From an uncultured beta proteobacterium (lineage in GTDB: Bacteria > Pseudomonadota > Gammaproteobacteria > Burkholderiales > Burkholderiaceae_C), in NCBI GenBank assembly GCA_903822205.1, contig CAIJOK010000039.1, forward strand, positions 43,383 to 107,382: a DNA stretch of 64,000 nt. The letters run 5' to 3'. A program made the translations under genes and the position numbers. This document shows, piece after piece, positions 1 through 64,000 of the stretch. The notes below the pieces were generated by a model. That model saw nothing but the letters and a program-made list of their open reading frames with translations, made no database searches and was not told the DNA's origin. The stretch's first letter is position 1; the number at the start of each line of letters is the position of its first letter.

Positions 1-720
1 GCGCATCTGGTTGAGCTTCGCAGCCGTTTGATCAAGTCCCTGCTGGCGGTAGCAGCCGTGGCCCTGGTGCTGGCCGTCTATCCAGGGCCTGCGGCTTTGT
101 ATGACCTGATGGCGGCCCCGTTGGTGGCGCATCTGCCCAAGGGTTCCAGGCTGATCGCCACCTCGGTGCTGTCTCCTTTTATGGTGCCCATCAAGGTCTG
201 GCTGGTCACGGCCCTGATGCTGGCATCGCCAGCCGTGCTGTACCAGGTGTGGGCGTTTGTGGCCCCCGGTCTGTATCGGCATGAACGCAATCTGGTGCTA
301 CCGCTGGTTGTATCGAGCACCTTGTTGTTTTTTGTCGGTGTGGCCTTTTGTTACTTTTTTGTCTTTGGGCGCGTGTTTGCCTTTATCCAGGGGTTTGCTC
401 CGGCCAGCATCACGGCATCACCCGACATTGAGGCCTATCTGGGCTTTGTGCTGTCGATGTTTTTGGCGTTCGGCATGGCGTTTGAGGTTCCCGTGGTGGT
501 GGTGCTGTTGGTGCGCATGGGTGTGATTGGCATCCAAAGGCTGAAGGAATGGCGCGGTTACTTTGTGGTGGCAGCCTTTGTCGTAGCCGCCATCGTCACT
601 CCGCCCGACGTGGTGTCGCAACTGGCCTTGGCCATCCCCATGTGCTTGCTTTATGAGCTTGGAATTTGGGCTGCCCAATGGCTAACCCGTCACGACAAAG
701 CTTGCGATGCGCCTGGATAG
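1..720 (+). CDS. tatC: Sec-independent protein translocase TatC (5' end outside the window)
   Basis: TatC is the polytopic inner-membrane receptor of the twin-arginine translocase and binds the RR signal peptide together with TatB. The reading frame is open from the first base and begins with the family signature HLVELRSRL, normally found within the first 25 residues, so only a short N-terminus is missing. Several hydrophobic segments follow, with the usual periplasmic proline-rich loop (PGLYRHERNL) and a conserved glutamate in the fourth-helix region (FGMAFEVPV). The ATG at 28 is internal. The stop at 718-720 lies inside the next gene, which starts 43 nt upstream in another frame, so the two are probably translationally coupled. 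tatA and tatB are presumably just upstream, outside the window. Confidence 0.95.
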   Translation, partial: AHLVELRSRLIKSLLAVAAVALVLAVYPGPAALYDLMAAPLVAHLPKGSRLIATSVLSPFMVPIKVWLVTALMLASPAVLYQVWAFVAPGLYRHERNLVLPLVVSSTLLFFVGVAFCYFFVFGRVFAFIQGFAPASITASPDIEAYLGFVLSMFLAFGMAFEVPVVVVLLVRMGVIGIQRLKEWRGYFVVAAFVVAAIVTPPDVVSQLALAIPMCLLYELGIWAAQWLTRHDKACDAPG

Positions 721-1868
721 TCATCGTGTGCAAATGCCGTAACACAGGGTTGGCGGTGCTGGTGTTTTTGGCCGCGCTGATCTGGGATGCGGCCCAGCGT
801 GGCCCTGCGCCGCCAATGGCCCGTGCCGTCTGGCCAATGCCAGCCGTTAGCCCCAGCGTATCCGTGGATGCCCTGGTGCCCACCGGCAGCGGTTTTATCC
901 CCATGCCAGGCAGCACGCCAGCAGCGCATTCCAGCAGTTTATTGACCATGCCCCGGGGTCATCCTGCGGTGCTGATGGCTTTTTGGTTTGCCGGCTCTGG
1001 CGAGAGTGCGCCCGATGTGCAGATTGCAGCCTCAGGCTTTGACCGCACGACACAGCGCTGGCTGCCTGCCCAGTGTGCGGTCGATCGCCATGCCTTGGGC
1101 GCGGCTTTGGGGTTTGGGGTGCGCCGTCTTGGCAACCCCGTGGCCTGGCTGGATGGGCAAGGGCGGGTGCATTTGTTTGTGGTGGCGACCGGCCTGGGCG
1201 GCTGGGCAGCCAGTCGGGTGGTGCATTTGCGTCAAAGTGGGACCGGGCCGATCATGCGTTTTGACTTGGTTCGCGTTTTGCCACTGTCCTGGCTGTGGAA
1301 TACCAGTTTTTTGGTTCGCACCGCGCCACTGCCGTTGCAAGATGGCGGCATGGTGTTGCCGGTCTATTTTGAGCTGGGTGCCAAGTACCCCGCAGCGCTC
1401 CGTTTCGACGCAGAGGGGCAGTTTGTAAGCATGGTGCGCATCTCACGTCGCGGTCATCTGTTGCAGCCCACGCTGGTCATGCAAAACGATCGTCAGTGGC
1501 TGGCCCTGATGCGAGATCAACGCCCAGCGGGCAGGGTGGCCGCAGCACAGACGCAAGATGGTGGCCAAAGCTGGTCTGATCTGCCTGACCTGACACTGAC
1601 CAACCCCAATGCGTCGGTAGCAGGCATGGGCATCGCCCCCGGGCAAATGGTGCTGGTACACAATTCGTCACCCCAAGCACGCTACATTCTGGACTTGAGC
1701 CGATCGTCTGACGGTGTGCATTGGCAACTGTTGGCCCGTCTGGCCGATGGTCACGGTGCGGGGGAATACTCCTACCCCGCACTGGCCTGGGCCGATGGCA
1801 GTTTGTGGGTAAGCTATACCCACTTGCGCCAGCGCATTGCCTGGCAGCGGTTGGGTATGAAGCAATAA
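678..1868 (+). CDS. Membrane-anchored sialidase/BNR-repeat-like protein
   Basis: About 396 residues: a hydrophobic segment at roughly residues 17-37 (signal anchor), then a predicted exported beta-propeller. Two Asp-box-like motifs are visible (TQDGGQSW and SSDGVHW), typical of BNR-repeat and sialidase-fold proteins. The region around GLGGWAASRVVHLRQS and the closing YPALAWADGSLWVSYTH match exo-alpha-sialidase-like domains of unknown substrate. The ATG at 678 is preferred over the in-frame TTG at 666. The gene starts inside the end of tatC. Its stop lies in an 11-bp direct repeat (1857-1878) that duplicates the last codons into the spacer. A true neuraminidase activity cannot be claimed because the catalytic Arg triad was not identified. 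Confidence 0.7.
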   Translation: MANPSRQSLRCAWIVIVCKCRNTGLAVLVFLAALIWDAAQRGPAPPMARAVWPMPAVSPSVSVDALVPTGSGFIPMPGSTPAAHSSSLLTMPRGHPAVLMAFWFAGSGESAPDVQIAASGFDRTTQRWLPAQCAVDRHALGAALGFGVRRLGNPVAWLDGQGRVHLFVVATGLGGWAASRVVHLRQSGTGPIMRFDLVRVLPLSWLWNTSFLVRTAPLPLQDGGMVLPVYFELGAKYPAALRFDAEGQFVSMVRISRRGHLLQPTLVMQNDRQWLALMRDQRPAGRVAAAQTQDGGQSWSDLPDLTLTNPNASVAGMGIAPGQMVLVHNSSPQARYILDLSRSSDGVHWQLLARLADGHGAGEYSYPALAWADGSLWVSYTHLRQRIAWQRLGMKQ

Positions 1869-1884
1869 TGAAGCAATAATGAAG
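1857..1884 (+). repeat. 11-bp tandem duplication across the stop codon of the sialidase-like gene
   Basis: Unit ATGAAGCAATA occurs at 1857-1867 and 1868-1878 and is followed by a partial third copy. The gene's Met-Lys-Gln-stop is encoded by the first copy. One of several slippage-like duplications at stop codons in this window. Confidence 0.8.
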
Positions 1885-2020
1885 GACTAACGCAAATCAT
1901 GACATGAGTCATGGGCGCAAAAATTGATTCGCCAAGCGCTGTGCGGATGGGCGAATAAATTGGCCCCTACGACAGTCAGATGATGCCCAAGTCAGTTTCT
2001 AAGCGAATCACAAAGTCCCA

Positions 2021-5000
2021 ATGAACTATACCGCTCGCATCATTACCATCGCCATGGCGTTGAATGGAATCGTTGCTGCAATTGCATGGACTTCGCTTGA
2101 TAAAAGCAGGCTGAAATTCGAAGAAATCGCCAAGGTTGCCACCCAAAATCTCAGCAAGTTTGTCGCCAGTGATCTGGATGCACAGTACCACGACGCAGAC
2201 CTTGCCTTGCAGGTGGTTGCAGATGAGTACGAACGCCAATCGCTTGCAAAAAATCCGTCGGGTGCAGCGATCAATGCCCTGATCAAACGTCAACTGCAAC
2301 TTCATCCTGCTTTGATTTCCATCCGGATCACCGACACAGGCGGAGAAACCATTTTGGGCTATGAAGGACTTCGTCCACCGCCGGGCAGCAACATCGCGCA
2401 TCGTCCTTACTTTATTCAACTGCGACAGGACCCAAATGCCGCACTGGTGATCTCGCCGCCGATATTGGGCAAGATCAGCGGCAAATGGGGCATTTCTTTT
2501 GCACGGCGGCTCAATGATCGTGAGGGTACTTTTAAGGGCATTATTTTTGCCTTTTTGGATGTGGCGGCCCTTCAGACCAAGCTGGCCCAACTCGCTCCTG
2601 GCGGAAAAACACAAGTCAGCGTCACCGACAGCCAATTCGGCTTGATTGCCCAATTTCCTGCCCCACCCACCGGTTACGACACAGTTGGCAAAGTCTTGTG
2701 GTCGCAGGGTCTCAAACAGTCGCTGGCAAAGGGGCCAGATTCTGGAACTTACCTGGATCATGTGGAGGGTGCGGAGGGTGTGGATCGACTCTACGCCTAC
2801 CTCAGGCATACCCAATACCCCTTTTACGTGGGCGCAAGCATTTCAAAGGACGATTACCTTGGCGGCTGGTACAACGAAGTCAAGGTCACGGGGGCCATGT
2901 GGGTGGCATTTGCACTGGCAACCTGCATCAGCGCATGGCTACTGGTCAGAGCGTGGCAACGACGTGAGCGCATCGAGCAAACGTTGAAATACGAGAGGAT
3001 GCGTCTGGGCGAGGTCATCTGGAGCGCCCACGTGGGCACTTGGGAATGGCGCGTACAGACCGGTGAGGTGCTTTTCAATGCCCGTTGGGCTGACATCATT
3101 GGCTATCGTTTGGAAGATCTGGCCCCCGTCAACCTCTCGACATGGAGACATCGCATGCATCCGACGGATGTGGAGGTGGCTCAAGGTTTGTTGGAACGTC
3201 TCTACCGGCGGGAACTTGAGTTTTTTGAATGCGAAGTTCGCCTGCGCCATCAACAGGGGCACTGGGTGTGGGTGCTCGACCGTGGCCGGATTGTCGATTG
3301 GGCAACAGACGGTCAACCTCTTCGCATGGTAGGCACCAGCCAGGACATTACCGATCGCAAAAACGCCGAAGAGCGCCAGGTACATGCTGTCCTTGATGCA
3401 ACCCCTGAAAGCATGTTGATGGTGGCCCCTGATGGAGCCATCCGGTTTGCCAATCAGATGGCCGTGGCATCGTTTGGCTACGCACAGGCTGAACTGTCAG
3501 GCCTGAATGTTGATGCCCTGGTGCCAGCGTCGATGCGCGACGGGCATAGACACCATCGTGAGGCGTACCTGCAAAACCCCGTGGCACGAGCGATAGCAAG
3601 CGAAGGCAAACTCAGAGCAACCCGCAAGGGCGGGCTTGAGTTTCCGATTGAAATCAATTTGAGTCATTTTGCCTTTCATGGCGAATCGCTGGTCATTGCC
3701 TCGATCAAGGACATTACCGTTCGCAAACGAATCGAGGAACAACTGCAATCCAGTCATGCCTTGCTGCACGAACTGTCCGAGCAGGTGCCTGGCGTTTTCT
3801 ACCAGTTCAAACTGTCGGGCAACGGCATCTTTTCTGCCCCATTTGCCAGCCGAGGTTTGATGGATATGTTCGGCCTTGAACCTGAACATTTGACTGAAAA
3901 CGCTGTGGCAATTTTTGAATCCGTTGTACAGGAAGACCGGCCCTCCTTCACGGCAAGCGTGATGAAATCTGCCCAAACCATGCAAAACTGGACGGGCGAG
4001 TTTCGCGTTTTGCTGCCCGATGGTTCCATCCGCTGGCGCGAAGGTCACGCGCATCCCATCAGGCAGGGCGATGGCAGTATTCTTTGGCACGGATTTGTCT
4101 GGGATGCAACCCAGCGCTTTGAGGCCGCAAGCCAACTGCAAGCCCTCAATGAGACACTTGAGTTGCGCGTCAGGCAACGCACCCAAGAGCTCAATGCGGC
4201 GCTCCATACGGCAGAAATCGCCATGAAGAGCCGGGGTGAATTTTTGACCAAAATGAGCCATGAAATCCGTACACCGCTCAACGCCGTTCTGGGAATGACC
4301 TACATGGCACTGCGTTCCAATCTGCCCTCCAGGGAGCGCGGATACCTTGAACGCATTCGGGTTTCGGGTGATCACCTGCTGGCCATCATCAATGACATCC
4401 TCGACTTTTCCAAAATTGATGCTGGCAAACTTGTTCTTGAAGAGATCAATTTTGGACTTGACCCCATGTTGCAGGGCATCATCCAACTGACAGAGACCAA
4501 AGCGCACGACAAGGGGCTGACCCTGGTGCTGGATGTGGATGCCAATGTGCCACGCCATCTTTGCGGTGATGTGTTGCGTCTGCGTCAAATCCTGCTCAAC
4601 TTCATTGGCAACGCCATCAAGTTCACGCACCGTGGCGGTGTGACGGTGCATGTCCACCACGTTCACCTTTTGGCCGATGAACACGACCCGAGCGATTTGC
4701 CAACCTGCATGTTGCGCTTTGAAGTGCAGGACACGGGGATAGGTTTGAGTGACGATCAAAAGTCGAGACTGTTTCAAGCCTTTGAGCAGGGCGACAACTC
4801 CATCACCCGCAAATTTGGTGGCACGGGCCTGGGTCTGGCCATCAGCCGTGAATTGACCCTGATGATGGGCGGCGAGATAGGTGTGTCAAGTCACGAAGGC
4901 CTGGGCAGCACGTTTTGGTTCACAGCCAGATTGCGCCATGCGACCGGTTCAATGGACGAACAAACGACCCTCAGTGACAGGCAGGCACTGCATGGGGCGC

Positions 5001-5788
5001 GTGTTTTGGTGGTGGATGACAACGAATTTAACCTGGACGTGGCCCAGGAACTGTTGGGGGATGTGGGCTTGCAGGTCTCCCTGGCCACCGATGGTGAACA
5101 GGCCCTGGCCTGTTTGCACCAGCACCCGTTTGACTGGGTGTTGCTCGATATTCAGATGCCTGTGATGGACGGCATTGAGGTCATTCGCCGCATCCGCGCC
5201 AACGAACAGACATCGGGCATTTGCGTGATCGCCATGACGGCCAATGCGTTCATGGAAGACCGCCAGAAATACCTTCATGCGGGCATGAACGATGTGATCA
5301 CCAAGCCCATTGATCCTGAGCATCTGTATGCCACCCTGCTGAAGTGGCTGCGTGCGCCATTGGCTGACCCCGCTGTGGTGACGCACCTCACGCCGTCAGT
5401 TGCCCCGCGCACTTTGCCAACTTACGCTGCCGCGATTGACTTTGAGTCATTGTCAGTGTGGGATGCCAACATGCTGCATCTGACCGTTGGCGATGACCCT
5501 GCCACGCACCGCCGCCTGTTGAACAAATTTTTGGTCAGCGCACGCACCCAAGTGGCCGCCATCATGCAGGCGGCTGATGGGGCAATCTGGGACAGTGCTG
5601 CTGATATCAGCCACAAACTCAAGTCCGCTGCACGAACCGTAGGGGCCATGCGTTTGGGTGCGTATTGCGAAGCGCTTGAAAAATCCGGCAAAGCAGCCGA
5701 CACATCCCCATGCAAATCGCTGGCCGATGCCTTGCAAAAAACTTTTGTTCAAACAAACAGTGCCATCAGCCAATTACTTTCGTCGTGA
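2021..5788 (+). CDS. Hybrid sensor histidine kinase: Cache, three PAS, HisKA, HATPase, REC, Hpt
   Basis: A 1255-residue membrane sensor. A first transmembrane helix (about 5-24) and a second (about 290-312) enclose a periplasmic dCache-like domain. Three PAS-type domains follow (about 325-450, 455-570, 580-700), then the dimerisation domain with the phospho-accepting His747 in MSHEIRTPLNAVLGM, an ATPase domain with N, G1 and G2 boxes (IGNAIKF, DTGIGL, GGTGLGLAIS), a receiver with Asp1043 (DIQMPVMDG) and an Hpt domain with His1198 (SHKLKSAARTVG). It can therefore run a full His-Asp-His relay to an outside response regulator. No partner regulator is adjacent. A spacer of 152 bp precedes it, in which I see only weak dyads. 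Confidence 0.93.
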   Translation: MNYTARIITIAMALNGIVAAIAWTSLDKSRLKFEEIAKVATQNLSKFVASDLDAQYHDADLALQVVADEYERQSLAKNPSGAAINALIKRQLQLHPALISIRITDTGGETILGYEGLRPPPGSNIAHRPYFIQLRQDPNAALVISPPILGKISGKWGISFARRLNDREGTFKGIIFAFLDVAALQTKLAQLAPGGKTQVSVTDSQFGLIAQFPAPPTGYDTVGKVLWSQGLKQSLAKGPDSGTYLDHVEGAEGVDRLYAYLRHTQYPFYVGASISKDDYLGGWYNEVKVTGAMWVAFALATCISAWLLVRAWQRRERIEQTLKYERMRLGEVIWSAHVGTWEWRVQTGEVLFNARWADIIGYRLEDLAPVNLSTWRHRMHPTDVEVAQGLLERLYRRELEFFECEVRLRHQQGHWVWVLDRGRIVDWATDGQPLRMVGTSQDITDRKNAEERQVHAVLDATPESMLMVAPDGAIRFANQMAVASFGYAQAELSGLNVDALVPASMRDGHRHHREAYLQNPVARAIASEGKLRATRKGGLEFPIEINLSHFAFHGESLVIASIKDITVRKRIEEQLQSSHALLHELSEQVPGVFYQFKLSGNGIFSAPFASRGLMDMFGLEPEHLTENAVAIFESVVQEDRPSFTASVMKSAQTMQNWTGEFRVLLPDGSIRWREGHAHPIRQGDGSILWHGFVWDATQRFEAASQLQALNETLELRVRQRTQELNAALHTAEIAMKSRGEFLTKMSHEIRTPLNAVLGMTYMALRSNLPSRERGYLERIRVSGDHLLAIINDILDFSKIDAGKLVLEEINFGLDPMLQGIIQLTETKAHDKGLTLVLDVDANVPRHLCGDVLRLRQILLNFIGNAIKFTHRGGVTVHVHHVHLLADEHDPSDLPTCMLRFEVQDTGIGLSDDQKSRLFQAFEQGDNSITRKFGGTGLGLAISRELTLMMGGEIGVSSHEGLGSTFWFTARLRHATGSMDEQTTLSDRQALHGARVLVVDDNEFNLDVAQELLGDVGLQVSLATDGEQALACLHQHPFDWVLLDIQMPVMDGIEVIRRIRANEQTSGICVIAMTANAFMEDRQKYLHAGMNDVITKPIDPEHLYATLLKWLRAPLADPAVVTHLTPSVAPRTLPTYAAAIDFESLSVWDANMLHLTVGDDPATHRRLLNKFLVSARTQVAAIMQAADGAIWDSAADISHKLKSAARTVGAMRLGAYCEALEKSGKAADTSPCKSLADALQKTFVQTNSAISQLLSS

Positions 5789-5871
5789 ATGATGATGACA
5801 AATTCTTGAGCTATGTTTGCATTTGTGAATGAAATAACTTGGCTATGTTGAGACAGCGACGTTAATTATTG

Positions 5872-7630
<1,759 letters not shown>

Positions 7631-7771
7631 CCCCCGCTACAATGCGCGGCTTTTTTGGGCATTGCGCCGTGATGGTTTTGCCCAAGCGGGTCACCGCCAC
7701 CCTTTGGCGAGGTTTGGCTTTTGGCAGCTTGTCAGTTTGTCAGGGGCTGTTTGTAAATATCGGAGATTCCA

Positions 7772-8005
7772 ATGGCACGTGTGTGCAAAGTAACGGGCAA
7801 AGGCCCCATGGTGGGCAACAAGGTGTCCCACGCCAATAACAAAACCAAGCGCAGGTTTTTACCTAATCTACAGTACCGCCGTTTTTGGGTAGAGTCTGAA
7901 AGTCGCTGGGTCCGCATCAGGATTTCAAATGCCGGTCTGCGTTTGATCGATAAAAAAGGAATTGATGTGGTCCTTGCAGACCTGCGCAGCAGAGGCCAAG
8001 CTTAA
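7772..8005 (+). CDS. rpmB: 50S ribosomal protein L28 (bL28)
   Basis: 77 residues, the standard length. [25 protein letters not shown] is the canonical L28 start; the rest ([34 protein letters not shown]) matches throughout. GGAG sits 6 nt before the ATG. It is followed after 70 bp by rpmG, the usual bacterial order, and the two are probably cotranscribed. The 158-bp spacer upstream presumably holds the promoter; I could not fix it with confidence. Confidence 0.98.
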
Positions 8006-8075
8006 ATAACCAAAACAACGAGACAGATCCAAATCACTACTTCTGTCTTTTCACACCCTCTTTAGAAAGAATATC

Positions 8076-8246
8076 ATGGCAAGCAAAGGCGGACGCGAAA
8101 AAATCAAGCTGGAATCTACAGCCGGTACCGGTCATTTTTATACCACCAGCAAAAACAAGAAAACCACCCCAGAGAAACTCTTGATCAAAAAGTTTGACCC
8201 CAAAGCCCGCAAACATGTGGACTATAAAGAAGTCAAGCTCAAATAA
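8076..8246 (+). CDS. rpmG: 50S ribosomal protein L33 (bL33)
   Basis: 56 residues beginning [14 protein letters not shown] and ending DYKEVKLK, the standard proteobacterial L33 length and ends. The zinc-binding cysteines of the C+ paralogue are absent, so this is the cysteine-free form ([12 protein letters not shown]). A purine-rich AGAAAGA precedes the ATG. Partner of rpmB just upstream. Confidence 0.98.
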
Positions 8247-8277
8247 ATTTGTTTTCAATATTATTTCGATATTATTA

Positions 8278-8318
8278 GACCCACCACACACCTAGAGACA
8301 ATCTGTATGTGGCGGGTC
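8278..8318 (+). terminator. Imperfect stem-loop after rpmG, possible terminator
   Basis: GACCCACCACA pairs with TGTGGCGGGTC, with one internal mismatch and a loop of about 19 nt, 32 nt after the rpmG stop. There is no U-tract, so it may be an mRNA-stabilising structure rather than an intrinsic terminator. Confidence 0.4.
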
Positions 8319-8361
8319 AAGGCAACGGCAACCGAGCAGTTTTAATCATTTTGCGGTTTGT

Positions 8362-10326
8362 ATGTCTCTGCCCCCGCAAAAAAAACCCAGTCCGATGGGT
8401 AGTGCATTACAAGGTTCATTACCAGATGTATTATTTGGACCATTAAACGATTCATTAAACGATTCATTAAATGATTCATTGTCCGGATTGAACAGTGTGG
8501 CCCTGGTGGGTAACCCCAACTGTGGCAAAACGGCTCTTTTTAATCTGCTGACGGGTTCCCGTCAAAAAGTGGCCAACTATGCCGGTGCCACCGTCGAGCG
8601 CAAGATGGGGCAGGTTCGGCTGTCAGGCGCTGACGTGACGGTCATCGACCTGCCGGGCATCTACAGCCTGACCCCCGCCACCCCTGACGAACAGGTCACC
8701 CTTGAGGTCATCGAGGGCCGCCGTGCTGGCGAGGACGTTCCCGATGCCCTGATCATGGTGGTCGATGCCACCAACCTGCGCATGAATCTGCGCCTGGTGC
8801 TTGAGATCAGGCAACTGGGCCGCCCCATGCTGGTCGCCCTCAACATGATGGACGAGGCCCGCGCCCGTGGTCTGCACATCAACACCGCCGTCCTGGCCAA
8901 GGAACTGGGTTGTCCCGTGGTTGAGACCATCGCAGTTCAGCCTGGCGGACAGACTGCCCTGCTGGCGCAATTGGCCGTTTGGGCGCTGCCTGAACATCGG
9001 CCAATGGTGACCATGCCCCCAGCAGAGCCGGCCACACCCACCCAATGTCAGGCTGAAGTGCGGCGCATTGTGGCGTTGGTTTCCCCCGCGCCGGTAGTGT
9101 CTGGGCGTTTGCAAAAGCGCTTGGACGATTGGGCATTGCACCCGGTCTGGGGCTTGGCAATTTTGGCGTGTTTGATGCTGCTGATGTTTCAGGCGGTATT
9201 TGCCTGGGCTGATTGGCCTATGAGGCTGATTCGAAGCGGCGTAACCGCCTTGGGCGATGCGGTCAGTGGCCTGATGGAGGTGGGGCCGGTGCGCAGTTTG
9301 ATCGTCGATGGAGCGATAGCCGGAGCCGGCAATGTGCTCGTTTTTTTGCCACAGTTGTTGATTTTGTTCTTTTTTATCCTGGTGCTTGAAAACTCTGGCT
9401 ACTTGCCCCGGGCGGCCTTTTTGCTGGACACGCTCATGCGGCGGATGGGGCTGTCGGGCAGGGCATTTATCCCGTTGTTGTCGTGCTTTGCTTGTACCGT
9501 TCCCGGCATCATGGCCACCCGATCGATCGCCAGCCGGCGTGACCGCCTGGTGACGATCATGGTTGCACCGCTTTTGACCTGCTCGGCGCGCCTGCCGGTC
9601 TATGCCCTGCTGATCGCCGCTTTTGTCCCTGACCGCAGCCTGTGGGTCTTTAACCTGCGGGGCCTGGTGCTGTTGGCGCTCTATGCTGTAGGCATTTTGA
9701 CGGCCATGCTGGTGGCCTGGCTGTGCAGGCATCTATGGCTTAAAAACCGCTACCAGCCGCTGATGCTTGAGCTGCCACCCTACCGTTGGCCGGTGTGGCG
9801 CAGGGTGCTGCACGATCTGGCGGCACGTGCCCTTGACTTCATAACCCGCGTGGGCACGGTTATTTTTGTCCTGGTGGTGCTGTTGTGGTTACTGGCCAGT
9901 TTTCCGGCACCGCCGCCGGGGGCCACAGGCGCGGCCATTCAATACAGTCTGGCTGGACATTTGGGTTTGATGCTTGAGCCTGTATTGAGGCCTATCGGGT
10001 TTAACTGGCAAATTGCTGTGGCCTTGGTGCCGGGGCTGGCCTCGCGTGAGGTCGTGGTGGGTGCTCTGGGCACCGTCTATGCCCTGTCGGCCGTCGGTGC
10101 TTCGACCCCCCTGGGCCAGGTGATCGCACAAAGCTGGTCGCTGGCAACGGCGCTGTCGCTCTTGGCTTGGTTTGTCTTTTCACCTCAGTGCGTTTCTACC
10201 CTGGCTGCCGTTTTGCGGGAGACGGCCTCATGGCGCTATACGGTGTGGATGGTGTTGTACCAGTTTGCTCTTGCCTATGCGGCGGCTTTTGTCACCTACC
10301 GATGCACCCTGTGGCTGACGGGGTAG
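8362..10326 (+). CDS. feoB: Ferrous iron transporter FeoB
   Basis: 654 residues: a cytoplasmic G domain followed by a membrane domain that imports Fe2+. Visible are G1 GNPNCGKT, the switch region NYAGATVERK, G3 DLPGIY and G4 NMMDEA, then the Gate-type core with VFLPQLLILFFFILVLENSGYLPRAAF and the conserved SCFACTVPGIMATR. An unusual N-terminal extension of about 45 residues precedes the first beta strand; it contains an LNDS repeat encoded by a 12-bp tandem array (8441-8480), so the true start could lie downstream of the ATG used here. No feoA or feoC is adjacent. It converges with the DciA-like gene 12 bp away. Confidence 0.95.
   Translation: MSLPPQKKPSPMGSALQGSLPDVLFGPLNDSLNDSLNDSLSGLNSVALVGNPNCGKTALFNLLTGSRQKVANYAGATVERKMGQVRLSGADVTVIDLPGIYSLTPATPDEQVTLEVIEGRRAGEDVPDALIMVVDATNLRMNLRLVLEIRQLGRPMLVALNMMDEARARGLHINTAVLAKELGCPVVETIAVQPGGQTALLAQLAVWALPEHRPMVTMPPAEPATPTQCQAEVRRIVALVSPAPVVSGRLQKRLDDWALHPVWGLAILACLMLLMFQAVFAWADWPMRLIRSGVTALGDAVSGLMEVGPVRSLIVDGAIAGAGNVLVFLPQLLILFFFILVLENSGYLPRAAFLLDTLMRRMGLSGRAFIPLLSCFACTVPGIMATRSIASRRDRLVTIMVAPLLTCSARLPVYALLIAAFVPDRSLWVFNLRGLVLLALYAVGILTAMLVAWLCRHLWLKNRYQPLMLELPPYRWPVWRRVLHDLAARALDFITRVGTVIFVLVVLLWLLASFPAPPPGATGAAIQYSLAGHLGLMLEPVLRPIGFNWQIAVALVPGLASREVVVGALGTVYALSAVGASTPLGQVIAQSWSLATALSLLAWFVFSPQCVSTLAAVLRETASWRYTVWMVLYQFALAYAAAFVTYRCTLWLTG
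8441..8480 (+). repeat. 12-bp tandem array inside the feoB N-terminus
   Basis: Unit CATTAAACGATT, three copies plus CATT (third copy with one change). It encodes repeated Leu-Asn-Asp-Ser just ahead of the G1 loop. A period divisible by three keeps the frame whatever the copy number. Confidence 0.88.
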
Positions 10327-10338
10327 GGGTCGGTTGGA

Positions 10339-10644
10339 TTAACCCCCGTGGCTGATTTTGAGCCTGATGGACGCAACAGGCAGGTCACAAACGCGCAGAT
10401 GGGCCTCAAGCGCCGGCAGAAGTTGGCGCATTTTGGCGGCTGTTGCGGTGTTGGCCAGCAGCAGACACCAGACACCGTCTTGCAAAGGTCCTGCCTTGAT
10501 GGCGGTGCGCAAAGCAGGCGGAATCAAAGCACTGACAGCCTGATAGCGTTCGCTGGACTGACGGTGAATGTCCATCAGCCTGGCCAAAGTGGGGTTGCTT
10601 TGACTGGCTTGCAGCAGGGTGACAGAGGGTGCGTGTGGGTTCAT
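10339..10644 (-). CDS. DUF721/DciA-like protein
   Basis: 101 residues with the pattern of the DciA (DUF721) family, whose best-known members load the replicative helicase DnaB where DnaC is absent: an N-terminal helical part (LLQASQSNPTLARLMDIHRQSSERYQAVSALIPPALR) followed by a beta-rich part (DGVWCLLLANTATAAKMRQLLPALEAHL) with the typical alternation of hydrophobic strands and a helix. Short relative to many homologues. Convergent with feoB. The assignment rests on overall pattern rather than a catalytic motif, so it is moderately secure. Confidence 0.65.
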   Translation of the reverse strand: MNPHAPSVTLLQASQSNPTLARLMDIHRQSSERYQAVSALIPPALRTAIKAGPLQDGVWCLLLANTATAAKMRQLLPALEAHLRVCDLPVASIRLKISHGG

Positions 10645-10740
10645 GGTGAACGGGCGGTGTGCGATGTGATGAATCCAAGCATAACCTTGGATGCCTCCAT
10701 CGATCAGAGGCTAGGACATTCAGACGTTCAGATACGCAAC

Positions 10741-10767
10741 AAAAAACCCGCACACGGCGGGTTTTTT
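10741..10767. terminator. Bidirectional intrinsic terminator
   Basis: A perfect 11-bp stem (AAAAAACCCGC with GCGGGTTTTTT) around a 5-nt loop, with A- and T-tracts on either side. It lies 25 nt past the stop of the minus-strand small gene at 10793-10984 and upstream of the DciA-like gene, so it separates their transcripts. Confidence 0.92.
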
Positions 10768-10792
10768 GTGATCCGTCACAGTCCTACAGGCA

Positions 10793-10984
10793 TCATGCGT
10801 AGGTATTGACGCTATTGCCGGTCGTGGCGGTGGGGTTGGACACCTGAGCTTGAACCACGGGGTCCGGCGCAGGCGGGGCCTTGGCTTTGGTGCCGTCGGT
10901 GTCTCCGTCCGAATCGACAGACGCAGACCGTGTCGGCGGCGTGGGGGCTGCGCTGGTCGGTGAAATGCTTGACATAGTAGCCAT
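10793..10984 (-). CDS. Small Thr/Ser/Pro-rich hypothetical protein
   Basis: 63 residues, low complexity, rich in Ser, Thr, Pro and Ala with an acidic stretch (VDSDGDTDG); predicted disordered, no signal peptide, no family recognised. Support for it being real: a GGAG ribosome-binding site about 8 nt before the ATG and a strong intrinsic terminator 25 nt after the stop. The adjacent DciA-like gene lies beyond that terminator. The product could be a small secreted or regulatory peptide; nothing in the sequence decides this. Confidence 0.5.
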   Translation of the reverse strand: MATMSSISPTSAAPTPPTRSASVDSDGDTDGTKAKAPPAPDPVVQAQVSNPTATTGNSVNTYA

Positions 10985-11040
10985 AAAGGGGTCTCCGTGG
11001 GGGGTAAAAAAAAGTCCAGTCAGACATCACCAAACTTATC

Positions 11041-11076
11041 ACAAAACGCATCACAAAACGCATCACAAAACTCATC
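11041..11076 (+). repeat. 12-bp tandem array
   Basis: Three copies of ACAAAACGCATC, the third with one substitution, upstream of the small minus-strand gene ending at 10984. Confidence 0.85.
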
Positions 11077-11315
11077 ACCATTGTCAATCCATGCTCAACC
11101 CGTTTGATGCGTCTGACCTTTGTTTATCGTCTGTTTGGAGCGCAGGTAAAGGAACATTTTGAATATTTGGAACATTTCAAATCGCTCAGCAGACGGCACG
11201 TTATCAACGCTGCCCTGCATCGTCACATCGACGCACTGCGGTCAGGCTCTCGCAACGTCTCGCACGGCATTTATCCTGATGGGCATCCCGAACGGAATTG
11301 ATAAAAATAACTTAC

Positions 11316-11376
11316 GTAATAAGTTAAAAAACAATAGCACTCCATGCAACAAAGACGTGCATTAGCGCTTGTATTG
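11316..11376 (-). repeat. Dispersed intergenic element, copy A
   Basis: Minus-strand core TTGCATGGAGTGCT at 11336-11349, preceded by GCACGTCTTTG and followed by TTTTTTAACTTATTACG. Aligns at roughly 80 per cent by eye with the copy upstream of rpsT over some 50 nt. Confidence 0.6.
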
Positions 11377-11403
11377 CTATAAATTTAACAGATTTAATTT
11401 CTT

Positions 11404-11447
11404 GTTAATTTATCGTTAATTTATCGTTAATTGATGGTTAATTGATG
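11404..11447 (+). repeat. 11-bp tandem array running into the 3' end of a methyltransferase gene
   Basis: Two copies of GTTAATTTATC followed by two of GTTAATTGATG. The last copy encodes, on the minus strand, the final residues and stop of the methyltransferase gene. Confidence 0.88.
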
Positions 11448-12193
11448 ATCTGGTAAATCCACAGAGGCCGTCCGTCAGGGGTTGGCAGCACAGCGTGGGC
11501 TTGCAGTTGCTCTGCCTCAAACTCAAGACTGACCAGCCAGGCTCCAGGCCTCAAATCAGACAGGGCCTTGTTTGCGGCACGCCCCATGCTCTCGGGGCGC
11601 TGAAACACGTACACCATCTGGTAGGTTGACCAGTCGGCCTGCCAGATGTCCCCTTGGCGCACTTGTGCCCAAGGGCATCGCAGAGCAGAGAGTATTCGCA
11701 GGGGCCAGCTCCACTCCAAGCCGTGCAACAGGGCATCAGGATAGGCACCGTGCAGTGCGATGAGGCCGTCGCCCAGCCCGCATCCGGCATCCAGAATGTG
11801 TACGCTTGATGACGATGATGGCAAGAGTGGCAGAGGGGCAGCGCGGGCCAGGCCCAGCAGGGCATCAGACGGCGTAGGAAAAAGGGGGGCATCGCGCCAG
11901 GCGTTCAGGGGGTAGATCAGCAACAGCGCCAGCAAGGGCAATAGCCAGGCCCAGCCTGGCAAACTGGCTGTATTGGCCAGCAGCCAAGACACTGGATAGC
12001 CCATGCCGATCATCGTGCGCCGCCACCAAGTGGCCCCCAGTACGCTGGCCGCCACGCCCATCAGGCAGGCACTGGCCGTGGCCAGCCAAGCGCTAACCCC
12101 CAGGTAGGGCAAAAGTGCTGCCCCCCCCCAGGCCAGTCCCCAGACCAGCACGGCAGGCAGTGGCCAGGTGAAACGCGCAAGATAAGAGAGCAT
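11438..12193 (-). CDS. Membrane-anchored class I SAM-dependent methyltransferase
   Basis: 251 residues. The first 100 or so form three to four hydrophobic segments (LPAVLVWGLAWGGAALL, WLATASACLMGVAASVL, WLLPLLALLLIYPL); the rest is a Rossmann methyltransferase with motif I ILDAGCGLGDG, an acidic residue after the second strand (LHGLEWSW) and a later VRQGDIW. The substrate is unknown; similar small proteins with N-terminal helices are annotated only as class I methyltransferases. The stop lies in an 11-bp tandem array and a dispersed element lies directly 5' of the ATG, so both ends are flanked by repeats. Confidence 0.8.
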   Translation of the reverse strand: MLSYLARFTWPLPAVLVWGLAWGGAALLPYLGVSAWLATASACLMGVAASVLGATWWRRTMIGMGYPVSWLLANTASLPGWAWLLPLLALLLIYPLNAWRDAPLFPTPSDALLGLARAAPLPLLPSSSSSVHILDAGCGLGDGLIALHGAYPDALLHGLEWSWPLRILSALRCPWAQVRQGDIWQADWSTYQMVYVFQRPESMGRAANKALSDLRPGAWLVSLEFEAEQLQAHAVLPTPDGRPLWIYQIIN

Positions 12194-12204
12194 TACAAAA
12201 TGTT

Positions 12205-12265
12205 TTATACCCTATAAATATAAAAAGAAGAGCAGTCAATGCACTGTTCTAAAGCGTAAGACACT
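12205..12265 (-). repeat. Dispersed intergenic element, copy D
   Basis: On the minus strand the core TGCATTGACTGCT (12231-12243) is followed by a T-rich tail and TATAAAAC before the methyltransferase start at 12193. It aligns closely with the copy near 48833-48893 and more loosely with those near 11.3, 29.0 and 39.4 kb. The TTGACT hexamer within it could serve as a -35 element. Confidence 0.6.
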
Positions 12266-12421
12266 GATTTTGCAAATAGATTGTGTAAATAATTTATTTT
12301 AATCGATATCATGCACTGGCGCGGTAGCGTCAATACAAAATATCCGAAGGCAACAACGTGGTACGCCAGTCCTATCAAACCACATTTAAATTCGCTGGCA
12401 AGCCCGCTTTAACCATGACTG

Positions 12422-13402
12422 TCACTGTAGATGCTGGTATGGTGGGATCGGGCAAGCCCGCGAATCCTGCCGATAGTATTCAGTTGCAATGGACTCATAC
12501 ACCGTGCCCTCGCTTGTTGTGTGCTCTGTCAGGTCAAGGTCATTGGCGGCAACTTTGCAGTAGGCCTCTGCGAGCTCAATGCCGATGGCGTTGCGGTTTA
12601 ATAATCTGGCTACGCGCATCGTTGTCCCTGACCCATTAAAAGGGTCCAAAACAGTATCGCCCTCTTGGGTGAAAAGTTTGATAAACCACTCTGGCAGACT
12701 CTCAGGAAATGCCGCTGCATGGCTGCGGTTGCTGCATTCAGTCGCTAAATGCAAAACATTGGTGGGGTAAGCCAAATCACGCCCCACCCAGTTTTCAATT
12801 TTTTTGCCAAAGCCACTGCCAACTTTGGATTCATCACGGGTCTTATCCGTTGCGCTCAAGGACTTCAAACGTGCGTGTTTCCAGTCGCCCATGGCAACCC
12901 GAACCGCGTCCTGGTACATGGTAAATTTCTTGGCTTTGGTAAAATGAATACATCGCTCCCAAGCATCGCGAAACCGATTGGGCCATTTGCCAGGATAACA
13001 ATTGCGCTTGTGCCAAATATATTCTTCGGTAAATAACCAGCCCTGCTTTTTCATGGCCAGGATCAATTCCATCACATAGGTATGACGTTCACCATCGACC
13101 ACACGTTCTTTAATGTTCAGCACAAAAGAACCGGTAGGCTTTAAGACGCGCCATAATTCTGACGCGATGGGTAAAAACCAATCCACATAGTGATCTGCGT
13201 GGATACCACCATAAATATTTTGACGCTGGTCCGCATAAGGGGGCGATGTCACAATCAGGTCCACAAAGGCCGCTTGTAATTTTTTTAACTCTTGCAGGCA
13301 ATCGCCTTCATACAGTTTGAGCGCAGGCGGCTTTGTTGGGGCAACGACAGCCGCTGGATTTGGGGTTACGCCCGGGTTGTCAAATAACTCGATATTCCTC
13401 AT
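12422..13402 (-). CDS. Beta-class DNA methyltransferase, probably N4-cytosine or N6-adenine type
   Basis: 326 residues. Catalytic motif IV TSPPY at residues 52-56 comes before the SAM-binding DPFNGSGTT at 253-261, the beta-class order; the Ser before Pro-Pro-Tyr is common in N4-cytosine enzymes but also occurs in adenine enzymes. The middle section (WHKRNCYPGKWPNRFRDAWE) matches the family. No restriction endonuclease is adjacent, so it may be an orphan regulatory methylase or the remains of a system. A 7-bp array abuts the start codon: its AT supplies the second and third complementary bases of the ATG, which makes phase-variable expression plausible. It lies directly downstream of parB on the same strand. 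Confidence 0.9.
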   Translation of the reverse strand: MRNIELFDNPGVTPNPAAVVAPTKPPALKLYEGDCLQELKKLQAAFVDLIVTSPPYADQRQNIYGGIHADHYVDWFLPIASELWRVLKPTGSFVLNIKERVVDGERHTYVMELILAMKKQGWLFTEEYIWHKRNCYPGKWPNRFRDAWERCIHFTKAKKFTMYQDAVRVAMGDWKHARLKSLSATDKTRDESKVGSGFGKKIENWVGRDLAYPTNVLHLATECSNRSHAAAFPESLPEWFIKLFTQEGDTVLDPFNGSGTTMRVARLLNRNAIGIELAEAYCKVAANDLDLTEHTTSEGTVYESIATEYYRQDSRACPIPPYQHLQ

Positions 13403-13449
13403 GCCTTATGCCTTATGCCTTATGCCTTATGCCTTATGCCTTATGCCTT
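13401..13449 (+). repeat. Heptanucleotide array at the start of the DNA methyltransferase gene
   Basis: Seven perfect copies of ATGCCTT (AAGGCAT on the coding minus strand) plus a degenerate eighth. The array touches the start codon (13400-13402) and occupies most of the 68-bp gap to parB. Each copy carries a purine-rich AAGG that could act as a ribosome-binding site, and seven is not a multiple of three. Confidence 0.95.
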
Positions 13450-13470
13450 ATGCCCCATACGCGTCGTACC

Positions 13471-14400
13471 TCAAACGGCAGCAGGCGGACGCAGCTTGGA
13501 CAGCAGGGCGGCCAGCTCGTCTGGCGACCCATACCGAATGCTGATCTCGCCCGCCTCTGTCACCTGTCCATTGCGCAGGGTGCGTTGTTTGGCCCGCACC
13601 TTGACGGAGGCCCCCAGCCAGGTGGACAAGTCAGCCTCTAGTTGCAGCAGGTCAGGCGGTAGGGCAGCGGGTGGCGGTGGGGGCGGCAATGCCTGGCCTG
13701 CGCCCAGTTTTTTGACAAGTCGCTCGGCCTCGCGCACGGACATTTTTTTGGCCACCACGGTGTTGGCAGCGCTAACCTGATGGGAGGTGTCCAGCATCAA
13801 CAGTGCCCGGGCGTGGCCCATGTCGATGTCGCCCGCCATCAGCATGGACTGCACCGGCGGGGCCAAATGGAGCAATCGCATCAAATTGCTGGCGGCGCTG
13901 CGAGAGCGGCCCACGGCGTGGGCGGCGGTCTCGTGTGTCAGACCAAATTCGTCGATCAAACGCTGCAAACCCTGGGCTTCCTCAAGGGGGTTGAGGTTTT
14001 CACGCTGGATGTTTTCGATCAGCGACATGGCAGCCGCAGACTCATCAGGCACATCGCGTACCAGCACTGGCACACTGGCAAGGCCCGCCAACAGGGCCGC
14101 CCTGAAGCGACGCTCACCAGCGATGATCTCGTATTGACCACTGTGGCCGCCCAATTTGTCAGCATTCAGGCGGCGCACCAGGATGGGTTGCATGATGCCT
14201 TGCACTTTGATGGACTCGGCCAGTTCGTACAAGGCACCCTCGTCCATGCGGGTGCGAGGCTGGTATTGGCCGGGAACCAGATCGGTCAGCAACAAGGTGG
14301 ACGGCGCGGATGCCTCAGAGCGTTCTGTCGCATCATCAACGCGGGGGCCAAGCAAAGCATCCAGGCCGCGGCCCAGGCCCTTGGGTTTGGTGGTAACCAT
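13471..14400 (-). CDS. parB: Chromosome partitioning protein ParB (Spo0J family)
   Basis: 309 residues, the expected length. MVTTKPKGLGRGLDALLGP is the typical N-terminus that stimulates ParA; the CTP-binding domain shows GQYQPR and AGERRFRAA (box II, GERR), followed by the HTH around TAAHAVGRSRSAASNLMRLL and a C-terminal dimerisation segment. It binds parS sites and spreads as a clamp. It follows parA by 110 bp. A parS palindrome was looked for nearby and not seen. The usual proteobacterial neighbours rsmG and mnmG are absent; glyA lies on the other side. Confidence 0.96.
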   Translation of the reverse strand: MVTTKPKGLGRGLDALLGPRVDDATERSEASAPSTLLLTDLVPGQYQPRTRMDEGALYELAESIKVQGIMQPILVRRLNADKLGGHSGQYEIIAGERRFRAALLAGLASVPVLVRDVPDESAAAMSLIENIQRENLNPLEEAQGLQRLIDEFGLTHETAAHAVGRSRSAASNLMRLLHLAPPVQSMLMAGDIDMGHARALLMLDTSHQVSAANTVVAKKMSVREAERLVKKLGAGQALPPPPPPAALPPDLLQLEADLSTWLGASVKVRAKQRTLRNGQVTEAGEISIRYGSPDELAALLSKLRPPAAV

Positions 14401-14510
14401 CTTTTCTTTCGTTGTGAGGGTGATGTACGATTGTTGTGTGACTATCTTTTTTGTAGCTGCCGAGGCTTAAGCAACAAGCCTTGGCGGGCCGTAACCCGTG
14501 GCCCATGCAT

Positions 14511-15302
14511 TCATATTTTGTCAAATTTGGCCAGCACCTCTTTGGCAAAGTCCATAAAGGCTTTGGCACCTTTGGATTGGGCATCAAACACAATGCCGGG
14601 CAGCCCGTGGCTGGGGGCTTCAGCCAGTCGCACATTGCGCGGGATGACGGTAGCAAACAACTGTCCTTTGCCGCTGTAGTGGGTTTCAAGCTCTTGACTG
14701 ACTTGCTGCTGCAAGGTAATTCGGGGGTCGAACATGACGCGCAGCAGGCCGATGATTTTGAGGCTGCGGTTCAAATTGCCATGCACTTGCCGGATGGTAT
14801 TGACCAGATCAACCAGGCCCTCAAGGGCAAAGTATTCGCATTGCATCGGCACGATCACGCCGTGGGCGCAGCACAAACCGTTCAGCGTAAGCATGGACAG
14901 GCTGGGCGGGCAGTCGATCAGGACAAAGTCATAGTCGCCATCGACTGCGGTCAGTGCCTGTTGCAGGCGTTTTTCGCGACGTTCCAGTGCCACCAATTCA
15001 ACCTCGGCCCCAGACAGATCGCGGTTGGACGGCAAGATGTCGTAGCCACAGCCCGCCTGTGTCAGCGCTGCGCTTTGGGTGCGAACCTCGGCGAGGGTGG
15101 CAGATTCAAGCAAGATGTCATAGACCGACAGCGTCAGGCTGCGCTTGTCAATGCCTGACCCCATCGTGGCGTTGCCCTGGGGGTCCAGGTCGATCATCAA
15201 GACCCGTTGTCCCAGTTTGACCAAACCAGCCGCCAAATTGAGGGTGGTGGTGGTTTTGCCGACTCCGCCTTTTTGGTTGGCGATACAAAAAATTTTTGAC
15301 AT
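14511..15302 (-). CDS. parA: Chromosome partitioning ATPase ParA (Soj)
   Basis: 263 residues from the ATG at 15302, where the family begins (MSKIFCIANQKGGVGKTTT); the frame stays open further upstream but has no family similarity there. The deviant Walker A KGGVGKTT, the Walker A' region MIDLDPQGNATMG and the Walker B-like FVLIDCPPSLSMLT are intact. It forms ATP-dependent nucleoid-bound dimers and moves ParB-parS complexes. Divergent from glyA across a 183-bp spacer that must hold both promoters. Confidence 0.96.
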   Translation of the reverse strand: MSKIFCIANQKGGVGKTTTTLNLAAGLVKLGQRVLMIDLDPQGNATMGSGIDKRSLTLSVYDILLESATLAEVRTQSAALTQAGCGYDILPSNRDLSGAEVELVALERREKRLQQALTAVDGDYDFVLIDCPPSLSMLTLNGLCCAHGVIVPMQCEYFALEGLVDLVNTIRQVHGNLNRSLKIIGLLRVMFDPRITLQQQVSQELETHYSGKGQLFATVIPRNVRLAEAPSHGLPGIVFDAQSKGAKAFMDFAKEVLAKFDKI

Positions 15303-15485
15303 GAAACGCTGAAAGGGTGAAAGGGATGAAACATCCAACCCTCCGATGGTACGGGACGGTATCTGCAACACCTTGCCCTTTGACAGTAAACTTGAGCTGC
15401 GCAGAACAGGGCAACCGGGCAACAGGGCAACTGGTGACGTGGATGCCCCGCCCAACCCAAACATTCCAACACAGACCGTACACCC

Positions 15486-16745
15486 ATGTTTGACTCTTCC
15501 ATTCTTGTTCAACAAACCGACCCTGCGCTCTACGCCGCCCTACAGTCTGAAAACCTGCGCCAGCAGCAGCACATCGAGCTGATCGCCAGCGAAAACTACG
15601 CATCGCCCGCCGTCATGGCTGCCCAGGGCAGCCAGCTCACCAACAAATATGCTGAGGGATACCCCGGTAAGCGCTATTACGGCGGCTGTGAGTTTGTCGA
15701 TGTGGCAGAGCAGTTGGCCATCGACCGCGTCAAACAGATGTTTGGCGCAGAGGCTGCCAATGTTCAGCCCCACTGCGGTGCTTCGGCCAATGAGGCCGTG
15801 TTCTTGGCTTTTTTGAAACCGGGCGACACCCTCATGGGCATGAGCCTGGCAGAGGGCGGCCACCTGACGCACGGCATGGCCCTGAACATGAGCGGCAAAT
15901 GGTTTAACGTGGTCAGTTATGGCCTGAATGACCGCGAAGAGATCGACTATGACAAGATGGCCGAACGCGCCCATGCCACCCGCCCTAAACTGATCGTGGC
16001 AGGGGCATCGGCCTATAGCCTGCGCATTGACTTTGAACGCTTTGCGCAGGTGGCCCGCGATGTGGATGCCATTCTGATGGTCGATATGGCCCACTATGCC
16101 GGCCTGATCGCAGCCGGCCTGTACCCCAATCCTGTGCCCCACGCCGACATCGTGACCAGCACCACCCACAAAAGCCTGCGTGGCCCGCGTGGCGGCATCA
16201 TTCTGATGAAAGCGCAACACGAAAAAGCGATCAACAGCGCGGTGTTTCCGGGTCTGCAAGGCGGCCCGCTGATGCACGTGATAGCCGCCAAGGCCGTGGC
16301 TTTTAAAGAGGCACTCCAGCCCCAGTTCAAGGTTTATCAACAGCAGGTTTTGACCAATGCCCGCATCATGGCCGATACCCTGGCCTCACGCGGTTTGCGG
16401 ATCGTCAGCGGGCGCACCGAAAGCCACCTGATGCTGGTCGATTTGCGGGCCAGTGCCACCTGGCGACACGGCATCACCGGTCGGGATGCCGAAGCTGTAT
16501 TGGGCCAGGCGCACATCACCATCAACAAAAATGCCATACCCCATGACCCTGAAAAGCCCATGGTGACCAGTGGTATCCGGTTGGGCACACCGGCCATGAC
16601 CACGCGGGGGTTTTTGGATGAGGATGCCCGGCAGACCGCCCATTTGATCGCCGATGTGCTTGAAAACCCTCACGATCCGGCCACCATCAGCGCCGTTCGC
16701 AGTCGAGTGCATGCTCTGACCGATCGTTATCCCGTGTACGGTTAG
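15486..16745 (+). CDS. glyA: Serine hydroxymethyltransferase
   Basis: 419 residues, standard length. Pyridoxal-phosphate enzyme interconverting serine and glycine with tetrahydrofolate as one-carbon carrier. [20 protein letters not shown] and [19 protein letters not shown] form the N-terminal signature, and [15 protein letters not shown] carries the Schiff-base lysine. The ATG at 15486 has no strong ribosome-binding site but starts where homologues start. It is followed after 57 bp by the phosphoglycerate kinase-Hpt fusion on the same strand and may be cotranscribed with it. Confidence 0.97.
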
Positions 16746-16802
16746 GGCCTGCATACAATCCCACTCGTTTTTGATTTTGAATTTGTCACCGAGAGGCCCC
16801 CC

Positions 16803-18377
16803 GTGAATGTGATTTGTTTTTCTGATCTCTGTCAACAGGGCCGCGTGGCCGGTCAGCGTGTTTTCATTCGGTCTGACCTGAATGTGCCTCAGGACGCAGA
16901 GGGCCACATCACCGATGACACCCGCATTCGGGCTTCCGTGCCCTGCATCAGAATGGCGCTTGACGCAGGTGCGGCGGTTATGGTCACATCCCATCTTGGG
17001 AGGCCGGTCGAAGGTTGCTTCAAGCCCGCTGACTCTTTGGCTCCTGTGGCTAAGCGTTTGTCTGTGCTGCTGGGGTGTCCGGTGGCCCTTCAGGCTGACT
17101 GGGTGAATGGGGTGAACGTGAAGCCGGGCCAGGTGGTGCTGCTAGAAAACTGTCGCCTCAATGTGGGCGAAAAGAAAAACGACGAGACCCTGTCGCGCAA
17201 GATGGCCAGTTTGTGCGACATTTTTGTTCACGATGCCTTTGGCACGGCGCACAGAGCTGAGGCCACCACCCATGGCATCGCGCAGTTTGCCCGTGTGGCT
17301 TGCGCCGGCCCCTTGCTGGCCGCAGAGATGGCGGCCTTGTCCCAGGCGCTGATCCACCCCAAACGTCCGCTGGTCGCTATCGTGGCCGGTGCCAAGGTCT
17401 CCACCAAACTGACTATCCTTAAAAGCTTGGCCTGCAAGGTGGATCAGTTGATCGTGGGCGGTGGCATTGCCAACACGTTTATGCTGGCATCTGGCCTGAA
17501 GGTTGGTAAAAGTCTGGCTGAGCCCGATATGCAGGACCAAGCGCGTGCCGTGATCGACTTGATGACCCAGCATGGCTCGGCCGTTCCCATCCCAACCGAT
17601 GTGGTGACCGTTAAAACCTTTGCCGCCGATGCACCCACTACGCTGAAGAGAGCTACCGATGTGGCTGACGATGATCTGATTTTGGACATCGGCCCCCAGA
17701 CCTCAACAGCCCTGGCCCTACAGCTTAAAAATGCCGGCACCATCGTCTGGAACGGCCCCGTCGGTGTTTTTGAGTTTGCAAGCTGCGAGCATGGCACCCG
17801 AACGCTGGCGCAGGCCATCTCACAGTCGAGCGCGTTTTCGATTGCAGGTGGTGGCGATACCCTGGCGGCCGTTGCCAAATATGGCGCACGGGTGGGCTAC
17901 CTATCCACCGGCGGTGGGGCTTTTCTGGAGGTGCTTGAGGGCAAAACCCTGCCAGCTTTTGAGATATTGATGCGTCGTGCACAGGCTGAGGCTTCAGAGG
18001 CATCGCCACCTGTTCTTGCATCGCCCCCCAGCATCACGCCTGTGCTGGATGTGCCACGTGGTATCTCCATGTTGGGATCGGAGGTCTCACTGCGCAAAAT
18101 TTTGAAAACTGTGTGCGACAGCATGGTGACCAGCCTGCCCGAGATCAAACAGGCCTTACAGGCAGGCGATGTCCCTTCTGCTAATCGTGTGCTGCACTCT
18201 CTCAAAGGCTATGTGCCTATTTTTGGTACGGATGCGTTGGTTGAACACGTGACACAGGTTGAATTCATCAGCAAAACTGGATCGGCCGCTGTGGTGTTGT
18301 CGGCTTACGAAGACCTGGCCCCCCGCCTTGAGGCACTGCTGGCCGAAATTCAGCAGTTTTTGCTCCCTACCCCCTGA
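16803..18377 (+). CDS. pgk: Phosphoglycerate kinase with a C-terminal histidine-phosphotransfer (Hpt) domain
   Basis: 524 residues against a normal 390-400. Residues 1-395 are a complete phosphoglycerate kinase: SDLNVP (24-29), DDTRI (38-42), SHLGRP (63-68), GAKVSTKL (196-203), GGGIANTF (219-226), GPVGVFE (318-324), GGGDTLAAV (349-357) and STGGGAFLE (368-376) are all there, so glycolytic activity is expected. A Pro/Ser/Ala-rich linker (about 397-418) leads to about 105 residues with the Hpt signature: His465 in [12 protein letters not shown], with Lys468 and Gly469, then a helix ending TQVE. The frame runs through without a break. GTG start with GAGAGG 6 nt upstream. Next downstream is a lone receiver and the chemotaxis genes. 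I know of no such fusion; the transfer function is inferred. Confidence 0.93.
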
Positions 18378-18635
18378 GGCCTGGCATCTGTCACCTGATA
18401 AATTATGATGCATCCTGTTGAATCATGTCAAAGGTGTGCTTTTTTTCTTTTTGGAATGTTTTGAAATACACTTCGCGCCCGTGTCAGGACTGACGCAGGC
18501 TAGGTAGCACGTGACCTGCGTCTTGCTCTCATACTCGCCAGCCCAAATGAACCGACCTTAAGCGGCGTAACTTACCGACCGGTTGTTTTACCCCGTCAAT
18601 TTACTCAATTTACGTTTACTCTAAATCAAACCACT
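18378..18635. promoter_or_regulatory. Spacer between the pgk-Hpt fusion and the receiver gene
   Basis: 258 bp without a gene. An 8-bp dyad GACGCAGG/CCTGCGTC with a 15-nt loop (18492-18522) could be an operator or a weak terminator stem; no U-tract follows. The downstream part is AT-rich, as expected for a promoter, but no clear sigma-28 or sigma-70 pair could be fixed. Confidence 0.35.
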
Positions 18636-19019
18636 ATGAAATACGTTTATGCCAGAATTTTGGTCGTAGATGATGACGAAGTCATGCGCAGCTTCGTGGT
18701 GAACACGCTGCGCCGAATGGGTATTCAGTCCATTGAGACTGCCTCTGACGGGATCAATGCATTGCGTACCATGATCACTTTCAAGCCCGACTTGGTGCTG
18801 ACGGACATCCACATGCAGCCTATGGATGGCTTGGACTTTGTGCGGCAGTTACGTGCTCACTCCAACCCTGTCGTCAACAGCATGCGCGTGATCTTTATGA
18901 GCGCTGATGCCAGTACCGGTACCCTTGAGGAGGCCATGCCTCTCGGAACCTACGGGTATATCGTCAAGCCACCCCGCCTGGACAATTTGCAGGCCAAAAT
19001 TGAGCAAGCTCTGAAATAA
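18636..19019 (+). CDS. Single-domain response regulator (CheY-like receiver)
   Basis: 127 residues, receiver only: acidic pocket VVDDDE, phospho-acceptor Asp57 in LTDIHMQPMDG, the switch Ser in FMSADA and the Lys in YIVKPP. It lacks an output domain, so it acts by protein contact or as a relay intermediate. First gene after the pgk-Hpt fusion and 126 bp ahead of the first chemotaxis receptor. It differs from the CheY at 21434-21802 by more than half its residues, so the cluster has two distinct receivers. It is the most obvious candidate partner for the Hpt domain, by position only. Confidence 0.9.
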   Translation: MKYVYARILVVDDDEVMRSFVVNTLRRMGIQSIETASDGINALRTMITFKPDLVLTDIHMQPMDGLDFVRQLRAHSNPVVNSMRVIFMSADASTGTLEEAMPLGTYGYIVKPPRLDNLQAKIEQALK

Positions 19020-19145
19020 ACGGACCCGCGTGGTTGCCTTGGGCCGTCCTAGTAGGCCTGACATGGCAGGCGGTAAGCACGGTACAAGCGGCGGGCGCAT
19101 AGCATTTTGGTAAGTCAGTTTTTGAACCCAGCCCAAGGTTTTGAT

Positions 19146-20666
19146 ATGAATTTTTTCGCCCCAGGCGTTGCGCTGCTCAGGTCATTGTCCGGTACCGTGC
19201 GGTTTTGGGCGGTATCTGTTCCCTTGTTTTTGGCCATGCTCATCGTTCTGTTGATGCACGCGGTGGGCAGTCAGGACGGTGATGTCCTACCGGTTGCCAT
19301 GATCTCTGTGGTGGGGATGTTGGTTTGGTGGTATCTGGTACGATGTTTCATGACCGTGAGCCAAGTAGAACGTGAACGCACGGATGCTTCGATGATGGCG
19401 GCTTCCAGGGGTGACCTGACCCGACAGACTGATACCGATGTGGCCACACTGGGCAACTTTGGCTTGCATCTTGAGGGCATGATCAGCAACATGTCCAGCA
19501 TCGTGGCCAACATCCGGACATCGGCCGTTCTGCTCGGTGATACGGGCAAAAAGCTGGTCGAAGACACCCGTTCGCTGTCTGAACGCGCAGAGGCTCAGGG
19601 CGACCACTTGCAGCAGACCTCTATGCACGTCAAACATGTCAGCGAGACAGTTGCCCGTAATGCCGCCGCAGCCCAAGAGGTGAGCATGATGACATCTAGC
19701 CTACACAACGAGGCTGACAGTGCCGGCAAGATGATGCACGAGGCCATGCAGAGTATGGGCCCGCTTGAGGTCACCTCCAAACGCATGTCCGAGATCATCG
19801 GGGTGATCGACGGGATTGCGTTTCAGACCAATTTATTGGCGCTAAATGCCGCTGTTGAGGCCGCTCGTGCCGGCGAGCAGGGCAGGGGCTTTGCTGTGGT
19901 GGCCGCCGAAGTGCGCAATCTGGCAAAACGCAGCCAGGCCGCCGCCGCCGAAATTCGCACGCTGATCGCCGAGTCTTCTAACCGTGTCGGCGATACCGTG
20001 AACGGTATTCACCGGATCAACGAAACCATGGAAAGTTTGATCTCGGGCATTGGCGAGATCGCCATGAACGTCAACGTCATGGCCGAGGGCAGCGCCTCGC
20101 AGAGCGCCGCCCTTGAAGAGGTGGTTCATGCTGTGGGTGACCTTGACGTGCTGACCCAGGAAAACACCGAGCTTGTCTCTCGTGCAGGGTTCAACTCAGA
20201 TCGCTTGATCTCGCAGGCTTCCACCCTCGAAATCTCGGTGGGCGATATGTGTTTGCGCCAGGGCACGGCAGACCAAGCCAGGCAACTGGTGTTTGATGCC
20301 ATGCTGCACCTGCGCACTGTGGGACTGGCGCAGGCCCTATTGGACTTTCATGATAAGCACGGCTCTTTTATTGACCGTGACCTGTATGTCTTCATTCTGG
20401 ACCGAACCGGGCGCTACGTGGTGCATGGCGCTATGCCTGATCGTGACGGCACGCTGCTGTCCGATGTGCATGGTTCGGATGCCGAAAAGATGCTGTCAGA
20501 TGCTTGGACGCTGTGTGACACAGAGCAGGGTGGTTGGGTCAGCCAAACCGTTCTGAACGAACTGACAGGCACAGTCCAAGCCAAGTCCTCATACGTCGTG
20601 CCTGTAGATGACAACCTTTTGCTGGGGTGTGGTTGCTACTTGAATGCCGAGTGGCTTAATGTGTAA
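19146..20666 (+). CDS. Methyl-accepting chemotaxis protein with a C-terminal cytoplasmic Cache-like domain
   Basis: About 506 residues from the ATG at 19146 (AAGG upstream; a TTG at 19107 is less likely). Two transmembrane helices lie close together (about 20-39 and 50-67) with only a short periplasmic loop, so there is no periplasmic sensor. A cytoplasmic helical region follows, then the conserved hairpin tip [34 protein letters not shown] (split here as a continuous family signature). After the signalling helices comes a single-Cache-like domain from about residue 385, with FIDRDLYVFILDRTGRYVVHG and KSSYVVPVDDNLLLGCGCY. Sensing is therefore expected inside the cell. No methylation-receptor pentapeptide at the C-terminus. 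Confidence 0.92.
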   Translation: MNFFAPGVALLRSLSGTVRFWAVSVPLFLAMLIVLLMHAVGSQDGDVLPVAMISVVGMLVWWYLVRCFMTVSQVERERTDASMMAASRGDLTRQTDTDVATLGNFGLHLEGMISNMSSIVANIRTSAVLLGDTGKKLVEDTRSLSERAEAQGDHLQQTSMHVKHVSETVARNAAAAQEVSMMTSSLHNEADSAGKMMHEAMQSMGPLEVTSKRMSEIIGVIDGIAFQTNLLALNAAVEAARAGEQGRGFAVVAAEVRNLAKRSQAAAAEIRTLIAESSNRVGDTVNGIHRINETMESLISGIGEIAMNVNVMAEGSASQSAALEEVVHAVGDLDVLTQENTELVSRAGFNSDRLISQASTLEISVGDMCLRQGTADQARQLVFDAMLHLRTVGLAQALLDFHDKHGSFIDRDLYVFILDRTGRYVVHGAMPDRDGTLLSDVHGSDAEKMLSDAWTLCDTEQGGWVSQTVLNELTGTVQAKSSYVVPVDDNLLLGCGCYLNAEWLNV

Positions 20667-20711
20667 TGTGTTGTCATACGCATGTTTGCCTTTTTTGTCG
20701 TTTGTGTCTGA

Positions 20712-21422
20712 TTGACTGCTGTGAGCTTTCTCACCGTGCCGGGTACCCCCCCTGATGATCCGCTCGGAAGGACACCCGACGTTGAGCGTGCATTGGTCAG
20801 GCTTTGCGCTCAGGTGTTGCCGGTCTGGGCACGCCAGTTGGCCAATTCTCGCAGTCAGTCAGAGACTGCCGTCGCTGAGATGTTGACGGCTTTTGCCGAG
20901 ATTGGCCCGCATCTGGATATGACGGCACGCCAGTCCAAACAGATCACAGCGGCCTTGACCGAGGGTCAAGATGGCATTACCCAACTGGCCAGGGCTTGTG
21001 ATCGTGAACTAGAGCCGGTGCTTCAGCAGATCACGGGGCCAGCGGCTGATGCGGTGCGGCGCGTCATCACCATGGTCCATAAGGCGGTCGATGCGCTGGA
21101 GGAAATCTCAAAACCGTTTGAGTATGAAACCCAAATGGTCAATTTGCAGGTCGATCGAATGTACCAAGGCTTTCAGTACCAGGATCGCATCAGCCAGATG
21201 ATGACGCTACTGCACAACGACATTGAACGGCTATGCTTCGTCTTGACCCTGCCGGATGTAGGTCTTGAGGATCTGGACCATGCGGCCTGGCTGGAACGTT
21301 TACAGTCCCAATACGTGATGCGGGAGCAGCATGATCTTCACGATGATGTAGATGAGGGTCAGCCCAGTGCGCACCAGGGCGAACCAGGCGCACAGGGTGA
21401 TCGTGGTATGACTTTTTTTTAA
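20712..21422 (+). CDS. Putative CheZ-like chemotaxis phosphatase
   Basis: About 236 residues, all helical by pattern. A central amphipathic segment contains FQYQDRISQMMTLLHNDIE, in which Asp158 and Gln162 have the spacing and context of the catalytic Asp143/Gln147 of E. coli CheZ (QDLTGQ). The C-terminus is acidic and disordered (EQHDLHDDVDEGQPSAHQGEPG) and ends in GMTFF, reminiscent of the flexible tail by which CheZ binds CheY. It sits between a receptor and CheY, 11 bp upstream of cheY. The start is uncertain: TTG at 20712 or GTG at 20721, neither with a good ribosome-binding site. Overall identity to CheZ is low, so the call depends on the motif and context. Confidence 0.6.
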   Translation: MTAVSFLTVPGTPPDDPLGRTPDVERALVRLCAQVLPVWARQLANSRSQSETAVAEMLTAFAEIGPHLDMTARQSKQITAALTEGQDGITQLARACDRELEPVLQQITGPAADAVRRVITMVHKAVDALEEISKPFEYETQMVNLQVDRMYQGFQYQDRISQMMTLLHNDIERLCFVLTLPDVGLEDLDHAAWLERLQSQYVMREQHDLHDDVDEGQPSAHQGEPGAQGDRGMTFF

Positions 21423-21433
21423 GGTGAATTGAG

Positions 21434-21802
21434 ATGGCACAAACAATTTTGGTGGTCGATGACTCAGCCAGTCTGCGTCAGGTGGTGGTCATGGCGCTAC
21501 AAGGTGCCGGTTACGAGGTTTTGCAAGCTGGTGACGGCCAAGCTGCATTGGCTTTACTTGACGGTCGCAAAATCCATATGGTGGTTTGCGATGTAAATAT
21601 GCCGCGCATGAACGGGATCGAGTTTGTTAAGGCTGCCAAGGCCATCCAAGCCTACCGTTTTTTACCAGTGCTCATGCTGACCACCGAAAGTCAGGAGGCC
21701 AAAAAAGAAGCCGGCAAAGCCGCCGGTGCCAAGGCCTGGATGGTCAAGCCTTTTTCTCCGGCCTCCTTGCTGAATGCGGTCTCCAAGCTCTGTTTGCCCT
21801 GA
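21434..21802 (+). CDS. cheY: Chemotaxis response regulator CheY
   Basis: 122 residues, receiver only. Acidic residues Asp9 and Asp10, phospho-acceptor Asp53 in VCDVNMPRMNG, the switch Thr in MLTTES and Lys in WMVKPFSP. This subtype (DVNMPRMNGIEF) is the one usually paired with a STAS-domain protein and CheA, which follow here. Phosphorylated by CheA and, in classical systems, binds FliM to change flagellar rotation. 64 bp ahead of the STAS gene. Confidence 0.93.
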   Translation: MAQTILVVDDSASLRQVVVMALQGAGYEVLQAGDGQAALALLDGRKIHMVVCDVNMPRMNGIEFVKAAKAIQAYRFLPVLMLTTESQEAKKEAGKAAGAKAWMVKPFSPASLLNAVSKLCLP

Positions 21803-21866
21803 ATTCCTCGGCCTGGCATGTGTGCGCAGTGCTGACGCTTTGCATCCACCCATCAAGATACCTTTC

Positions 21867-22169
21867 ATGATCAAACCTTTTGAGCTTCCGGTCGAAATGA
21901 CCATCTACAGTGTGGCCCAAACCCGTGACGGCTTGCTGGCTTGGTTGAGCGAACAAGCCCTCAAGCCTTTGGAAGTCCCTCAGATTTCTGCCGCCCAGGT
22001 CAGTGAAATTGACGGTGCAGGCCTGCAATTGTTAGTGGCCTTGTCCCACACGATGCAGGCATGGCGGCTTGTCGGGGCCAGCGAGATTTTTGTCGATGCC
22101 TGTCAAACCCTGGGCCTGAGTACGTGGTTTGACGGTCTCACCATGACCACCCCAGCACAGAAAGCCTAG
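21867..22169 (+). CDS. STAS-domain protein of the chemotaxis cluster
   Basis: 100 residues from the ATG at 21867. Single STAS fold: PFELPVEMTIYSVAQTRDGLLAWL, the conserved strand-loop QVSEIDGAGLQLLVALSHTM and a final helix after LVGASEIFVDACQTLGLS. The Asp-Gly-Ala position normally carries a phosphorylatable Ser/Thr in anti-anti-sigma factors and is Gly here, so regulation by a Ser kinase is not expected. Proteins of this kind often sit between CheY and CheA; their role is unsettled. Ends 4 bp before cheA. Confidence 0.85.
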   Translation: MIKPFELPVEMTIYSVAQTRDGLLAWLSEQALKPLEVPQISAAQVSEIDGAGLQLLVALSHTMQAWRLVGASEIFVDACQTLGLSTWFDGLTMTTPAQKA

Positions 22170-22173
22170 TGCC

Positions 22174-24366
22174 ATGAGTAACTCTGCGTCTGATGCCGAT
22201 CAGGCCTTCATTGCCGCCGCGATGCCAGCCTTTATCAGCGAGGCTGTTGAACAGACCGAGACCATCGAGTCTCTTTTGCTAGAGATTGAAGAGCATCCCA
22301 AGAACCGCGAGCTGCTCGATTCTTTGTTTCGCTGTGCCCACACCATCAAAGGCTCTGCCGGTATTTTTGGACTCAGCAAGGTGGTTGAATTTGCCCACCA
22401 TGTTGAGACCTTGCTGGATCAACTGCGTGAGGGCGCGATAGCATTTGGGCCACAGATGGGTACTTTGCTGCTGGAGTGCAATGACCAGATCAAGTTTTTG
22501 GTTGCCACAGCCTCTGACGAATCTGCGGATACCACCGACAGAAGGGACCAACGTGCTGACCTTGTGATCCGGCTTTGTGCTTGTACCGAGGGCACAGTGC
22601 AGGGTACTGTGGCTTTGCCGTCTGCTGCTGGTCAGGCATTAACCGCTGGTGAGGATGGTGTCACGCTCTGGAAGGTTTCGGCCCGATTTGCTCAGGATAC
22701 CTTTCGCAATGGCATGGACCCCCTGTCCATCGCCCGCTACCTGGGCGGTTTGGGCGTGGTTCAGTCCATGGTGTGTGGCACAGACACCGTGCCCTCATTG
22801 GCCAACATCAACCCCGAGTCTTGTTATTTAAGTTTTTCTATGGCGATTGAATCGTCTGCATCGCGCGACGAAATCGCAGGCGCTTTCAGCTTTGTGGCCG
22901 ATGACTGCGAGCTTGACATCATCAAGCCCGAGACTCAGAGCCAAAAGCTGGCACGCGAGATCGATGAAATGCCCGAGACCCCACGATTAGGCGATTTGTT
23001 GGTGTCGGTCGGTGCGGTGTCGCATGACAAACTGGCCCAGGTGTTGAGTTCACAGCAAAAGGCCACGGGTCAGTCGTTGCTGGACAAGCCAAAAATTGGC
23101 AATCTACTTGAAACCCAGGCAGGGGTAGCACCCGAGGTGGTTGAGGCTGCATTGAACAAACAGCAAAAGACGCGCGAAACCAGTACCGGCGAAGAGGGTC
23201 GCTACATCCGCGTTCAGGCCGACCGTCTCGATGCGGTGATCAACCTGTTAGGCGAGCTTGTCATCGCGGGTGCCGGTGCCACGCTTTTAGCGCGTGAAAC
23301 CCGCCAGGTGGCGCTGATCGAGGCTAATCTTCACATGAACAGCTTGATCGAAGAAATCCGCAATGGCACTTTGGGTCTGCGCATGGTGCCTGTTGGAGAA
23401 ACTTTCAGTCGCTTCAGGCGGGTGGTTCGTGACACCGCATCCAGTCTGGGTAAAGAGGTCAATTTTGAAATTGTTGGCGGTGAGGCCGAATTGGACAAGT
23501 CCATGGTCGAAAAGATCGCTGACCCCCTGATGCACCTGGTTCGCAATTCGCTGGATCACGGTTTGGAGCCTCCGCCTGAGCGCGTGGCGGCCGGCAAACC
23601 TGCGGTCGGTCGATTGGTGCTGAGTGCCCAGCACGAGACCGGTGCCATTTTGATCCGCATAGAGGACGATGGGCGTGGCATCAACCGCGAACGGGTGCTG
23701 CAACGTGCGTGGAACCGGGGTCTGGTTGAGCCTGGGGTTGTCCCCGTTGACGATGCCATCAACATGCTGATTTTTGAACCCGGGTTTTCAACCGCTGAGC
23801 AGGTGACCAACTTGTCAGGGCGCGGTGTGGGCATGGATGTGGTGCGTCGCAACATCGAGGCCCTGCGTGGCAGCTTAAGGCTGAATAACCGTCCGGGTCA
23901 TGGTCTACAGGTGGACATCCGTTTGCCGCTGACCTTGGCCATCATCGACGGCTTTTTGGTGGGTGTTGGGGTGAGCAAATTTGTACTGCCGCTTGAGTCC
24001 GTGGTGGAGGTCATTGAGTCAGGTGGTCAGTACGTCAAGGTCGATGCCTCAGGCAGGCACTGTTTAGAGCTTCGAGGTGCCGTGCTGCCAGTGGTTCGGC
24101 TGCGTACGCTCTACAACATTGAGTCCAGTCTGCCCGACCGCGTCAGTGTGGTGGTCGTCAATTCTGTTCGCGGCAAGTACGGCATTGAGGTGGAGGTTTT
24201 GCTGGGCCAGCAACAAACCGTGATCAAGCCCTTGGGACGATTGTTCAAAACCTTGCGCGGTATCTCAGGCTCCAGCATTCTGGGCAGTGGCGAGGTAGCG
24301 CTGATTTTGGACGTAGGGTCTTTGGGTGAGTTGGTGACCGCTGAGCCTTCCAGTGTGAGTGTGTAA
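22174..24366 (+). CDS. cheA: Chemotaxis sensor kinase CheA
   Basis: 730 residues. P1 Hpt domain with His56 in CAHTIKGSAGIFG; a long linker with a P2-like domain (about 165-260, MDPLSIARYLGGLGVV and FVADDCELDII); P3 dimerisation helices (RVQADRLDAVINLLGELVIAGA); P4 ATPase with NSLDHG, DDGRGI and GRGVGMDVVR; and a P5 CheW-like domain at the C-terminus (LPLTLAIIDGFLVGVGVSKFVLPLESV). All catalytic boxes are intact. Starts 4 bp after the STAS gene. No separate cheW follows, which is unusual; an adaptor must come from elsewhere or P5 must suffice. Confidence 0.97.
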   Translation: MSNSASDADQAFIAAAMPAFISEAVEQTETIESLLLEIEEHPKNRELLDSLFRCAHTIKGSAGIFGLSKVVEFAHHVETLLDQLREGAIAFGPQMGTLLLECNDQIKFLVATASDESADTTDRRDQRADLVIRLCACTEGTVQGTVALPSAAGQALTAGEDGVTLWKVSARFAQDTFRNGMDPLSIARYLGGLGVVQSMVCGTDTVPSLANINPESCYLSFSMAIESSASRDEIAGAFSFVADDCELDIIKPETQSQKLAREIDEMPETPRLGDLLVSVGAVSHDKLAQVLSSQQKATGQSLLDKPKIGNLLETQAGVAPEVVEAALNKQQKTRETSTGEEGRYIRVQADRLDAVINLLGELVIAGAGATLLARETRQVALIEANLHMNSLIEEIRNGTLGLRMVPVGETFSRFRRVVRDTASSLGKEVNFEIVGGEAELDKSMVEKIADPLMHLVRNSLDHGLEPPPERVAAGKPAVGRLVLSAQHETGAILIRIEDDGRGINRERVLQRAWNRGLVEPGVVPVDDAINMLIFEPGFSTAEQVTNLSGRGVGMDVVRRNIEALRGSLRLNNRPGHGLQVDIRLPLTLAIIDGFLVGVGVSKFVLPLESVVEVIESGGQYVKVDASGRHCLELRGAVLPVVRLRTLYNIESSLPDRVSVVVVNSVRGKYGIEVEVLLGQQQTVIKPLGRLFKTLRGISGSSILGSGEVALILDVGSLGELVTAEPSSVSV

Positions 24367-24411
24367 AGGTGGCTGGTCAAGGTCGTTGATAAGTTACTGA
24401 CCATAAGTTTA

Positions 24412-24470
24412 ATACGTATATTTTTCTGTAAGTCATTGATTTATATGATACGACTGTTTGCTATACGTAT
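24412..24470. promoter_or_regulatory. Paired ATACGTATA/TATACGTAT dyad upstream of an exported protein gene
   Basis: Two 9-bp inverted arms separated by 41 bp, each itself a near-palindrome around TACGTA, in the 248-bp spacer after cheA. Position and symmetry suggest an operator pair for the genes that follow; no regulator can be named. Confidence 0.4.
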
Positions 24471-24491
24471 CTAATTTGTGATTCGTAACTT

Positions 24492-24530
24492 ATAGGTCGT
24501 TGATATAGGTCGTTGATATAGGTCGTTGAT
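24492..24530 (+). repeat. 13-bp tandem array in the cheA spacer
   Basis: Three perfect copies of ATAGGTCGTTGAT followed by a partial fourth. A further GGTCGTTGAT occurs at 24381-24390. Just downstream are two copies of the 9-bp unit TTTTGTTGA (24561-24578), the same unit found inside a coding region at 37181-37216. Confidence 0.9.
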
Positions 24531-24614
24531 ATAGGTTCATGTGGGTTTTTTTCCATTTGATTTTGTTGATTTTGTTGATTTTTTAATTGATTACTTTGAT
24601 GAGAGGATATTGCC

Positions 24615-25025
24615 ATGAAAAAAAGCTTGGTTACTGTGTGTTTTTCCCTGTTGGTACTGTCAGCGTCCCAGTGGGTGTATGCCGAGGATTTCAAGGAACT
24701 GCGTGCCAAAATGATGACGGCACGTGAGGCCTTGGTCGCCATGGCCACCGACAAGACCAAACGTGGGCCAGAGCAACAAAAAACCGTCAAGGACACCGCC
24801 GATGCTGTTAGTGCCTTGCTGGGCCGATTGAAGGCACCCGCCGGTCAAGAGGCCAAGTTCAAAGAACTGGCCGACACCTGGGCAGCCTTTAAAAAAACGC
24901 GTGAGACTGAGCTGGTACCGTTGATCTTGGCAGGTAAGGACGACGAGGCCCTTAAACTGGCTGGCGGCATTCAAAAGGAGCGTATCGGCAAGTGTCTGAG
25001 TTTGGCGGGGCAACTGGGTGGCTGA
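24615..25025 (+). CDS. Small exported helical protein in the chemotaxis cluster
   Basis: 136 residues with a clear signal peptide (KK, then [19 protein letters not shown] with cleavage after YAEA-like VYA). The mature part of about 113 residues is helical and charged and resembles a free-standing four-helix sensor domain of the type found in receptor periplasmic regions: [39 protein letters not shown]. No heme or metal motif is evident. It is preceded by a repeat-rich 248-bp spacer and followed after 62 bp by a receptor. A periplasmic ligand-binding or accessory role for that receptor is an inference from position. Confidence 0.75.
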
Positions 25026-25087
25026 TGCCATGGGTTCATTGTGAAGAGATGGTAGATGTGGCACAACGCATTGACTGGAGCCTGGGT

Positions 25088-27682
25088 ATGCATCTGAAAG
25101 ACTTGAAAATCGGGATGCGTTTGTCCATTCTGCTGGCCTTGCTGGTCCTGGTTTTGCTGATCACCGGGTGGGTGGGTTTGCGTGCTGCAGCCCAGGCCAC
25201 TGTCGACCTTGAAAACCAGTACGCCAACGGCATGTTGCCGCTGCGGTATATGTCCCAGATCGAAACCCTGATGCAGGCTAACCAGATGCTGGTGTTGCGT
25301 GCCATTACCAACCCGTCAGACGAAAACTCGCAGCTTGCCGTCAGCGGTGTGACGGCCAACATGGACACCATCACGCAGACGCTCAAGCTCTTTCAGGGCA
25401 CTCTCATGTCTGACACCGAGCAAAAACTGGTGCAGGACTTTGAAATTAAACGTACAGCCTTTGTCAAAGATGGCTTGATGCCCATGATCGATGCGCTCAG
25501 GGACAACAGCCCTGCCCGCGCCGGATTGATCGAAGAGACACTCTCCAACCGGTGGCGCGATGTGGCCCCTGTGATTCAAAGCATTCAAAAATTGCAGCTT
25601 TCTGAGAATTTGGCGCAACATCAGGCATCACGCGCCAGTGCTGCTTCGGCCACCAGCGGTGTCATCATGGTTTTGTGCTTGGCCGTGACATTGACCATTG
25701 CGGCCGGTTTTTATTTGATCCGGAGCATTACCCAGCCCATGCATCGAGCTGTATCGATCGCCCTGGACGTGGCTGCAGGCAGGCTGACCGCCCACATTGA
25801 GGTCGATCGTGCTGATGAGACCGGCCATTTGCTGGGGGCCATGGCCACCATGCAGGGGGTGCTCAACCAGTTTTTGGAGTCCCAAAGCGAAATGGCCCGC
25901 CAGCATGACCTTGGCATGTTGGACTACGTCATGCCAACCGACCATCTGCAAGGGTCTTACCGCATCATGGCGCAGTCCATCAATCAATTGGTGCGCTCAC
26001 ATATTGCCGTCAAGATGAAAGTCGTTGAGCTTGTGCAAGCCTACACCGCAGGCCGCCTGGATGTCGCGATGGATCGCTTGCCAGGCCAAAAAGCCCGCGT
26101 CACACAAGCCATTGACGAGGTGCAGACTGCCATGAAGGAAGCTGCTTTGGCTGCGACATTCAACGAGCGTATTCGAAGATCGCTTGACAGTCTGCCCGTC
26201 TGTGTGACGGTGTCCAACGCGGAGTCTCTGCTGGTACACGCCACACCGGCGGCCAAAGAATTACTCAAACTTTTTGGCGGGCCGAGTTTTGACACCGATA
26301 AGTTTTACGGCAACAAGCTCAGCACTTTGTTTCAGCACCCCTCGGATGCCAGCCGTTTTGATCAAGCCGTGCGCTCTGGTGAGAATGTGGATATGGAAAT
26401 CCAGGGGCGGCAACTGCGCATTTTGGCGCGTCCGGTGCAAGACAGTCATGGTATTTCCATCGGTCGCATCACCCAATGGCTGGATCGCACCGACGAGATA
26501 GCCGCAGAGCAAGAGCTTGACCAGATCGTCACTGCTGCGACGCACGGTGACTTTGGCGGCAGGCTGCGGCTGGACAACAAAACCGGTTTTTTTGCCAAAA
26601 TTTCAAAGGGTATGAACCAACTCTTGGACACCAGCGAACAGGGTCTTGAGGATGTCGCACGGGTCATGCTGGCTGTGGCCGAGGGCGACCTGACGCAACA
26701 CATCAGCCGCCAGTATGAAGGCTTGTTTGGCCGTGTCAAGGACAGCGTCAACACATCGACCGACAACCTGACCCGTGTGATCGGCGAAGTGCGCGCAGCG
26801 GCAGATGCTCTGACTGTGGCCGCCAACCAGGTCAGCTCAACAGCCCAGTCGCTTAGCCAAGCGGCCAGTCAGCAGGCGGCATCGCTTGATGAGACCACCT
26901 CGCAGATCGAGGTGATGTCTGCCTCCATCAACCAAAACAGCGACAACGCTCGTGTGACCGACAGCGTGGCCACTAAAGCGACCCGAGAAGCCGCCGATGG
27001 GGGGGGTGCTGTCAGTCAAACTGTCATGGCCATGAAACAAATTGCGGCCAAGATAGGCATCGTCGATGACATTGCCTACCAGACCAATCTGTTGGCGCTC
27101 AACGCCGCCATTGAGGCAGCACGGGCGGGCGAGCACGGCAAAGGCTTTGCCGTTGTCGCAGCCGAGGTTCGCAAATTGGCCGAGCGCAGCCAGGAGGCCG
27201 CCAAAGAGATCGGTGCATTGGCCGGCAACAGTGTGATCACCGCCGAACACGCCGGCAAATTGTTGGACGAGATCGTTCCCAGCATCCAAAAGACCAGTGA
27301 ACTGGTGCAAGAGATCGCTGTAGCCAGCGCAGGGCAAAGTGAGTCCGTCACGCAAATTGGCGGGGCGATGGGCCAGCTTAGCCGGGCCACCCAGCAAAAC
27401 GCCAGTGCCTCAGAGGAACTGGCCGCCACCAGCGAAGAGCTTACCGGCCAGGCAGAGCAATTGCAACAAAGCATGGCTTTCTTTCGCACGGATGCCGGTC
27501 ACTCACCCCAAAGCCGCCAGCTTGCAAGCGCCTCCGAACGCAGAGGCAAGCCGACCGTCGGCAAAGGCGGTCAAGGGGGTAAAGGCGGTCAAGGGGGTCA
27601 GAGCAGCCGACGTATTGCGGCGGATGTGTTGCTGGCTGCGCCGGTGCGCCGCAATGACACCGGTCATTTCAAGCCTTACTGA
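25088..27682 (+). CDS. Methyl-accepting chemotaxis protein with periplasmic four-helix and internal PAS domains
   Basis: About 864 residues from the ATG at 25088, chosen for a GGAG 7 nt upstream; in-frame ATGs at 25025 and 25049 are alternatives, the first overlapping the preceding stop. TM1 about 12-30, a periplasmic four-helix domain, TM2 ending [10 protein letters not shown], a HAMP domain, a PAS-like domain (about 360-470, [26 protein letters not shown]), a second HAMP-like stretch ([14 protein letters not shown]) and the signalling hairpin with [21 protein letters not shown]-type tip. The C-terminus carries two 18-bp repeats encoding KGGQGG (27563-27598). The stop overlaps rnfH on the other strand by 14 bp. 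Confidence 0.95.
27563..27598 (+). repeat. 18-bp tandem repeat in the receptor C-terminus
   Basis: Two copies of an 18-bp unit encoding Lys-Gly-Gly-Gln-Gly-Gly, in frame, in a flexible tail beyond the signalling helices. Confidence 0.85.
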
Positions 27683-27974
27683 ATAGCCCTGCAGCACGCA
27701 CACCCTGTAGGGCAAACCTTTCGCGTCGGGCGGTCTTGGGGTCCACCCTTAAAGGCCTGTAGATTTCCACCCTGTCTTGGTCTCGCAGCAGTTGATTCAT
27801 CGGTGCTCTTTGGCCCCACACGCCCGTCGCGATGTCTGGGTGCATCAGCTCAGGAAACCGTTGCAATAAACCACTCATCTGTAAGGTTTGCCAGACCGTC
27901 ACGGGCGGATCAACCCTCAGACTGAGCTCATGCACGGTGCGAGCGGCAGGCGAATACACCACACAGACGCTCAT
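27669..27974 (-). CDS. RnfH-family ubiquitin-like protein (RatB)
   Basis: About 101 residues from the ATG at 27974, 7 nt after the ratA stop (an ATG at 27992 would overlap ratA). Ubiquitin-like beta-grasp pattern of the family: [68 protein letters not shown]. It usually follows ratA, as here; its molecular role is not well established. Converges with the receptor gene. Confidence 0.85.
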
Positions 27975-27981
27975 CCGTGTT

Positions 27982-28422
27982 TTATCTGGCATACAGTTGA
28001 TCGGCCCGCAGGATAAAGGCATCGACCATGCTGATGGCGATCTTGTCAAACACGGGTTTGATCACATGACCGAGTACGCCCTTAAAGGCATAGGTCAGCG
28101 TCAGGTCAACCCTGCACGCTTGTTGGTCGGCAGCCCCCAAGGCCACAAAATGCCATTTGCCTTCAAGGTGAGAAAAAGGGCCATTGACCAATTTGATCAG
28201 CACTTGCTGGTCTGGCGTGTGGGTGTTTCGGGTGGTAAAAGTCTGGCGCACCCCCATCATGGCAATGCCAATCTCGGCCACCATGCCGGTGGCATCTTGT
28301 GACACAGCCCGTGCTTTGTCGCACCATGGCAAAAACTGGGGATACTGGCAGACATCCGTCACCAGACGGTACATCTGCGCTTGGCTGTATCCAATCAGGA
28401 CAGACTTTTTGATGGTTTTCAT
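27982..28422 (-). CDS. ratA: RatA, START/COQ10-like protein
   Basis: 146 residues from the ATG at 28422 (MKTIKKSVLIGYSQAQMYRLVTDV); an upstream extension exists but runs across the smpB promoter and start. START-like fold of the COQ10/RatA family: PQFLPWCDKARAV, GPFSHLEGKWHFVAL and DAFILRADQLY. E. coli RatA was reported to inhibit 70S assembly, while homologues bind ubiquinone. Divergent from smpB over 76 bp, the common proteobacterial arrangement, and followed at once by rnfH. Confidence 0.92.
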   Translation of the reverse strand: MKTIKKSVLIGYSQAQMYRLVTDVCQYPQFLPWCDKARAVSQDATGMVAEIGIAMMGVRQTFTTRNTHTPDQQVLIKLVNGPFSHLEGKWHFVALGAADQQACRVDLTLTYAFKGVLGHVIKPVFDKIAISMVDAFILRADQLYAR

Positions 28423-28498
28423 GGTTCTTACAATGCGTATTTTTTTGCGCGGAATGGCGTGATCGCGATGGGTTGCGCCGCGTATTCGCGTTACTGTC

Positions 28499-28969
28499 AT
28501 GGTCACAAAATCCACTAAAACCCACATCGCAGACAACAAAAAAGCGGCTTTCAATTATTTTATTGAAGAGCGGTTTGAGACTGGCTTGGTCTTGCAGGGC
28601 TGGGAGGTCAAATCCTTGCGTGCCGGCAAAGTGCAACTGACCGATGGCTATGTGGTGATCCGCAATGGCGAGTTATTCATCATCGGCTTGCAGATCAGCC
28701 CCCTGGGCACCGCATCCACCCACATCAGCCCAGATAGGCAGCGCACCAAAAAACTGTTGATGCACAAAACCGAGATCAAGCGACTGATCGGCAAAGTGGA
28801 GCAAAAAGGGCACACCCTGGTGCCTCTCAACCTGCACTGGAAAGACGACAAAATCAAATGCGAGATCGCGCTGGCCAAGGGCAAGGCAGAGCACGACAAA
28901 CGCGACACCCTCAAAGACCGCGAAGGCAAACGCGAGGTTGAACGTGCCATGAAAAGTCGTCACCGTTAA
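28499..28969 (+). CDS. smpB: SsrA-binding protein SmpB
   Basis: 156 residues, standard. Binds tmRNA in trans-translation. The N-terminus [32 protein letters not shown] and the basic C-terminal tail [18 protein letters not shown] are typical. No ribosome-binding site is visible before the ATG at 28499, so the transcript may be nearly leaderless. Divergent from ratA. Confidence 0.97.
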
Positions 28970-29014
28970 GCCATTGAAAAAAAGTTAAATACGCATAAAT
29001 TAACAGAAAATTAG

Positions 29015-29067
29015 TGCTGATGCTTGTATTTGTTGCATTGAGTGCTCTCATTTATTAACTTATAAAG
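29015..29067 (+). repeat. Dispersed intergenic element, copy B
   Basis: Core TTGCATTGAGTGCT at 29033-29046, preceded by GCTTGTATTTG and followed by TTATTAACTTATA, about 120-170 bp upstream of rpsT and in its orientation. Confidence 0.6.
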
Positions 29068-29187
29068 TCGTTAACTTTTTATTGGATGATCACCCCCTGG
29101 GTACCTTCGCTGTGACAGACGCTGGTTAGAATCCGCGCCCTCGCTGACATCATCCACAAACCTTAAAAATCACCAGGAATCATCATC

Positions 29188-29517
29188 ATGGCATCAGGAA
29201 AGCCCAAAAAAAAGAACCCCCGTTTGGCATCGGGACGCAAGCGCGCTCGTCAAAACATCAAATTGAACGCCGCCAATACCTCACTTCGTTCAGAATACCG
29301 CACGGGGGTCAAAAATGTTGAAAAGGCAGTTTTGGCAGGCGACAAGGCCTTGGCCGCATCGCTTTTTGTCAAAATGCAGTCTGTTGTGGACTCGGTTGCA
29401 GACAAAGGCATTTTTCATAAAAACAAGGCAGCCCGCGACAAAAGCCGTTTGTCTGCCAAGGTCAAGGCTCTGGTTGCTGCACCTGCCGCAGATTCAGTTT
29501 TAGCATCAGCCGCTTGA
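29188..29517 (+). CDS. rpsT: 30S ribosomal protein S20 (bS20)
   Basis: 109 residues, about 20 more than the 87-residue E. coli protein, as is common in Burkholderiales where the C-terminus is an Ala-rich tail ([14 protein letters not shown]). Conserved: [55 protein letters not shown] hexamer at 29127-29132 could be its -10 element. Followed 120 bp later by an intrinsic terminator. Confidence 0.97.
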
Positions 29518-29640
29518 TAGCACCAGGCCACTGCACGGTCTATTGAAGACTGGCCAAGCAGACTGCGTTTGTGGTTTGCACGTGTCTTCAAGATCGCCGT
29601 TTGTCACGGGTGCGCTGTCAGCGAGTACAGATACCCCAAG

Positions 29641-29664
29641 AGCCGTCAGATGACGGCTTTTTTT
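29641..29664 (+). terminator. Intrinsic terminator between rpsT and argD
   Basis: AGCCGTC/GACGGCT stem with an AGAT loop and a T7 tail. It would end the rpsT transcript. Confidence 0.9.
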
Positions 29665-29707
29665 GTTTTGTGAGTTCGTTCATTACCCAGAGCAAAGGAG
29701 TTCCAAC

Positions 29708-30928
29708 ATGTCCCCACCCACCCCCTCGTATGTTCCAGCCGCTTCGCCTCACGTGATGACCACCTACGGGCGACTGACTCTGGCTTTGTCACACGGTCAG
29801 GGCTGTCGCGTCTGGGACACCTGTGGTAGGTCCTATTTGGACGCACTGTCGGGCATTGCCGTCAATACATTGGGTCACAACCACCCCAAACTGGTGCCTG
29901 CGCTGCAAGACCAACTGTCCAAAATCATCCACAGTTGCAACTACTACCATGTGCCCTTGCAGCAGGTTTTGGCACAAAAACTGGTCGAACTCTCGGGCCT
30001 GACCAATGTGTTTTTTTGCTCCACCGGTTTAGAGGCCAACGAGGCCGCCCTGAAACTGGCACGCAAGTTGGGTCACCAAAAGGGGATAGATCGGCCAGAA
30101 ATTGTGGTCTATGAAAAAGCCTTTCATGGCCGCAGCATTGCCACTTTGAGCGCTACGGGCAACCCCGCAATCCAGGCCGGTTTTGAGCCTTTGGTGGACG
30201 GGTTCATCCGGGTGCCTGTCAATGACATCGATGGTTTGAAGGCCGCCACTGCCCATAACGCCAATGTGGTGGCGGTGTTTTTGGAAACCATCCAAGGCGA
30301 GGGCGGGGTTCGGCCCATGTACCCGGACTACCTGCGCCAAGTACGTGCGTTGTGTGATGCCAACGATTGGCTGATGATGATCGACGAGGTGCAGTGCGGC
30401 ATGGGCCGTACCGGTCGCTGGTTTGCCCATCAGTGGGCAGGCATCACCCCGGATGTGATGCTTTTGGCCAAAGGTTTGGGCTCCGGTGTTCCCATCGGTG
30501 CGGTGGTTGCAGGCCCCAAAGCCGCCGGTATTTTTCAAGTAGGCAATCACGGCACCACTTTTGGCGGAAACCCATTGGCCATGCGTGCAGGGGTCGAGAC
30601 CCTTCGCATCATCGAAGAAGACGGTTTGCTGCAAAACGCAGCCCGTGTAGGCCAACACCTAGCAGGTGCCTTGGCCCACGCTCTGGCAGACGAGATGGCC
30701 GCAGGGTCGGTCAAAGAAATACGCGGGCAGGGTTTGATGCTGGGTATTGAACTGTCCAAACCCTGCGGTGCCTTGTTGCAACGCTGCGCTGACAACGGCC
30801 TGTTGATCAGCGTGACCGCCGATAACGTCGTGCGACTGCTGCCGCCGCTCATCTTGTCGGTGGCAGAGGCTGATGAAATCGTTCACATTTTGTGTCCGCA
30901 GATCAAACAATGGCTAAAAGCCCTGTGA
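29708..30928 (+). CDS. argD: Acetylornithine/succinyldiaminopimelate aminotransferase-like enzyme
   Basis: 406 residues. Class III pyridoxal-phosphate aminotransferase: N-terminal VWDTCGRSYLDALSGIAVNTLGHNHP, STGLEANEAALKLARK, FHGRS, MMIDEVQCGMGRTG and LLAKGLGSGVPIGAVV, whose Lys forms the internal aldimine. The ATG at 29708 has a strong AAGGAG. It is followed after 49 bp by argF, supporting the arginine pathway: transfer of an amino group to N-acetylglutamate semialdehyde. Confidence 0.95.
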   Translation: MSPPTPSYVPAASPHVMTTYGRLTLALSHGQGCRVWDTCGRSYLDALSGIAVNTLGHNHPKLVPALQDQLSKIIHSCNYYHVPLQQVLAQKLVELSGLTNVFFCSTGLEANEAALKLARKLGHQKGIDRPEIVVYEKAFHGRSIATLSATGNPAIQAGFEPLVDGFIRVPVNDIDGLKAATAHNANVVAVFLETIQGEGGVRPMYPDYLRQVRALCDANDWLMMIDEVQCGMGRTGRWFAHQWAGITPDVMLLAKGLGSGVPIGAVVAGPKAAGIFQVGNHGTTFGGNPLAMRAGVETLRIIEEDGLLQNAARVGQHLAGALAHALADEMAAGSVKEIRGQGLMLGIELSKPCGALLQRCADNGLLISVTADNVVRLLPPLILSVAEADEIVHILCPQIKQWLKAL

Positions 30929-30977
30929 CACGGGTGACCGATCCGCTGGCCTCTTCTGTTGTACCCAGGTGTCTCAT

Positions 30978-31898
30978 ATGAACCACTACCTCAAATTTGA
31001 CGACTTAAGTGCCAGTGAATATGGCTATGTCTTTGAACGCGCTGCTTTGATCAAGCGCAAATTCAAGGCCTATGAAAAACACCAAACCTTGACAGACCGC
31101 ACGTTGGCGATGATTTTTGAAAAAGCATCGACCCGCACAAGGGTTAGCTTTGAAGCGGGCATGTACCAGATGGGCGGCAGCGTGGTGCATTTGACGACGG
31201 TCGACAGCCAGTTGGGCCGCGCTGAGCCGATTGAGGACAGCGCCCGGGTGATCAGCCGCATGGTCGATATCGTGATGATCCGTACCTTTGAGCAAACCCG
31301 AGTCGAACGCTTTGCAGAGCATTCCCGTGTGCCGGTGATCAACGGCCTGACCAATGAGTTTCATCCGTGCCAGATACTGGCGGACATTTTTACGTACATT
31401 GAACACCGAGGCTCCATCCAGGGCCGCACTGTGGCGTGGATAGGCGACGGCAACAACATGGCCAACACCTGGCTACAGGCGGCCGAGCTGCTTGATTTCA
31501 AGGTTCACGTCAGCACCCCCAGCGGTTATGAAGTCAATGAAAGCACCGCAGGTGTGGCCGGCAAAATCAGCGCAGGCCGTTATCAAACCTATAGCCACCC
31601 CATCGATGCCTGCCATCAGGCCGATCTGGTGACCACCGATGTCTGGACCAGCATGGGCTTCGAGGCTGAAAATGAAACCCGCAGGCGGGCCTTTGCCGAT
31701 TGGTGCGTGGATGTGCGGATGATGGCTGCTGCCAGGCCTGATGCCTTGTTCATGCACTGCCTGCCGGCGCATCGGGGAGAAGAGGTGAGCGCTGATGTGA
31801 TCGATGGGCCCCAAAGCGTGGTTTGGGACGAAGCCGAAAATCGGCTGCACGTCCAAAAAGCCTTGATGGAGTATTTGTTATTGGGGCCAATGGCCTGA
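30978..31898 (+). CDS. argF: Ornithine carbamoyltransferase
   Basis: 306 residues from the ATG at 30978 (a GTG at 30969 is possible). Makes citrulline from ornithine and carbamoyl phosphate. Carbamoyl-phosphate-binding STRTR and HPCQ, ornithine-site DVWTSMGFE (SMG loop) and the catalytic HCLPAHRG are present. Same strand as argD, 49 bp apart, and 23 bp ahead of the MoxR operon. Confidence 0.97.
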   Translation: MNHYLKFDDLSASEYGYVFERAALIKRKFKAYEKHQTLTDRTLAMIFEKASTRTRVSFEAGMYQMGGSVVHLTTVDSQLGRAEPIEDSARVISRMVDIVMIRTFEQTRVERFAEHSRVPVINGLTNEFHPCQILADIFTYIEHRGSIQGRTVAWIGDGNNMANTWLQAAELLDFKVHVSTPSGYEVNESTAGVAGKISAGRYQTYSHPIDACHQADLVTTDVWTSMGFEAENETRRRAFADWCVDVRMMAAARPDALFMHCLPAHRGEEVSADVIDGPQSVVWDEAENRLHVQKALMEYLLLGPMA

Positions 31899-31921
31899 TC
31901 GTGGCCTATTCACCTTGCCCC

Positions 31922-32848
31922 ATGGACATTCAACTCAAACTCAAACTTAAATCTCTGGTTGATCAGCTTAACCAAGTGATTGTCGGCAAAGACAATCAAA
32001 TTCAGGACGCGGTGGCCTGTCTGTTGGCGGGTGGCCATTTGCTGATTGAGGATGTCCCCGGCGTGGGCAAAACCACACTGGCGCACGCCTTGGCACGCAC
32101 TTTTGGATTGCAATTTTCTCGTGTGCAGTTCACCTCTGACTTGATGCCCAGCGATTTGTCGGGCGTGTCGGTCTATGAGCGATCTACCGAAAAATTCACT
32201 TTCCATCCTGGCCCCTTGTTTGCCCAAATTTTGCTGGCCGATGAGATCAACCGCGCCAGTCCTAAAACCCAGAGCGCTTTGCTAGAAGCCATGGAAGAAA
32301 AACAAGTGACGATCGAGGGCGAAACGCGCGCCTTGCCCTTGCCATTTTTTGTCATTGCCACGCAAAACCCGCACGACCAACTGGGCACTTACCTGCTGCC
32401 CGAGTCGCAACTGGACCGGTTTTTAATGCGCCTATCGCTGGGTTACCCTGACCGTACCGCCGAGCGCGCCTTGCTGCAAGGGGCTGACCGGCGTGAACTG
32501 GTCGATGCTTTGCCCAGCTTGCTTACCCCAGACGCATTGCAAACCCTGCAACGCCAGGTGCAAGACGTGTTTGCCTCCGAGTCGCTGCTGGACTATGTGC
32601 AAGACCTGGTAGCCGCCACCCGCAATGGTCAGTGGTTTGTGCAGGGATTAAGTCCGCGCGCCGGCATGGCCTTGCTGCGAGCGGCCAAAGCCCATGCACT
32701 GCTGAGTGGTCGCACTTACGTGGCCCCCGACGACGTGCAGGCTATTTTGCCGCAAACCATTGCACACCGGCTGATTCCGGTGAATCAGGCCGGGCGTGGC
32801 GCTGTAGAGCAAGTACGCGCCATGCTGGGTGCTGTACCGCTGCCGTGA
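31922..32848 (+). CDS. MoxR-family AAA+ ATPase
   Basis: 308 residues. Walker A EDVPGVGKTT, Walker B ILLADEINRA, sensor 1 IATQNPHDQLGTYLLPE and sensor 2 GLSPRAGMALLRAAK. MoxR proteins act as chaperones on partners often encoded with DUF58 and von Willebrand A proteins; here DUF58 follows with a 4-bp overlap and then a transglutaminase, the classic three-gene module. Confidence 0.94.
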   Translation: MDIQLKLKLKSLVDQLNQVIVGKDNQIQDAVACLLAGGHLLIEDVPGVGKTTLAHALARTFGLQFSRVQFTSDLMPSDLSGVSVYERSTEKFTFHPGPLFAQILLADEINRASPKTQSALLEAMEEKQVTIEGETRALPLPFFVIATQNPHDQLGTYLLPESQLDRFLMRLSLGYPDRTAERALLQGADRRELVDALPSLLTPDALQTLQRQVQDVFASESLLDYVQDLVAATRNGQWFVQGLSPRAGMALLRAAKAHALLSGRTYVAPDDVQAILPQTIAHRLIPVNQAGRGAVEQVRAMLGAVPLP

Positions 32849-33846
32849 CCCCTTTGCTCCACCCTTTGCACCACGCTTTACCACACCCGCTGCGCCACCC
32901 TCTGGCCCACGTGCGAGCGCGCCTGGCTTACTGGTGGCAATCACGTTTGCCGCTGACCGACAGCCTGATGCTTACCCAGCGCAACGTCTATATCGTGCCC
33001 ACCCGCGCCGGGCTGATGTTGGGTGTCACGCTGATGGTGCTGCTGGTGGCATCGATCAACTACCAGCTCAATCTGGGCTATTTGCTGACTTTTTTGCTGG
33101 CGGGTTGCGCCTTGGTGGGTATGCATGTGGGCCATGGCACCTTGCGTGGCTTGTCCCTCCATTTGACAGCGCCTGATGCTGTCTTTACAGGCGCTACAGC
33201 CATCATTCAAATCAACTTGCACAATGCCCAAAAACGCACCCGCTACGGCATTGGGCTGGCCCTGTTCGGATCACAACAATGGGCCTGGACCGATGTGGCA
33301 GCCCAGGCCATCGCCACAGTGCAACTGGCCTTTAAACCAGGGCAACGCGGCCTGCACCCGTTGCCTACACTGACCGCCGAAACGCGTTATCCGTTGGGCA
33401 CTTTTCGGGTCTGGACGCTGTGGCGGCCTGCTGCCGGTGTGCTGGTTTACCCGGCCCCCGAAGTGCCAACGCCTTCGCTGCCAGCGGGTTTGGCCCACGA
33501 GGGCCGTGCCCATGCCCGCAGCGTCAGCGTGCAAGGTGACCCTGAGGGTCTGCGCACCTACCGACGGGGCGACCCGCTGAAAGCCATCGTCTGGAAAAAA
33601 GCAGCCAAAACGGGCGAGTTGGTTAGCCGCGACAGTCCAACTTTGCAACAGCAAACCCTGTGGTTTGATCAGCAGCAAACTGGCCTTTGCCAGCCTGAGG
33701 CCCAACTGAGCCGCTTGTGCGCCTGGGTGCTGCAAGCAGACAAATTGGGGCTGATCTACGGCCTGCGCCTAAAAAACCAGACCCTGGCACCCGCTACCGG
33801 CCAAGCGCATTACCTGCTGTGTCTGCGAGCACTGGCGCTGGCCTGA
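32845..33846 (+). CDS. DUF58-domain protein
   Basis: About 333 residues from the GTG at 32845, which overlaps the MoxR stop by 4 bp (GTGA). Two membrane helices after an His/Pro-rich N-terminus (PTRAGLMLGVTLMVLLVASINYQ, LLTFLLAGCALVG), then a beta domain and the DUF58 core with GDPEGLRTYRRGDPLKAIVWKKAAKTGELVSRD. Function unknown; it normally works with the adjacent MoxR ATPase. Confidence 0.92.
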   Translation: MTPLLHPLHHALPHPLRHPLAHVRARLAYWWQSRLPLTDSLMLTQRNVYIVPTRAGLMLGVTLMVLLVASINYQLNLGYLLTFLLAGCALVGMHVGHGTLRGLSLHLTAPDAVFTGATAIIQINLHNAQKRTRYGIGLALFGSQQWAWTDVAAQAIATVQLAFKPGQRGLHPLPTLTAETRYPLGTFRVWTLWRPAAGVLVYPAPEVPTPSLPAGLAHEGRAHARSVSVQGDPEGLRTYRRGDPLKAIVWKKAAKTGELVSRDSPTLQQQTLWFDQQQTGLCQPEAQLSRLCAWVLQADKLGLIYGLRLKNQTLAPATGQAHYLLCLRALALA

Positions 33847-33856
33847 ACGCCGACCC

Positions 33857-35887
33857 ATGAACCAGACATTTAGCCAACTGCCGCGAGACACCCGCGACAC
33901 CTTGTTCATGTTGGGGGTCATTGCCTGGGTGGTGATGCCACAGGTGAGTGGGTTGCCGCTGTGGTGCAGTCTGTTCTGCGCTGCTGTGATGTTCTGGCGT
34001 GCAGCGCTGGCCTGGCAGTCCAGACCCCTGCCCAGTCGCTGGTGGCTGCTGGGTTTGCTGGTGGTGTTTATTGCGGCCACCTTGTTCACGTACAAAACCA
34101 TACTGGGACGCGAGGCCGGTGTCACGCTGCTGGTGCTCTTGCTGGCGCTGAAAACATTGGAGCTGCACGCCCGCCGAGATGCATTTGTGGTGTTTTTCCT
34201 CGGCTTCTTTTTGATGCTGACCAACTTTTTCATCTCCCAGTCGCTGCTGACCGCTGCGGCCATGCTGATCGCCTTGCTGGGGCTTTTGACGGCCTTGGTC
34301 AACGCCCATATGCCGGTGGGCCGGCCGCCACTGCTGCAAGCTGCCCGCACCGCCACCGGCATGGCGCTGCTGGGTGCGCCCGTGATGGTGCTGCTGTTTG
34401 TTCTGTTTCCGCGCGTGGCACCGCTTTGGGGCTTGCCCAGTGACGCTGCCAGCGGTCGCAGCGGACTGTCCAGTCAAATGACGGTGGGCAACATGGCCAG
34501 CCTGGCGTTGGACGACAGCGTGGCCATGCGCATTCGCTTTGACGGGCCAAGGCCAGAGCAATCGACTTTGTATTTTCGCGGGCCGGTGCTGTCGGCCTTT
34601 GACGGGCGCACTTGGCAAGTGCTTGAAGCTGCTGCGCAGCGCCCCTCAAAGTGGCCTGTCAATTTGCAGGTGCAAGAGCCGGCCATCAGCTACCAAGTCA
34701 CGCTTGAGCCTAGCCAACAACCTTGGCTGATGGTGCTGGATGCCACGCCTATAGCGCCTATAACGCCTGCCGTACCCGGCAAAAGCGCCCGCATGACGCA
34801 TGAGCTGCAATGGGTGCTGGACACACCGGTGACCGAGCTGTTGCGCTACCAGGCCACCAGCTACCCTCATTTTTCGCACGGCCCCATCCAAACCATGCCG
34901 GGCATGTACGACTTTATGGCTCTGCCATCCGGCTTTAATCCGCGCACTTTGCAGTGGGCAGAAGAGCTGAAGCGCCAACCAAGCTATGCAAACTATAGCG
35001 CTGTGCAGTGGTCGGGTCTGGCACTGGAGCGCTTGCGCAGTGGCGGCTACAGCTACACGCTTGAGCCAGGCCTGTTTGGCCTGCACAGTGCCGATGAATT
35101 TTGGTTTGACCGCAAGGCCGGGTTTTGCGAACACATGGCCGCCAGTTTTGTCATCTTGATGCGTGCTCTGCATGTGCCCGCCCGGGTCGTGACTGGCTAT
35201 CAAGGGGGTGAAAGAAATGCAGTCGATGGTCTTTGGACGGTACGCCAAAGCGATGCCCACGCCTGGGCCGAAGTGTGGCAAGCCGGCCAAGGTTGGGTAC
35301 GCGTGGACCCCACCACGGCAGTGGCACCAGGTCGCACAGGCAGTGTGCAACGGCTGGTGGCTCCCCGAGGGATCATTGCCTCAGCCATCTTTGGCAGCGT
35401 CAGCCCGGCCTTGGCCCTCAGACTGCGTGCTACCTGGGAGGCAATGAACAACCGCTGGAACCAGTGGGTGCTGAATTACACCCAGGCAAAACAGCTTAAC
35501 CTGTTGAAAAACATTGGCTTTAACGAACCCAACTGGCAAGACCTGGTGTGGGTGCTGTGCGGCATCGTTGTAGCAGGCAGTTTGGCCAGTGCCGCCTGGA
35601 GCGCCTGGGAGCGTCATCGGCAAGACCCCTGGCTGCGCTTGCTGACCCAAGCGGGGGTACGGGTGCAAAAATCAGGCATCGCCCTGTTGCCCAACAGTAC
35701 GCCCAGGCAAATGGCACAGCAGTTGCAGGCCGCAAACCCCCAAGCCAATTTGACGGCCTGGCAAGACTGGTTTGTCCGCCTTGAAGCCCTGCGCTATGCC
35801 CCGCCTACCGCCTCACAGCAAACCCAATTGAAGCACCTGCTTGGGGCAATGCGGCGAGAGCTTTGTCAACTTTCATTGCCGACTTGA
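33857..35887 (+). CDS. Transglutaminase-like membrane protein (TgpA type; DUF3488-transglutaminase-DUF4129)
   Basis: 676 residues: five to six N-terminal membrane helices, a large periplasmic part, a transglutaminase core with Cys in KAGFCEHMAASFVILMRA, His in DAHAWAEVW and Asp in VRVDPTTAVAPGR, a membrane helix near LVWVLCGIVVAGSLASAAW and a short cytoplasmic DUF4129-like tail. The Cys-His-Asp triad is intact. The homologue TgpA of Pseudomonas aeruginosa is essential and thought to act on the envelope. Third gene of the MoxR operon. Confidence 0.94.
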   Translation: MNQTFSQLPRDTRDTLFMLGVIAWVVMPQVSGLPLWCSLFCAAVMFWRAALAWQSRPLPSRWWLLGLLVVFIAATLFTYKTILGREAGVTLLVLLLALKTLELHARRDAFVVFFLGFFLMLTNFFISQSLLTAAAMLIALLGLLTALVNAHMPVGRPPLLQAARTATGMALLGAPVMVLLFVLFPRVAPLWGLPSDAASGRSGLSSQMTVGNMASLALDDSVAMRIRFDGPRPEQSTLYFRGPVLSAFDGRTWQVLEAAAQRPSKWPVNLQVQEPAISYQVTLEPSQQPWLMVLDATPIAPITPAVPGKSARMTHELQWVLDTPVTELLRYQATSYPHFSHGPIQTMPGMYDFMALPSGFNPRTLQWAEELKRQPSYANYSAVQWSGLALERLRSGGYSYTLEPGLFGLHSADEFWFDRKAGFCEHMAASFVILMRALHVPARVVTGYQGGERNAVDGLWTVRQSDAHAWAEVWQAGQGWVRVDPTTAVAPGRTGSVQRLVAPRGIIASAIFGSVSPALALRLRATWEAMNNRWNQWVLNYTQAKQLNLLKNIGFNEPNWQDLVWVLCGIVVAGSLASAAWSAWERHRQDPWLRLLTQAGVRVQKSGIALLPNSTPRQMAQQLQAANPQANLTAWQDWFVRLEALRYAPPTASQQTQLKHLLGAMRRELCQLSLPT

Positions 35888-35934
35888 ATGGGGGCTTTGG
35901 TCATCGCCTGATCGGCGCAGCAGAGGTTGCCGTT

Positions 35935-36639
35935 TTAATTTTGCTGCCTGGCAAAGACGTAGCCCACGCCGCGCACGGTCAAAATGCGTTTGGGGTTTTT
36001 GGGGTCGGCTTCAATGAGGGCGCGAATGCGACCCATGTGAACGTCAATGGAACGGTCAAAGGCATCATGCTCGCGCCCTCTGACGGCCTCCATGATCTGG
36101 TCACGGGTCAGCACCCGTCCAGCGCGTTCGGCCAGTATCACCAAAAGGTCAAACTGGTAAGAAGTCAGGTCACAAACTTGCCCTGAAATTTGGACGGTAC
36201 GGGCATCCTGGTCGATTTCGAGACTACCAAAGCGCAAGCGCCCCACCTCCGCAGACACAGGCTCGGTCTGCCTGCGCAGCACGGCACGGACACGCGCTAA
36301 AAGTTCGCGAGGCTCAAAAGGCTTGGGCAAGTAATCATCGCCCCCCATTTCGAGACCGATGATGCGATCCATGGGGTCGCCCTTGGCGGTCAGCATCAAA
36401 ATGGGCGTTCTGGCCAGAGAACCCTGCATGGCACGAATTTGTCGGCAGACCTCCAGGCCGTCCATGTCCGGCAGCATCAGGTCAAGAATGACCAAGTCAG
36501 GATGCCGCAATTGCAAGCTGGCCAGGCCTATCGCTGCGTCCCCCGCCAGGGTGACTTCATAGCCTGACTGCGTCAGGTAGGTGCTGACCATCTGTGCCAA
36601 ACGGGCATCGTCTTCGATCATTAACAAGTGTTGGTTCAT
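35935..36639 (-). CDS. OmpR/PhoB-family response regulator (orphan)
   Basis: 234 residues: receiver with Asp53 (LVILDLMLPDMDG), Lys in DDYLPKPF, then a winged-helix DNA-binding domain ending GVGYVFARQQN. Transcription factor. Its sensor kinase, normally immediately downstream, is missing: the next gene on that side is convergent, 47 bp away. A perfect 10-bp inverted repeat lies 23 bp upstream of its start. Confidence 0.94.
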   Translation of the reverse strand: MNQHLLMIEDDARLAQMVSTYLTQSGYEVTLAGDAAIGLASLQLRHPDLVILDLMLPDMDGLEVCRQIRAMQGSLARTPILMLTAKGDPMDRIIGLEMGGDDYLPKPFEPRELLARVRAVLRRQTEPVSAEVGRLRFGSLEIDQDARTVQISGQVCDLTSYQFDLLVILAERAGRVLTRDQIMEAVRGREHDAFDRSIDVHMGRIRALIEADPKNPKRILTVRGVGYVFARQQN

Positions 36640-36661
36640 GGTGTGTATAAGCTGCGTATGA

Positions 36662-36692
36662 TTTGTCAGTTATAGATTCCAGAACTGACAAA
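36662..36692. promoter_or_regulatory. Perfect 10-bp inverted repeat upstream of the orphan regulator
   Basis: TTTGTCAGTT and AACTGACAAA around an 11-bp centre. It is 23 bp before the regulator's ATG and 83 bp after the stop of the exported-protein gene. No T-tract, so an operator is more likely than a terminator. Confidence 0.55.
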
Positions 36693-36774
36693 GCGACAAA
36701 AATTGCATTTTGCGGTAGGTGAGGGCTGGCCAGCGAACGTCAAGAGTCGCTTTACCAGCTAGGGGATCAATACC

Positions 36775-37446
36775 TTACTTGCAACGGGCTTTGAGCTGTT
36801 TGCCATGAACGTCGATGGTGACCATATTGCCAGAACGGGTATCGTCGCCAATACGCCCCGCCGTGTTGTTGCTGGAGCGGCAGGCAATGACCCAAATACC
36901 ATCGGTGCCCATCACCCCCCCATCTGATCCAAATTGCATGAACGTACCTGGTTTGATACCTGAACGTCCGGTGTTGCCCGTACCGTCGGAGTATTGTCGT
37001 GCCTTGTCAATATTTCTGTCCGTATTACTTCTCATCGTACCGGTATCACTGGGTAAAACCTCAGGCAGCAGCACTCCGGCATCTGGTGTTTGCTCATCCG
37101 ACTGGCCCAGCCAGCCTTTGGCCTTGGTACGATTGTCGGGCAGGATGTTGATCACTCGGGGTAACAGAACCCCTGGTTGGTTTTGTTGATTTTGTTGATT
37201 TTGTTGATTTTGTTGATCTTGGGGTGTCACCACAATGGATGTCAGGGGCTGTGGGGTTTCAGCCAAAGATGAAATGGCATTTATCCGATTTTTAGACGCA
37301 CTGGCAGCAGACGGTGTCACGGGTGGGTGGAATGGGGTCTCAGGATTGGCCAGAATAATCTCACCGGCCATCACCTGCGTGATGCCAGCCATCCACCCTA
37401 GCAGGCACGCTACACGTTTGAAAAAATAGGGGAGATGAGAGATCAT
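36775..37446 (-). CDS. Exported hypothetical protein with a Gln/Asn repeat
   Basis: 223 residues with an N-terminal signal (FFKRVACLLGWMAGITQVMAG). The mature protein is polar; a QNQ repeat (DQQNQQNQQNQQNQ) is encoded by the 9-bp array at 37181-37216. Towards the end two Cys (VIACRS and KARCK) could form a disulfide. No family recognised. It starts 40 bp after the CsgG-like gene and is probably in its operon. Confidence 0.7.
   Translation of the reverse strand: MISHLPYFFKRVACLLGWMAGITQVMAGEIILANPETPFHPPVTPSAASASKNRINAISSLAETPQPLTSIVVTPQDQQNQQNQQNQQNQPGVLLPRVINILPDNRTKAKGWLGQSDEQTPDAGVLLPEVLPSDTGTMRSNTDRNIDKARQYSDGTGNTGRSGIKPGTFMQFGSDGGVMGTDGIWVIACRSSNNTAGRIGDDTRSGNMVTIDVHGKQLKARCK
37181..37216 (+). 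repeat. 9-bp coding tandem array
   Basis: Four perfect copies of TTTTGTTGA (plus strand), encoding Gln-Asn-Gln-type repeats on the minus strand. The same unit occurs twice in the spacer at 24561-24578. Confidence 0.92.
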
Positions 37447-37486
37447 GTGATATGCCAGTGAGCCATCATGGATGATCTGGTTCAGA

Positions 37487-39166
37487 TCAGCGAATGGTGA
37501 TATCGACCACGTTGGCGGTCATATCGGGGTTGAGACTTTTAAACTGTGTGATCACGTCATCCAGAGAGTGCGATGGAATTTTGCTCAGATCATTGACGTT
37601 AACGAGATCGGTGGGCATGAGCAACTCTTTGTCTGAGCCGATACAGGCCACACGCTCGCGCCCTGGGCTGTCAAATTTGATCTTGAATCCATTCGACGGC
37701 AAGGTCACTGGCAATTGGCCGGGTAGCATGGCATTGCGGTGAAAACGATTAGGAAAAATCCTGGCGGTATTTTTACCAATATCCTCATAAAAGCAAGATG
37801 CAAACCCCAGATGATTGAGAGACAGGGTTAATCCAAGTAATTCACCCACCTTGTAACTGGGGTTATTGCCACGGTCACTTGTCAGATTCATCTTGAAGGG
37901 CGTACTGGATGCTGGCGCAGTATTTACCGTATTCGCTACATTGGCGTTGGGCGATGGCGCTGACAGCACAGGTATCGTATTTTGCGCACGCGGTTCAGTG
38001 GGAAGAGCAGCAGGGGGTGTGACCGGAATGGCTGCAAGCTGGTTTTGAATATCGTCTTTCAGACTAAAATAAAGGTCAAAATTAACTTTGCCATCGGCGA
38101 TCAAACCCACATAGGCCTGGTATTCCGAGATGGAATCCTTTAGCACGTCGGTCATGATACCGTCCAAAGTTCCCTTGAATCTTGACATGCCAGCCAGTTT
38201 GCGCTGAATAAACAAGATGCGCTCTTTATCTGTGGCCACGTCGTACCATTCGCGCACCTGATCGATCAGCTCAGGATTGGTGGATTCAATATCCAGACAT
38301 TTCCAGTAAGGAACACGGGTAAATTTGCCAAGGGTCTCGATCAATCCCAGCTCAATCAGGGTGCGGTAAGTGGCCCCTACGCCTTCGGAACGGCTTAAAT
38401 CCTTGTTAAAGCTCAGCCCCATTTTGACGACCTTGCCACCGGCCTCGCCCGATCGACCGCCCTTGGTGATGATCATGGTGTTGGATGTGTTGGTTTCCGG
38501 CAAAATTCGACGGGTAGCGGCATCGCCCACGCTCATGTCCATGCTGATGACATCGAAGGACTGGTCTTTGGAATAACCTATGTCCAAGAAAGGCAGTGCG
38601 ACCCCTGCCCCTTTGTTCTCGCGGACGGCGTTATCGTCCAACTGCGTGACGGCCCCCCGGATGTAATAGTCAGGGATTTTGGGAATGTTTCCGCCCTTCA
38701 GCTCAAACAACTTGGCCAAATCGCCTTCACCCGATCCACCATTGGTCAAATCAATAAATTCAAAGGCACCGCTTTTCATTGTCATTTTGGACAGGGCCGA
38801 GATCATCATCTCCTTGTCGCCGGCGTGGGCTTTGCCGGTGGCATCCGGGATGCCGCCTGATGTGATCACAATGCCTTGCTTGCCATTGGCCAGAAACAGT
38901 TCGTCCATGCAGCGCAGCGACTGCGTAAAGTTGGTGATGGTCTTGACTGCGGGTGTTTTGGGGGCTGCACTCACTCTGGCGTGGGTAGCTTTGCCCTCGG
39001 TGGTTCTGGCATCAGCCGCTCTTTCAGAGTCAGACGTGACACCGTTTGAAAAAAAGCCATCGTTGCTTTCGGCGATTGCGCCACAGGTGACTGCTGGAAA
39101 AATCAGCGCGGCCAGACATCTGGGCCATCGTGCGTGGGTGAGAAAATTGGAGGCTTGGTAAGACAT
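37487..39166 (-). CDS. Exported CsgG-like protein with PG-binding-like and DUF4384-like domains
   Basis: 559 residues with an N-terminal signal (RCLAALIFPAVTCGAIAE). Residues about 80-290 follow the CsgG pattern (PDYYIRGAVTQLDDN, DMSVGDAATRRILPETNTSNTMIITK, ATYRTLIELGLIETLGKFTRVPYWKCL). Next comes a peptidoglycan-binding-1-like segment (IQRKLAGMSRFKGTLDGIM), then a Pro-rich linker, then a DUF4384-like beta domain (ARIFPNRFHRNAMLPGQLPVTLP, FDSPGRERVACI). CsgG proteins form outer-membrane secretion pores; here the canonical lipobox is doubtful. Predicted envelope complex with the next gene. Substrate unknown; no curli subunit gene is nearby. Confidence 0.72.
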   Translation of the reverse strand: MSYQASNFLTHARWPRCLAALIFPAVTCGAIAESNDGFFSNGVTSDSERAADARTTEGKATHARVSAAPKTPAVKTITNFTQSLRCMDELFLANGKQGIVITSGGIPDATGKAHAGDKEMMISALSKMTMKSGAFEFIDLTNGGSGEGDLAKLFELKGGNIPKIPDYYIRGAVTQLDDNAVRENKGAGVALPFLDIGYSKDQSFDVISMDMSVGDAATRRILPETNTSNTMIITKGGRSGEAGGKVVKMGLSFNKDLSRSEGVGATYRTLIELGLIETLGKFTRVPYWKCLDIESTNPELIDQVREWYDVATDKERILFIQRKLAGMSRFKGTLDGIMTDVLKDSISEYQAYVGLIADGKVNFDLYFSLKDDIQNQLAAIPVTPPAALPTEPRAQNTIPVLSAPSPNANVANTVNTAPASSTPFKMNLTSDRGNNPSYKVGELLGLTLSLNHLGFASCFYEDIGKNTARIFPNRFHRNAMLPGQLPVTLPSNGFKIKFDSPGRERVACIGSDKELLMPTDLVNVNDLSKIPSHSLDDVITQFKSLNPDMTANVVDITIR

Positions 39167-39349
39167 GGCAGCAACCTTAAGGCAGTTTCAAGATGTATTG
39201 AATGCTAACAGTTTGACGGTCATCGTAGATATAAGTTGGGGCAAACGCTTGTGCGTCTGGCTGGACTGAAACGCTGCAAGATCATGGCACGATGACGAAC
39301 GATGATACACTGTAAAAAAATTATATTCATCATAATTATCTCTACGATC

Positions 39350-39400
39350 GCTGTGACGCACGTATTTGTTGCATAGTGCGCTCTGTTATTAGGATTTATT
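39350..39400 (+). repeat. Dispersed intergenic element, copy C
   Basis: CACGTATTTG then TTGCATAGTGCGCTC (39369-39383), 36-86 bp upstream of the ABC permease start and in its orientation. Matches copy B best around the core. Confidence 0.55.
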
Positions 39401-39435
39401 GGGTAGCAAACATTAATATTGTTGATGTGATTGGC

Positions 39436-40617
39436 ATGAAAACTCTTACCCTGTCCTGGCGTTTTTTATGGGCGCGTCCGTTGGGAGCGGTTCTTAACCT
39501 GCTGCTGCTGGGCTTGGGACTGGCCTCCATCACGTTTTTGCTGCGGGTGTCTGGCCAAGTCAGCCAGGTTTTTTTGCGTGACCTGCAAGGTATTGACGCG
39601 GTCGTGGGGGCCAAGGGCAGCCCGATGCAATTGATCTTGAGCGGCGTTTTACACCTGGATGTACCGCCTGGCAACGTCCCGCTCAAGGCCGTGCAAGCGC
39701 TTCAAAATCATCCGATGGTGGCATCGCTCATCCCCATCAGTCTGGGGGACAGTTTCAGGGGTTTTCGCATTGTGGGCACAGCGCCTGCTTACATCGCACA
39801 CTATCGTGCCAGCTTGGCGCAGGGCCGTGTGTGGCAGACACCGATGCAGGTGGTGCTGGGGGCATCGGTGGCCGACAGACTGGCTTTGCCACTGGGCGGC
39901 ACCTTCACGGGGTCGCACGGGCTAAATGCAGGCGGCCATGACCATGCTGATAACTTTTATACCGTGGTGGGCATTTTGCAGCCTTGTGGCTGTGTGCTGG
40001 ATCGATTGATCTTGACCGACCTTGTCTCGGTCTGGCGGGTTCATGAAGACCACGCTGCCGCACCTGATGTTGACCCAGATCGCGAGGTTACCCTGGCGCT
40101 GATCACTTACAAAACCCCGTTGGCGGCTGTCAGCTTTCCGCGTTACGTCAATTCCAGTACGGTGATGCAGGCGGCGGCTCCGGCGTATGAGGTCACCCGT
40201 TTGCTGAGTATGCTGGGTTTGGGCACAGACGTTCTGCATGCCTTTTCAGGCGTGCTGCTGCTGACTGCCGGACTCAGCGTGTTTGTGGCCCTGTGGAGCG
40301 CCGTGCGTGAACGCCGTGCCGACCTGGCCTTGTTGCGCATGCTGGGTGCTCCCCCCAGGCGAGTCGCAGCGTTGTTGTTGGGTGAGGCCTTGTGGTTGGG
40401 CGTGATGGCTGCTATCTTGGGGCTGATGCTGGGTCAGGGTTTTGCAGTTGCGCTGGCCTGGTTCTTACATTTGAATGCTTTGGTGACGGGCCTGGTTTGG
40501 TCGTCTGGCCTGTGGATGGTGCCCCTGGTTGCGCTGGGGGTATCCGTGGGGGCCGCTCTGCTGCCGGCCTATGGCGCGTACCGAGTCAGTGTGCAACGAC
40601 TGCTGCAAGGTCAGTAG
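39436..40617 (+). CDS. ABC transporter permease, FtsX/MacB-like
   Basis: 393 residues from the ATG at 39436. One N-terminal transmembrane helix (VLNLLLLGLGLASITFLL), a large periplasmic domain (MacB-PCD-like, with HDHADNFYTVVGILQPCGCVLDR), then three helices including the FtsX-domain LWSAVRERRADLALLRMLGAPPRR. Such permeases work with a LolD/MacB-type ATPase that is normally the neighbouring gene; none is in the window. The 3' end overlaps nadB on the other strand by 32 bp. Confidence 0.88.
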   Translation: MKTLTLSWRFLWARPLGAVLNLLLLGLGLASITFLLRVSGQVSQVFLRDLQGIDAVVGAKGSPMQLILSGVLHLDVPPGNVPLKAVQALQNHPMVASLIPISLGDSFRGFRIVGTAPAYIAHYRASLAQGRVWQTPMQVVLGASVADRLALPLGGTFTGSHGLNAGGHDHADNFYTVVGILQPCGCVLDRLILTDLVSVWRVHEDHAAAPDVDPDREVTLALITYKTPLAAVSFPRYVNSSTVMQAAAPAYEVTRLLSMLGLGTDVLHAFSGVLLLTAGLSVFVALWSAVRERRADLALLRMLGAPPRRVAALLLGEALWLGVMAAILGLMLGQGFAVALAWFLHLNALVTGLVWSSGLWMVPLVALGVSVGAALLPAYGAYRVSVQRLLQGQ

Positions 40618-42247
40618 GACTGCTTTGACCCAATGGGTGATGCAGAGGTTCGGGGGTGAGCAGGGTGGGCAGGGCCACCGGCAACAGGGCAGGGTAGTCA
40701 CGGCTAAAGTGCAGACCCCGGCTTTCATGCCGGGACTGCGCTGATCTGACGATCAAATCAGCCACCTGCACCAGATTGCGAAGCTCAAGCAAGTCGCGTG
40801 TGACATGAAAGTGCGCATAAAACTCCTGAATTTCATCTTGCAGCAAAGCGATGCGGTGCGCTGCGCGATCGAGCCGCTTGTTGGTACGAACGATGCCCAC
40901 ATAGTCCCACATAAAGCGCCTCAGCTCATCCCAGTTGTGCGAGATCACCACTGTTTCGTCGGCATCGCTGACGCGGCTGTCGTCCCACTGCGGCAGTGCC
41001 GGCGGCGGCGGGGTGCTGCTGCCCTGGATGGCCTGCGTGGTGGCCTGGGCAAACACCATGCACTCGACCAGTGAGTTGCTGGCCAGACGATTAGCCCCAT
41101 GCAGGCCGCTACAGGCGGTCTCGCCGATGGCGTACAGGTCTGCGATGTCCGTGCGGCCTTCTAGGTCAGCCGATACCCCGCCACAGGTGTAGTGTGCGGC
41201 AGGCACCACCGGAATGGGGTGCTTGGAAATGTCGATGCCAAGCTCAAGGCAGCGTGCATAAATATTGGGAAAGTGCTCGGTCAAAAAGCCCAGAGGCTGG
41301 TGCGAAATGTCCAGATACACGCAGTCAAAGCCGCCTTTTTTCATCTCAAAGTCGATGGCCCGGGCCACGACATCGCGCGGGGCCAGCTCGGCTCTGGGGT
41401 CATGGTGTGGCATAAAGCGGCTGCCGTCAGGCAACAGCAGGCGACCGCCCTCACCGCGAACGGCCTCGCTGATCAAAAAAGATTTGGCATGCGGGTGGTA
41501 CAGGCAGGTGGGGTGAAACTGGATAAATTCCATGTTCTGCACCCGGCAGCCCGCCCGCCAGGCCGCAGCAATGCCGTCGCCGGTCGCTGTGTCGGGGTTG
41601 GTGGTGTACAGATAGACCTTGCCAGCCCCACCTGTGGCCAGGATGGTATGGGGTGCTTGAAAAGTCAGCACCTGGTCGGTCACATCGTCGAGTGCGTACA
41701 GCCCCAGGCAGCGATGCCCGGGCAAACCCACCCTGTCGCTGATGATGAGATCAACCAGCGTGTGGTTTTCAAACAAGGTGATGTTGGGGGTTTTTTGCAG
41801 GTGGTCTATCAAGGTGTTTTGCACGGCAGCACCGGTGGCATCGGTCACATGCACGATGCGGCGGGCACTGTGGCCACCCTCGCGGGTCAGGTGCAACTGG
41901 CCGTCTTCTTCAGAGAACGGCACACCCATCTCTTGCAGCCACGCGATCACACGGGGGGCGTTTTCAACCACAAAGCGCGTGGCATCAGGGTCGCACAGCC
42001 CCGCACCTGCTGTCAGGGTGTCATCGACGTGGGCATCAAAACTGTCGTTTTGGTCCCAAACCGCTGCAATGCCGCCCTGCGCCCAGCCGCTGGAACCTTC
42101 GGCGACGGTTCGTTTGGTGATCACGGCAACACGCTTGTCGTGACTTTGAAGCAGGGCCGCACTCAATCCCGCCAAACCACTGCCCACGATCAGCACATCA
42201 AACACCCAAGGCGCAGCAGGTGGACGGGAAGGTGTTTTTGATTTCAT
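40586..42247 (-). CDS. nadB: L-aspartate oxidase
   Basis: 553 residues from the ATG at 42247; a GTG at 42277 is possible. First step of de novo NAD synthesis: FAD-dependent oxidation of aspartate to iminoaspartate. FAD motif VLIVGSGLAGLSAALLQS, active-site region SSGWAQGGIAA, HTTCGG-like AHYTCGGVSADLEGRTDI and the C-terminal helical domain with the Arg-rich SRHESRGLHFSRDYP are present. nadA and nadC are not in the window. Confidence 0.96.
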   Translation of the reverse strand: MKSKTPSRPPAAPWVFDVLIVGSGLAGLSAALLQSHDKRVAVITKRTVAEGSSGWAQGGIAAVWDQNDSFDAHVDDTLTAGAGLCDPDATRFVVENAPRVIAWLQEMGVPFSEEDGQLHLTREGGHSARRIVHVTDATGAAVQNTLIDHLQKTPNITLFENHTLVDLIISDRVGLPGHRCLGLYALDDVTDQVLTFQAPHTILATGGAGKVYLYTTNPDTATGDGIAAAWRAGCRVQNMEFIQFHPTCLYHPHAKSFLISEAVRGEGGRLLLPDGSRFMPHHDPRAELAPRDVVARAIDFEMKKGGFDCVYLDISHQPLGFLTEHFPNIYARCLELGIDISKHPIPVVPAAHYTCGGVSADLEGRTDIADLYAIGETACSGLHGANRLASNSLVECMVFAQATTQAIQGSSTPPPPALPQWDDSRVSDADETVVISHNWDELRRFMWDYVGIVRTNKRLDRAAHRIALLQDEIQEFYAHFHVTRDLLELRNLVQVADLIVRSAQSRHESRGLHFSRDYPALLPVALPTLLTPEPLHHPLGQSSPTDLAAVVAH

Positions 42248-42328
42248 GGAATTCCAATGGTGTGTGAATGAACTCACAAAAAATTATTAACGCTATGTAC
42301 GGGCTAATATCCAAGCCAAACGCACGTC

Positions 42329-42383
42329 AGTCATGCTTAAATGGCAAGTATAAAGCAGCAGAATAAGTATAAAACTTATTGTG
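42329..42383 (+). repeat. Paired spacer element, copy 1
   Basis: ATGGCAAG (42341) followed 22 nt later by AAAACTTATT (42371-42380). The same two blocks at the same spacing occur at 58611 and 58641. Lies between nadB and the EAL gene. Confidence 0.5.
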
Positions 42384-42409
42384 TAAAGTAGAATGGCTTT
42401 CAGTGATAT

Positions 42410-44173
42410 TCACGGCAATGAGGGTTTTAAAGGACTTGTGGCTTGCAAATAAGCCAGAGCGGCATCTGCCGGCATGGGCTTGCCAAACAGATAGCCTTGC
42501 AGGGTGTCGCAGCCATGGGTGGCTAAAAAGTCGCGCTGGGCAGTGGTTTCAACCCCTTCAGCCACCAGTTCAAGCCGCAGGTTGTGCGCCAACGTGATGG
42601 TGGCCGAGCAGATCACATCGCCGTTCGCATTCACGCCGATGTCGCTGACAAAAGTGCGATCCAGCTTCAGCCGGTCGATCGGAAACAGCTTCAAATAGGC
42701 CAATGACGAGTAGCCTGTGCCAAAGTCATCTACAGCCAACGATACGCCCAATGCCTTGAGCGCTTGCAAGTTGGCAATGCTGATTTTGGGGTCATCCATG
42801 GCGACAGATTCGGTGACCTCCAACTCAATGAACTCGGGCGGCAAGTGATAACGCTGCAACAGTTGCGCAACAAAATGGGGCAGGGTGGTGTCTTTCAGTT
42901 GCAGGGCCGACAGGTTGATCGCCATGCGAATGTCGTGCCAGCCCATCGTGCGCCATTCATGCAGCGTGGCACAGGCTTTGTTGAGCACCCAGGCCCCCAT
43001 CGGAACGATCAGGCCGGTTTGCTCGGCCAGACCAATGAACGCATCGGGATACACGACAGGGCGGCCTTTGGGCTGCCAGCGAATCAGCGCTTCAAACCCG
43101 GTCAGTTGGCCAGTTTGACCGCTCATTTGCGGTTGAAAATACAACAACAGCTCGTCATTCTCAATGGCCCGGCGCAAGTCGGTTTCCAGTTTAAGCTGGG
43201 CATTGACGGCCTCGTTCATGGAATCGGTAAAGAACTGAAAACGATTGCGCCCGACGGTTTTTGCGTGGTTCATGGCCCGGTCGGCATTTTTGGTCAGTGT
43301 GCTGTGGTCGCTGCCGTCATCCGGGAACAAACTGATGCCCAGCGAAACGGTCGCACTGAAATTTTCATGGGCCAGACGCACCGGCGCACAGACCGTGTCG
43401 ATCAACTTTTGGGCTATTTCGGCAACATCGCTGGCCTGTCTCACCTCGTTGATGACCACCACAAACTTGTCGCTCCAAAGTCTGGCAACCGTGTCCACAT
43501 CGCGCACACAAGCACTCAATCGCCCCGCGATGACCTTCAGAAACTCGTCGCCTGCGGCGTGTCCCAGCGTGTCGTTGATGGTTTTGAACCGATCCAGATC
43601 GAGCAACAACAGAGCCAGTTGTACGCCGTTGCTGCGTGCAAGCGCCATCGACTGTTCAAGCCTTGCCTCCAGGGCGAAGCGATTGGCCAAACCCGTGAGC
43701 TGATCATGCAATGCCATTGCGTCCAGCGTACCTTGCAGGTTGTGACTTTTGCTGCGGTACGAAAAGTACGCTGTCATGATGGCACCCACGCCGATCGTCA
43801 TCACCAGCAAGACCCAAAACCGGCGAGGGTTTGAGAGCGCTGATTCCAAAGTGGCGACACCTGAATACCAGTCTCCTACCAAGTTGCCCAAGAAAATGCC
43901 CAAGGTTGAAGCCCCAATCACCAGAACGACAGCACGCCATCCCCGTGGAAAACCACCCGAATCATGAGGCCTGACCAGCCAAACAGAGCCGCCATTGATC
44001 ATCACCCAGATTGAAATCCCGATCGTCTGTGAATACACCATTTGCTGCGACAAGCTGCCGTTGCCAGTACCCCACAGCACTAGGGCGATCACGGTGTTAA
44101 CGACCACCACAGTGGCTGAACTGAGAAGCAGGCCGCGTGACGTAAGCAGAGAATTTTGTGATGCCGATCGCAT
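42410..44173 (-). CDS. Membrane EAL-domain c-di-GMP phosphodiesterase with degenerate GGDEF domain
   Basis: About 587 residues from the ATG at 44173 (GTG at 44266 would add 31). Four or so transmembrane helices (about 15-35, 45-65, 80-100, 118-138), then a GGDEF-family domain in which the catalytic motif reads WSDKF (233-237) instead of GGDEF, so cyclase activity is not expected, then an EAL domain with EALIRW (361-366) and DDFGTGYSS (482-490) intact. Predicted net activity is c-di-GMP breakdown, with the degenerate domain possibly binding GTP as a regulator. A 10-bp-period array lies upstream. Confidence 0.93.
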   Translation of the reverse strand: MRSASQNSLLTSRGLLLSSATVVVVNTVIALVLWGTGNGSLSQQMVYSQTIGISIWVMINGGSVWLVRPHDSGGFPRGWRAVVLVIGASTLGIFLGNLVGDWYSGVATLESALSNPRRFWVLLVMTIGVGAIMTAYFSYRSKSHNLQGTLDAMALHDQLTGLANRFALEARLEQSMALARSNGVQLALLLLDLDRFKTINDTLGHAAGDEFLKVIAGRLSACVRDVDTVARLWSDKFVVVINEVRQASDVAEIAQKLIDTVCAPVRLAHENFSATVSLGISLFPDDGSDHSTLTKNADRAMNHAKTVGRNRFQFFTDSMNEAVNAQLKLETDLRRAIENDELLLYFQPQMSGQTGQLTGFEALIRWQPKGRPVVYPDAFIGLAEQTGLIVPMGAWVLNKACATLHEWRTMGWHDIRMAINLSALQLKDTTLPHFVAQLLQRYHLPPEFIELEVTESVAMDDPKISIANLQALKALGVSLAVDDFGTGYSSLAYLKLFPIDRLKLDRTFVSDIGVNANGDVICSATITLAHNLRLELVAEGVETTAQRDFLATHGCDTLQGYLFGKPMPADAALAYLQATSPLKPSLP

Positions 44174-44682
44174 GAAGAAACCAAAACTAAATGAAGAATT
44201 TGACTTGACCAAGCTGGTTGGTGGCTCATTGTCGCTGTCTGCGAGATCTGTCCAAGATGCACGCACACCCAGACCAACCCCAAAGGGATCGATGGCGATG
44301 GATGGCGATTTATAGAGGTTTATTGTGATTTATTGTGATCTGTTGTGATCTGTTGTGATCTATTGATATCTATTGCGATCAATTACCATCAATTACGATC
44401 AATTACGTACCCAATACGCATCATGAAAATTTTTTACATCATCAGTCAGGTTGGATAGGGGCATTGACCCTATGCGAACGGACGGGGTTGAAGGAGAATA
44501 GAACAGCATAAATCAGCATATTTTGCCTAAATCTCATTCAAAATCAATGGCTTATAGATGTATCTTGTTACAAAGGAAGGCCTTCACACCGCATGGATTT
44601 TGAAAAGTATGGCAGGGTAAAACCCCAAACGCTTGTGTAAAGGACTTATGATAAAATGATTCATGTTCGTTTTATTTATTGA
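44174..44682. other. 509-bp spacer with a 10-bp-period array
   Basis: No gene supported. 44321-44408 is a degenerate 10-bp array. 44420-44682 is AT-rich without recognisable structure and ends in the upstream region of the IS630-like fragment. Confidence 0.6.
44321..44408 (+). repeat. Degenerate 10-bp tandem array
   Basis: Nine units of exactly 10 bp drifting from TATTGTGATT through TGTTGTGATC and TATTGCGATC to AATTACGATC. A 10-bp period is close to the DNA helical repeat, so phased A/T steps may bend the DNA. It lies 150-240 bp upstream of the EAL gene. Confidence 0.85.
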
Positions 44683-45135
44683 ATGATTATGGGCCGTCGA
44701 ATATCTTTCCATCTTGATCCTGCCGATCGCACGTCTTTAAGCGCTATTGTCAAACGCGGTGAGGACTGGCGGCAACGCCAGAGGGCACAGACCCTGTTGT
44801 CTCTGGATGAGGGAATGTCCATCGCTGAGGTTGCCACCCAAGTGGGCATCAACCCCCGTACTGTGGGTACCAGTCGTTCGGCTTGGCTGCAATTGAGGTT
44901 TGATTCGCTCAAAGATGCCGTGCGCTGCGGTGCCCCCAAAAAACTTCCCCCCGACGTGGTGGATCAGCTTGCCCACAGAGCGCTAGCAGCGCCACTGTCC
45001 GCCAAGGCTCTTTTGGCCGAGCATCTGCAAAATGGGGGGACACCCGTTCACCTGAACACCCTGATGACGGCCCTTAAAAACGCTGGACTGGTCTGGAAGC
45101 GCACCCACTACGTTTCCCTCAAGGGCAAGCCCTAG
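44683..45135 (+). pseudogene. IS630-type transposase, N-terminal fragment
   Basis: 150 residues equivalent to the DNA-binding half (OrfA) of IS630-family transposases: a helix-turn-helix after GMSIAEVATQVGINPRTVG and a second winged region (PLSAKALLAEHL, VHLNTLMTALKNAGLVWKRTHY). The DDE catalytic half, which should follow in the next frame, is absent: the stop is 13 bp from the convergent miaA end. Full enzymes are about 340 residues. So it is an incapacitated relic, though the fragment is still open and could encode a DNA-binding protein. Confidence 0.75.
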
Positions 45136-45148
45136 AGGTATCACCCCC

Positions 45149-46105
45149 TCATCCATACGGCTGCGTGTTGGTTTTGTCGCGCACAAAAGCCTCTACCCTT
45201 GCCAGCACCTGCTGCTGTGCATCCGTCGCATCGCAGGCCACCACGTGGCGTTCGGGCATGGATCGCAGCCAGGTCAGTTGGCGCTTGGCAAGCTGCCGGG
45301 TGGCACAAACCACCTTGTCTGGCAGTTCACGCATCGGCCACTGACCGTCCAACGCCTGCCAGGCCTGACGGTAACCCACACAGCGCATGGCCGGCAGCAA
45401 AGGATGCAGGTCACCGCGACCGCGCAGTGCCACCACTTCGTCCATCAAGCCACCGGTCAGCATGGCATCGCAACGCAGGCCGATCTGCCGGTGCAGCCAG
45501 GCACGGTCTTGCGGTTCCAGCGATACGATCAAAGGGTCAAAGGGGTTGTCAGCGACAGTTTGGGTGCTATAAAAAGATGACAGTGGCCGTCCCGTGGCGT
45601 AATAAACCTCCAAGGCGCGTGAGATTCGCTGAGCATCAGCCGTGGCCAGCCGCGCAGCCGTGAGGGGGTCATGCAGGGCCAGTTCGGCATGAAGCGCAGG
45701 CCAGCCGGTCAGCATCGCCCGCTCATGCAGTTGGGCGCGCAAGGCAAGGTCAGCCTGTGGCAGGGCATCCAGCCCCCGTCTGAGCGCGTGCAGGTACAGC
45801 ATGGTGCCACCCACCAACAGCGGCAACTTGCCCCGAGCCGCTATGTCAGCCATCAACGCCCGAGCGTCGTCTGCAAATTCAGCAGCACTGTACGCAGACA
45901 AGGGGTCGCGAATGTCGATCAAGTGGTGGGGAACGGCGCGTCGCTCTGCCAAAGTGGGCTTGGCCGTGCCGATGTCCATGCCGCGATAGACCAGCGCTGA
46001 GTCCACGCTGATGATCTCAATTGGGTAATGCCGGGCCAGGGCAAGCGCCGCCGCTGTTTTACCCGATGCCGTTGGGCCAATCAAAGCCAGATAGCGCACA
46101 GACAT
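45149..46105 (-). CDS. miaA: tRNA dimethylallyltransferase
   Basis: 318 residues from the ATG at 46105; an ATG at 46132 would overlap the upstream methylase gene. Adds a dimethylallyl group to A37 of tRNAs reading UNN codons. P-loop [48 protein letters not shown] and [12 protein letters not shown] are all present. The usual companions mutL and hfq are not adjacent. Confidence 0.96.
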
Positions 46106-46118
46106 GTGGACACCAGGA

Positions 46119-48806
46119 CTAACGGTCGCCATCTGACGCGGACATGGCCTGCATGATCGCCACGGTCGCCACGCTGACCTGGCACACTTGCCCCAAGAGG
46201 GCGATCACGGCATCCTGATGGTCGGCAAAACGGTAGTCATGAAACTTGTCGCGGACGGTAGGGTCTTTGGGGACAAAGTCGCGGTATGCATCCAATACCC
46301 ATTCCAGGGCAGACCGGCCTGCCAATTGGTATAACCAGGCCTGTGGCGGTACACCCGATAACGTCGTGACCGTATCGATCTCCATCCAGCCCTCAGAAAT
46401 ATGGGCTTTTAATCGGCACTTAAGGGGGGACGGTATGGGCTGGTCCGTGCGATGCAGCGGATAGGGCGCAAGGTGGCTGTATTCTGTATGCAGTGTGATC
46501 AATTGCTGGCCCCAGTCAGACCATGGCCTAAAGTCAGCATAAAACGGAATATGTGGAAACTCTGATTTTAGATTTTGAGCGTATTTTTGACGGTACGCAG
46601 GATGATGCAGGATGGCATACACATAATTAAAAATAGCCTGCTTTTCAATCGTTGGATTGTCATAGTGGACTCGAAATTTTTGCAGCGCCCAGTCCGTGAT
46701 ATTGTCGTGACGCGTGCCGCAGGCATCGTAAAAATACAAGGGCAAACATTCAGCCCCCGATGCAGCACCCACCAGATGACAATCTCCGAGTATCGTGGAT
46801 GCCAATACCATAAACGGCTTTTGCGAAGCTGGCTTTGTCAACCATATCGCCACATTGGATGCACCCGTTGGAAATAGGGTATCCGATGCACCTTTTTCAT
46901 CGACAAACAAGGGTGAACGATAAAGATATTTGGTCACAAATGGCCGGTAAATAGCTTGACAGACAAGGTCTGGATTAAATACTTCAGTTCGGCCAGCCAT
47001 CAAACGACGTTTCAAATTGCGTGACCATTTGATTTCAGGGGTATATTCACCCGAATGTATCTTATTTTTGATGTGGTTTTGCCTGGTATCTTCATACACT
47101 TTGATAAAATGCTGCATGGCACGCAAGACATCTGGGGCGCTTGCTCCATAAACCCATTCGTCGCGTCCTGAGTTGATCCCGGGTGAATGAACTTGGAACA
47201 CGCCATGGTCGGACCGTCCGTGGTCACAGGCCACCGGCATCCAAGCCGACAAGTCAGACCAGCCGTGTTTTATTGGGTTGATCCATTCACCTTGGGTATT
47301 GGGTGTGATGTGTGCCAATTCACCGTTCATCGACCATTTGCGCAAATGGCTTGAGGCCAACCATCTGAGCTTTTCAGGGCCGGTGATGCCCTTTGGGGCA
47401 GCGATGTAGCGGATAGTACAGCCCTGTGTTTTGGGATGGCGAACCAAAAAGACAATGGCCACCCCCGTCATAATGCCAAAGATATTGCCGCCTTGCTCGC
47501 CTTTGATGCCATCCATTTGACGCGCATTGCCCGCCAAGTCGATCACATAGATAGCCTGAAACTCGGTTGCCACGACACGTCTGAAACCATCGGCCTGCCG
47601 CGAATCGATCCATGAACGGTTGGTGATCAAGCCGATGATGCCTGCATCGCCGATGCGGTCAGAGGCCCAGCGAAAAAACCGGATATAAGGGTCGTACATC
47701 TTGGTTTTTTGGGCACGACTGGCCGCAATGTAGGTTTCCTTGATTCGCCGGTCGGTGATCACAGAAACTGCATTTTTATTGTCATCATTTTCATTTTTTT
47801 GATTGGCATTGTACGGAGGATTACCGATAATGACAGGTATCTTTTTGGTATTTTGCGACACAATGCGATCATGGTTTATATCAGTCCGTCCGTCCCGATG
47901 ATGATAATCAAAACCCCAGTTGTCCAGGGTATTTATAAAACATGCACCCTTGAAGTTTTTCCAGGTATCGGTGGCCTCATAAAACGATTGTTCAATATTC
48001 AGGCAGGCAATATAATAGGGCAATATGGCTATTTCATTGGCGTGGATTTCAGTGTCAAACTTTTTGATCAGGGCATGGCGGTCTCCGCGCATATAGTCGA
48101 TCAAATCGACAATAAAAGTGCCGGTTCCGGTGCAGGGGTCCAATATATCCACACCCTCGTCGGCCAGACGATGGTCAAAATGCTGCTGCATCAGCCAGTC
48201 ACATCCCTCAATGATAAATCGCACCACTTCATTGGGGGTATAGACCACGCCCAGTTTGTCGGCATCTTTGGGGTGATAGGCCGCATAAAAATCCTCATAG
48301 ACCTGCTTCAACAACCGTTGTTTATCTGCCGATGTGATGGTATGGGCGGCTGCATGGCGAATGGCGGCAAAATAAGGCTCCAGCCTGGACAACAAGTTGA
48401 CGCGGGCTTCTCCGTGCAAAAATATCAGCGCCAGCTCTGCCATGGCATGTGCCAGATGATTTTCACGGTGAAAGAGGGACGATGGAAAGATTGCCAAGAA
48501 AGTCTGCTCGGTCAGAAGATGCTGGATCAGCATGTCATCAATATGCCGATACGTGATTTGCGGCCCTATGGTGCGCTGGCATAATTCCAAAAATCTGTGG
48601 GCCTTGACAGAAAACTCTGCATGGTTTTGATAGGCATTTGCCAACCTCCGGGTTAATGCAGCGGTTACCCCGGGTAGCTCTGTTAAAAACTTCTGTTGGG
48701 CTTCCTGATAGTCAGAAAGCTCAGACGACACCGTGCCCGCATGATCTGAACCGGTGACGCGATGCCAGTCATCCATAGGACGGCGATAGTTTTTTATATT
48801 ATCCAT
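46119..48806 (-). CDS. Type ISP-like restriction-modification protein, methylase and specificity part only
   Basis: 895 residues. A helical coupler region (1-190) leads to a gamma-class N6-adenine methylase: motif [16 protein letters not shown] (221-235) and catalytic NPPY (329-332), preceded by [12 protein letters not shown]. The C-terminal 400 residues resemble the target-recognition domain of type ISP enzymes ([46 protein letters not shown]). Full type ISP enzymes are about 1,600 residues, with an Mrr-like nuclease and a helicase in front; both are missing and the 329-bp region upstream has no coding trace. It can therefore methylate at most. Ends 14 bp before miaA. Confidence 0.85.
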
Positions 48807-48832
48807 CAGGCCATCAATTAAGTCTATAATAA

Positions 48833-48893
48833 GTTAAATACTTGATAAATCATAAAACAGTAGCAGCCAATGCAATCCAAACGGGCGTTGGCG
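48833..48893 (-). repeat. Dispersed intergenic element, copy E
   Basis: Minus-strand core TTGCATTGGCTGCT (48862-48875), preceded by GCCCGTTTGG and followed by a tail ending TTTAACTTATTATAG just upstream of the methylase ATG at 48806. Closest to copies A and D. Confidence 0.6.
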
Positions 48894-49050
48894 TTGAAAT
48901 TGTCAATAAAATGACGTATTTAATTTATTGTAATTTATTGTTCGGTATGGTTGTTGAAGGTGTTAAAGCACCAAAGACTGCGTCACCCCTTGGTGAGTGT
49001 TGGTGAGGTGTCCACATTGTCGAGTAAGCGTTTCCATGGCTCCGTGTGAA

Positions 49051-49100
49051 AATCCGCTTGTATCCACGGGTATCCGCTTGGATCTGCTTGGATACGCTTA
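49051..49100 (+). repeat. Degenerate 10-bp repeat upstream of the ETF-QO gene
   Basis: Five 10-bp units around the form TATCCGCTTG (AATCCGCTTG, TATCCACGGG, TATCCGCTTG, GATCTGCTTG, GATACGCTTA), ending 35 bp before the ATG. Confidence 0.65.
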
Positions 49101-49135
49101 TTGCGTTACGCTTCAACACGATCAAATGAGTCTTT

Positions 49136-50824
49136 ATGTTGTCCCAACCATCCCCCTCCGACCTACACGCCAGCCGAGAATCCATGAACTTTGACGTGGT
49201 CATTGTGGGCGCAGGCCCTGCCGGACTGTCTGCCGCCATTCGCCTCAAACAGTTGGCCCTGGCAGCAGGCCGCGATCTGTCCGTGGTGGTGATCGAAAAA
49301 GCCGCATCACCTGGTGGCCATACCCTGTCAGGCGCAGTGTTTGACCCCTGCGCTTTGGATCAGTTACTGCCCGACTGGCGGGCGCTGAATGCCCCTTTGA
49401 CGCAGCCAGTGACCGAGGATGCGCTGGTTTTTTTCGGTGCATCAGGCGGATACCGCAGCCCTGTTTTGCCGCGCTGTAGCCAAAATCACGGCAATTTCAT
49501 CATCAGCTTGGGTGCCTTGACGCGCTGGCTGGCCGCACAGGCAGAGGGCCTGGGGGTTGAGTTATTTTGTGGCTTTGCCGCATCTGAGCTGCTCTATGAC
49601 CACCAGAATGCCGTCATCGGCGTGGCCACTGGCGATATGGGGGTGGGCCGAGACGGACAGCCGGGTCCAAATTATCAACGGGGCATGGCGTTGCTGGGCA
49701 AATACACCTTGCTGGCTGAGGGTTCACGCGGGCATCTGGGCCGGCAGGTGACCGCCAAATGGGGGCTGGATCAGGGCAGTGACCCCCAAAGCTACGGCCT
49801 TGGCATCAAGGAACTTTGGCAGATTGACCCCGCACGCCATCAGCCTGGCCTGGTGCTGCACACGGCGGGCTGGCCCCTGGACGATGCCACCTATGGCGGA
49901 TCATTTTTGTACCACGCGGCTGACAACCTTGTCGCCCTGGGGTTTGTGACTGGACTGAACTACCAAAACCCCTACCTTAGCCCGTTTGAAGAATTTCAAC
50001 GCTGGAAGACCCATCCCCATATTGGCTGGTATTTACAAAACACAAAGTCGCAGGTGACGGCCAAGCGCTTGGCCTATGGTGCCAGGTCGATCACGGCGGG
50101 GGGCCTGCTGTCGCTGCCAAAGTTGGTTTTTGCGGGCGGTGCGCTGCTGGGCTGCGATGCCGGGTTTTTGAATATCGCCCGCATCAAGGGCAGTCACACT
50201 GCCATGTTGTCGGGCATGATGGCTGCTCAGGCGGCCTTTGATGCCGTGGCACAGGGCCGCAGTCACGACGTGCTTGCCGACTATCCGGCAGCCTTTGAGA
50301 GCAGCCCGATGTTTGAAGAGCTTGACCGCGCCCGTAATTTCAAGGCGTGGTTCAAGTACGGCACCGCTGCGGCTAGCCTGATGAATGGCATTGAGCAGTG
50401 GGGCCTGCGCGGCCATGTCCCCTGGACAATTCACCGTCATCAGTCTGACCCTGCTTGCCTGTGGCCTGCTGCACAGTGTCAGCCCATTGACTATCCAAAG
50501 CCTGATGGCGTTCTGACGTTTGACCGCTCCAGCAGCGTCCATCTCAGCAACACCCACCACGCCGAAGATCAGCCCGTTCACCTGACGCTGAAAGACCCGC
50601 AAGTGCCGGTGGCGGTCAATCTGGCGCAGTTTGCAGGCCCCGAGGCCCGGTATTGCCCGGCTGGCGTGTATGAGTTTGTGAGGGACAGCCAAGGCACAGA
50701 CCGGTTACAAATCAACGCTGCCAACTGTTTGCACTGCAAAACCTGTGACATCAAAGACCCCACCCAAAACATCGTGTGGGTTTCGCCAGAGGGCGGTGGC
50801 GGCCCCAATTACACCGATATGTGA
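49136..50824 (+). CDS. Electron-transfer flavoprotein:ubiquinone oxidoreductase
   Basis: 562 residues, standard for ETF-QO. FAD-binding VVIVGAGPAGLSAAIRLKQLA, the ubiquinone-binding segment and the C-terminal 4Fe-4S site NAANCLHCKTCDIKDPTQNIVWVSPEGGGGP are intact. Peripheral inner-membrane enzyme passing electrons from ETF (fatty-acid and amino-acid dehydrogenases) to ubiquinone. The ATG at 49136 gives the extended N-terminus usual in Burkholderiales; the ATG at 49184 is an alternative. Followed 18 bp later by the HpnC-like gene. Confidence 0.95.
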   Translation: MLSQPSPSDLHASRESMNFDVVIVGAGPAGLSAAIRLKQLALAAGRDLSVVVIEKAASPGGHTLSGAVFDPCALDQLLPDWRALNAPLTQPVTEDALVFFGASGGYRSPVLPRCSQNHGNFIISLGALTRWLAAQAEGLGVELFCGFAASELLYDHQNAVIGVATGDMGVGRDGQPGPNYQRGMALLGKYTLLAEGSRGHLGRQVTAKWGLDQGSDPQSYGLGIKELWQIDPARHQPGLVLHTAGWPLDDATYGGSFLYHAADNLVALGFVTGLNYQNPYLSPFEEFQRWKTHPHIGWYLQNTKSQVTAKRLAYGARSITAGGLLSLPKLVFAGGALLGCDAGFLNIARIKGSHTAMLSGMMAAQAAFDAVAQGRSHDVLADYPAAFESSPMFEELDRARNFKAWFKYGTAAASLMNGIEQWGLRGHVPWTIHRHQSDPACLWPAAQCQPIDYPKPDGVLTFDRSSSVHLSNTHHAEDQPVHLTLKDPQVPVAVNLAQFAGPEARYCPAGVYEFVRDSQGTDRLQINAANCLHCKTCDIKDPTQNIVWVSPEGGGGPNYTDM

Positions 50825-50842
50825 TGATTGGGAGATGCCTTG

Positions 50843-51715
50843 ATGGTCACTGCTATGGGCAGCACATCCGCCCATCCTTCTGTTCAGCCCATCAGCCACT
50901 ACGAAAACTTTCCGGTGGCATCGGTGCTGTGCCCGCCTCGGCTGCGGCCTGCTGTTGCCGCAATCTACCACTTTGCCCGCACCGCTGACGACATTGCCGA
51001 CGAGGGTCAGGTAGGCGCTGCGGCCCGTCTGTCGGCCCTGCGGCGCTACCGATGGGACTTGCGAGCCGTGTACTGTGGTGACCATCACAGTGGCAGGTGG
51101 CCGCAGGTGTTTGGGCCGCTAGAGCAGGTTATCCATCGTTTTGAATTGCCGCAGGCCCTGTTGGAGGCCCTGCTGTCGGCCTTTATGCAGGATGTTGGCT
51201 ACACCCACCGGCACAAACGCTATGCCACGGACGACGCGCTATTGGACTATTGCCGCCGATCGGCCAACCCCATTGGCCGACTGCTCTTACACCTGTACGG
51301 CGTGACCGATGCGGTGTCGCAGGCGCAAAGCGACCAGATTTGCACGGCTTTGCAGCTCATTAATTTTTGGCAAGATGTGCAAGGTGACATTGCCCGGGGC
51401 CGATGGTATTTGACGCAGCAGGCCACGATGCAGTTTGCTGTGCAAGATGCTGATCTACAGCCTGACAGCCGCAGCCCTCGTGCTGCGGCGATGATCGCCC
51501 ACCACGTGGCCACAGCACGGGCCATGATGCAAGGCGGTGCGCCACTGGCGCACCGTGTGCCAGGTCGAGCGGGGTATGAACTGCGGCTGGTGGTGCAAGG
51601 CGGTCTGCGTATTTTGGACAAAATTGCAGCGCTGCAATACGCCACCTGGCAAACTCGCCCCCGTCTGGCGTGGTGGGACTGGCCGGTGTTGTTGTGGTGT
51701 GCTGCAAGGATGTGA
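50843..51715 (+). CDS. hpnC: Squalene/phytoene-synthase family protein, HpnC-like
   Basis: 290 residues from the ATG at 50843, which has GGGAGA 8 nt upstream. Trans-isoprenyl head-to-head synthase fold with both Asp motifs: first FARTADDIADEG and second NFWQDVQGDIARGRWYL. N-terminal HYENFPVASVLCPPRLRPAVAAIYHFAR is typical of HpnC, the hydroxysqualene synthase of hopanoid synthesis. Its usual partners hpnD and hpnE do not follow. Next to ETF-QO on the same strand, probably cotranscribed. Confidence 0.85.
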   Translation: MVTAMGSTSAHPSVQPISHYENFPVASVLCPPRLRPAVAAIYHFARTADDIADEGQVGAAARLSALRRYRWDLRAVYCGDHHSGRWPQVFGPLEQVIHRFELPQALLEALLSAFMQDVGYTHRHKRYATDDALLDYCRRSANPIGRLLLHLYGVTDAVSQAQSDQICTALQLINFWQDVQGDIARGRWYLTQQATMQFAVQDADLQPDSRSPRAAAMIAHHVATARAMMQGGAPLAHRVPGRAGYELRLVVQGGLRILDKIAALQYATWQTRPRLAWWDWPVLLWCAARM

Positions 51716-51820
51716 TGGCTGTTGAGGATGCGCCTTGTAGAAATGACGGGTTCCCAAGGGTTTCGGTAAGGATATTCAAACGCTGACCCTGACACTATTT
51801 TTGTATGAGAAGGATCAATC

Positions 51821-52915
51821 ATGACAAGCGCTCCAACTGAACGCTCTACCATTTTGGTGGTGGACGATACACCGGCTAATTTAAGCCTGATTTCCAATCT
51901 GCTCAAGGATAAATACCGTGTCAAATTAGCCAACAATGGTTTCAAGGCGCTTGAACTGGCCACCGCTGCGCCACCTAACTTGGTGCTGCTGGACATCATG
52001 ATGCCTGAGATGGATGGTTATGAAGTCTGTCGCCGCTTGAAAGCCAATGAAGCGACACGGTATGTGCCTGTTATTTTTCTCACTGCAAAAAATGAAACCG
52101 AAGACGAGGAATTGGGTTTTCTGGTCGGTGCTGTTGATTTCATTCACAAACCGATCAGTCCACCCATTGTGGCTGCCCGGGTTAAAACGCATCTTGAAAT
52201 CAAATCCTGGCATGATTTTTTAAAAAATCAGAACGACTGGTTACAACAACAAGTTGAAAAACGTTTGTCCGAAGTCAACCACCTGCAAGATGCCTTGATT
52301 TACGTGATGGTTTCTTTGGCTGAGTTTCGGGACGGAACGACTGGCAACCATATTCGCCGTACACAAGAATATGTGCGCCTTTTGGCGCAGAAGCTTGCTG
52401 AGTCACCGGGTCACAAAGACCTTTTGACCCCCAGTTATATCGAGCTGATCGGAAAATCAGCGCCGCTGCATGACATTGGCAAAATTGCCATTCCGGATCA
52501 TATTCTGCTCAAACCCGGTAAACATACGCCCGAAGAATTTGCCATCATGATGACCCATGCGCAACTGGGCCATGACATGCTAGAAAAAGCAAGCCAGCAC
52601 ATGGGCAACCATGGTGAATTCTTGACATTGGCCATGGAGGTCGCCGGCAGCCACCACGAAAGGTGGGATGGTATGGGTTACCCCAAGCGATTGATCGGAA
52701 AGAATATTCCCTTGTCGGCAAGGTTGATGGCGGTTGCCGATGTATTCGATGCCTTATTGGCCCGGCGACCCTACAAGGAACCGATGGGTATTGCAGAGAC
52801 CACTGCGATCATCCTAAAGGGGCGTGGCACACAATTTGACCCTGAGGTGATCGATGCCTTTGTTGCTATCCAAGGCGACTTGCAGAACGTTGCTGCGCAA
52901 TGGACTGATCACTGA
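51821..52915 (+). CDS. Two-component response regulator with HD-GYP output (c-di-GMP phosphodiesterase)
   Basis: 364 residues. Receiver with Asp58 (VLLDIMMPEMDG) and Lys in DFIHKPIS, a coiled linker (NQNDWLQQQVEKRL), then an HD-GYP domain: the HD pair His217-Asp218 in LHDIGKIAIPD, GHDML, SHHERWDGMGYP with the GYP motif (286-288) and ADVFDAL. All metal ligands look intact. Degrades c-di-GMP under control of phosphorylation. Convergent with the hybrid kinase operon and separated from it by a heptanucleotide array that contains its stop codon. Confidence 0.95.
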   Translation: MTSAPTERSTILVVDDTPANLSLISNLLKDKYRVKLANNGFKALELATAAPPNLVLLDIMMPEMDGYEVCRRLKANEATRYVPVIFLTAKNETEDEELGFLVGAVDFIHKPISPPIVAARVKTHLEIKSWHDFLKNQNDWLQQQVEKRLSEVNHLQDALIYVMVSLAEFRDGTTGNHIRRTQEYVRLLAQKLAESPGHKDLLTPSYIELIGKSAPLHDIGKIAIPDHILLKPGKHTPEEFAIMMTHAQLGHDMLEKASQHMGNHGEFLTLAMEVAGSHHERWDGMGYPKRLIGKNIPLSARLMAVADVFDALLARRPYKEPMGIAETTAIILKGRGTQFDPEVIDAFVAIQGDLQNVAAQWTDH

Positions 52916-52990
52916 TCACTAATCACTAATCACTAATCACTAATCACTAATCACTAATCACTAATCACTAATCACTGATCACTAATCACT
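52907..52990 (+). repeat. Heptanucleotide array, 12 copies, between convergent genes
   Basis: Units AATCACT (nine) and GATCACT (three). It starts inside the last codons of the HD-GYP gene, whose stop TGA is part of it, and ends 20 bp before the hybrid kinase stop. The longest array in the window. Confidence 0.95.
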
Positions 52991-53009
52991 GATTTCCAGG
53001 TTTTGATTT

Positions 53010-56000
53010 TCAGGACGGCCCTTCAGATGAGTCACGCAATTCAGCCAACAGCGCTTGCGCGGCATCAAATTCAAAATTTTTCAAAGCGACACCGATACGC
53101 TGCACCACTTGCGGTGACAAGACTTGCGTAAAGTCCTTGCGGTATTCGTCCCACAAATCGATGGCTTCAATGTCGCCCTCGCTTAACAATTGCCTAAACT
53201 GCTTCAAACAATCTGGTAGCTTGATGGGGCCAGTATTGGATGCTGGCGACTTTTCGGTCGATTCGGTTGAATCGGGTTCTTGGATAAAGTAGTGCTGCAA
53301 GGCTGAAATTAACGGTGTGATGGCCGATATTAAAGCTGGCAAGGCATCAAGGGCCGCCTGGGTCTGCTGTTCACGGCAAGCCGATTCAAGTAATCCGGCA
53401 GGTGGATGCACGTTATGGGCTCCCAGGGTAGCGGCCAGTCCTTTTAGAGAATGTGCCAGTCGTTCGGCCTCCTCCCATTTGCTCTCCGAAAAATACTGCG
53501 TAAAAGTAGGGCCGCACGCTGCATAATCCTTTGAAAACATGGTCAGCATCTGCAAATACAGTTTGTGTTTGTTGCCGGCCCTTCGCAGTCCCACGGCAGT
53601 ATCCAGCCCTGCAATGGTCGGTAACTGAAGGGCGCTAGGGTCAGCAGCGGCTGCAAAGCTGGTCACAGGGGTCACAGGGGTAACAGGGGTAACAGGGGTA
53701 ACAGGGGTAATGGGGGTAACAGGAACAACGGGAATATCAGGAGCCTCTGCGGACACATCTGATGCCGTGAAATAGCCTGCCAGAGTGGCATACAGATCAT
53801 CGGGTTCTATCGGCTTGCTGAGGTGACCGTTCATGCCCAGTGCCTGACAGCGTTCCCGTTCCTCGACCATCGCATGAGCCGTCATGGCGACCAGCGGCAA
53901 TGCGTAGTAGCGCGGGTCTGAGCGCAACCTGCGGGTGGCTTCGTAGCCATCCATCACGGGCATTTGCAAATCCATCAAAACCAGGTGGTAATGATCTGGT
54001 TGCACCTTGGCCAATTCAGCAAGTGCCTCTTGACCGTGGTTGGCAAGCTTGACCTTGATGCCACGACTTTCCATTAACTCGACCGCCAGTTGCTGGTTGA
54101 TCAGGTTGTCTTCAACCAACAAAACACGCATACCGTTCAAATTAGCGTCAGCCTTACTTTCATGGCGAGCGTTGCTTTCTTCACTGGTATTTCCAGTCAG
54201 AGTATTCAGTAAGCTGCGCAGCGTTTCAGGTAATACGGGCTTGGGCAAAAAATGCTGGGCACCCAGTTGGTGCGCTAAATCGTGCATCTCTTCTGAATCG
54301 TAAGCGGACACGACCACCGATAACAAAGATTGCGCCATACCGCTATCTTGCAGTGCTCTCAGCACGGCACCGCCGTCCATCTCGGGCATCACCCAGTCGA
54401 TCAACAACAAGTCGTAGGGCTGACCCAGGTCGCAGGCTTGTTTGACCATGGCCATGGCATCTTTGCCACTGGCAGCACAATCGATCCCCTGTGCGTGCGC
54501 CACGCCAACCCCCATCACATGGAGCAAATCGCAAAGCACCAGAAGAGCCTCGGGTTGGTCATCGACCGCCAGCACACGAAGGACATCCACCCCTGGCAGC
54601 ACAGCCACTGCAAGTGGCATCGGCTTGGCGATTGGAAAATGTGCAGTAAAGATAAAACTTGACCCTGCGCCTGGTGAGCTTTCAACCCAAATGCGGCCAC
54701 CCATCATTTCGACCAGTCTTTTTGAAATGGTCAGTCCCAGCCCTGTGCCGCCATATTTACGGGTGGTTGATCCATCTGCTTGGGTAAATTCCTGAAACAA
54801 TTTACCGACTTGCTCATCCGACATACCGATCCCGGTATCACGCAATGTAAATCTCAGATTCACATCATCATCGCTGCGGGCATCAACGCTAACGGTCAGC
54901 TTGACATAACCTTGATGCGTAAATTTGACCGAATTGGACAGCAAGTTAATAAGAATCTGACCCAAACGAATCGGATCTCCGATCAATGCACCGTTCTCGC
55001 CCAGCAGCAGAGAATCCGTCACACTGAACAACAATTCAATTTCATTTTCATGCGCTCTCTGGCGCAACAGCGACAGTGCATGGCTGGTCACATCTTCGAG
55101 AATAAAACGGGTTTGTTCCAGCTCCAGTTTGCCTGCTTCCACTTTAGAAAAGTCCAGAATGTCGTTGATGATGGCAAGAAGAGACTTGGCAGCATCGTGT
55201 ACTTTGTCGATGTAGTCTCTTTGACGTGGAGTCAGATCAGTTTTTAAAGCCAAATAGGCCATGCCTATCACGGCATTCATCGGCGTGCGAATTTCGTGGC
55301 TCATGTTGGCAAGAAACATGGACTTTGCACGGGTGGCATCCTCTGCCTTTCGGTTGGCAGCTTCCAAATCAGCTTGGGTTTGTTGCTTGATTCTGATGTC
55401 TTGTTCTATGGACTGGGCCATGCTGTCAAAGGTTACCCCGAGTGCTATCAATTCATCGACACAACAAGGGTTAACACCGGTACGGGTTGAATAATCTCCA
55501 AAAGCCAGGCGTTCCGCAGCTTTGGATAGAACATCGATCGGTTGTAAAACCCGGCGACGTATTCCCAGCAACGCAGCCATCACCATCACGATGGTCCAGA
55601 TCACACTGGCCAGTGTCAACAATATCCATCTTTGCAATTCGTTGGCCGCCACCGTCACGGATGCGTTGGTACGTTCATCCACCAGGGTGGTCAGCGCTGC
55701 CACAGACCTGGCAAGATTAGATTTAAGCTGGTTGTATTCCTGGCTGTTGACCAACTTGCCTGCAAAATCAAGCTGGGGTTTGCCATCCGAGACAAAATCC
55801 CGGGTTTGTGGATCGTAAAGCCCCTGGGTGGCCGCAAAAGCAATCTGCTCAATTTGTTTCATGGCCTCGGTTGTGGCATAGACCCTGTCCAGGGCATCAA
55901 ATTCACTCTTGCTAAATTTAAGCGACTTCATGCGATCTGCAAAGGAACGTTTTTCGCCATTCGCCGGATACTTGGGTTGAATCTCGCCTGCGATCACCAT

Positions 56001-56306
56001 GTCCCAAAAAGTATCTGGAACAAAATTTTCGGGTTGGCATTTTTCACCTTGACGGATGGCCAAAATATCATAGTAAATCATCAGATAACGCGTTTGACCT
56101 GTACTGGTAAACGCTCTGACAAGACTGGTTAATAACTCAATCTCTTCTCGCAACTCATTGGATAATTCCATCGCACGTTGACGGTGTTTTTGCATCAAAA
56201 AAACACCATCGTAACTGCGCTCTATCATCAGCAAAAACAGGGCGTTGGCACTCAATGCAACAACAACAATCACAGAGAACCACAATGACAATTTTTTGAG
56301 TTTCAT
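53010..56306 (-). CDS. Hybrid sensor histidine kinase with two receivers and an Hpt domain
   Basis: 1098 residues. TM1 about 7-28, a periplasmic helical domain, TM2 about 230-250, HAMP (VLQPIDVLSKAAERLAFGDY), HisKA with His337 (MSHEIRTPMNAVIGM), HATPase (LLSNSVKF, DTGIGMSD, GGTGLGLTISK), a first receiver (LLLIDWVMPEMDG), a second (LVLMDLQMPVMDG), then a Val-Thr-Pro repeat linker encoded by a 9-bp array, an Hpt domain with His952 (AHSLKGLAATLG) and a short helical tail. Third gene of an operon after a porin and a PstS-like protein; the latter is a plausible ligand carrier. A possible acceptor is the convergent REC-HD-GYP. Confidence 0.94.
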   Translation of the reverse strand: MKLKKLSLWFSVIVVVALSANALFLLMIERSYDGVFLMQKHRQRAMELSNELREEIELLTSLVRAFTSTGQTRYLMIYYDILAIRQGEKCQPENFVPDTFWDMVIAGEIQPKYPANGEKRSFADRMKSLKFSKSEFDALDRVYATTEAMKQIEQIAFAATQGLYDPQTRDFVSDGKPQLDFAGKLVNSQEYNQLKSNLARSVAALTTLVDERTNASVTVAANELQRWILLTLASVIWTIVMVMAALLGIRRRVLQPIDVLSKAAERLAFGDYSTRTGVNPCCVDELIALGVTFDSMAQSIEQDIRIKQQTQADLEAANRKAEDATRAKSMFLANMSHEIRTPMNAVIGMAYLALKTDLTPRQRDYIDKVHDAAKSLLAIINDILDFSKVEAGKLELEQTRFILEDVTSHALSLLRQRAHENEIELLFSVTDSLLLGENGALIGDPIRLGQILINLLSNSVKFTHQGYVKLTVSVDARSDDDVNLRFTLRDTGIGMSDEQVGKLFQEFTQADGSTTRKYGGTGLGLTISKRLVEMMGGRIWVESSPGAGSSFIFTAHFPIAKPMPLAVAVLPGVDVLRVLAVDDQPEALLVLCDLLHVMGVGVAHAQGIDCAASGKDAMAMVKQACDLGQPYDLLLIDWVMPEMDGGAVLRALQDSGMAQSLLSVVVSAYDSEEMHDLAHQLGAQHFLPKPVLPETLRSLLNTLTGNTSEESNARHESKADANLNGMRVLLVEDNLINQQLAVELMESRGIKVKLANHGQEALAELAKVQPDHYHLVLMDLQMPVMDGYEATRRLRSDPRYYALPLVAMTAHAMVEERERCQALGMNGHLSKPIEPDDLYATLAGYFTASDVSAEAPDIPVVPVTPITPVTPVTPVTPVTPVTSFAAAADPSALQLPTIAGLDTAVGLRRAGNKHKLYLQMLTMFSKDYAACGPTFTQYFSESKWEEAERLAHSLKGLAATLGAHNVHPPAGLLESACREQQTQAALDALPALISAITPLISALQHYFIQEPDSTESTEKSPASNTGPIKLPDCLKQFRQLLSEGDIEAIDLWDEYRKDFTQVLSPQVVQRIGVALKNFEFDAAQALLAELRDSSEGPS
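53661..53723 (+). repeat. 9-bp coding tandem array in the hybrid kinase
   Basis: Seven units of the type GGTAACAGG (first two GGTCACAGG, sixth GGTAATGGG). On the minus strand it encodes a Pro-Val-Thr / Pro-Ile-Thr linker between the second receiver and the Hpt domain. Copy-number change would alter linker length without a frameshift. Confidence 0.93.
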
Positions 56307-56346
56307 GGCGAGTGGTTGTTGGTGATGGAATAATTAAATAATTAAA

Positions 56347-56877
56347 TCATTGAAAGGCGAGCAAGGCAAAATTGTCGTAGCCAATGATGCGGGCTTCGAC
56401 TGCATCCTCACGGTTATACAGCCAATCCAGCCAGGACTGTGGCACGCCCTTGTTGATGCTGCTCTTGCGTCCCACCGTGTTGATTCCGGGTTTCAAATTG
56501 GCCTCGCTGATGTAACCGACGGCACCTGGCGTTGATTGGACATACTGGATGACATCGGCATCATTCGCCAGCTCGGGTGGGGGTGCGCCCTTGCCAACAT
56601 AACGGCGCACCGTCCAGTAGGCTGTATATTTGTCTTCATCAAGATTTAAAAACTCCTGTAAAAAAGTATTGCGCTCCGATGTACCAGGTTTTGCTGAAAT
56701 CGGCAGAACACTGATGCCTGCGACGGTCACAATTTTGCCGGTATAAACTTTTTGAATCGTCACGGCATCCATTTTTGGCACATTGTTATTTCCGATCAAA
56801 ACAACTTCAGCCGCATAGGCCTGGACCAATACCAGAGGAAGGGCCAAAAACATAACCTTGAATAGGGTTTTCATCAT
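56347..56877 (-). CDS. PstS-like periplasmic phosphate-binding-family protein (short form)
   Basis: 176 residues with a signal peptide (LFKVMFLALPLVLVQAYA). Short PBP-like domain of the phosphate substrate-binding family: MDAVTIQKVYTGKIVTVAG, SERNTFLQEFLNLDEDKYTAYWTVRRYVGKGAPPPELANDADVIQYVQSTPGAVGYISE. It is about half the length of PstS, so ligand binding may differ, and no pst transporter genes are nearby. It starts 8 bp after the porin stop and is followed 40 bp later by the hybrid kinase, suggesting it presents a ligand to the kinase. Confidence 0.85.
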   Translation of the reverse strand: MMKTLFKVMFLALPLVLVQAYAAEVVLIGNNNVPKMDAVTIQKVYTGKIVTVAGISVLPISAKPGTSERNTFLQEFLNLDEDKYTAYWTVRRYVGKGAPPPELANDADVIQYVQSTPGAVGYISEANLKPGINTVGRKSSINKGVPQSWLDWLYNREDAVEARIIGYDNFALLAFQ

Positions 56878-56885
56878 CGTCCTCC

Positions 56886-58229
56886 TTAAAAGGCAAAACT
56901 AAAAGACAAAGACAGCACATCGATGCTTTTACCGCTGACATCCGCCCCTGAGGGGACATCGACAAACGCACCAGGCGATGACCCCACAAACGTTCTGGCC
57001 CATTCAAACTTTATTTTTTGATTGGGCCAGAGCCTGTAGGACGACCCCAAGGCAATCGTATGCTGGTCGTGAGCCATCAGGATGTCAGCCAAAGCTCGCT
57101 GGTACGCACTGGTGACCATTCCTTTTTGCAGTGTTTCCGTTGCCAATGCCGCTGCAGGGCCTGTGACTGTGATGCCATTGTTCAGCAAGGTTTGATGGAG
57201 GTCCAGAATACTTGAACCCGATTGAATCCCCGAATAAGAGACGTAGGGTGTCCATTTGCCCATGTCTCTTAGCAGGGCCAAGTAACCTGAGTTGGTTGTA
57301 TATCCCGTTTGCATATTCTGAAACTCCCTGCGACCGATTTCACCCACGAGTTTAAATGCTTGAGGAAGATGAATTTCGGCACCCAAGGCATATCCCATCA
57401 CATCTCTTTCGCTCACACGGTTTTCTGGATAATAGGCCGATCCGCCAAATACAACATAAGGAAATGGAAGCCCTTGTTGTTGGGCTATTTGTTGGGCTTG
57501 CTGCGCCGTCAACAGAGCATAAGAGGTTGGCAGCGGTGGGCCGGTGAACGTGGCAGTTGATGAGATCACGGTAGCCCGGTAAATATCATTGTCGCGCTGC
57601 AATTTCAATGTGATCCCTTTGGTCGTCAAATTAGAATGCATGAAGTTGGGGCCAATCGGGGGTATTTCAGAGTCAGGGACAGTGTTACTCATGTAGGTAC
57701 GCACATAATGCTCAGACGATCCCCCAAAGACATCCAGTGAAACTTCACCTACTTCAGGGTTCCATGTTTTTGAGACAGACACACCGTTGTAATCTTGCAT
57801 GGGAACCAGCACGTATATTTCTTGTGGCAAGTTGGCAAAATCGTAAGCTGCCTGCACATCCACAATCTCGCTGTAGAGGAAAAGCGGCAAGCGATGCTTG
57901 CCCAGACGAATAAGCCAATCATTTGACGGGCGAACAGACAGAAATGCCCAACTGATGGAGGAGTCCCAAGCTGAATCACTGTTCAGGGACGGGGCTACTT
58001 TGGCTTGAAAGGTTGCACCGAACCAGTTGGTGAACTTTAAATCGGCCTGTATGCCAAAAACGGTGTCTCTCTTGAGTGTTCCAGTGTCATTGATGAATCG
58101 TTCGTAATTAAAAACCTGGTCAGATTGCGCATATCCCACAGTCCCAAAACTGGAAAGCGAAAGATCGGTAGCCATGGCCACCAGGCTAAAAAACATTGAA
58201 AACAAACACGCTATAGAATATTTCACCAT
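56886..58229 (-). CDS. Outer-membrane beta-barrel (porin-like) protein
   Basis: 447 residues with a signal peptide (IACLFSMFFSLVAMA) and alternating aromatic strands throughout, ending in Phe (LSLSFSFAF), the mark of an outer-membrane barrel. Conserved-looking RLGKHRLPLFLYSEIVDVQAAYDF and YVSYSGI; a Gln-rich insert (AQQAQQIAQQQG) probably lies in a surface loop. Specificity unknown. First gene of the operon with the PstS-like protein and the hybrid kinase. Just upstream is a decayed IS66 fragment. Confidence 0.85.
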   Translation of the reverse strand: MVKYSIACLFSMFFSLVAMATDLSLSSFGTVGYAQSDQVFNYERFINDTGTLKRDTVFGIQADLKFTNWFGATFQAKVAPSLNSDSAWDSSISWAFLSVRPSNDWLIRLGKHRLPLFLYSEIVDVQAAYDFANLPQEIYVLVPMQDYNGVSVSKTWNPEVGEVSLDVFGGSSEHYVRTYMSNTVPDSEIPPIGPNFMHSNLTTKGITLKLQRDNDIYRATVISSTATFTGPPLPTSYALLTAQQAQQIAQQQGLPFPYVVFGGSAYYPENRVSERDVMGYALGAEIHLPQAFKLVGEIGRREFQNMQTGYTTNSGYLALLRDMGKWTPYVSYSGIQSGSSILDLHQTLLNNGITVTGPAAALATETLQKGMVTSAYQRALADILMAHDQHTIALGSSYRLWPNQKIKFEWARTFVGSSPGAFVDVPSGADVSGKSIDVLSLSFSFAF

Positions 58230-58263
58230 GTTTCCTTCTCAGAATTGAATGGTCACTCGATCA

Positions 58264-58437
58264 TCACCAAGGGTTGTGTTCAGACCCCATCGGGTTTGAG
58301 GCGTTGACAGCCAGACGCTCACGCGCTGCCTTCAAATCGTCCAGCAACGATACCAGCCATTTGTCCTTTGGCACAGACAGCAAGCCCAGTACCTTTTATG
58401 CATTAAGTTGTCGTAGGTTGGAATCGCTGAGTTGCAT
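58264..58437 (-). pseudogene. IS66-family transposase, N-terminal relic
   Basis: Reading the minus strand from an ATG at 58437 gives MQLSDSNLRQLNA, a stop, then KVLGLLSVPKDKW and LLDDLKAARERLAVNASNP in the same frame, ending at a double stop. This matches the N-terminal leucine-zipper region and the start of the NxSNSSxPPS motif of IS66 transposases. Premature stop plus loss of everything downstream make it a relic. Confidence 0.65.
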
Positions 58438-58591
58438 GGGTATCGTTGCGGCACATTCGTAAGGGCTGGAACGCTCGGGTTCTTTAGTTTAGGACACTTT
58501 TTGAGGGGGGTCTCAACGGTCACGATTTGACTCAAGTGATTCATTGTAAATAAATAATCTACTATTTAATTTAATATAATTTTAACCACAT

Positions 58592-58650
58592 GCCCATGAA
58601 CACTGCATAAATGGCAAGCATCCATCACATGATCTGATACAAAACTTATT
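58592..58650 (+). repeat. Paired spacer element, copy 2
   Basis: TAAATGGCAAG at 58608-58618 and AAAACTTATT at 58641-58650, at the same spacing as in the 42.3-kb copy. Confidence 0.5.
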
Positions 58651-58655
58651 TTTAA

Positions 58656-58874
58656 GTGTTGACTGCGCCCTGCCACGATTTAAGAGACTTGATCGCCCAA
58701 CTACAGGCCGCTGGTGAGCTAAAACGTGTCAGTGCCGCTGTGTCGCCCTACCTTGAGATGGCGGCCCTGAAAGAAACCGAGGCCGCAAGGGGGTTCAAAG
58801 ACTTGGTGAATCTAGGCAGTCTGGTCAAAACCCTGTGGGCCATGGCCCCTCAAGATGTCAGCAGCGCGGGTTGA
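58656..58874 (+). pseudogene. ubiD: ubiD pseudogene (internal deletion and truncation)
   Basis: 72 residues in one frame. DLRDLIAQLQAAGELKRVSAAVSPYLEM is the N-terminus of UbiD (3-octaprenyl-4-hydroxybenzoate decarboxylase); then the sequence jumps to ALKETEAARGFKDLVNLGSLVKTLWAMAPQDVSSA, which matches UbiD about 70 residues further on. The intervening part is missing, and a stop follows where PCQEIVW is expected; the bases beyond it still read IIWQ in frame. A normal UbiD is about 490-510 residues. Nonfunctional; ubiquinone synthesis must use another copy. Confidence 0.8.
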
Positions 58875-58917
58875 ATCATCTGGCAGACCCTGGGGTGATC
58901 CGATTCATCGGTTCGGA

Positions 58918-61173
58918 CTATAGGCCACCCAAGGCCTGTTGCACATCACGGACGGTCAATATTTCTGACAGCACCACGGGCGCATGGCCAGCCCTGTACA
59001 GCACATAAACCGGCACACCGCTGCGCCCCAACGCGTTGATGGCTACCGTGATGGCCGGATTGTGGCGGGTCCAGTCGGCACGCAAGAGGGTCACGTGTTT
59101 GGCCTCAAAATCTGCCAGCAGTGCAGGGTCTGACAAGGTCGTTTTTTTGTTGAACTGGCAGGTGATACACCAGGCAGCCGTGAAATCAACAAACACCGGT
59201 GTGCCAGTTGATAACAACTGCTCAACTGTGGCCGCCGACCAAGGTTGCCAGCGGTCATGGGTTAGCTTTGGGGTCACCTCTGCGGTTGGACCGTTGGTGT
59301 CATTCACCACATATTGCCCCAGAGTACCCGTCAATAGGGCAAAAATTGCAATGGCAATGAAAGTGATCACACGACCACTGCGCCCTTGCAAACTTATCGC
59401 CCAGACCACCCAAGCCAAGGTCAGCAACAACAACAACAGGGCTGCGGCAGCATCAACGCCACTTTGCTGGCCCAATATCCACACCAGCCAGACCACGGTC
59501 GCAAACATCAAAAAAGACAGCAGTTGGCGAAAAGTCACCATCCACGCCCCCGGACGTGGCAGACATCTTGCCAGGACGGGCAAACTGGCAACTGCAAAAT
59601 AGGGCGTAGCCATACCGAGTCCGAGGCTGGTAAAAATAAGCAGGGCATCGATGGCTGGCAGGCTTAGCGTCAGCCCCAGCGAGGCCCCCATGAAGGGTGC
59701 CGTGCAGGGTGAAGCGATCAGCACCGCCAGCAGTCCCGACAAAAAGTCATTGAGCACGGGGTGTGGGGCTTGCAAACTGGCCAGACGTGCAGGCACAAAG
59801 TGGCCCAGTTCAAATAGACCGGCCAGATTAAGCCCCATCAACGAAAACCATGCAGCCAAGGCAGCCACCACAGCGGGTGACTGCAACTGAAAGCCCCAGC
59901 CAAGCTGCGTCCCTGCGCTGCGCAGCACCAGCATCAGGCCCCCCAGCGCGATGAATGACAGCACCACACCAGCGGCGTAGGCTAAGCCGCCCATACGCCT
60001 GGTGCGCAAGGTGTTCAGGGCACTTTCATGGGCGGCGTGTTGGGTCAATCCCAGCACCTTGATGGCCAGGATCGGAAACACACAAGGCATCAGGTTAAGC
60101 ACCAGTCCACCCACAAATGCCGCTGCCAGGGCCAGCCAAAAACTGAAAGAGCCAGGCGGCAAAACCGGTGGTGCGTCGGCAGGGGGTGTGGCAGCATCAG
60201 CCATGGCCTCGTGCGGATTGGATGTCTGCACCGCAGGCCAAGTGCCGGTAATGCCTGCCGTCGTCACCCATCCTGTTCGCAGTCCTTTCACCGTGCCCGC
60301 AACAACCATCGTCAGGTTACTGGGGCTGGCCTGTCTTTGTGCCGATAGCGGGATGCTGGCTGTCCAGGTGCTGCCCTGCCAGGCCTGTGCCGGGCTGGCG
60401 GCGGTCTCAATCACATCCTGGGTTTCGGCCAAAAGCTCAAGGGTTTGCCCACGCAGGGCAGGGGGCAAGCCTGTGAGGGTGAGTTGCAGTGTGTGGTCTT
60501 GCACGGTGATGCTGCCATGACCGTCCATGGGGCGGGGGGCGGCGGCAAAAGCGGCCTCAAACTCAACGGCATTCATGGCGGTCGATCCATGCAGCGGCAC
60601 CTGCAAAGCAAAGTCACCGCTTTCAGGGACGCATTCCTGACGGCAGGCCAGCCAGGTGGCATGCAGTTTGACACTCAGCGACAGGCCCGGCGCAGGGGGG
60701 GTGAAATTTGTGGCGATGGTGACCGGTACAGGCAACAGTACCGTGCCGTCATAGCCGTAGTTGGCCAGAGGGCCGACCCTAATCTTACGGGGCAAGGGCC
60801 AGGCGATGTCGCCGGCACTCACGCCTGCGGGCAGTGTCCACGACAGCGTGGTGGGCAGACCAGAGTCGCCGGGGTTCTTCCAATAAGTGTGCCAGTTGGG
60901 CTGGTGTTTGATCTGTAGCCCCAGCCAAACTGTCTGGCCCGGGGCAACCCCCTGCGGCGCGTAGGCCAAAAGCTCGGCGCGAACCAAGTCGGTGGTCACC
61001 ACAGCCTGCGTGGCACTGGAGAAATTGGAGGCATTTTGCGCACTTTGGGCATTTGTGGCACTTGTGGCACTTGTGGCACTATGGCCCATCATGGCTGCAC
61101 CGGGTGCTATAAATAATATAGCAATCAAGCGATGGCAATAGGTGTGCAAACAGCTTATCAAAACAATTCTCAT
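58918..61173 (-). CDS. dsbD: Thiol:disulfide interchange protein DsbD/ScsB-like
   Basis: 751 residues from the ATG at 61173, which overlaps the DUF167 stop as TGATG. Signal region, a periplasmic N-terminal domain with CRQECVP, eight or so membrane helices with the two redox Cys in NLMPCVFPILAIK and IASPCTAPFMG, and a C-terminal thioredoxin-like domain with TAAWCITCQFN. Moves reducing power from cytoplasmic thioredoxin to the periplasm. The N-domain is longer than in classical DsbD, as in ScsB-type proteins. A 9-bp array encodes a SATSATSATNAQ-type stretch after the signal. Confidence 0.94.
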   Translation of the reverse strand: MRIVLISCLHTYCHRLIAILFIAPGAAMMGHSATSATSATNAQSAQNASNFSSATQAVVTTDLVRAELLAYAPQGVAPGQTVWLGLQIKHQPNWHTYWKNPGDSGLPTTLSWTLPAGVSAGDIAWPLPRKIRVGPLANYGYDGTVLLPVPVTIATNFTPPAPGLSLSVKLHATWLACRQECVPESGDFALQVPLHGSTAMNAVEFEAAFAAAPRPMDGHGSITVQDHTLQLTLTGLPPALRGQTLELLAETQDVIETAASPAQAWQGSTWTASIPLSAQRQASPSNLTMVVAGTVKGLRTGWVTTAGITGTWPAVQTSNPHEAMADAATPPADAPPVLPPGSFSFWLALAAAFVGGLVLNLMPCVFPILAIKVLGLTQHAAHESALNTLRTRRMGGLAYAAGVVLSFIALGGLMLVLRSAGTQLGWGFQLQSPAVVAALAAWFSLMGLNLAGLFELGHFVPARLASLQAPHPVLNDFLSGLLAVLIASPCTAPFMGASLGLTLSLPAIDALLIFTSLGLGMATPYFAVASLPVLARCLPRPGAWMVTFRQLLSFLMFATVVWLVWILGQQSGVDAAAALLLLLLTLAWVVWAISLQGRSGRVITFIAIAIFALLTGTLGQYVVNDTNGPTAEVTPKLTHDRWQPWSAATVEQLLSTGTPVFVDFTAAWCITCQFNKKTTLSDPALLADFEAKHVTLLRADWTRHNPAITVAINALGRSGVPVYVLYRAGHAPVVLSEILTVRDVQQALGGL
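61051..61086 (+). repeat. 9-bp coding tandem array in dsbD
   Basis: ATTTGTGGC, two ACTTGTGGC and a degenerate ACTATGGCC. Encodes Ser-Ala-Thr repeats at the start of the mature protein. Confidence 0.88.
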
Positions 61174-61523
61174 CAAAGGTCCAGGTCAGACTGAACGGGT
61201 TGAACGTGTTCTTGGGTAAACACCGAAGGTAAGCGGGTGGGTGCTTTGATGCGCAGTTGTTTGTTCACATTTTCTTGCCCATAGACCACCTCAATGGCCG
61301 AGACGGAGACACCAAACAGGGGGGCCAAAAAGCGCAGCATGTGGTCGGTGGCCTTGCCGTGAACGGGCTTGGCGGTAACGCTGACTTTAAGCTGTGCGCC
61401 GTAGGGTTTGCCGATGGCATCACGGGGGGCACTGGGCTTGCCCAAGATGTTGACCACCAGCACATCGCCGTCCCAGCCAAAGAAGGTATCGCCGGTGATG
61501 GGGTTGCTGCGCCGGTGCGTCAT
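61173..61523 (-). CDS. DUF167 (YggU) family protein
   Basis: About 116 residues from the ATG at 61523. DUF167 pattern: LVVNILGKPSAPRDAIGKPYGAQLKVSVTAKPVHGKATDHMLRFLAPLFGVSVSAIEVVYGQENVNKQLRIKAP. Homologues are about 95-105 residues; function unknown. Translationally coupled to dsbD (TGATG). The usual partner yggT is not adjacent. Confidence 0.88.
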   Translation of the reverse strand: MTHRRSNPITGDTFFGWDGDVLVVNILGKPSAPRDAIGKPYGAQLKVSVTAKPVHGKATDHMLRFLAPLFGVSVSAIEVVYGQENVNKQLRIKAPTRLPSVFTQEHVQPVQSDLDL

Positions 61524-61624
61524 CACCGCAAATGGCAAAAGGGTCTGTCGCCCAGTGCCTGCCGACCCAAAACAGCTTGTCGGCAGGGGGGTGAATCAGA
61601 CGAATTGACGAATGAACGCGTTGA

Positions 61625-62689
61625 TTAATGAACCAATTGCGCCAGTTTGCCGCTGGCATACTGACCGGCAACCACTTGCAGGCTGTGTCCTTTGATTTTG
61701 GCGGCCTGACCTTCGCAGCCAAACTCAAGGTAGCGCTGTTTGCACAGGGCACGGGCGGCTTCGCGGGCGGGTTTCAGCCAGTCACGGGCATCAAATTTAT
61801 CGGGGTTTTCAGCCATGTACTTGCGAACTGCTGCTGTCATGGCCAGACGAATGTCGGTGTCAATATTGACTTTGCGTACACCCAGTTGGATAGCCTTTTG
61901 AATTTCTTCAACCGGCACACCATAAGTTTCTTTCATCTTGCCGCCAAACTGGTTGATGATGGCCAGTGAATCTTGCGGCACGCTGCTTGAACCGTGCATC
62001 ACCAGATGCGTATTGGGCAGACGACGGTTGATCTCGCGCACACGGTCGATGGCCAGAATGTCGCCTGTAGGCTTGCGGGTAAATTTGTAAGCTCCGTGGC
62101 TGGTGCCAATCGCGATGGCCAAAGCGTCAAGCTGGGTGCGTTTGACAAACTCTGCGGCTTGCTCAGGGTCGGTCAGCATTTGTTCGCGCGTCATGGTGGC
62201 ATCGGTGCCGTGGCCATCTTCTTTGTCGCCTTTCATGGTTTCCAACGAACCCAGACAGCCCAATTCGCCCTCAACGGTCACACCCACAGCGTGGGCCAAG
62301 TCCACCACTTTGCGGGTGACCTCAACGTTGTAGTCAAAACTGGCGATGGTCTTGCCGTCACCCATCAAAGAGCCGTCCATCATCACCGAGCTAAAACCTA
62401 GGTTGATGGCCCCTTGGCAGATGTCGGGGCTTTGGCCGTGGTCTTGGTGCATCACCAGCGGGATGTGGGGATAGGCCTCAATGGCGGCCAAAATCAAGTG
62501 TTTGATGAAAGATTCGCCGGCGTATTTGCGGGCACCGGCGCTGGCTTGCAAGATCACAGGTGAGCCAACTTCGTCGGCTGCGGCCATCACAGCCTGAACT
62601 TGTTCGAGGTTATTGACATTGAAGGCCGGAATGCCGTAGCTGTTTTCGGCGGCGTGGTCCAGAAGTTCGCGCATTGAGACGAGAGCCAT
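61625..62689 (-). CDS. fba: Fructose-bisphosphate aldolase, class II
   Basis: 354 residues from the ATG at 62689, which has AAGGA before it and is where the family starts ([25 protein letters not shown]). Zn-dependent: MHQDHGQSP carries metal and catalytic residues; further conserved [35 protein letters not shown] and [12 protein letters not shown]. Glycolysis and gluconeogenesis. In many Burkholderiales it sits near pgk and pyk; here pgk is 43 kb away. Confidence 0.97.
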
Positions 62690-62909
62690 GAAGGAGTCCT
62701 TTTGTGTGTGTGAAGGGTTGAAATATGAGGATAACTGGGGCAAATTTTAGCGGATGAGCGGTCTTTGGCCTTCTTGAGGCCCGTTGCGGTCACCGTCGTG
62801 TTCGACCGATGCGGGTGAACAGTGTTTCAGGTCGATCCTGAATTTATAGCGGCAGTGTCAAATTCCATCAAGAGCTTGCGATGGTTAAAATAAACGTGTC
62901 TGCTCACGG

Positions 62910-62939
62910 TTTAATTCTTTGCATTATTTACACTATAAT
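62910..62939 (+). promoter_or_regulatory. Candidate sigma-70 promoter for the unknown gene at 62964
   Basis: Perfect -10 TATAAT at 62934-62939, with a weak -35 (TTTAAT at 62910-62915) 18 bp upstream; about 18-nt leader. Confidence 0.4.
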
Positions 62940-62963
62940 ATTTGGTGTTTTTTATTATATATC

Positions 62964-63848
62964 ATGAAACTTTCATCCGATGAATGTCAACGGTTCTATC
63001 AAATATGGTGGTCGTTACTGGGTTATGTCAATCGTCAGAAAAACCTGGTTCCTAATTTTTCAATCACACATCAGGATGGCGAAGTCGATCCCCGTGATGC
63101 CTGGAAAATAAGAAATGTTTTGTGGGAATCACCTGATGACTTGCTGGGTTATATTGCGAACAACCCGGACGGGCTTTCTGATCGTGATCTGGCCTTGGTT
63201 GCGAGTTGGCGCAAGCGCGTATCGGGTGATTTTTATGTCATGCGCCACCTTAAGAAACACACCATTTTTTTGTTAACATCAAAAAAGCCGGTCGCTTATG
63301 GGGTACTGGGTCTGGCGAGTACCCTCGATGAGGCTGTCCAAGCTCCTCTACCGGTTCTGATCAAGGCCGTCTTATTGCCGTATGAGGGTCAAATCATTTA
63401 CGATGGATTGTTTATGTCTTATCCGGTCACGTTTGGTCGTGGCATTCGCAATAGTTTGACGCAAAGCCTGAAACAAGCCACAGAGGTCAGTGGGATTATC
63501 ACATCCCTAAATCGTGATGACAATAGTGGTGCATCCGAGGCTATCGTGGAGGGTAACAAAAAAATAATGGTCGAATTTAGCAAGAGTTTGACCAAGGCTG
63601 GATTAAGTACACCGTTGGTTTTGCGACATGTGTCCATCGCAGAAGACTTTGTCACAAACCATTTGCAGACAGCCTCTCCTCCGCGTTCATTACGACAGTT
63701 GGACGAAGAAGACCTTCATCGGTATTTTGCACAGCCAGGCAGCAGTTCGCATCGGGTCAGTATCAAACGCTTGGTTAAATTTTTGCTTGATTCCGAAAGA
63801 ATTGACTGGGATACTGCGCAGTCCATGGCGGGTTGGCTAATAAAATAG
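62964..63848 (+). CDS. Conserved-looking protein of unknown function
   Basis: 294 residues from the ATG at 62964. Soluble, no signal. No family assigned. Notable are VLLPYEGQIIYDGLFMSYPVTFGRGIRNSLTQSLKQA in the middle and a C-terminal part RSLRQLDEEDLHRYFAQPG followed by a basic helix. Its base composition is visibly more AT-rich than the flanking fba, and it stands alone with an AT-rich promoter, which suggests acquisition by transfer. It might belong to a mobile or defence-related locus that continues beyond the window. Confidence 0.7.
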   Translation: MKLSSDECQRFYQIWWSLLGYVNRQKNLVPNFSITHQDGEVDPRDAWKIRNVLWESPDDLLGYIANNPDGLSDRDLALVASWRKRVSGDFYVMRHLKKHTIFLLTSKKPVAYGVLGLASTLDEAVQAPLPVLIKAVLLPYEGQIIYDGLFMSYPVTFGRGIRNSLTQSLKQATEVSGIITSLNRDDNSGASEAIVEGNKKIMVEFSKSLTKAGLSTPLVLRHVSIAEDFVTNHLQTASPPRSLRQLDEEDLHRYFAQPGSSSHRVSIKRLVKFLLDSERIDWDTAQSMAGWLIK

Positions 63849-63857
63849 GCTTCCCAC

Positions 63858-64000
63858 TTAAAGCGGGACACCTTGCAATATCAATGGGTTACGTTTTATT
63901 CGCTCACGTGGTTTTCTTGGCCGTGGAAGCTCACCCATTTGGCCGATTAGCCATTCAAAGACATCAGGAAACGAAGAACCAAACAGACGTTCTGCTGCGG
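63858..64000 (-). CDS. C-terminal part of an unidentified protein (5' end outside the window)
   Basis: Reading the minus strand from the window edge gives 46 residues (AAERLFGSSFPDVFEWLIG, then PRPRKPRERIKRNPLILQG) to a TAA at 63858-63860. The pattern is coding-like: amphipathic helix then a basic tail. Convergent with the gene at 62964. Too short to name; a transposase C-terminus is possible. Confidence 0.45.
   Translation of the reverse strand, partial: AAERLFGSSFPDVFEWLIGQMGELPRPRKPRERIKRNPLILQGVPL

Follow-up and report, generated by a model that had tools for sequence, protein, structure and literature searches.

Phosphoglycerate kinase (PGK) is a glycolytic enzyme and the histidine-phosphotransfer (Hpt) domain a component of phosphorelays, so that a single gene encoding both raises the question of whether phosphate passes between the two halves or whether two neighbours have been joined while each keeps its own task. 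Such a gene lies in a 64,000-nucleotide stretch of DNA from an uncultured beta proteobacterium (hereafter the window; genome G000), as a single 524-codon frame that begins with GTG and runs uninterrupted to its stop. PGK is matched over positions 5-379 of the 379 in its Pfam profile (PF00162; E = 3.8e-128, 428 bits against a cut-off of 27), and Hpt over positions 2-83 of 84 when the whole protein is searched (PF01627; E = 6.4e-7, 30.0 bits against a curated cut-off of 24.6). The preliminary description of an uninterrupted frame with a complete PGK and, behind a linker, an Hpt domain is borne out, both domains exceeding their Pfam cut-offs. It had also proposed a profile search of the C-terminal part against Hpt families, and the last 122 residues by themselves match PF01627 at 33.2 bits against 24.6. 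The principal features are collected in Table 1.

Table 1. Features of the fusion gene and of the chemosensory genes that follow it (positions in the window).
Feature	Position	Strand	Basis and remarks
PGK-Hpt fusion gene	16803..18377	+	524 aa, stop included; fused in relatives too
Phosphoglycerate kinase (PGK) domain, residues 14-381	16842..17945	+	Pfam; tested substrate and nucleotide motifs intact
Ala/Ser/Pro-rich linker, residues ~394-415	17982..18047	+	Sequence; varies among fused relatives
Hpt domain, residues 433-518	18099..18356	+	Pfam
His465 codon, predicted phospho-accepting histidine	18195..18197	+	Invariant in 34/34 rows
Lone receiver REC1, 127 aa, likely Hpt partner	18636..19019	+	Response_reg 7.1e-26, 91 bits
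MCP with C-terminal Cache domain	19107..20666	+	Pfam
CheZ-like protein	20712..21422	+	None above cut-off in Pfam, none in NCBIfam
CheY-like receiver	21434..21802	+	Pfam
STAS-like protein, start probably downstream of the listed one	21774..22169	+	STAS_2 match of 22.2 bits, short of its cut-off (29.2)
CheA, which has an N-terminal Hpt (P1) itself	22174..24366	+	Pfam

The Hpt signature named in the same description (His465, Lys468 and Gly469) is correctly numbered and occupies columns 63, 66 and 67 of a 34-row alignment, which comprises the 36 Hpt loci of the genus minus G096 and the contig-end fragment G097; all three residues are invariant in every row, and 33 of the 34 aligned relatives match PF01627 at E ≤ 0.01. 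A passage in PMC6341664 mentions a surface glycine at position H+4. Among solved chains, the best matches to the fusion are bacterial PGKs aligned over residues 15-395 (6i06, 6hxe, 1zmr), and the Hpt part gives a weak profile match to 3myf, annotated as a 'Sensor protein' (E = 0.0024), with histidine aligned on histidine. A search for the same architecture in related genomes, likewise proposed at the outset, recovered fused frames in other assemblies of the same genus. Because these assemblies also carry the frame fused, a sequencing error that merges two separate genes is excluded. A phage or defence origin was likewise rejected, with no PHROGs and no PADLOC matches. In the window, no start codon within the 75-codon stretch examined has a Shine-Dalgarno-like tetramer at the usual distance, one being 20 bases off; in G088 the stretch tested for an internal Hpt start contains TTG and GTG codons just behind AAGG/AGGA, and the other fused genes hold scattered weak candidates for an internal start of a free Hpt.

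PGK-Hpt is, as far as sampled, a real and lineage-specific protein that newly combines two well-known domains. The preliminary description knew of no such protein, and literature searches, judged by title and the start of the abstract, gave none; the portion of the Rhodoferax genome paper PMC5374385 that was consulted makes no mention of one. Within a family-wide sample the Hpt model matched 27 of 399 genomes, four of them Rhodoferax including the window, and 20 of the other 23 matches were frames of 116-181 codons. An order-wide sample yielded two matches in 399 genomes, both in the window's family and one of them the window itself. Outside the genus, none of the 25 loci recovered from the family and order samples had a PGK near Hpt within flanks of about 1.5 kb. 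In the phylum sample, PGK was matched in 380 of 398 genomes, and the ten PGK frames of at least 480 codons among the matches listed reflect upstream openings only, with no C-terminal extension. These samples outside the genus are limited, and rare PGK-Hpt fusions are possible there.

Comparison with known proteins places each half in familiar company. Like the solved bacterial PGKs (PF00162; 6i06, 1zmr), the fusion holds the whole PGK domain over residues 15-395 together with the tested motifs, but it differs from an ordinary PGK in about 125 additional C-terminal residues that include the Hpt domain. The bifunctional PGK/triosephosphate isomerase (NF010569) also consists of PGK with a C-terminal partner; identity with it was rejected, since the window protein reaches only 407.9 bits against a cut-off of 883, over residues 14-394, and its partner is Hpt rather than an isomerase. 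The small separate Hpt genes of the same bacterial family belong to the same Hpt family, and in genus g78 they show the same Hpt-REC1 order; unlike the fusion, they have no PGK in the fetched flanks (25 of 25 loci). The P1 domain of the cluster's CheA aligns with the fusion Hpt through its histidine and HxxKG motif (profile comparison, E = 0.0011, at a probability of only 20%), although the two represent different sequence families and the fusion has no kinase core. In another genus of the family, one frame of 487 codons (L154, 1531-2784) encodes three copies of Hpt, and an MCP-like match comes after it.

The distribution of the fusion was established by searching 90 genomes of the genus with the Hpt model (E ≤ 1e-10) and inspecting the surroundings of all 36 matches, which came from 36 genomes. 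We infer that the sampled genus is Rhodoferax; the Hpt relatives occur at no fewer than 22 named loci, many labelled Rhodoferax and others Comamonadaceae, beta proteobacterium or Comamonas. Fused PGK-Hpt frames occur in nine of the 36 genomes: seven are full-length (G000, that is, the window, and G002, G010, G020, G022, G046 and G088), one is cut by a contig end (G023), and one has an internally deleted PGK and measures 325 aa (G089). A separate pgk directly precedes hpt in eleven genomes (G016, G019, G056, G057, G066, G067, G082, G100, G102, G103 and G104). Fifteen have no PGK at the Hpt locus (G005, G011, G013, G024, G041, G044, G051, G069, G076, G080, G085, G094, G096, G098 and G099, the call for G096 resting on about 3.5 kb of readable upstream sequence), and all fifteen have a PGK match elsewhere. 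In the remaining genome, G097, the upstream side ends with the contig and is unreadable. The commonest gene order is fmt-azlC-azlD-[pgk]-[hpt]; G013, G044, G051, G094 and G098 deviate from it, as does the window, where glyA lies upstream of the fusion.

In nine of the eleven separate pairs, 5-81 bases separate pgk from the first possible Hpt start; exactly one in-frame stop intervenes in four of these (G019, G057, G100 and G104), two in-frame stops in G067, and the other four close pairs are in different frames. G066 and G082 have gaps of 382 and 492 bases, which hold a CheY-like gene on the opposite strand. Under the history that we propose, a glycolytic pgk of Rhodoferax, typically found in the order azlC-azlD-pgk-pyk-fba-purC, would have come to adjoin a small stand-alone hpt on its downstream side, and the stop between them would then have been lost in one line or a few.

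Phylogenetic analysis bears on how often this may have happened. In a PGK tree of 42 rows (G089 omitted), six of the eight fused rows fall outside the clade of second PGKs and beside mostly azlD-linked PGKs, in a region where many branches are open. The other two, from G010 and G023, are placed inside the second-PGK clade, near the free paralogue of G010, whose flanking genes we take to be gap and fba. Overall identity between the fused and free PGKs of G010 is 92%, rising to 99-100% in two 150-base blocks, and a 1130-base match at 94% identity (L042 9458-10587, L122 7811-8940) stops near the PGK/Hpt boundary. From these sequences, gene conversion is the likely cause of the similarity; alternatively, the PGK part may have been replaced. 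In the tree of cluster proteins, for which 12 rows with long branches or without cluster genes were left out beforehand and G089 and G011 were dropped for too few columns, a single clade of just the eight fused rows was rejected (AU p = 0.000175). One branch (87/99) separates the fused rows together with G076, G080 and G097 from the remaining rows. G076 and G080, which have no PGK at the locus, fall among the fused rows, G080 with 100/99 in both trees and G076 with 94/89 and 92/94, not starred. One fusion followed by losses of PGK would be the simplest reading of this pattern, and several fusions are also possible.

Downstream of the fusion, the preliminary description had seen a lone receiver and then a chemotaxis cluster. 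Pfam confirms this order, REC1 being followed by genes for an MCP, CheY and CheA; the CheZ-like assignment rests on a motif that we presume to be diagnostic. The MCP carries its Cache domain after the signalling domain, on the C-terminal side, whereas Cache domains usually come first. Residues 271-297 of CheA, between P1 and the dimerisation domain, weakly match an MshE-type cyclic di-GMP-binding motif (23.6 bits, below the cut-off of 38), which may stand in place of P2. The fusion and REC1 are separated by 258 bases in the window.

The downstream side can be read at 33 Hpt loci of the genus; at 25 of these, that of the window included, REC1 is the gene directly after Hpt, and it follows the fusion in eight of the nine fused loci. 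The exception, G023, has the MCP directly downstream, and its assembly contains no REC1 match at E ≤ 1e-20. Hpt is kept in all 16 loci in which PGK is absent (15) or broken (G089); REC1 follows it in 14 of them, and the other two (G011 and G096) end at a contig edge. In genus g78 of the same family, four of the five genomes matched have the Hpt-REC1 pair but no PGK beside it; three of the four have a match to the same MCP next and the fourth an MCP-like frame. In the fifth (G354), no REC1 lies within the flanks of its Hpt. Because Hpt-REC1 is kept where PGK is missing from the locus or broken, and in g78 as well, this pair is the longer-lasting unit, to which PGK is an optional addition.

The eight readable loci without REC1 after Hpt are G023 and seven of the group in which hpt lies within a glycolytic locus. 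Eight of the eleven separate pgk-hpt loci have no REC1 at the locus, one of which (G016) ends at a contig edge, and searches of these eight genomes gave no REC1 match at E ≤ 1e-20. In the seven readable ones, pyk comes directly next or behind a convergent receiver-GGDEF gene. These seven loci (L114, L111, L109, L115, L112, L113 and L043) have the arrangement pgk-hpt-...-pyk, continuing into fba and purC if the contig extends that far, and the convergent receiver-GGDEF gene precedes pyk in L112, L113 and L043. The idea that PGK and Hpt must work together is not supported: Hpt is retained in 16 of 36 genomes whose PGK is absent from the locus or broken. In seven genomes with a readable downstream side, Hpt sits in a glycolytic locus without REC1.

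The condition of the PGK half was assessed from its motifs and from columns that are otherwise constant. The window has all seven motifs examined, namely RxDLNVP, HLGRP, ENxRxxxGE, FGTAHRA, GAKVSxKL, WNGPxGVFE and GGGDT, which we take to serve the substrate and nucleotide sites. Six of the seven patterns match in all seven full-length fusions; GAKVSxKL, a pattern written too narrowly, matches the window only, its relatives having Ser at the position of the window's Ala197. Of 180 columns that do not vary among 34 unfused PGKs (29 from the genus and five others), nine are changed in the window, one of them the GTG start, against 0-2 in the other six full-length fusions. In a leave-one-out control on the same columns, the 29 genus rows showed 0-1 changes and the five outside rows 1-12. 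G089 shows ten changes with 103 columns missing. It has the substrate-site changes N27D, R67H and R151L in addition to a large deletion that removes roughly half of PGK; its gene (L101 6757-7734) keeps the first ~189 residues and the last dozen or so of PGK, in frame with an intact Hpt.

The PGK branch of the window is long (0.33) in the PGK tree. For PGK, dN between the window and G046, G088, G020, G002 and G022 is 0.16-0.17, against 0.09-0.10 between G046/G088 and G020/G002/G022; for the same two sets of pairs, MCP gives 0.19-0.22 and 0.16-0.20, REC1 0.13-0.16 and 0.09-0.12, and Hpt 0.33-0.39 and 0.30-0.36. In both the PGK and the Hpt domain, dN is below dS wherever dS could be computed, dS being near saturation or undefined. 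With dS near saturation and REC1 dN raised too, these values are only an indication that the window PGK is mildly relaxed; given its nine changes at invariant columns, it may be losing constraint. No PGK besides the fused one was found in the assemblies G046 and G088 (completeness 84% and 92%), where the fused PGK must be active if no other exists. A second PGK match is present in G000, G002, G010, G020, G022 and G089, and G023 has four fragments. A Calvin-cycle role for the second PGK of the window genome was rejected, as G000 has no match to the RuBisCO large subunit.

Our preferred explanation, which we consider probable, is a lineage-specific fusion of neighbouring genes that yields a working PGK with a tethered Hpt serving REC1, without phosphoryl exchange between the halves. 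It builds on the observed fusion, its distribution, the order of neighbours, the intact motifs and the survival of Hpt-REC1 without PGK. The product would be an active PGK with a flexibly tethered, functional Hpt. The PGK half would form 3-phosphoglycerate and ATP as usual, and Hpt would exchange phosphate with the adjacent REC1, linking it to the chemosensory cluster (MCP, CheY, CheA) or to hybrid kinases elsewhere; the cluster's CheA and such hybrid kinases are candidates for loading Hpt. The active site of PGK and His465 would exchange no phosphate, and the halves would be tied by co-expression and tethering. Most likely, then, the join is a tolerated or mildly useful form of co-expression in which each half does its own job, and a working exchange between PGK and Hpt is unlikely. 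Several observations count against this explanation. Several species have kept the fusion, and its PGK motifs are intact even beside a second PGK (G000, G002, G010, G020 and G022), which is more than an idle join would require. The nine changes at invariant columns in the window, G023 with no REC1 match and G354 with no REC1 also weigh against it, as does the 258-base gap, across which the window's fusion and REC1 may be transcribed apart.

That same persistence beside a second PGK is what a metabolic sensor would lead one to expect. PGK closes when its substrate binds, and the residues at its C terminus lie packed close to the hinge; ligand-driven closing would alter access to the Hpt histidine, and phosphate flow to REC1 or the cluster would report the glycolytic or energy state. 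REC1 stands next in eight of nine fused loci, and the fused PGK of G010 looks homogenised with its free paralogue (94% over 1130 bases), both as a sensor would have it. We nevertheless regard it as unlikely, for many relatives keep Hpt-REC1 without PGK at the locus, G089 keeps both with a broken PGK, and the linker differs between fused species in length and sequence, unlike a tuned conformational relay. PGK may otherwise be recruited to signalling partners, or its ligands may gate signalling. In the gated form, the substrate-driven closing of PGK would control Hpt; how much phosphate REC1 carries would then depend on carbon flux, and the chemosensory pathway would be biased accordingly. This is an improbable arrangement in our estimate; if true, energy taxis would be sensed at the enzyme instead of at a receptor. 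The deletion in G089, with its intact Hpt, would fit another fate for the enzyme, namely that the fused PGK is a redundant domain on its way out, mainly a leader or tether for Hpt and lost line by line. The position of the PGK-less G076 and G080 among the fused rows, and the extra invariant-column changes and 0.33 branch of the window, agree with such decay, but the motifs are intact in all seven full-length fusions, the other six have just 0-2 invariant-column changes, and G046 and G088 have no other PGK that was found; we consider decay unlikely. Far less probable is that PGK directly phosphorylates His465 from 1,3-bisphosphoglycerate or ATP, as the preliminary description had entertained. 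The Hpt is tethered to an enzyme whose family binds an acyl phosphate; against this, PGK is to our knowledge not one that forms a phospho-enzyme, as it transfers directly to ADP, and Hpt persists in the 15 of 36 genomes with no PGK at the locus and in G089, whose PGK is broken and lacks substrate-site residues. It is for these two reasons that we hold phosphorylation of His465 by PGK to be so improbable.

Surprising as the architecture is, comparison of these genomes speaks for joined neighbours rather than for a relay driven by the enzyme. A single genus displays separate neighbours, fused genes, a fusion with a decayed enzyme and the relay domain alone, and thereby offers a test case for whether fusions of enzymes with signalling domains are chance products that cells tolerate or are retained for a function. 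Should the ligands of PGK gate the Hpt domain, the protein would physically and directly couple the state of glycolysis to a phosphorelay.
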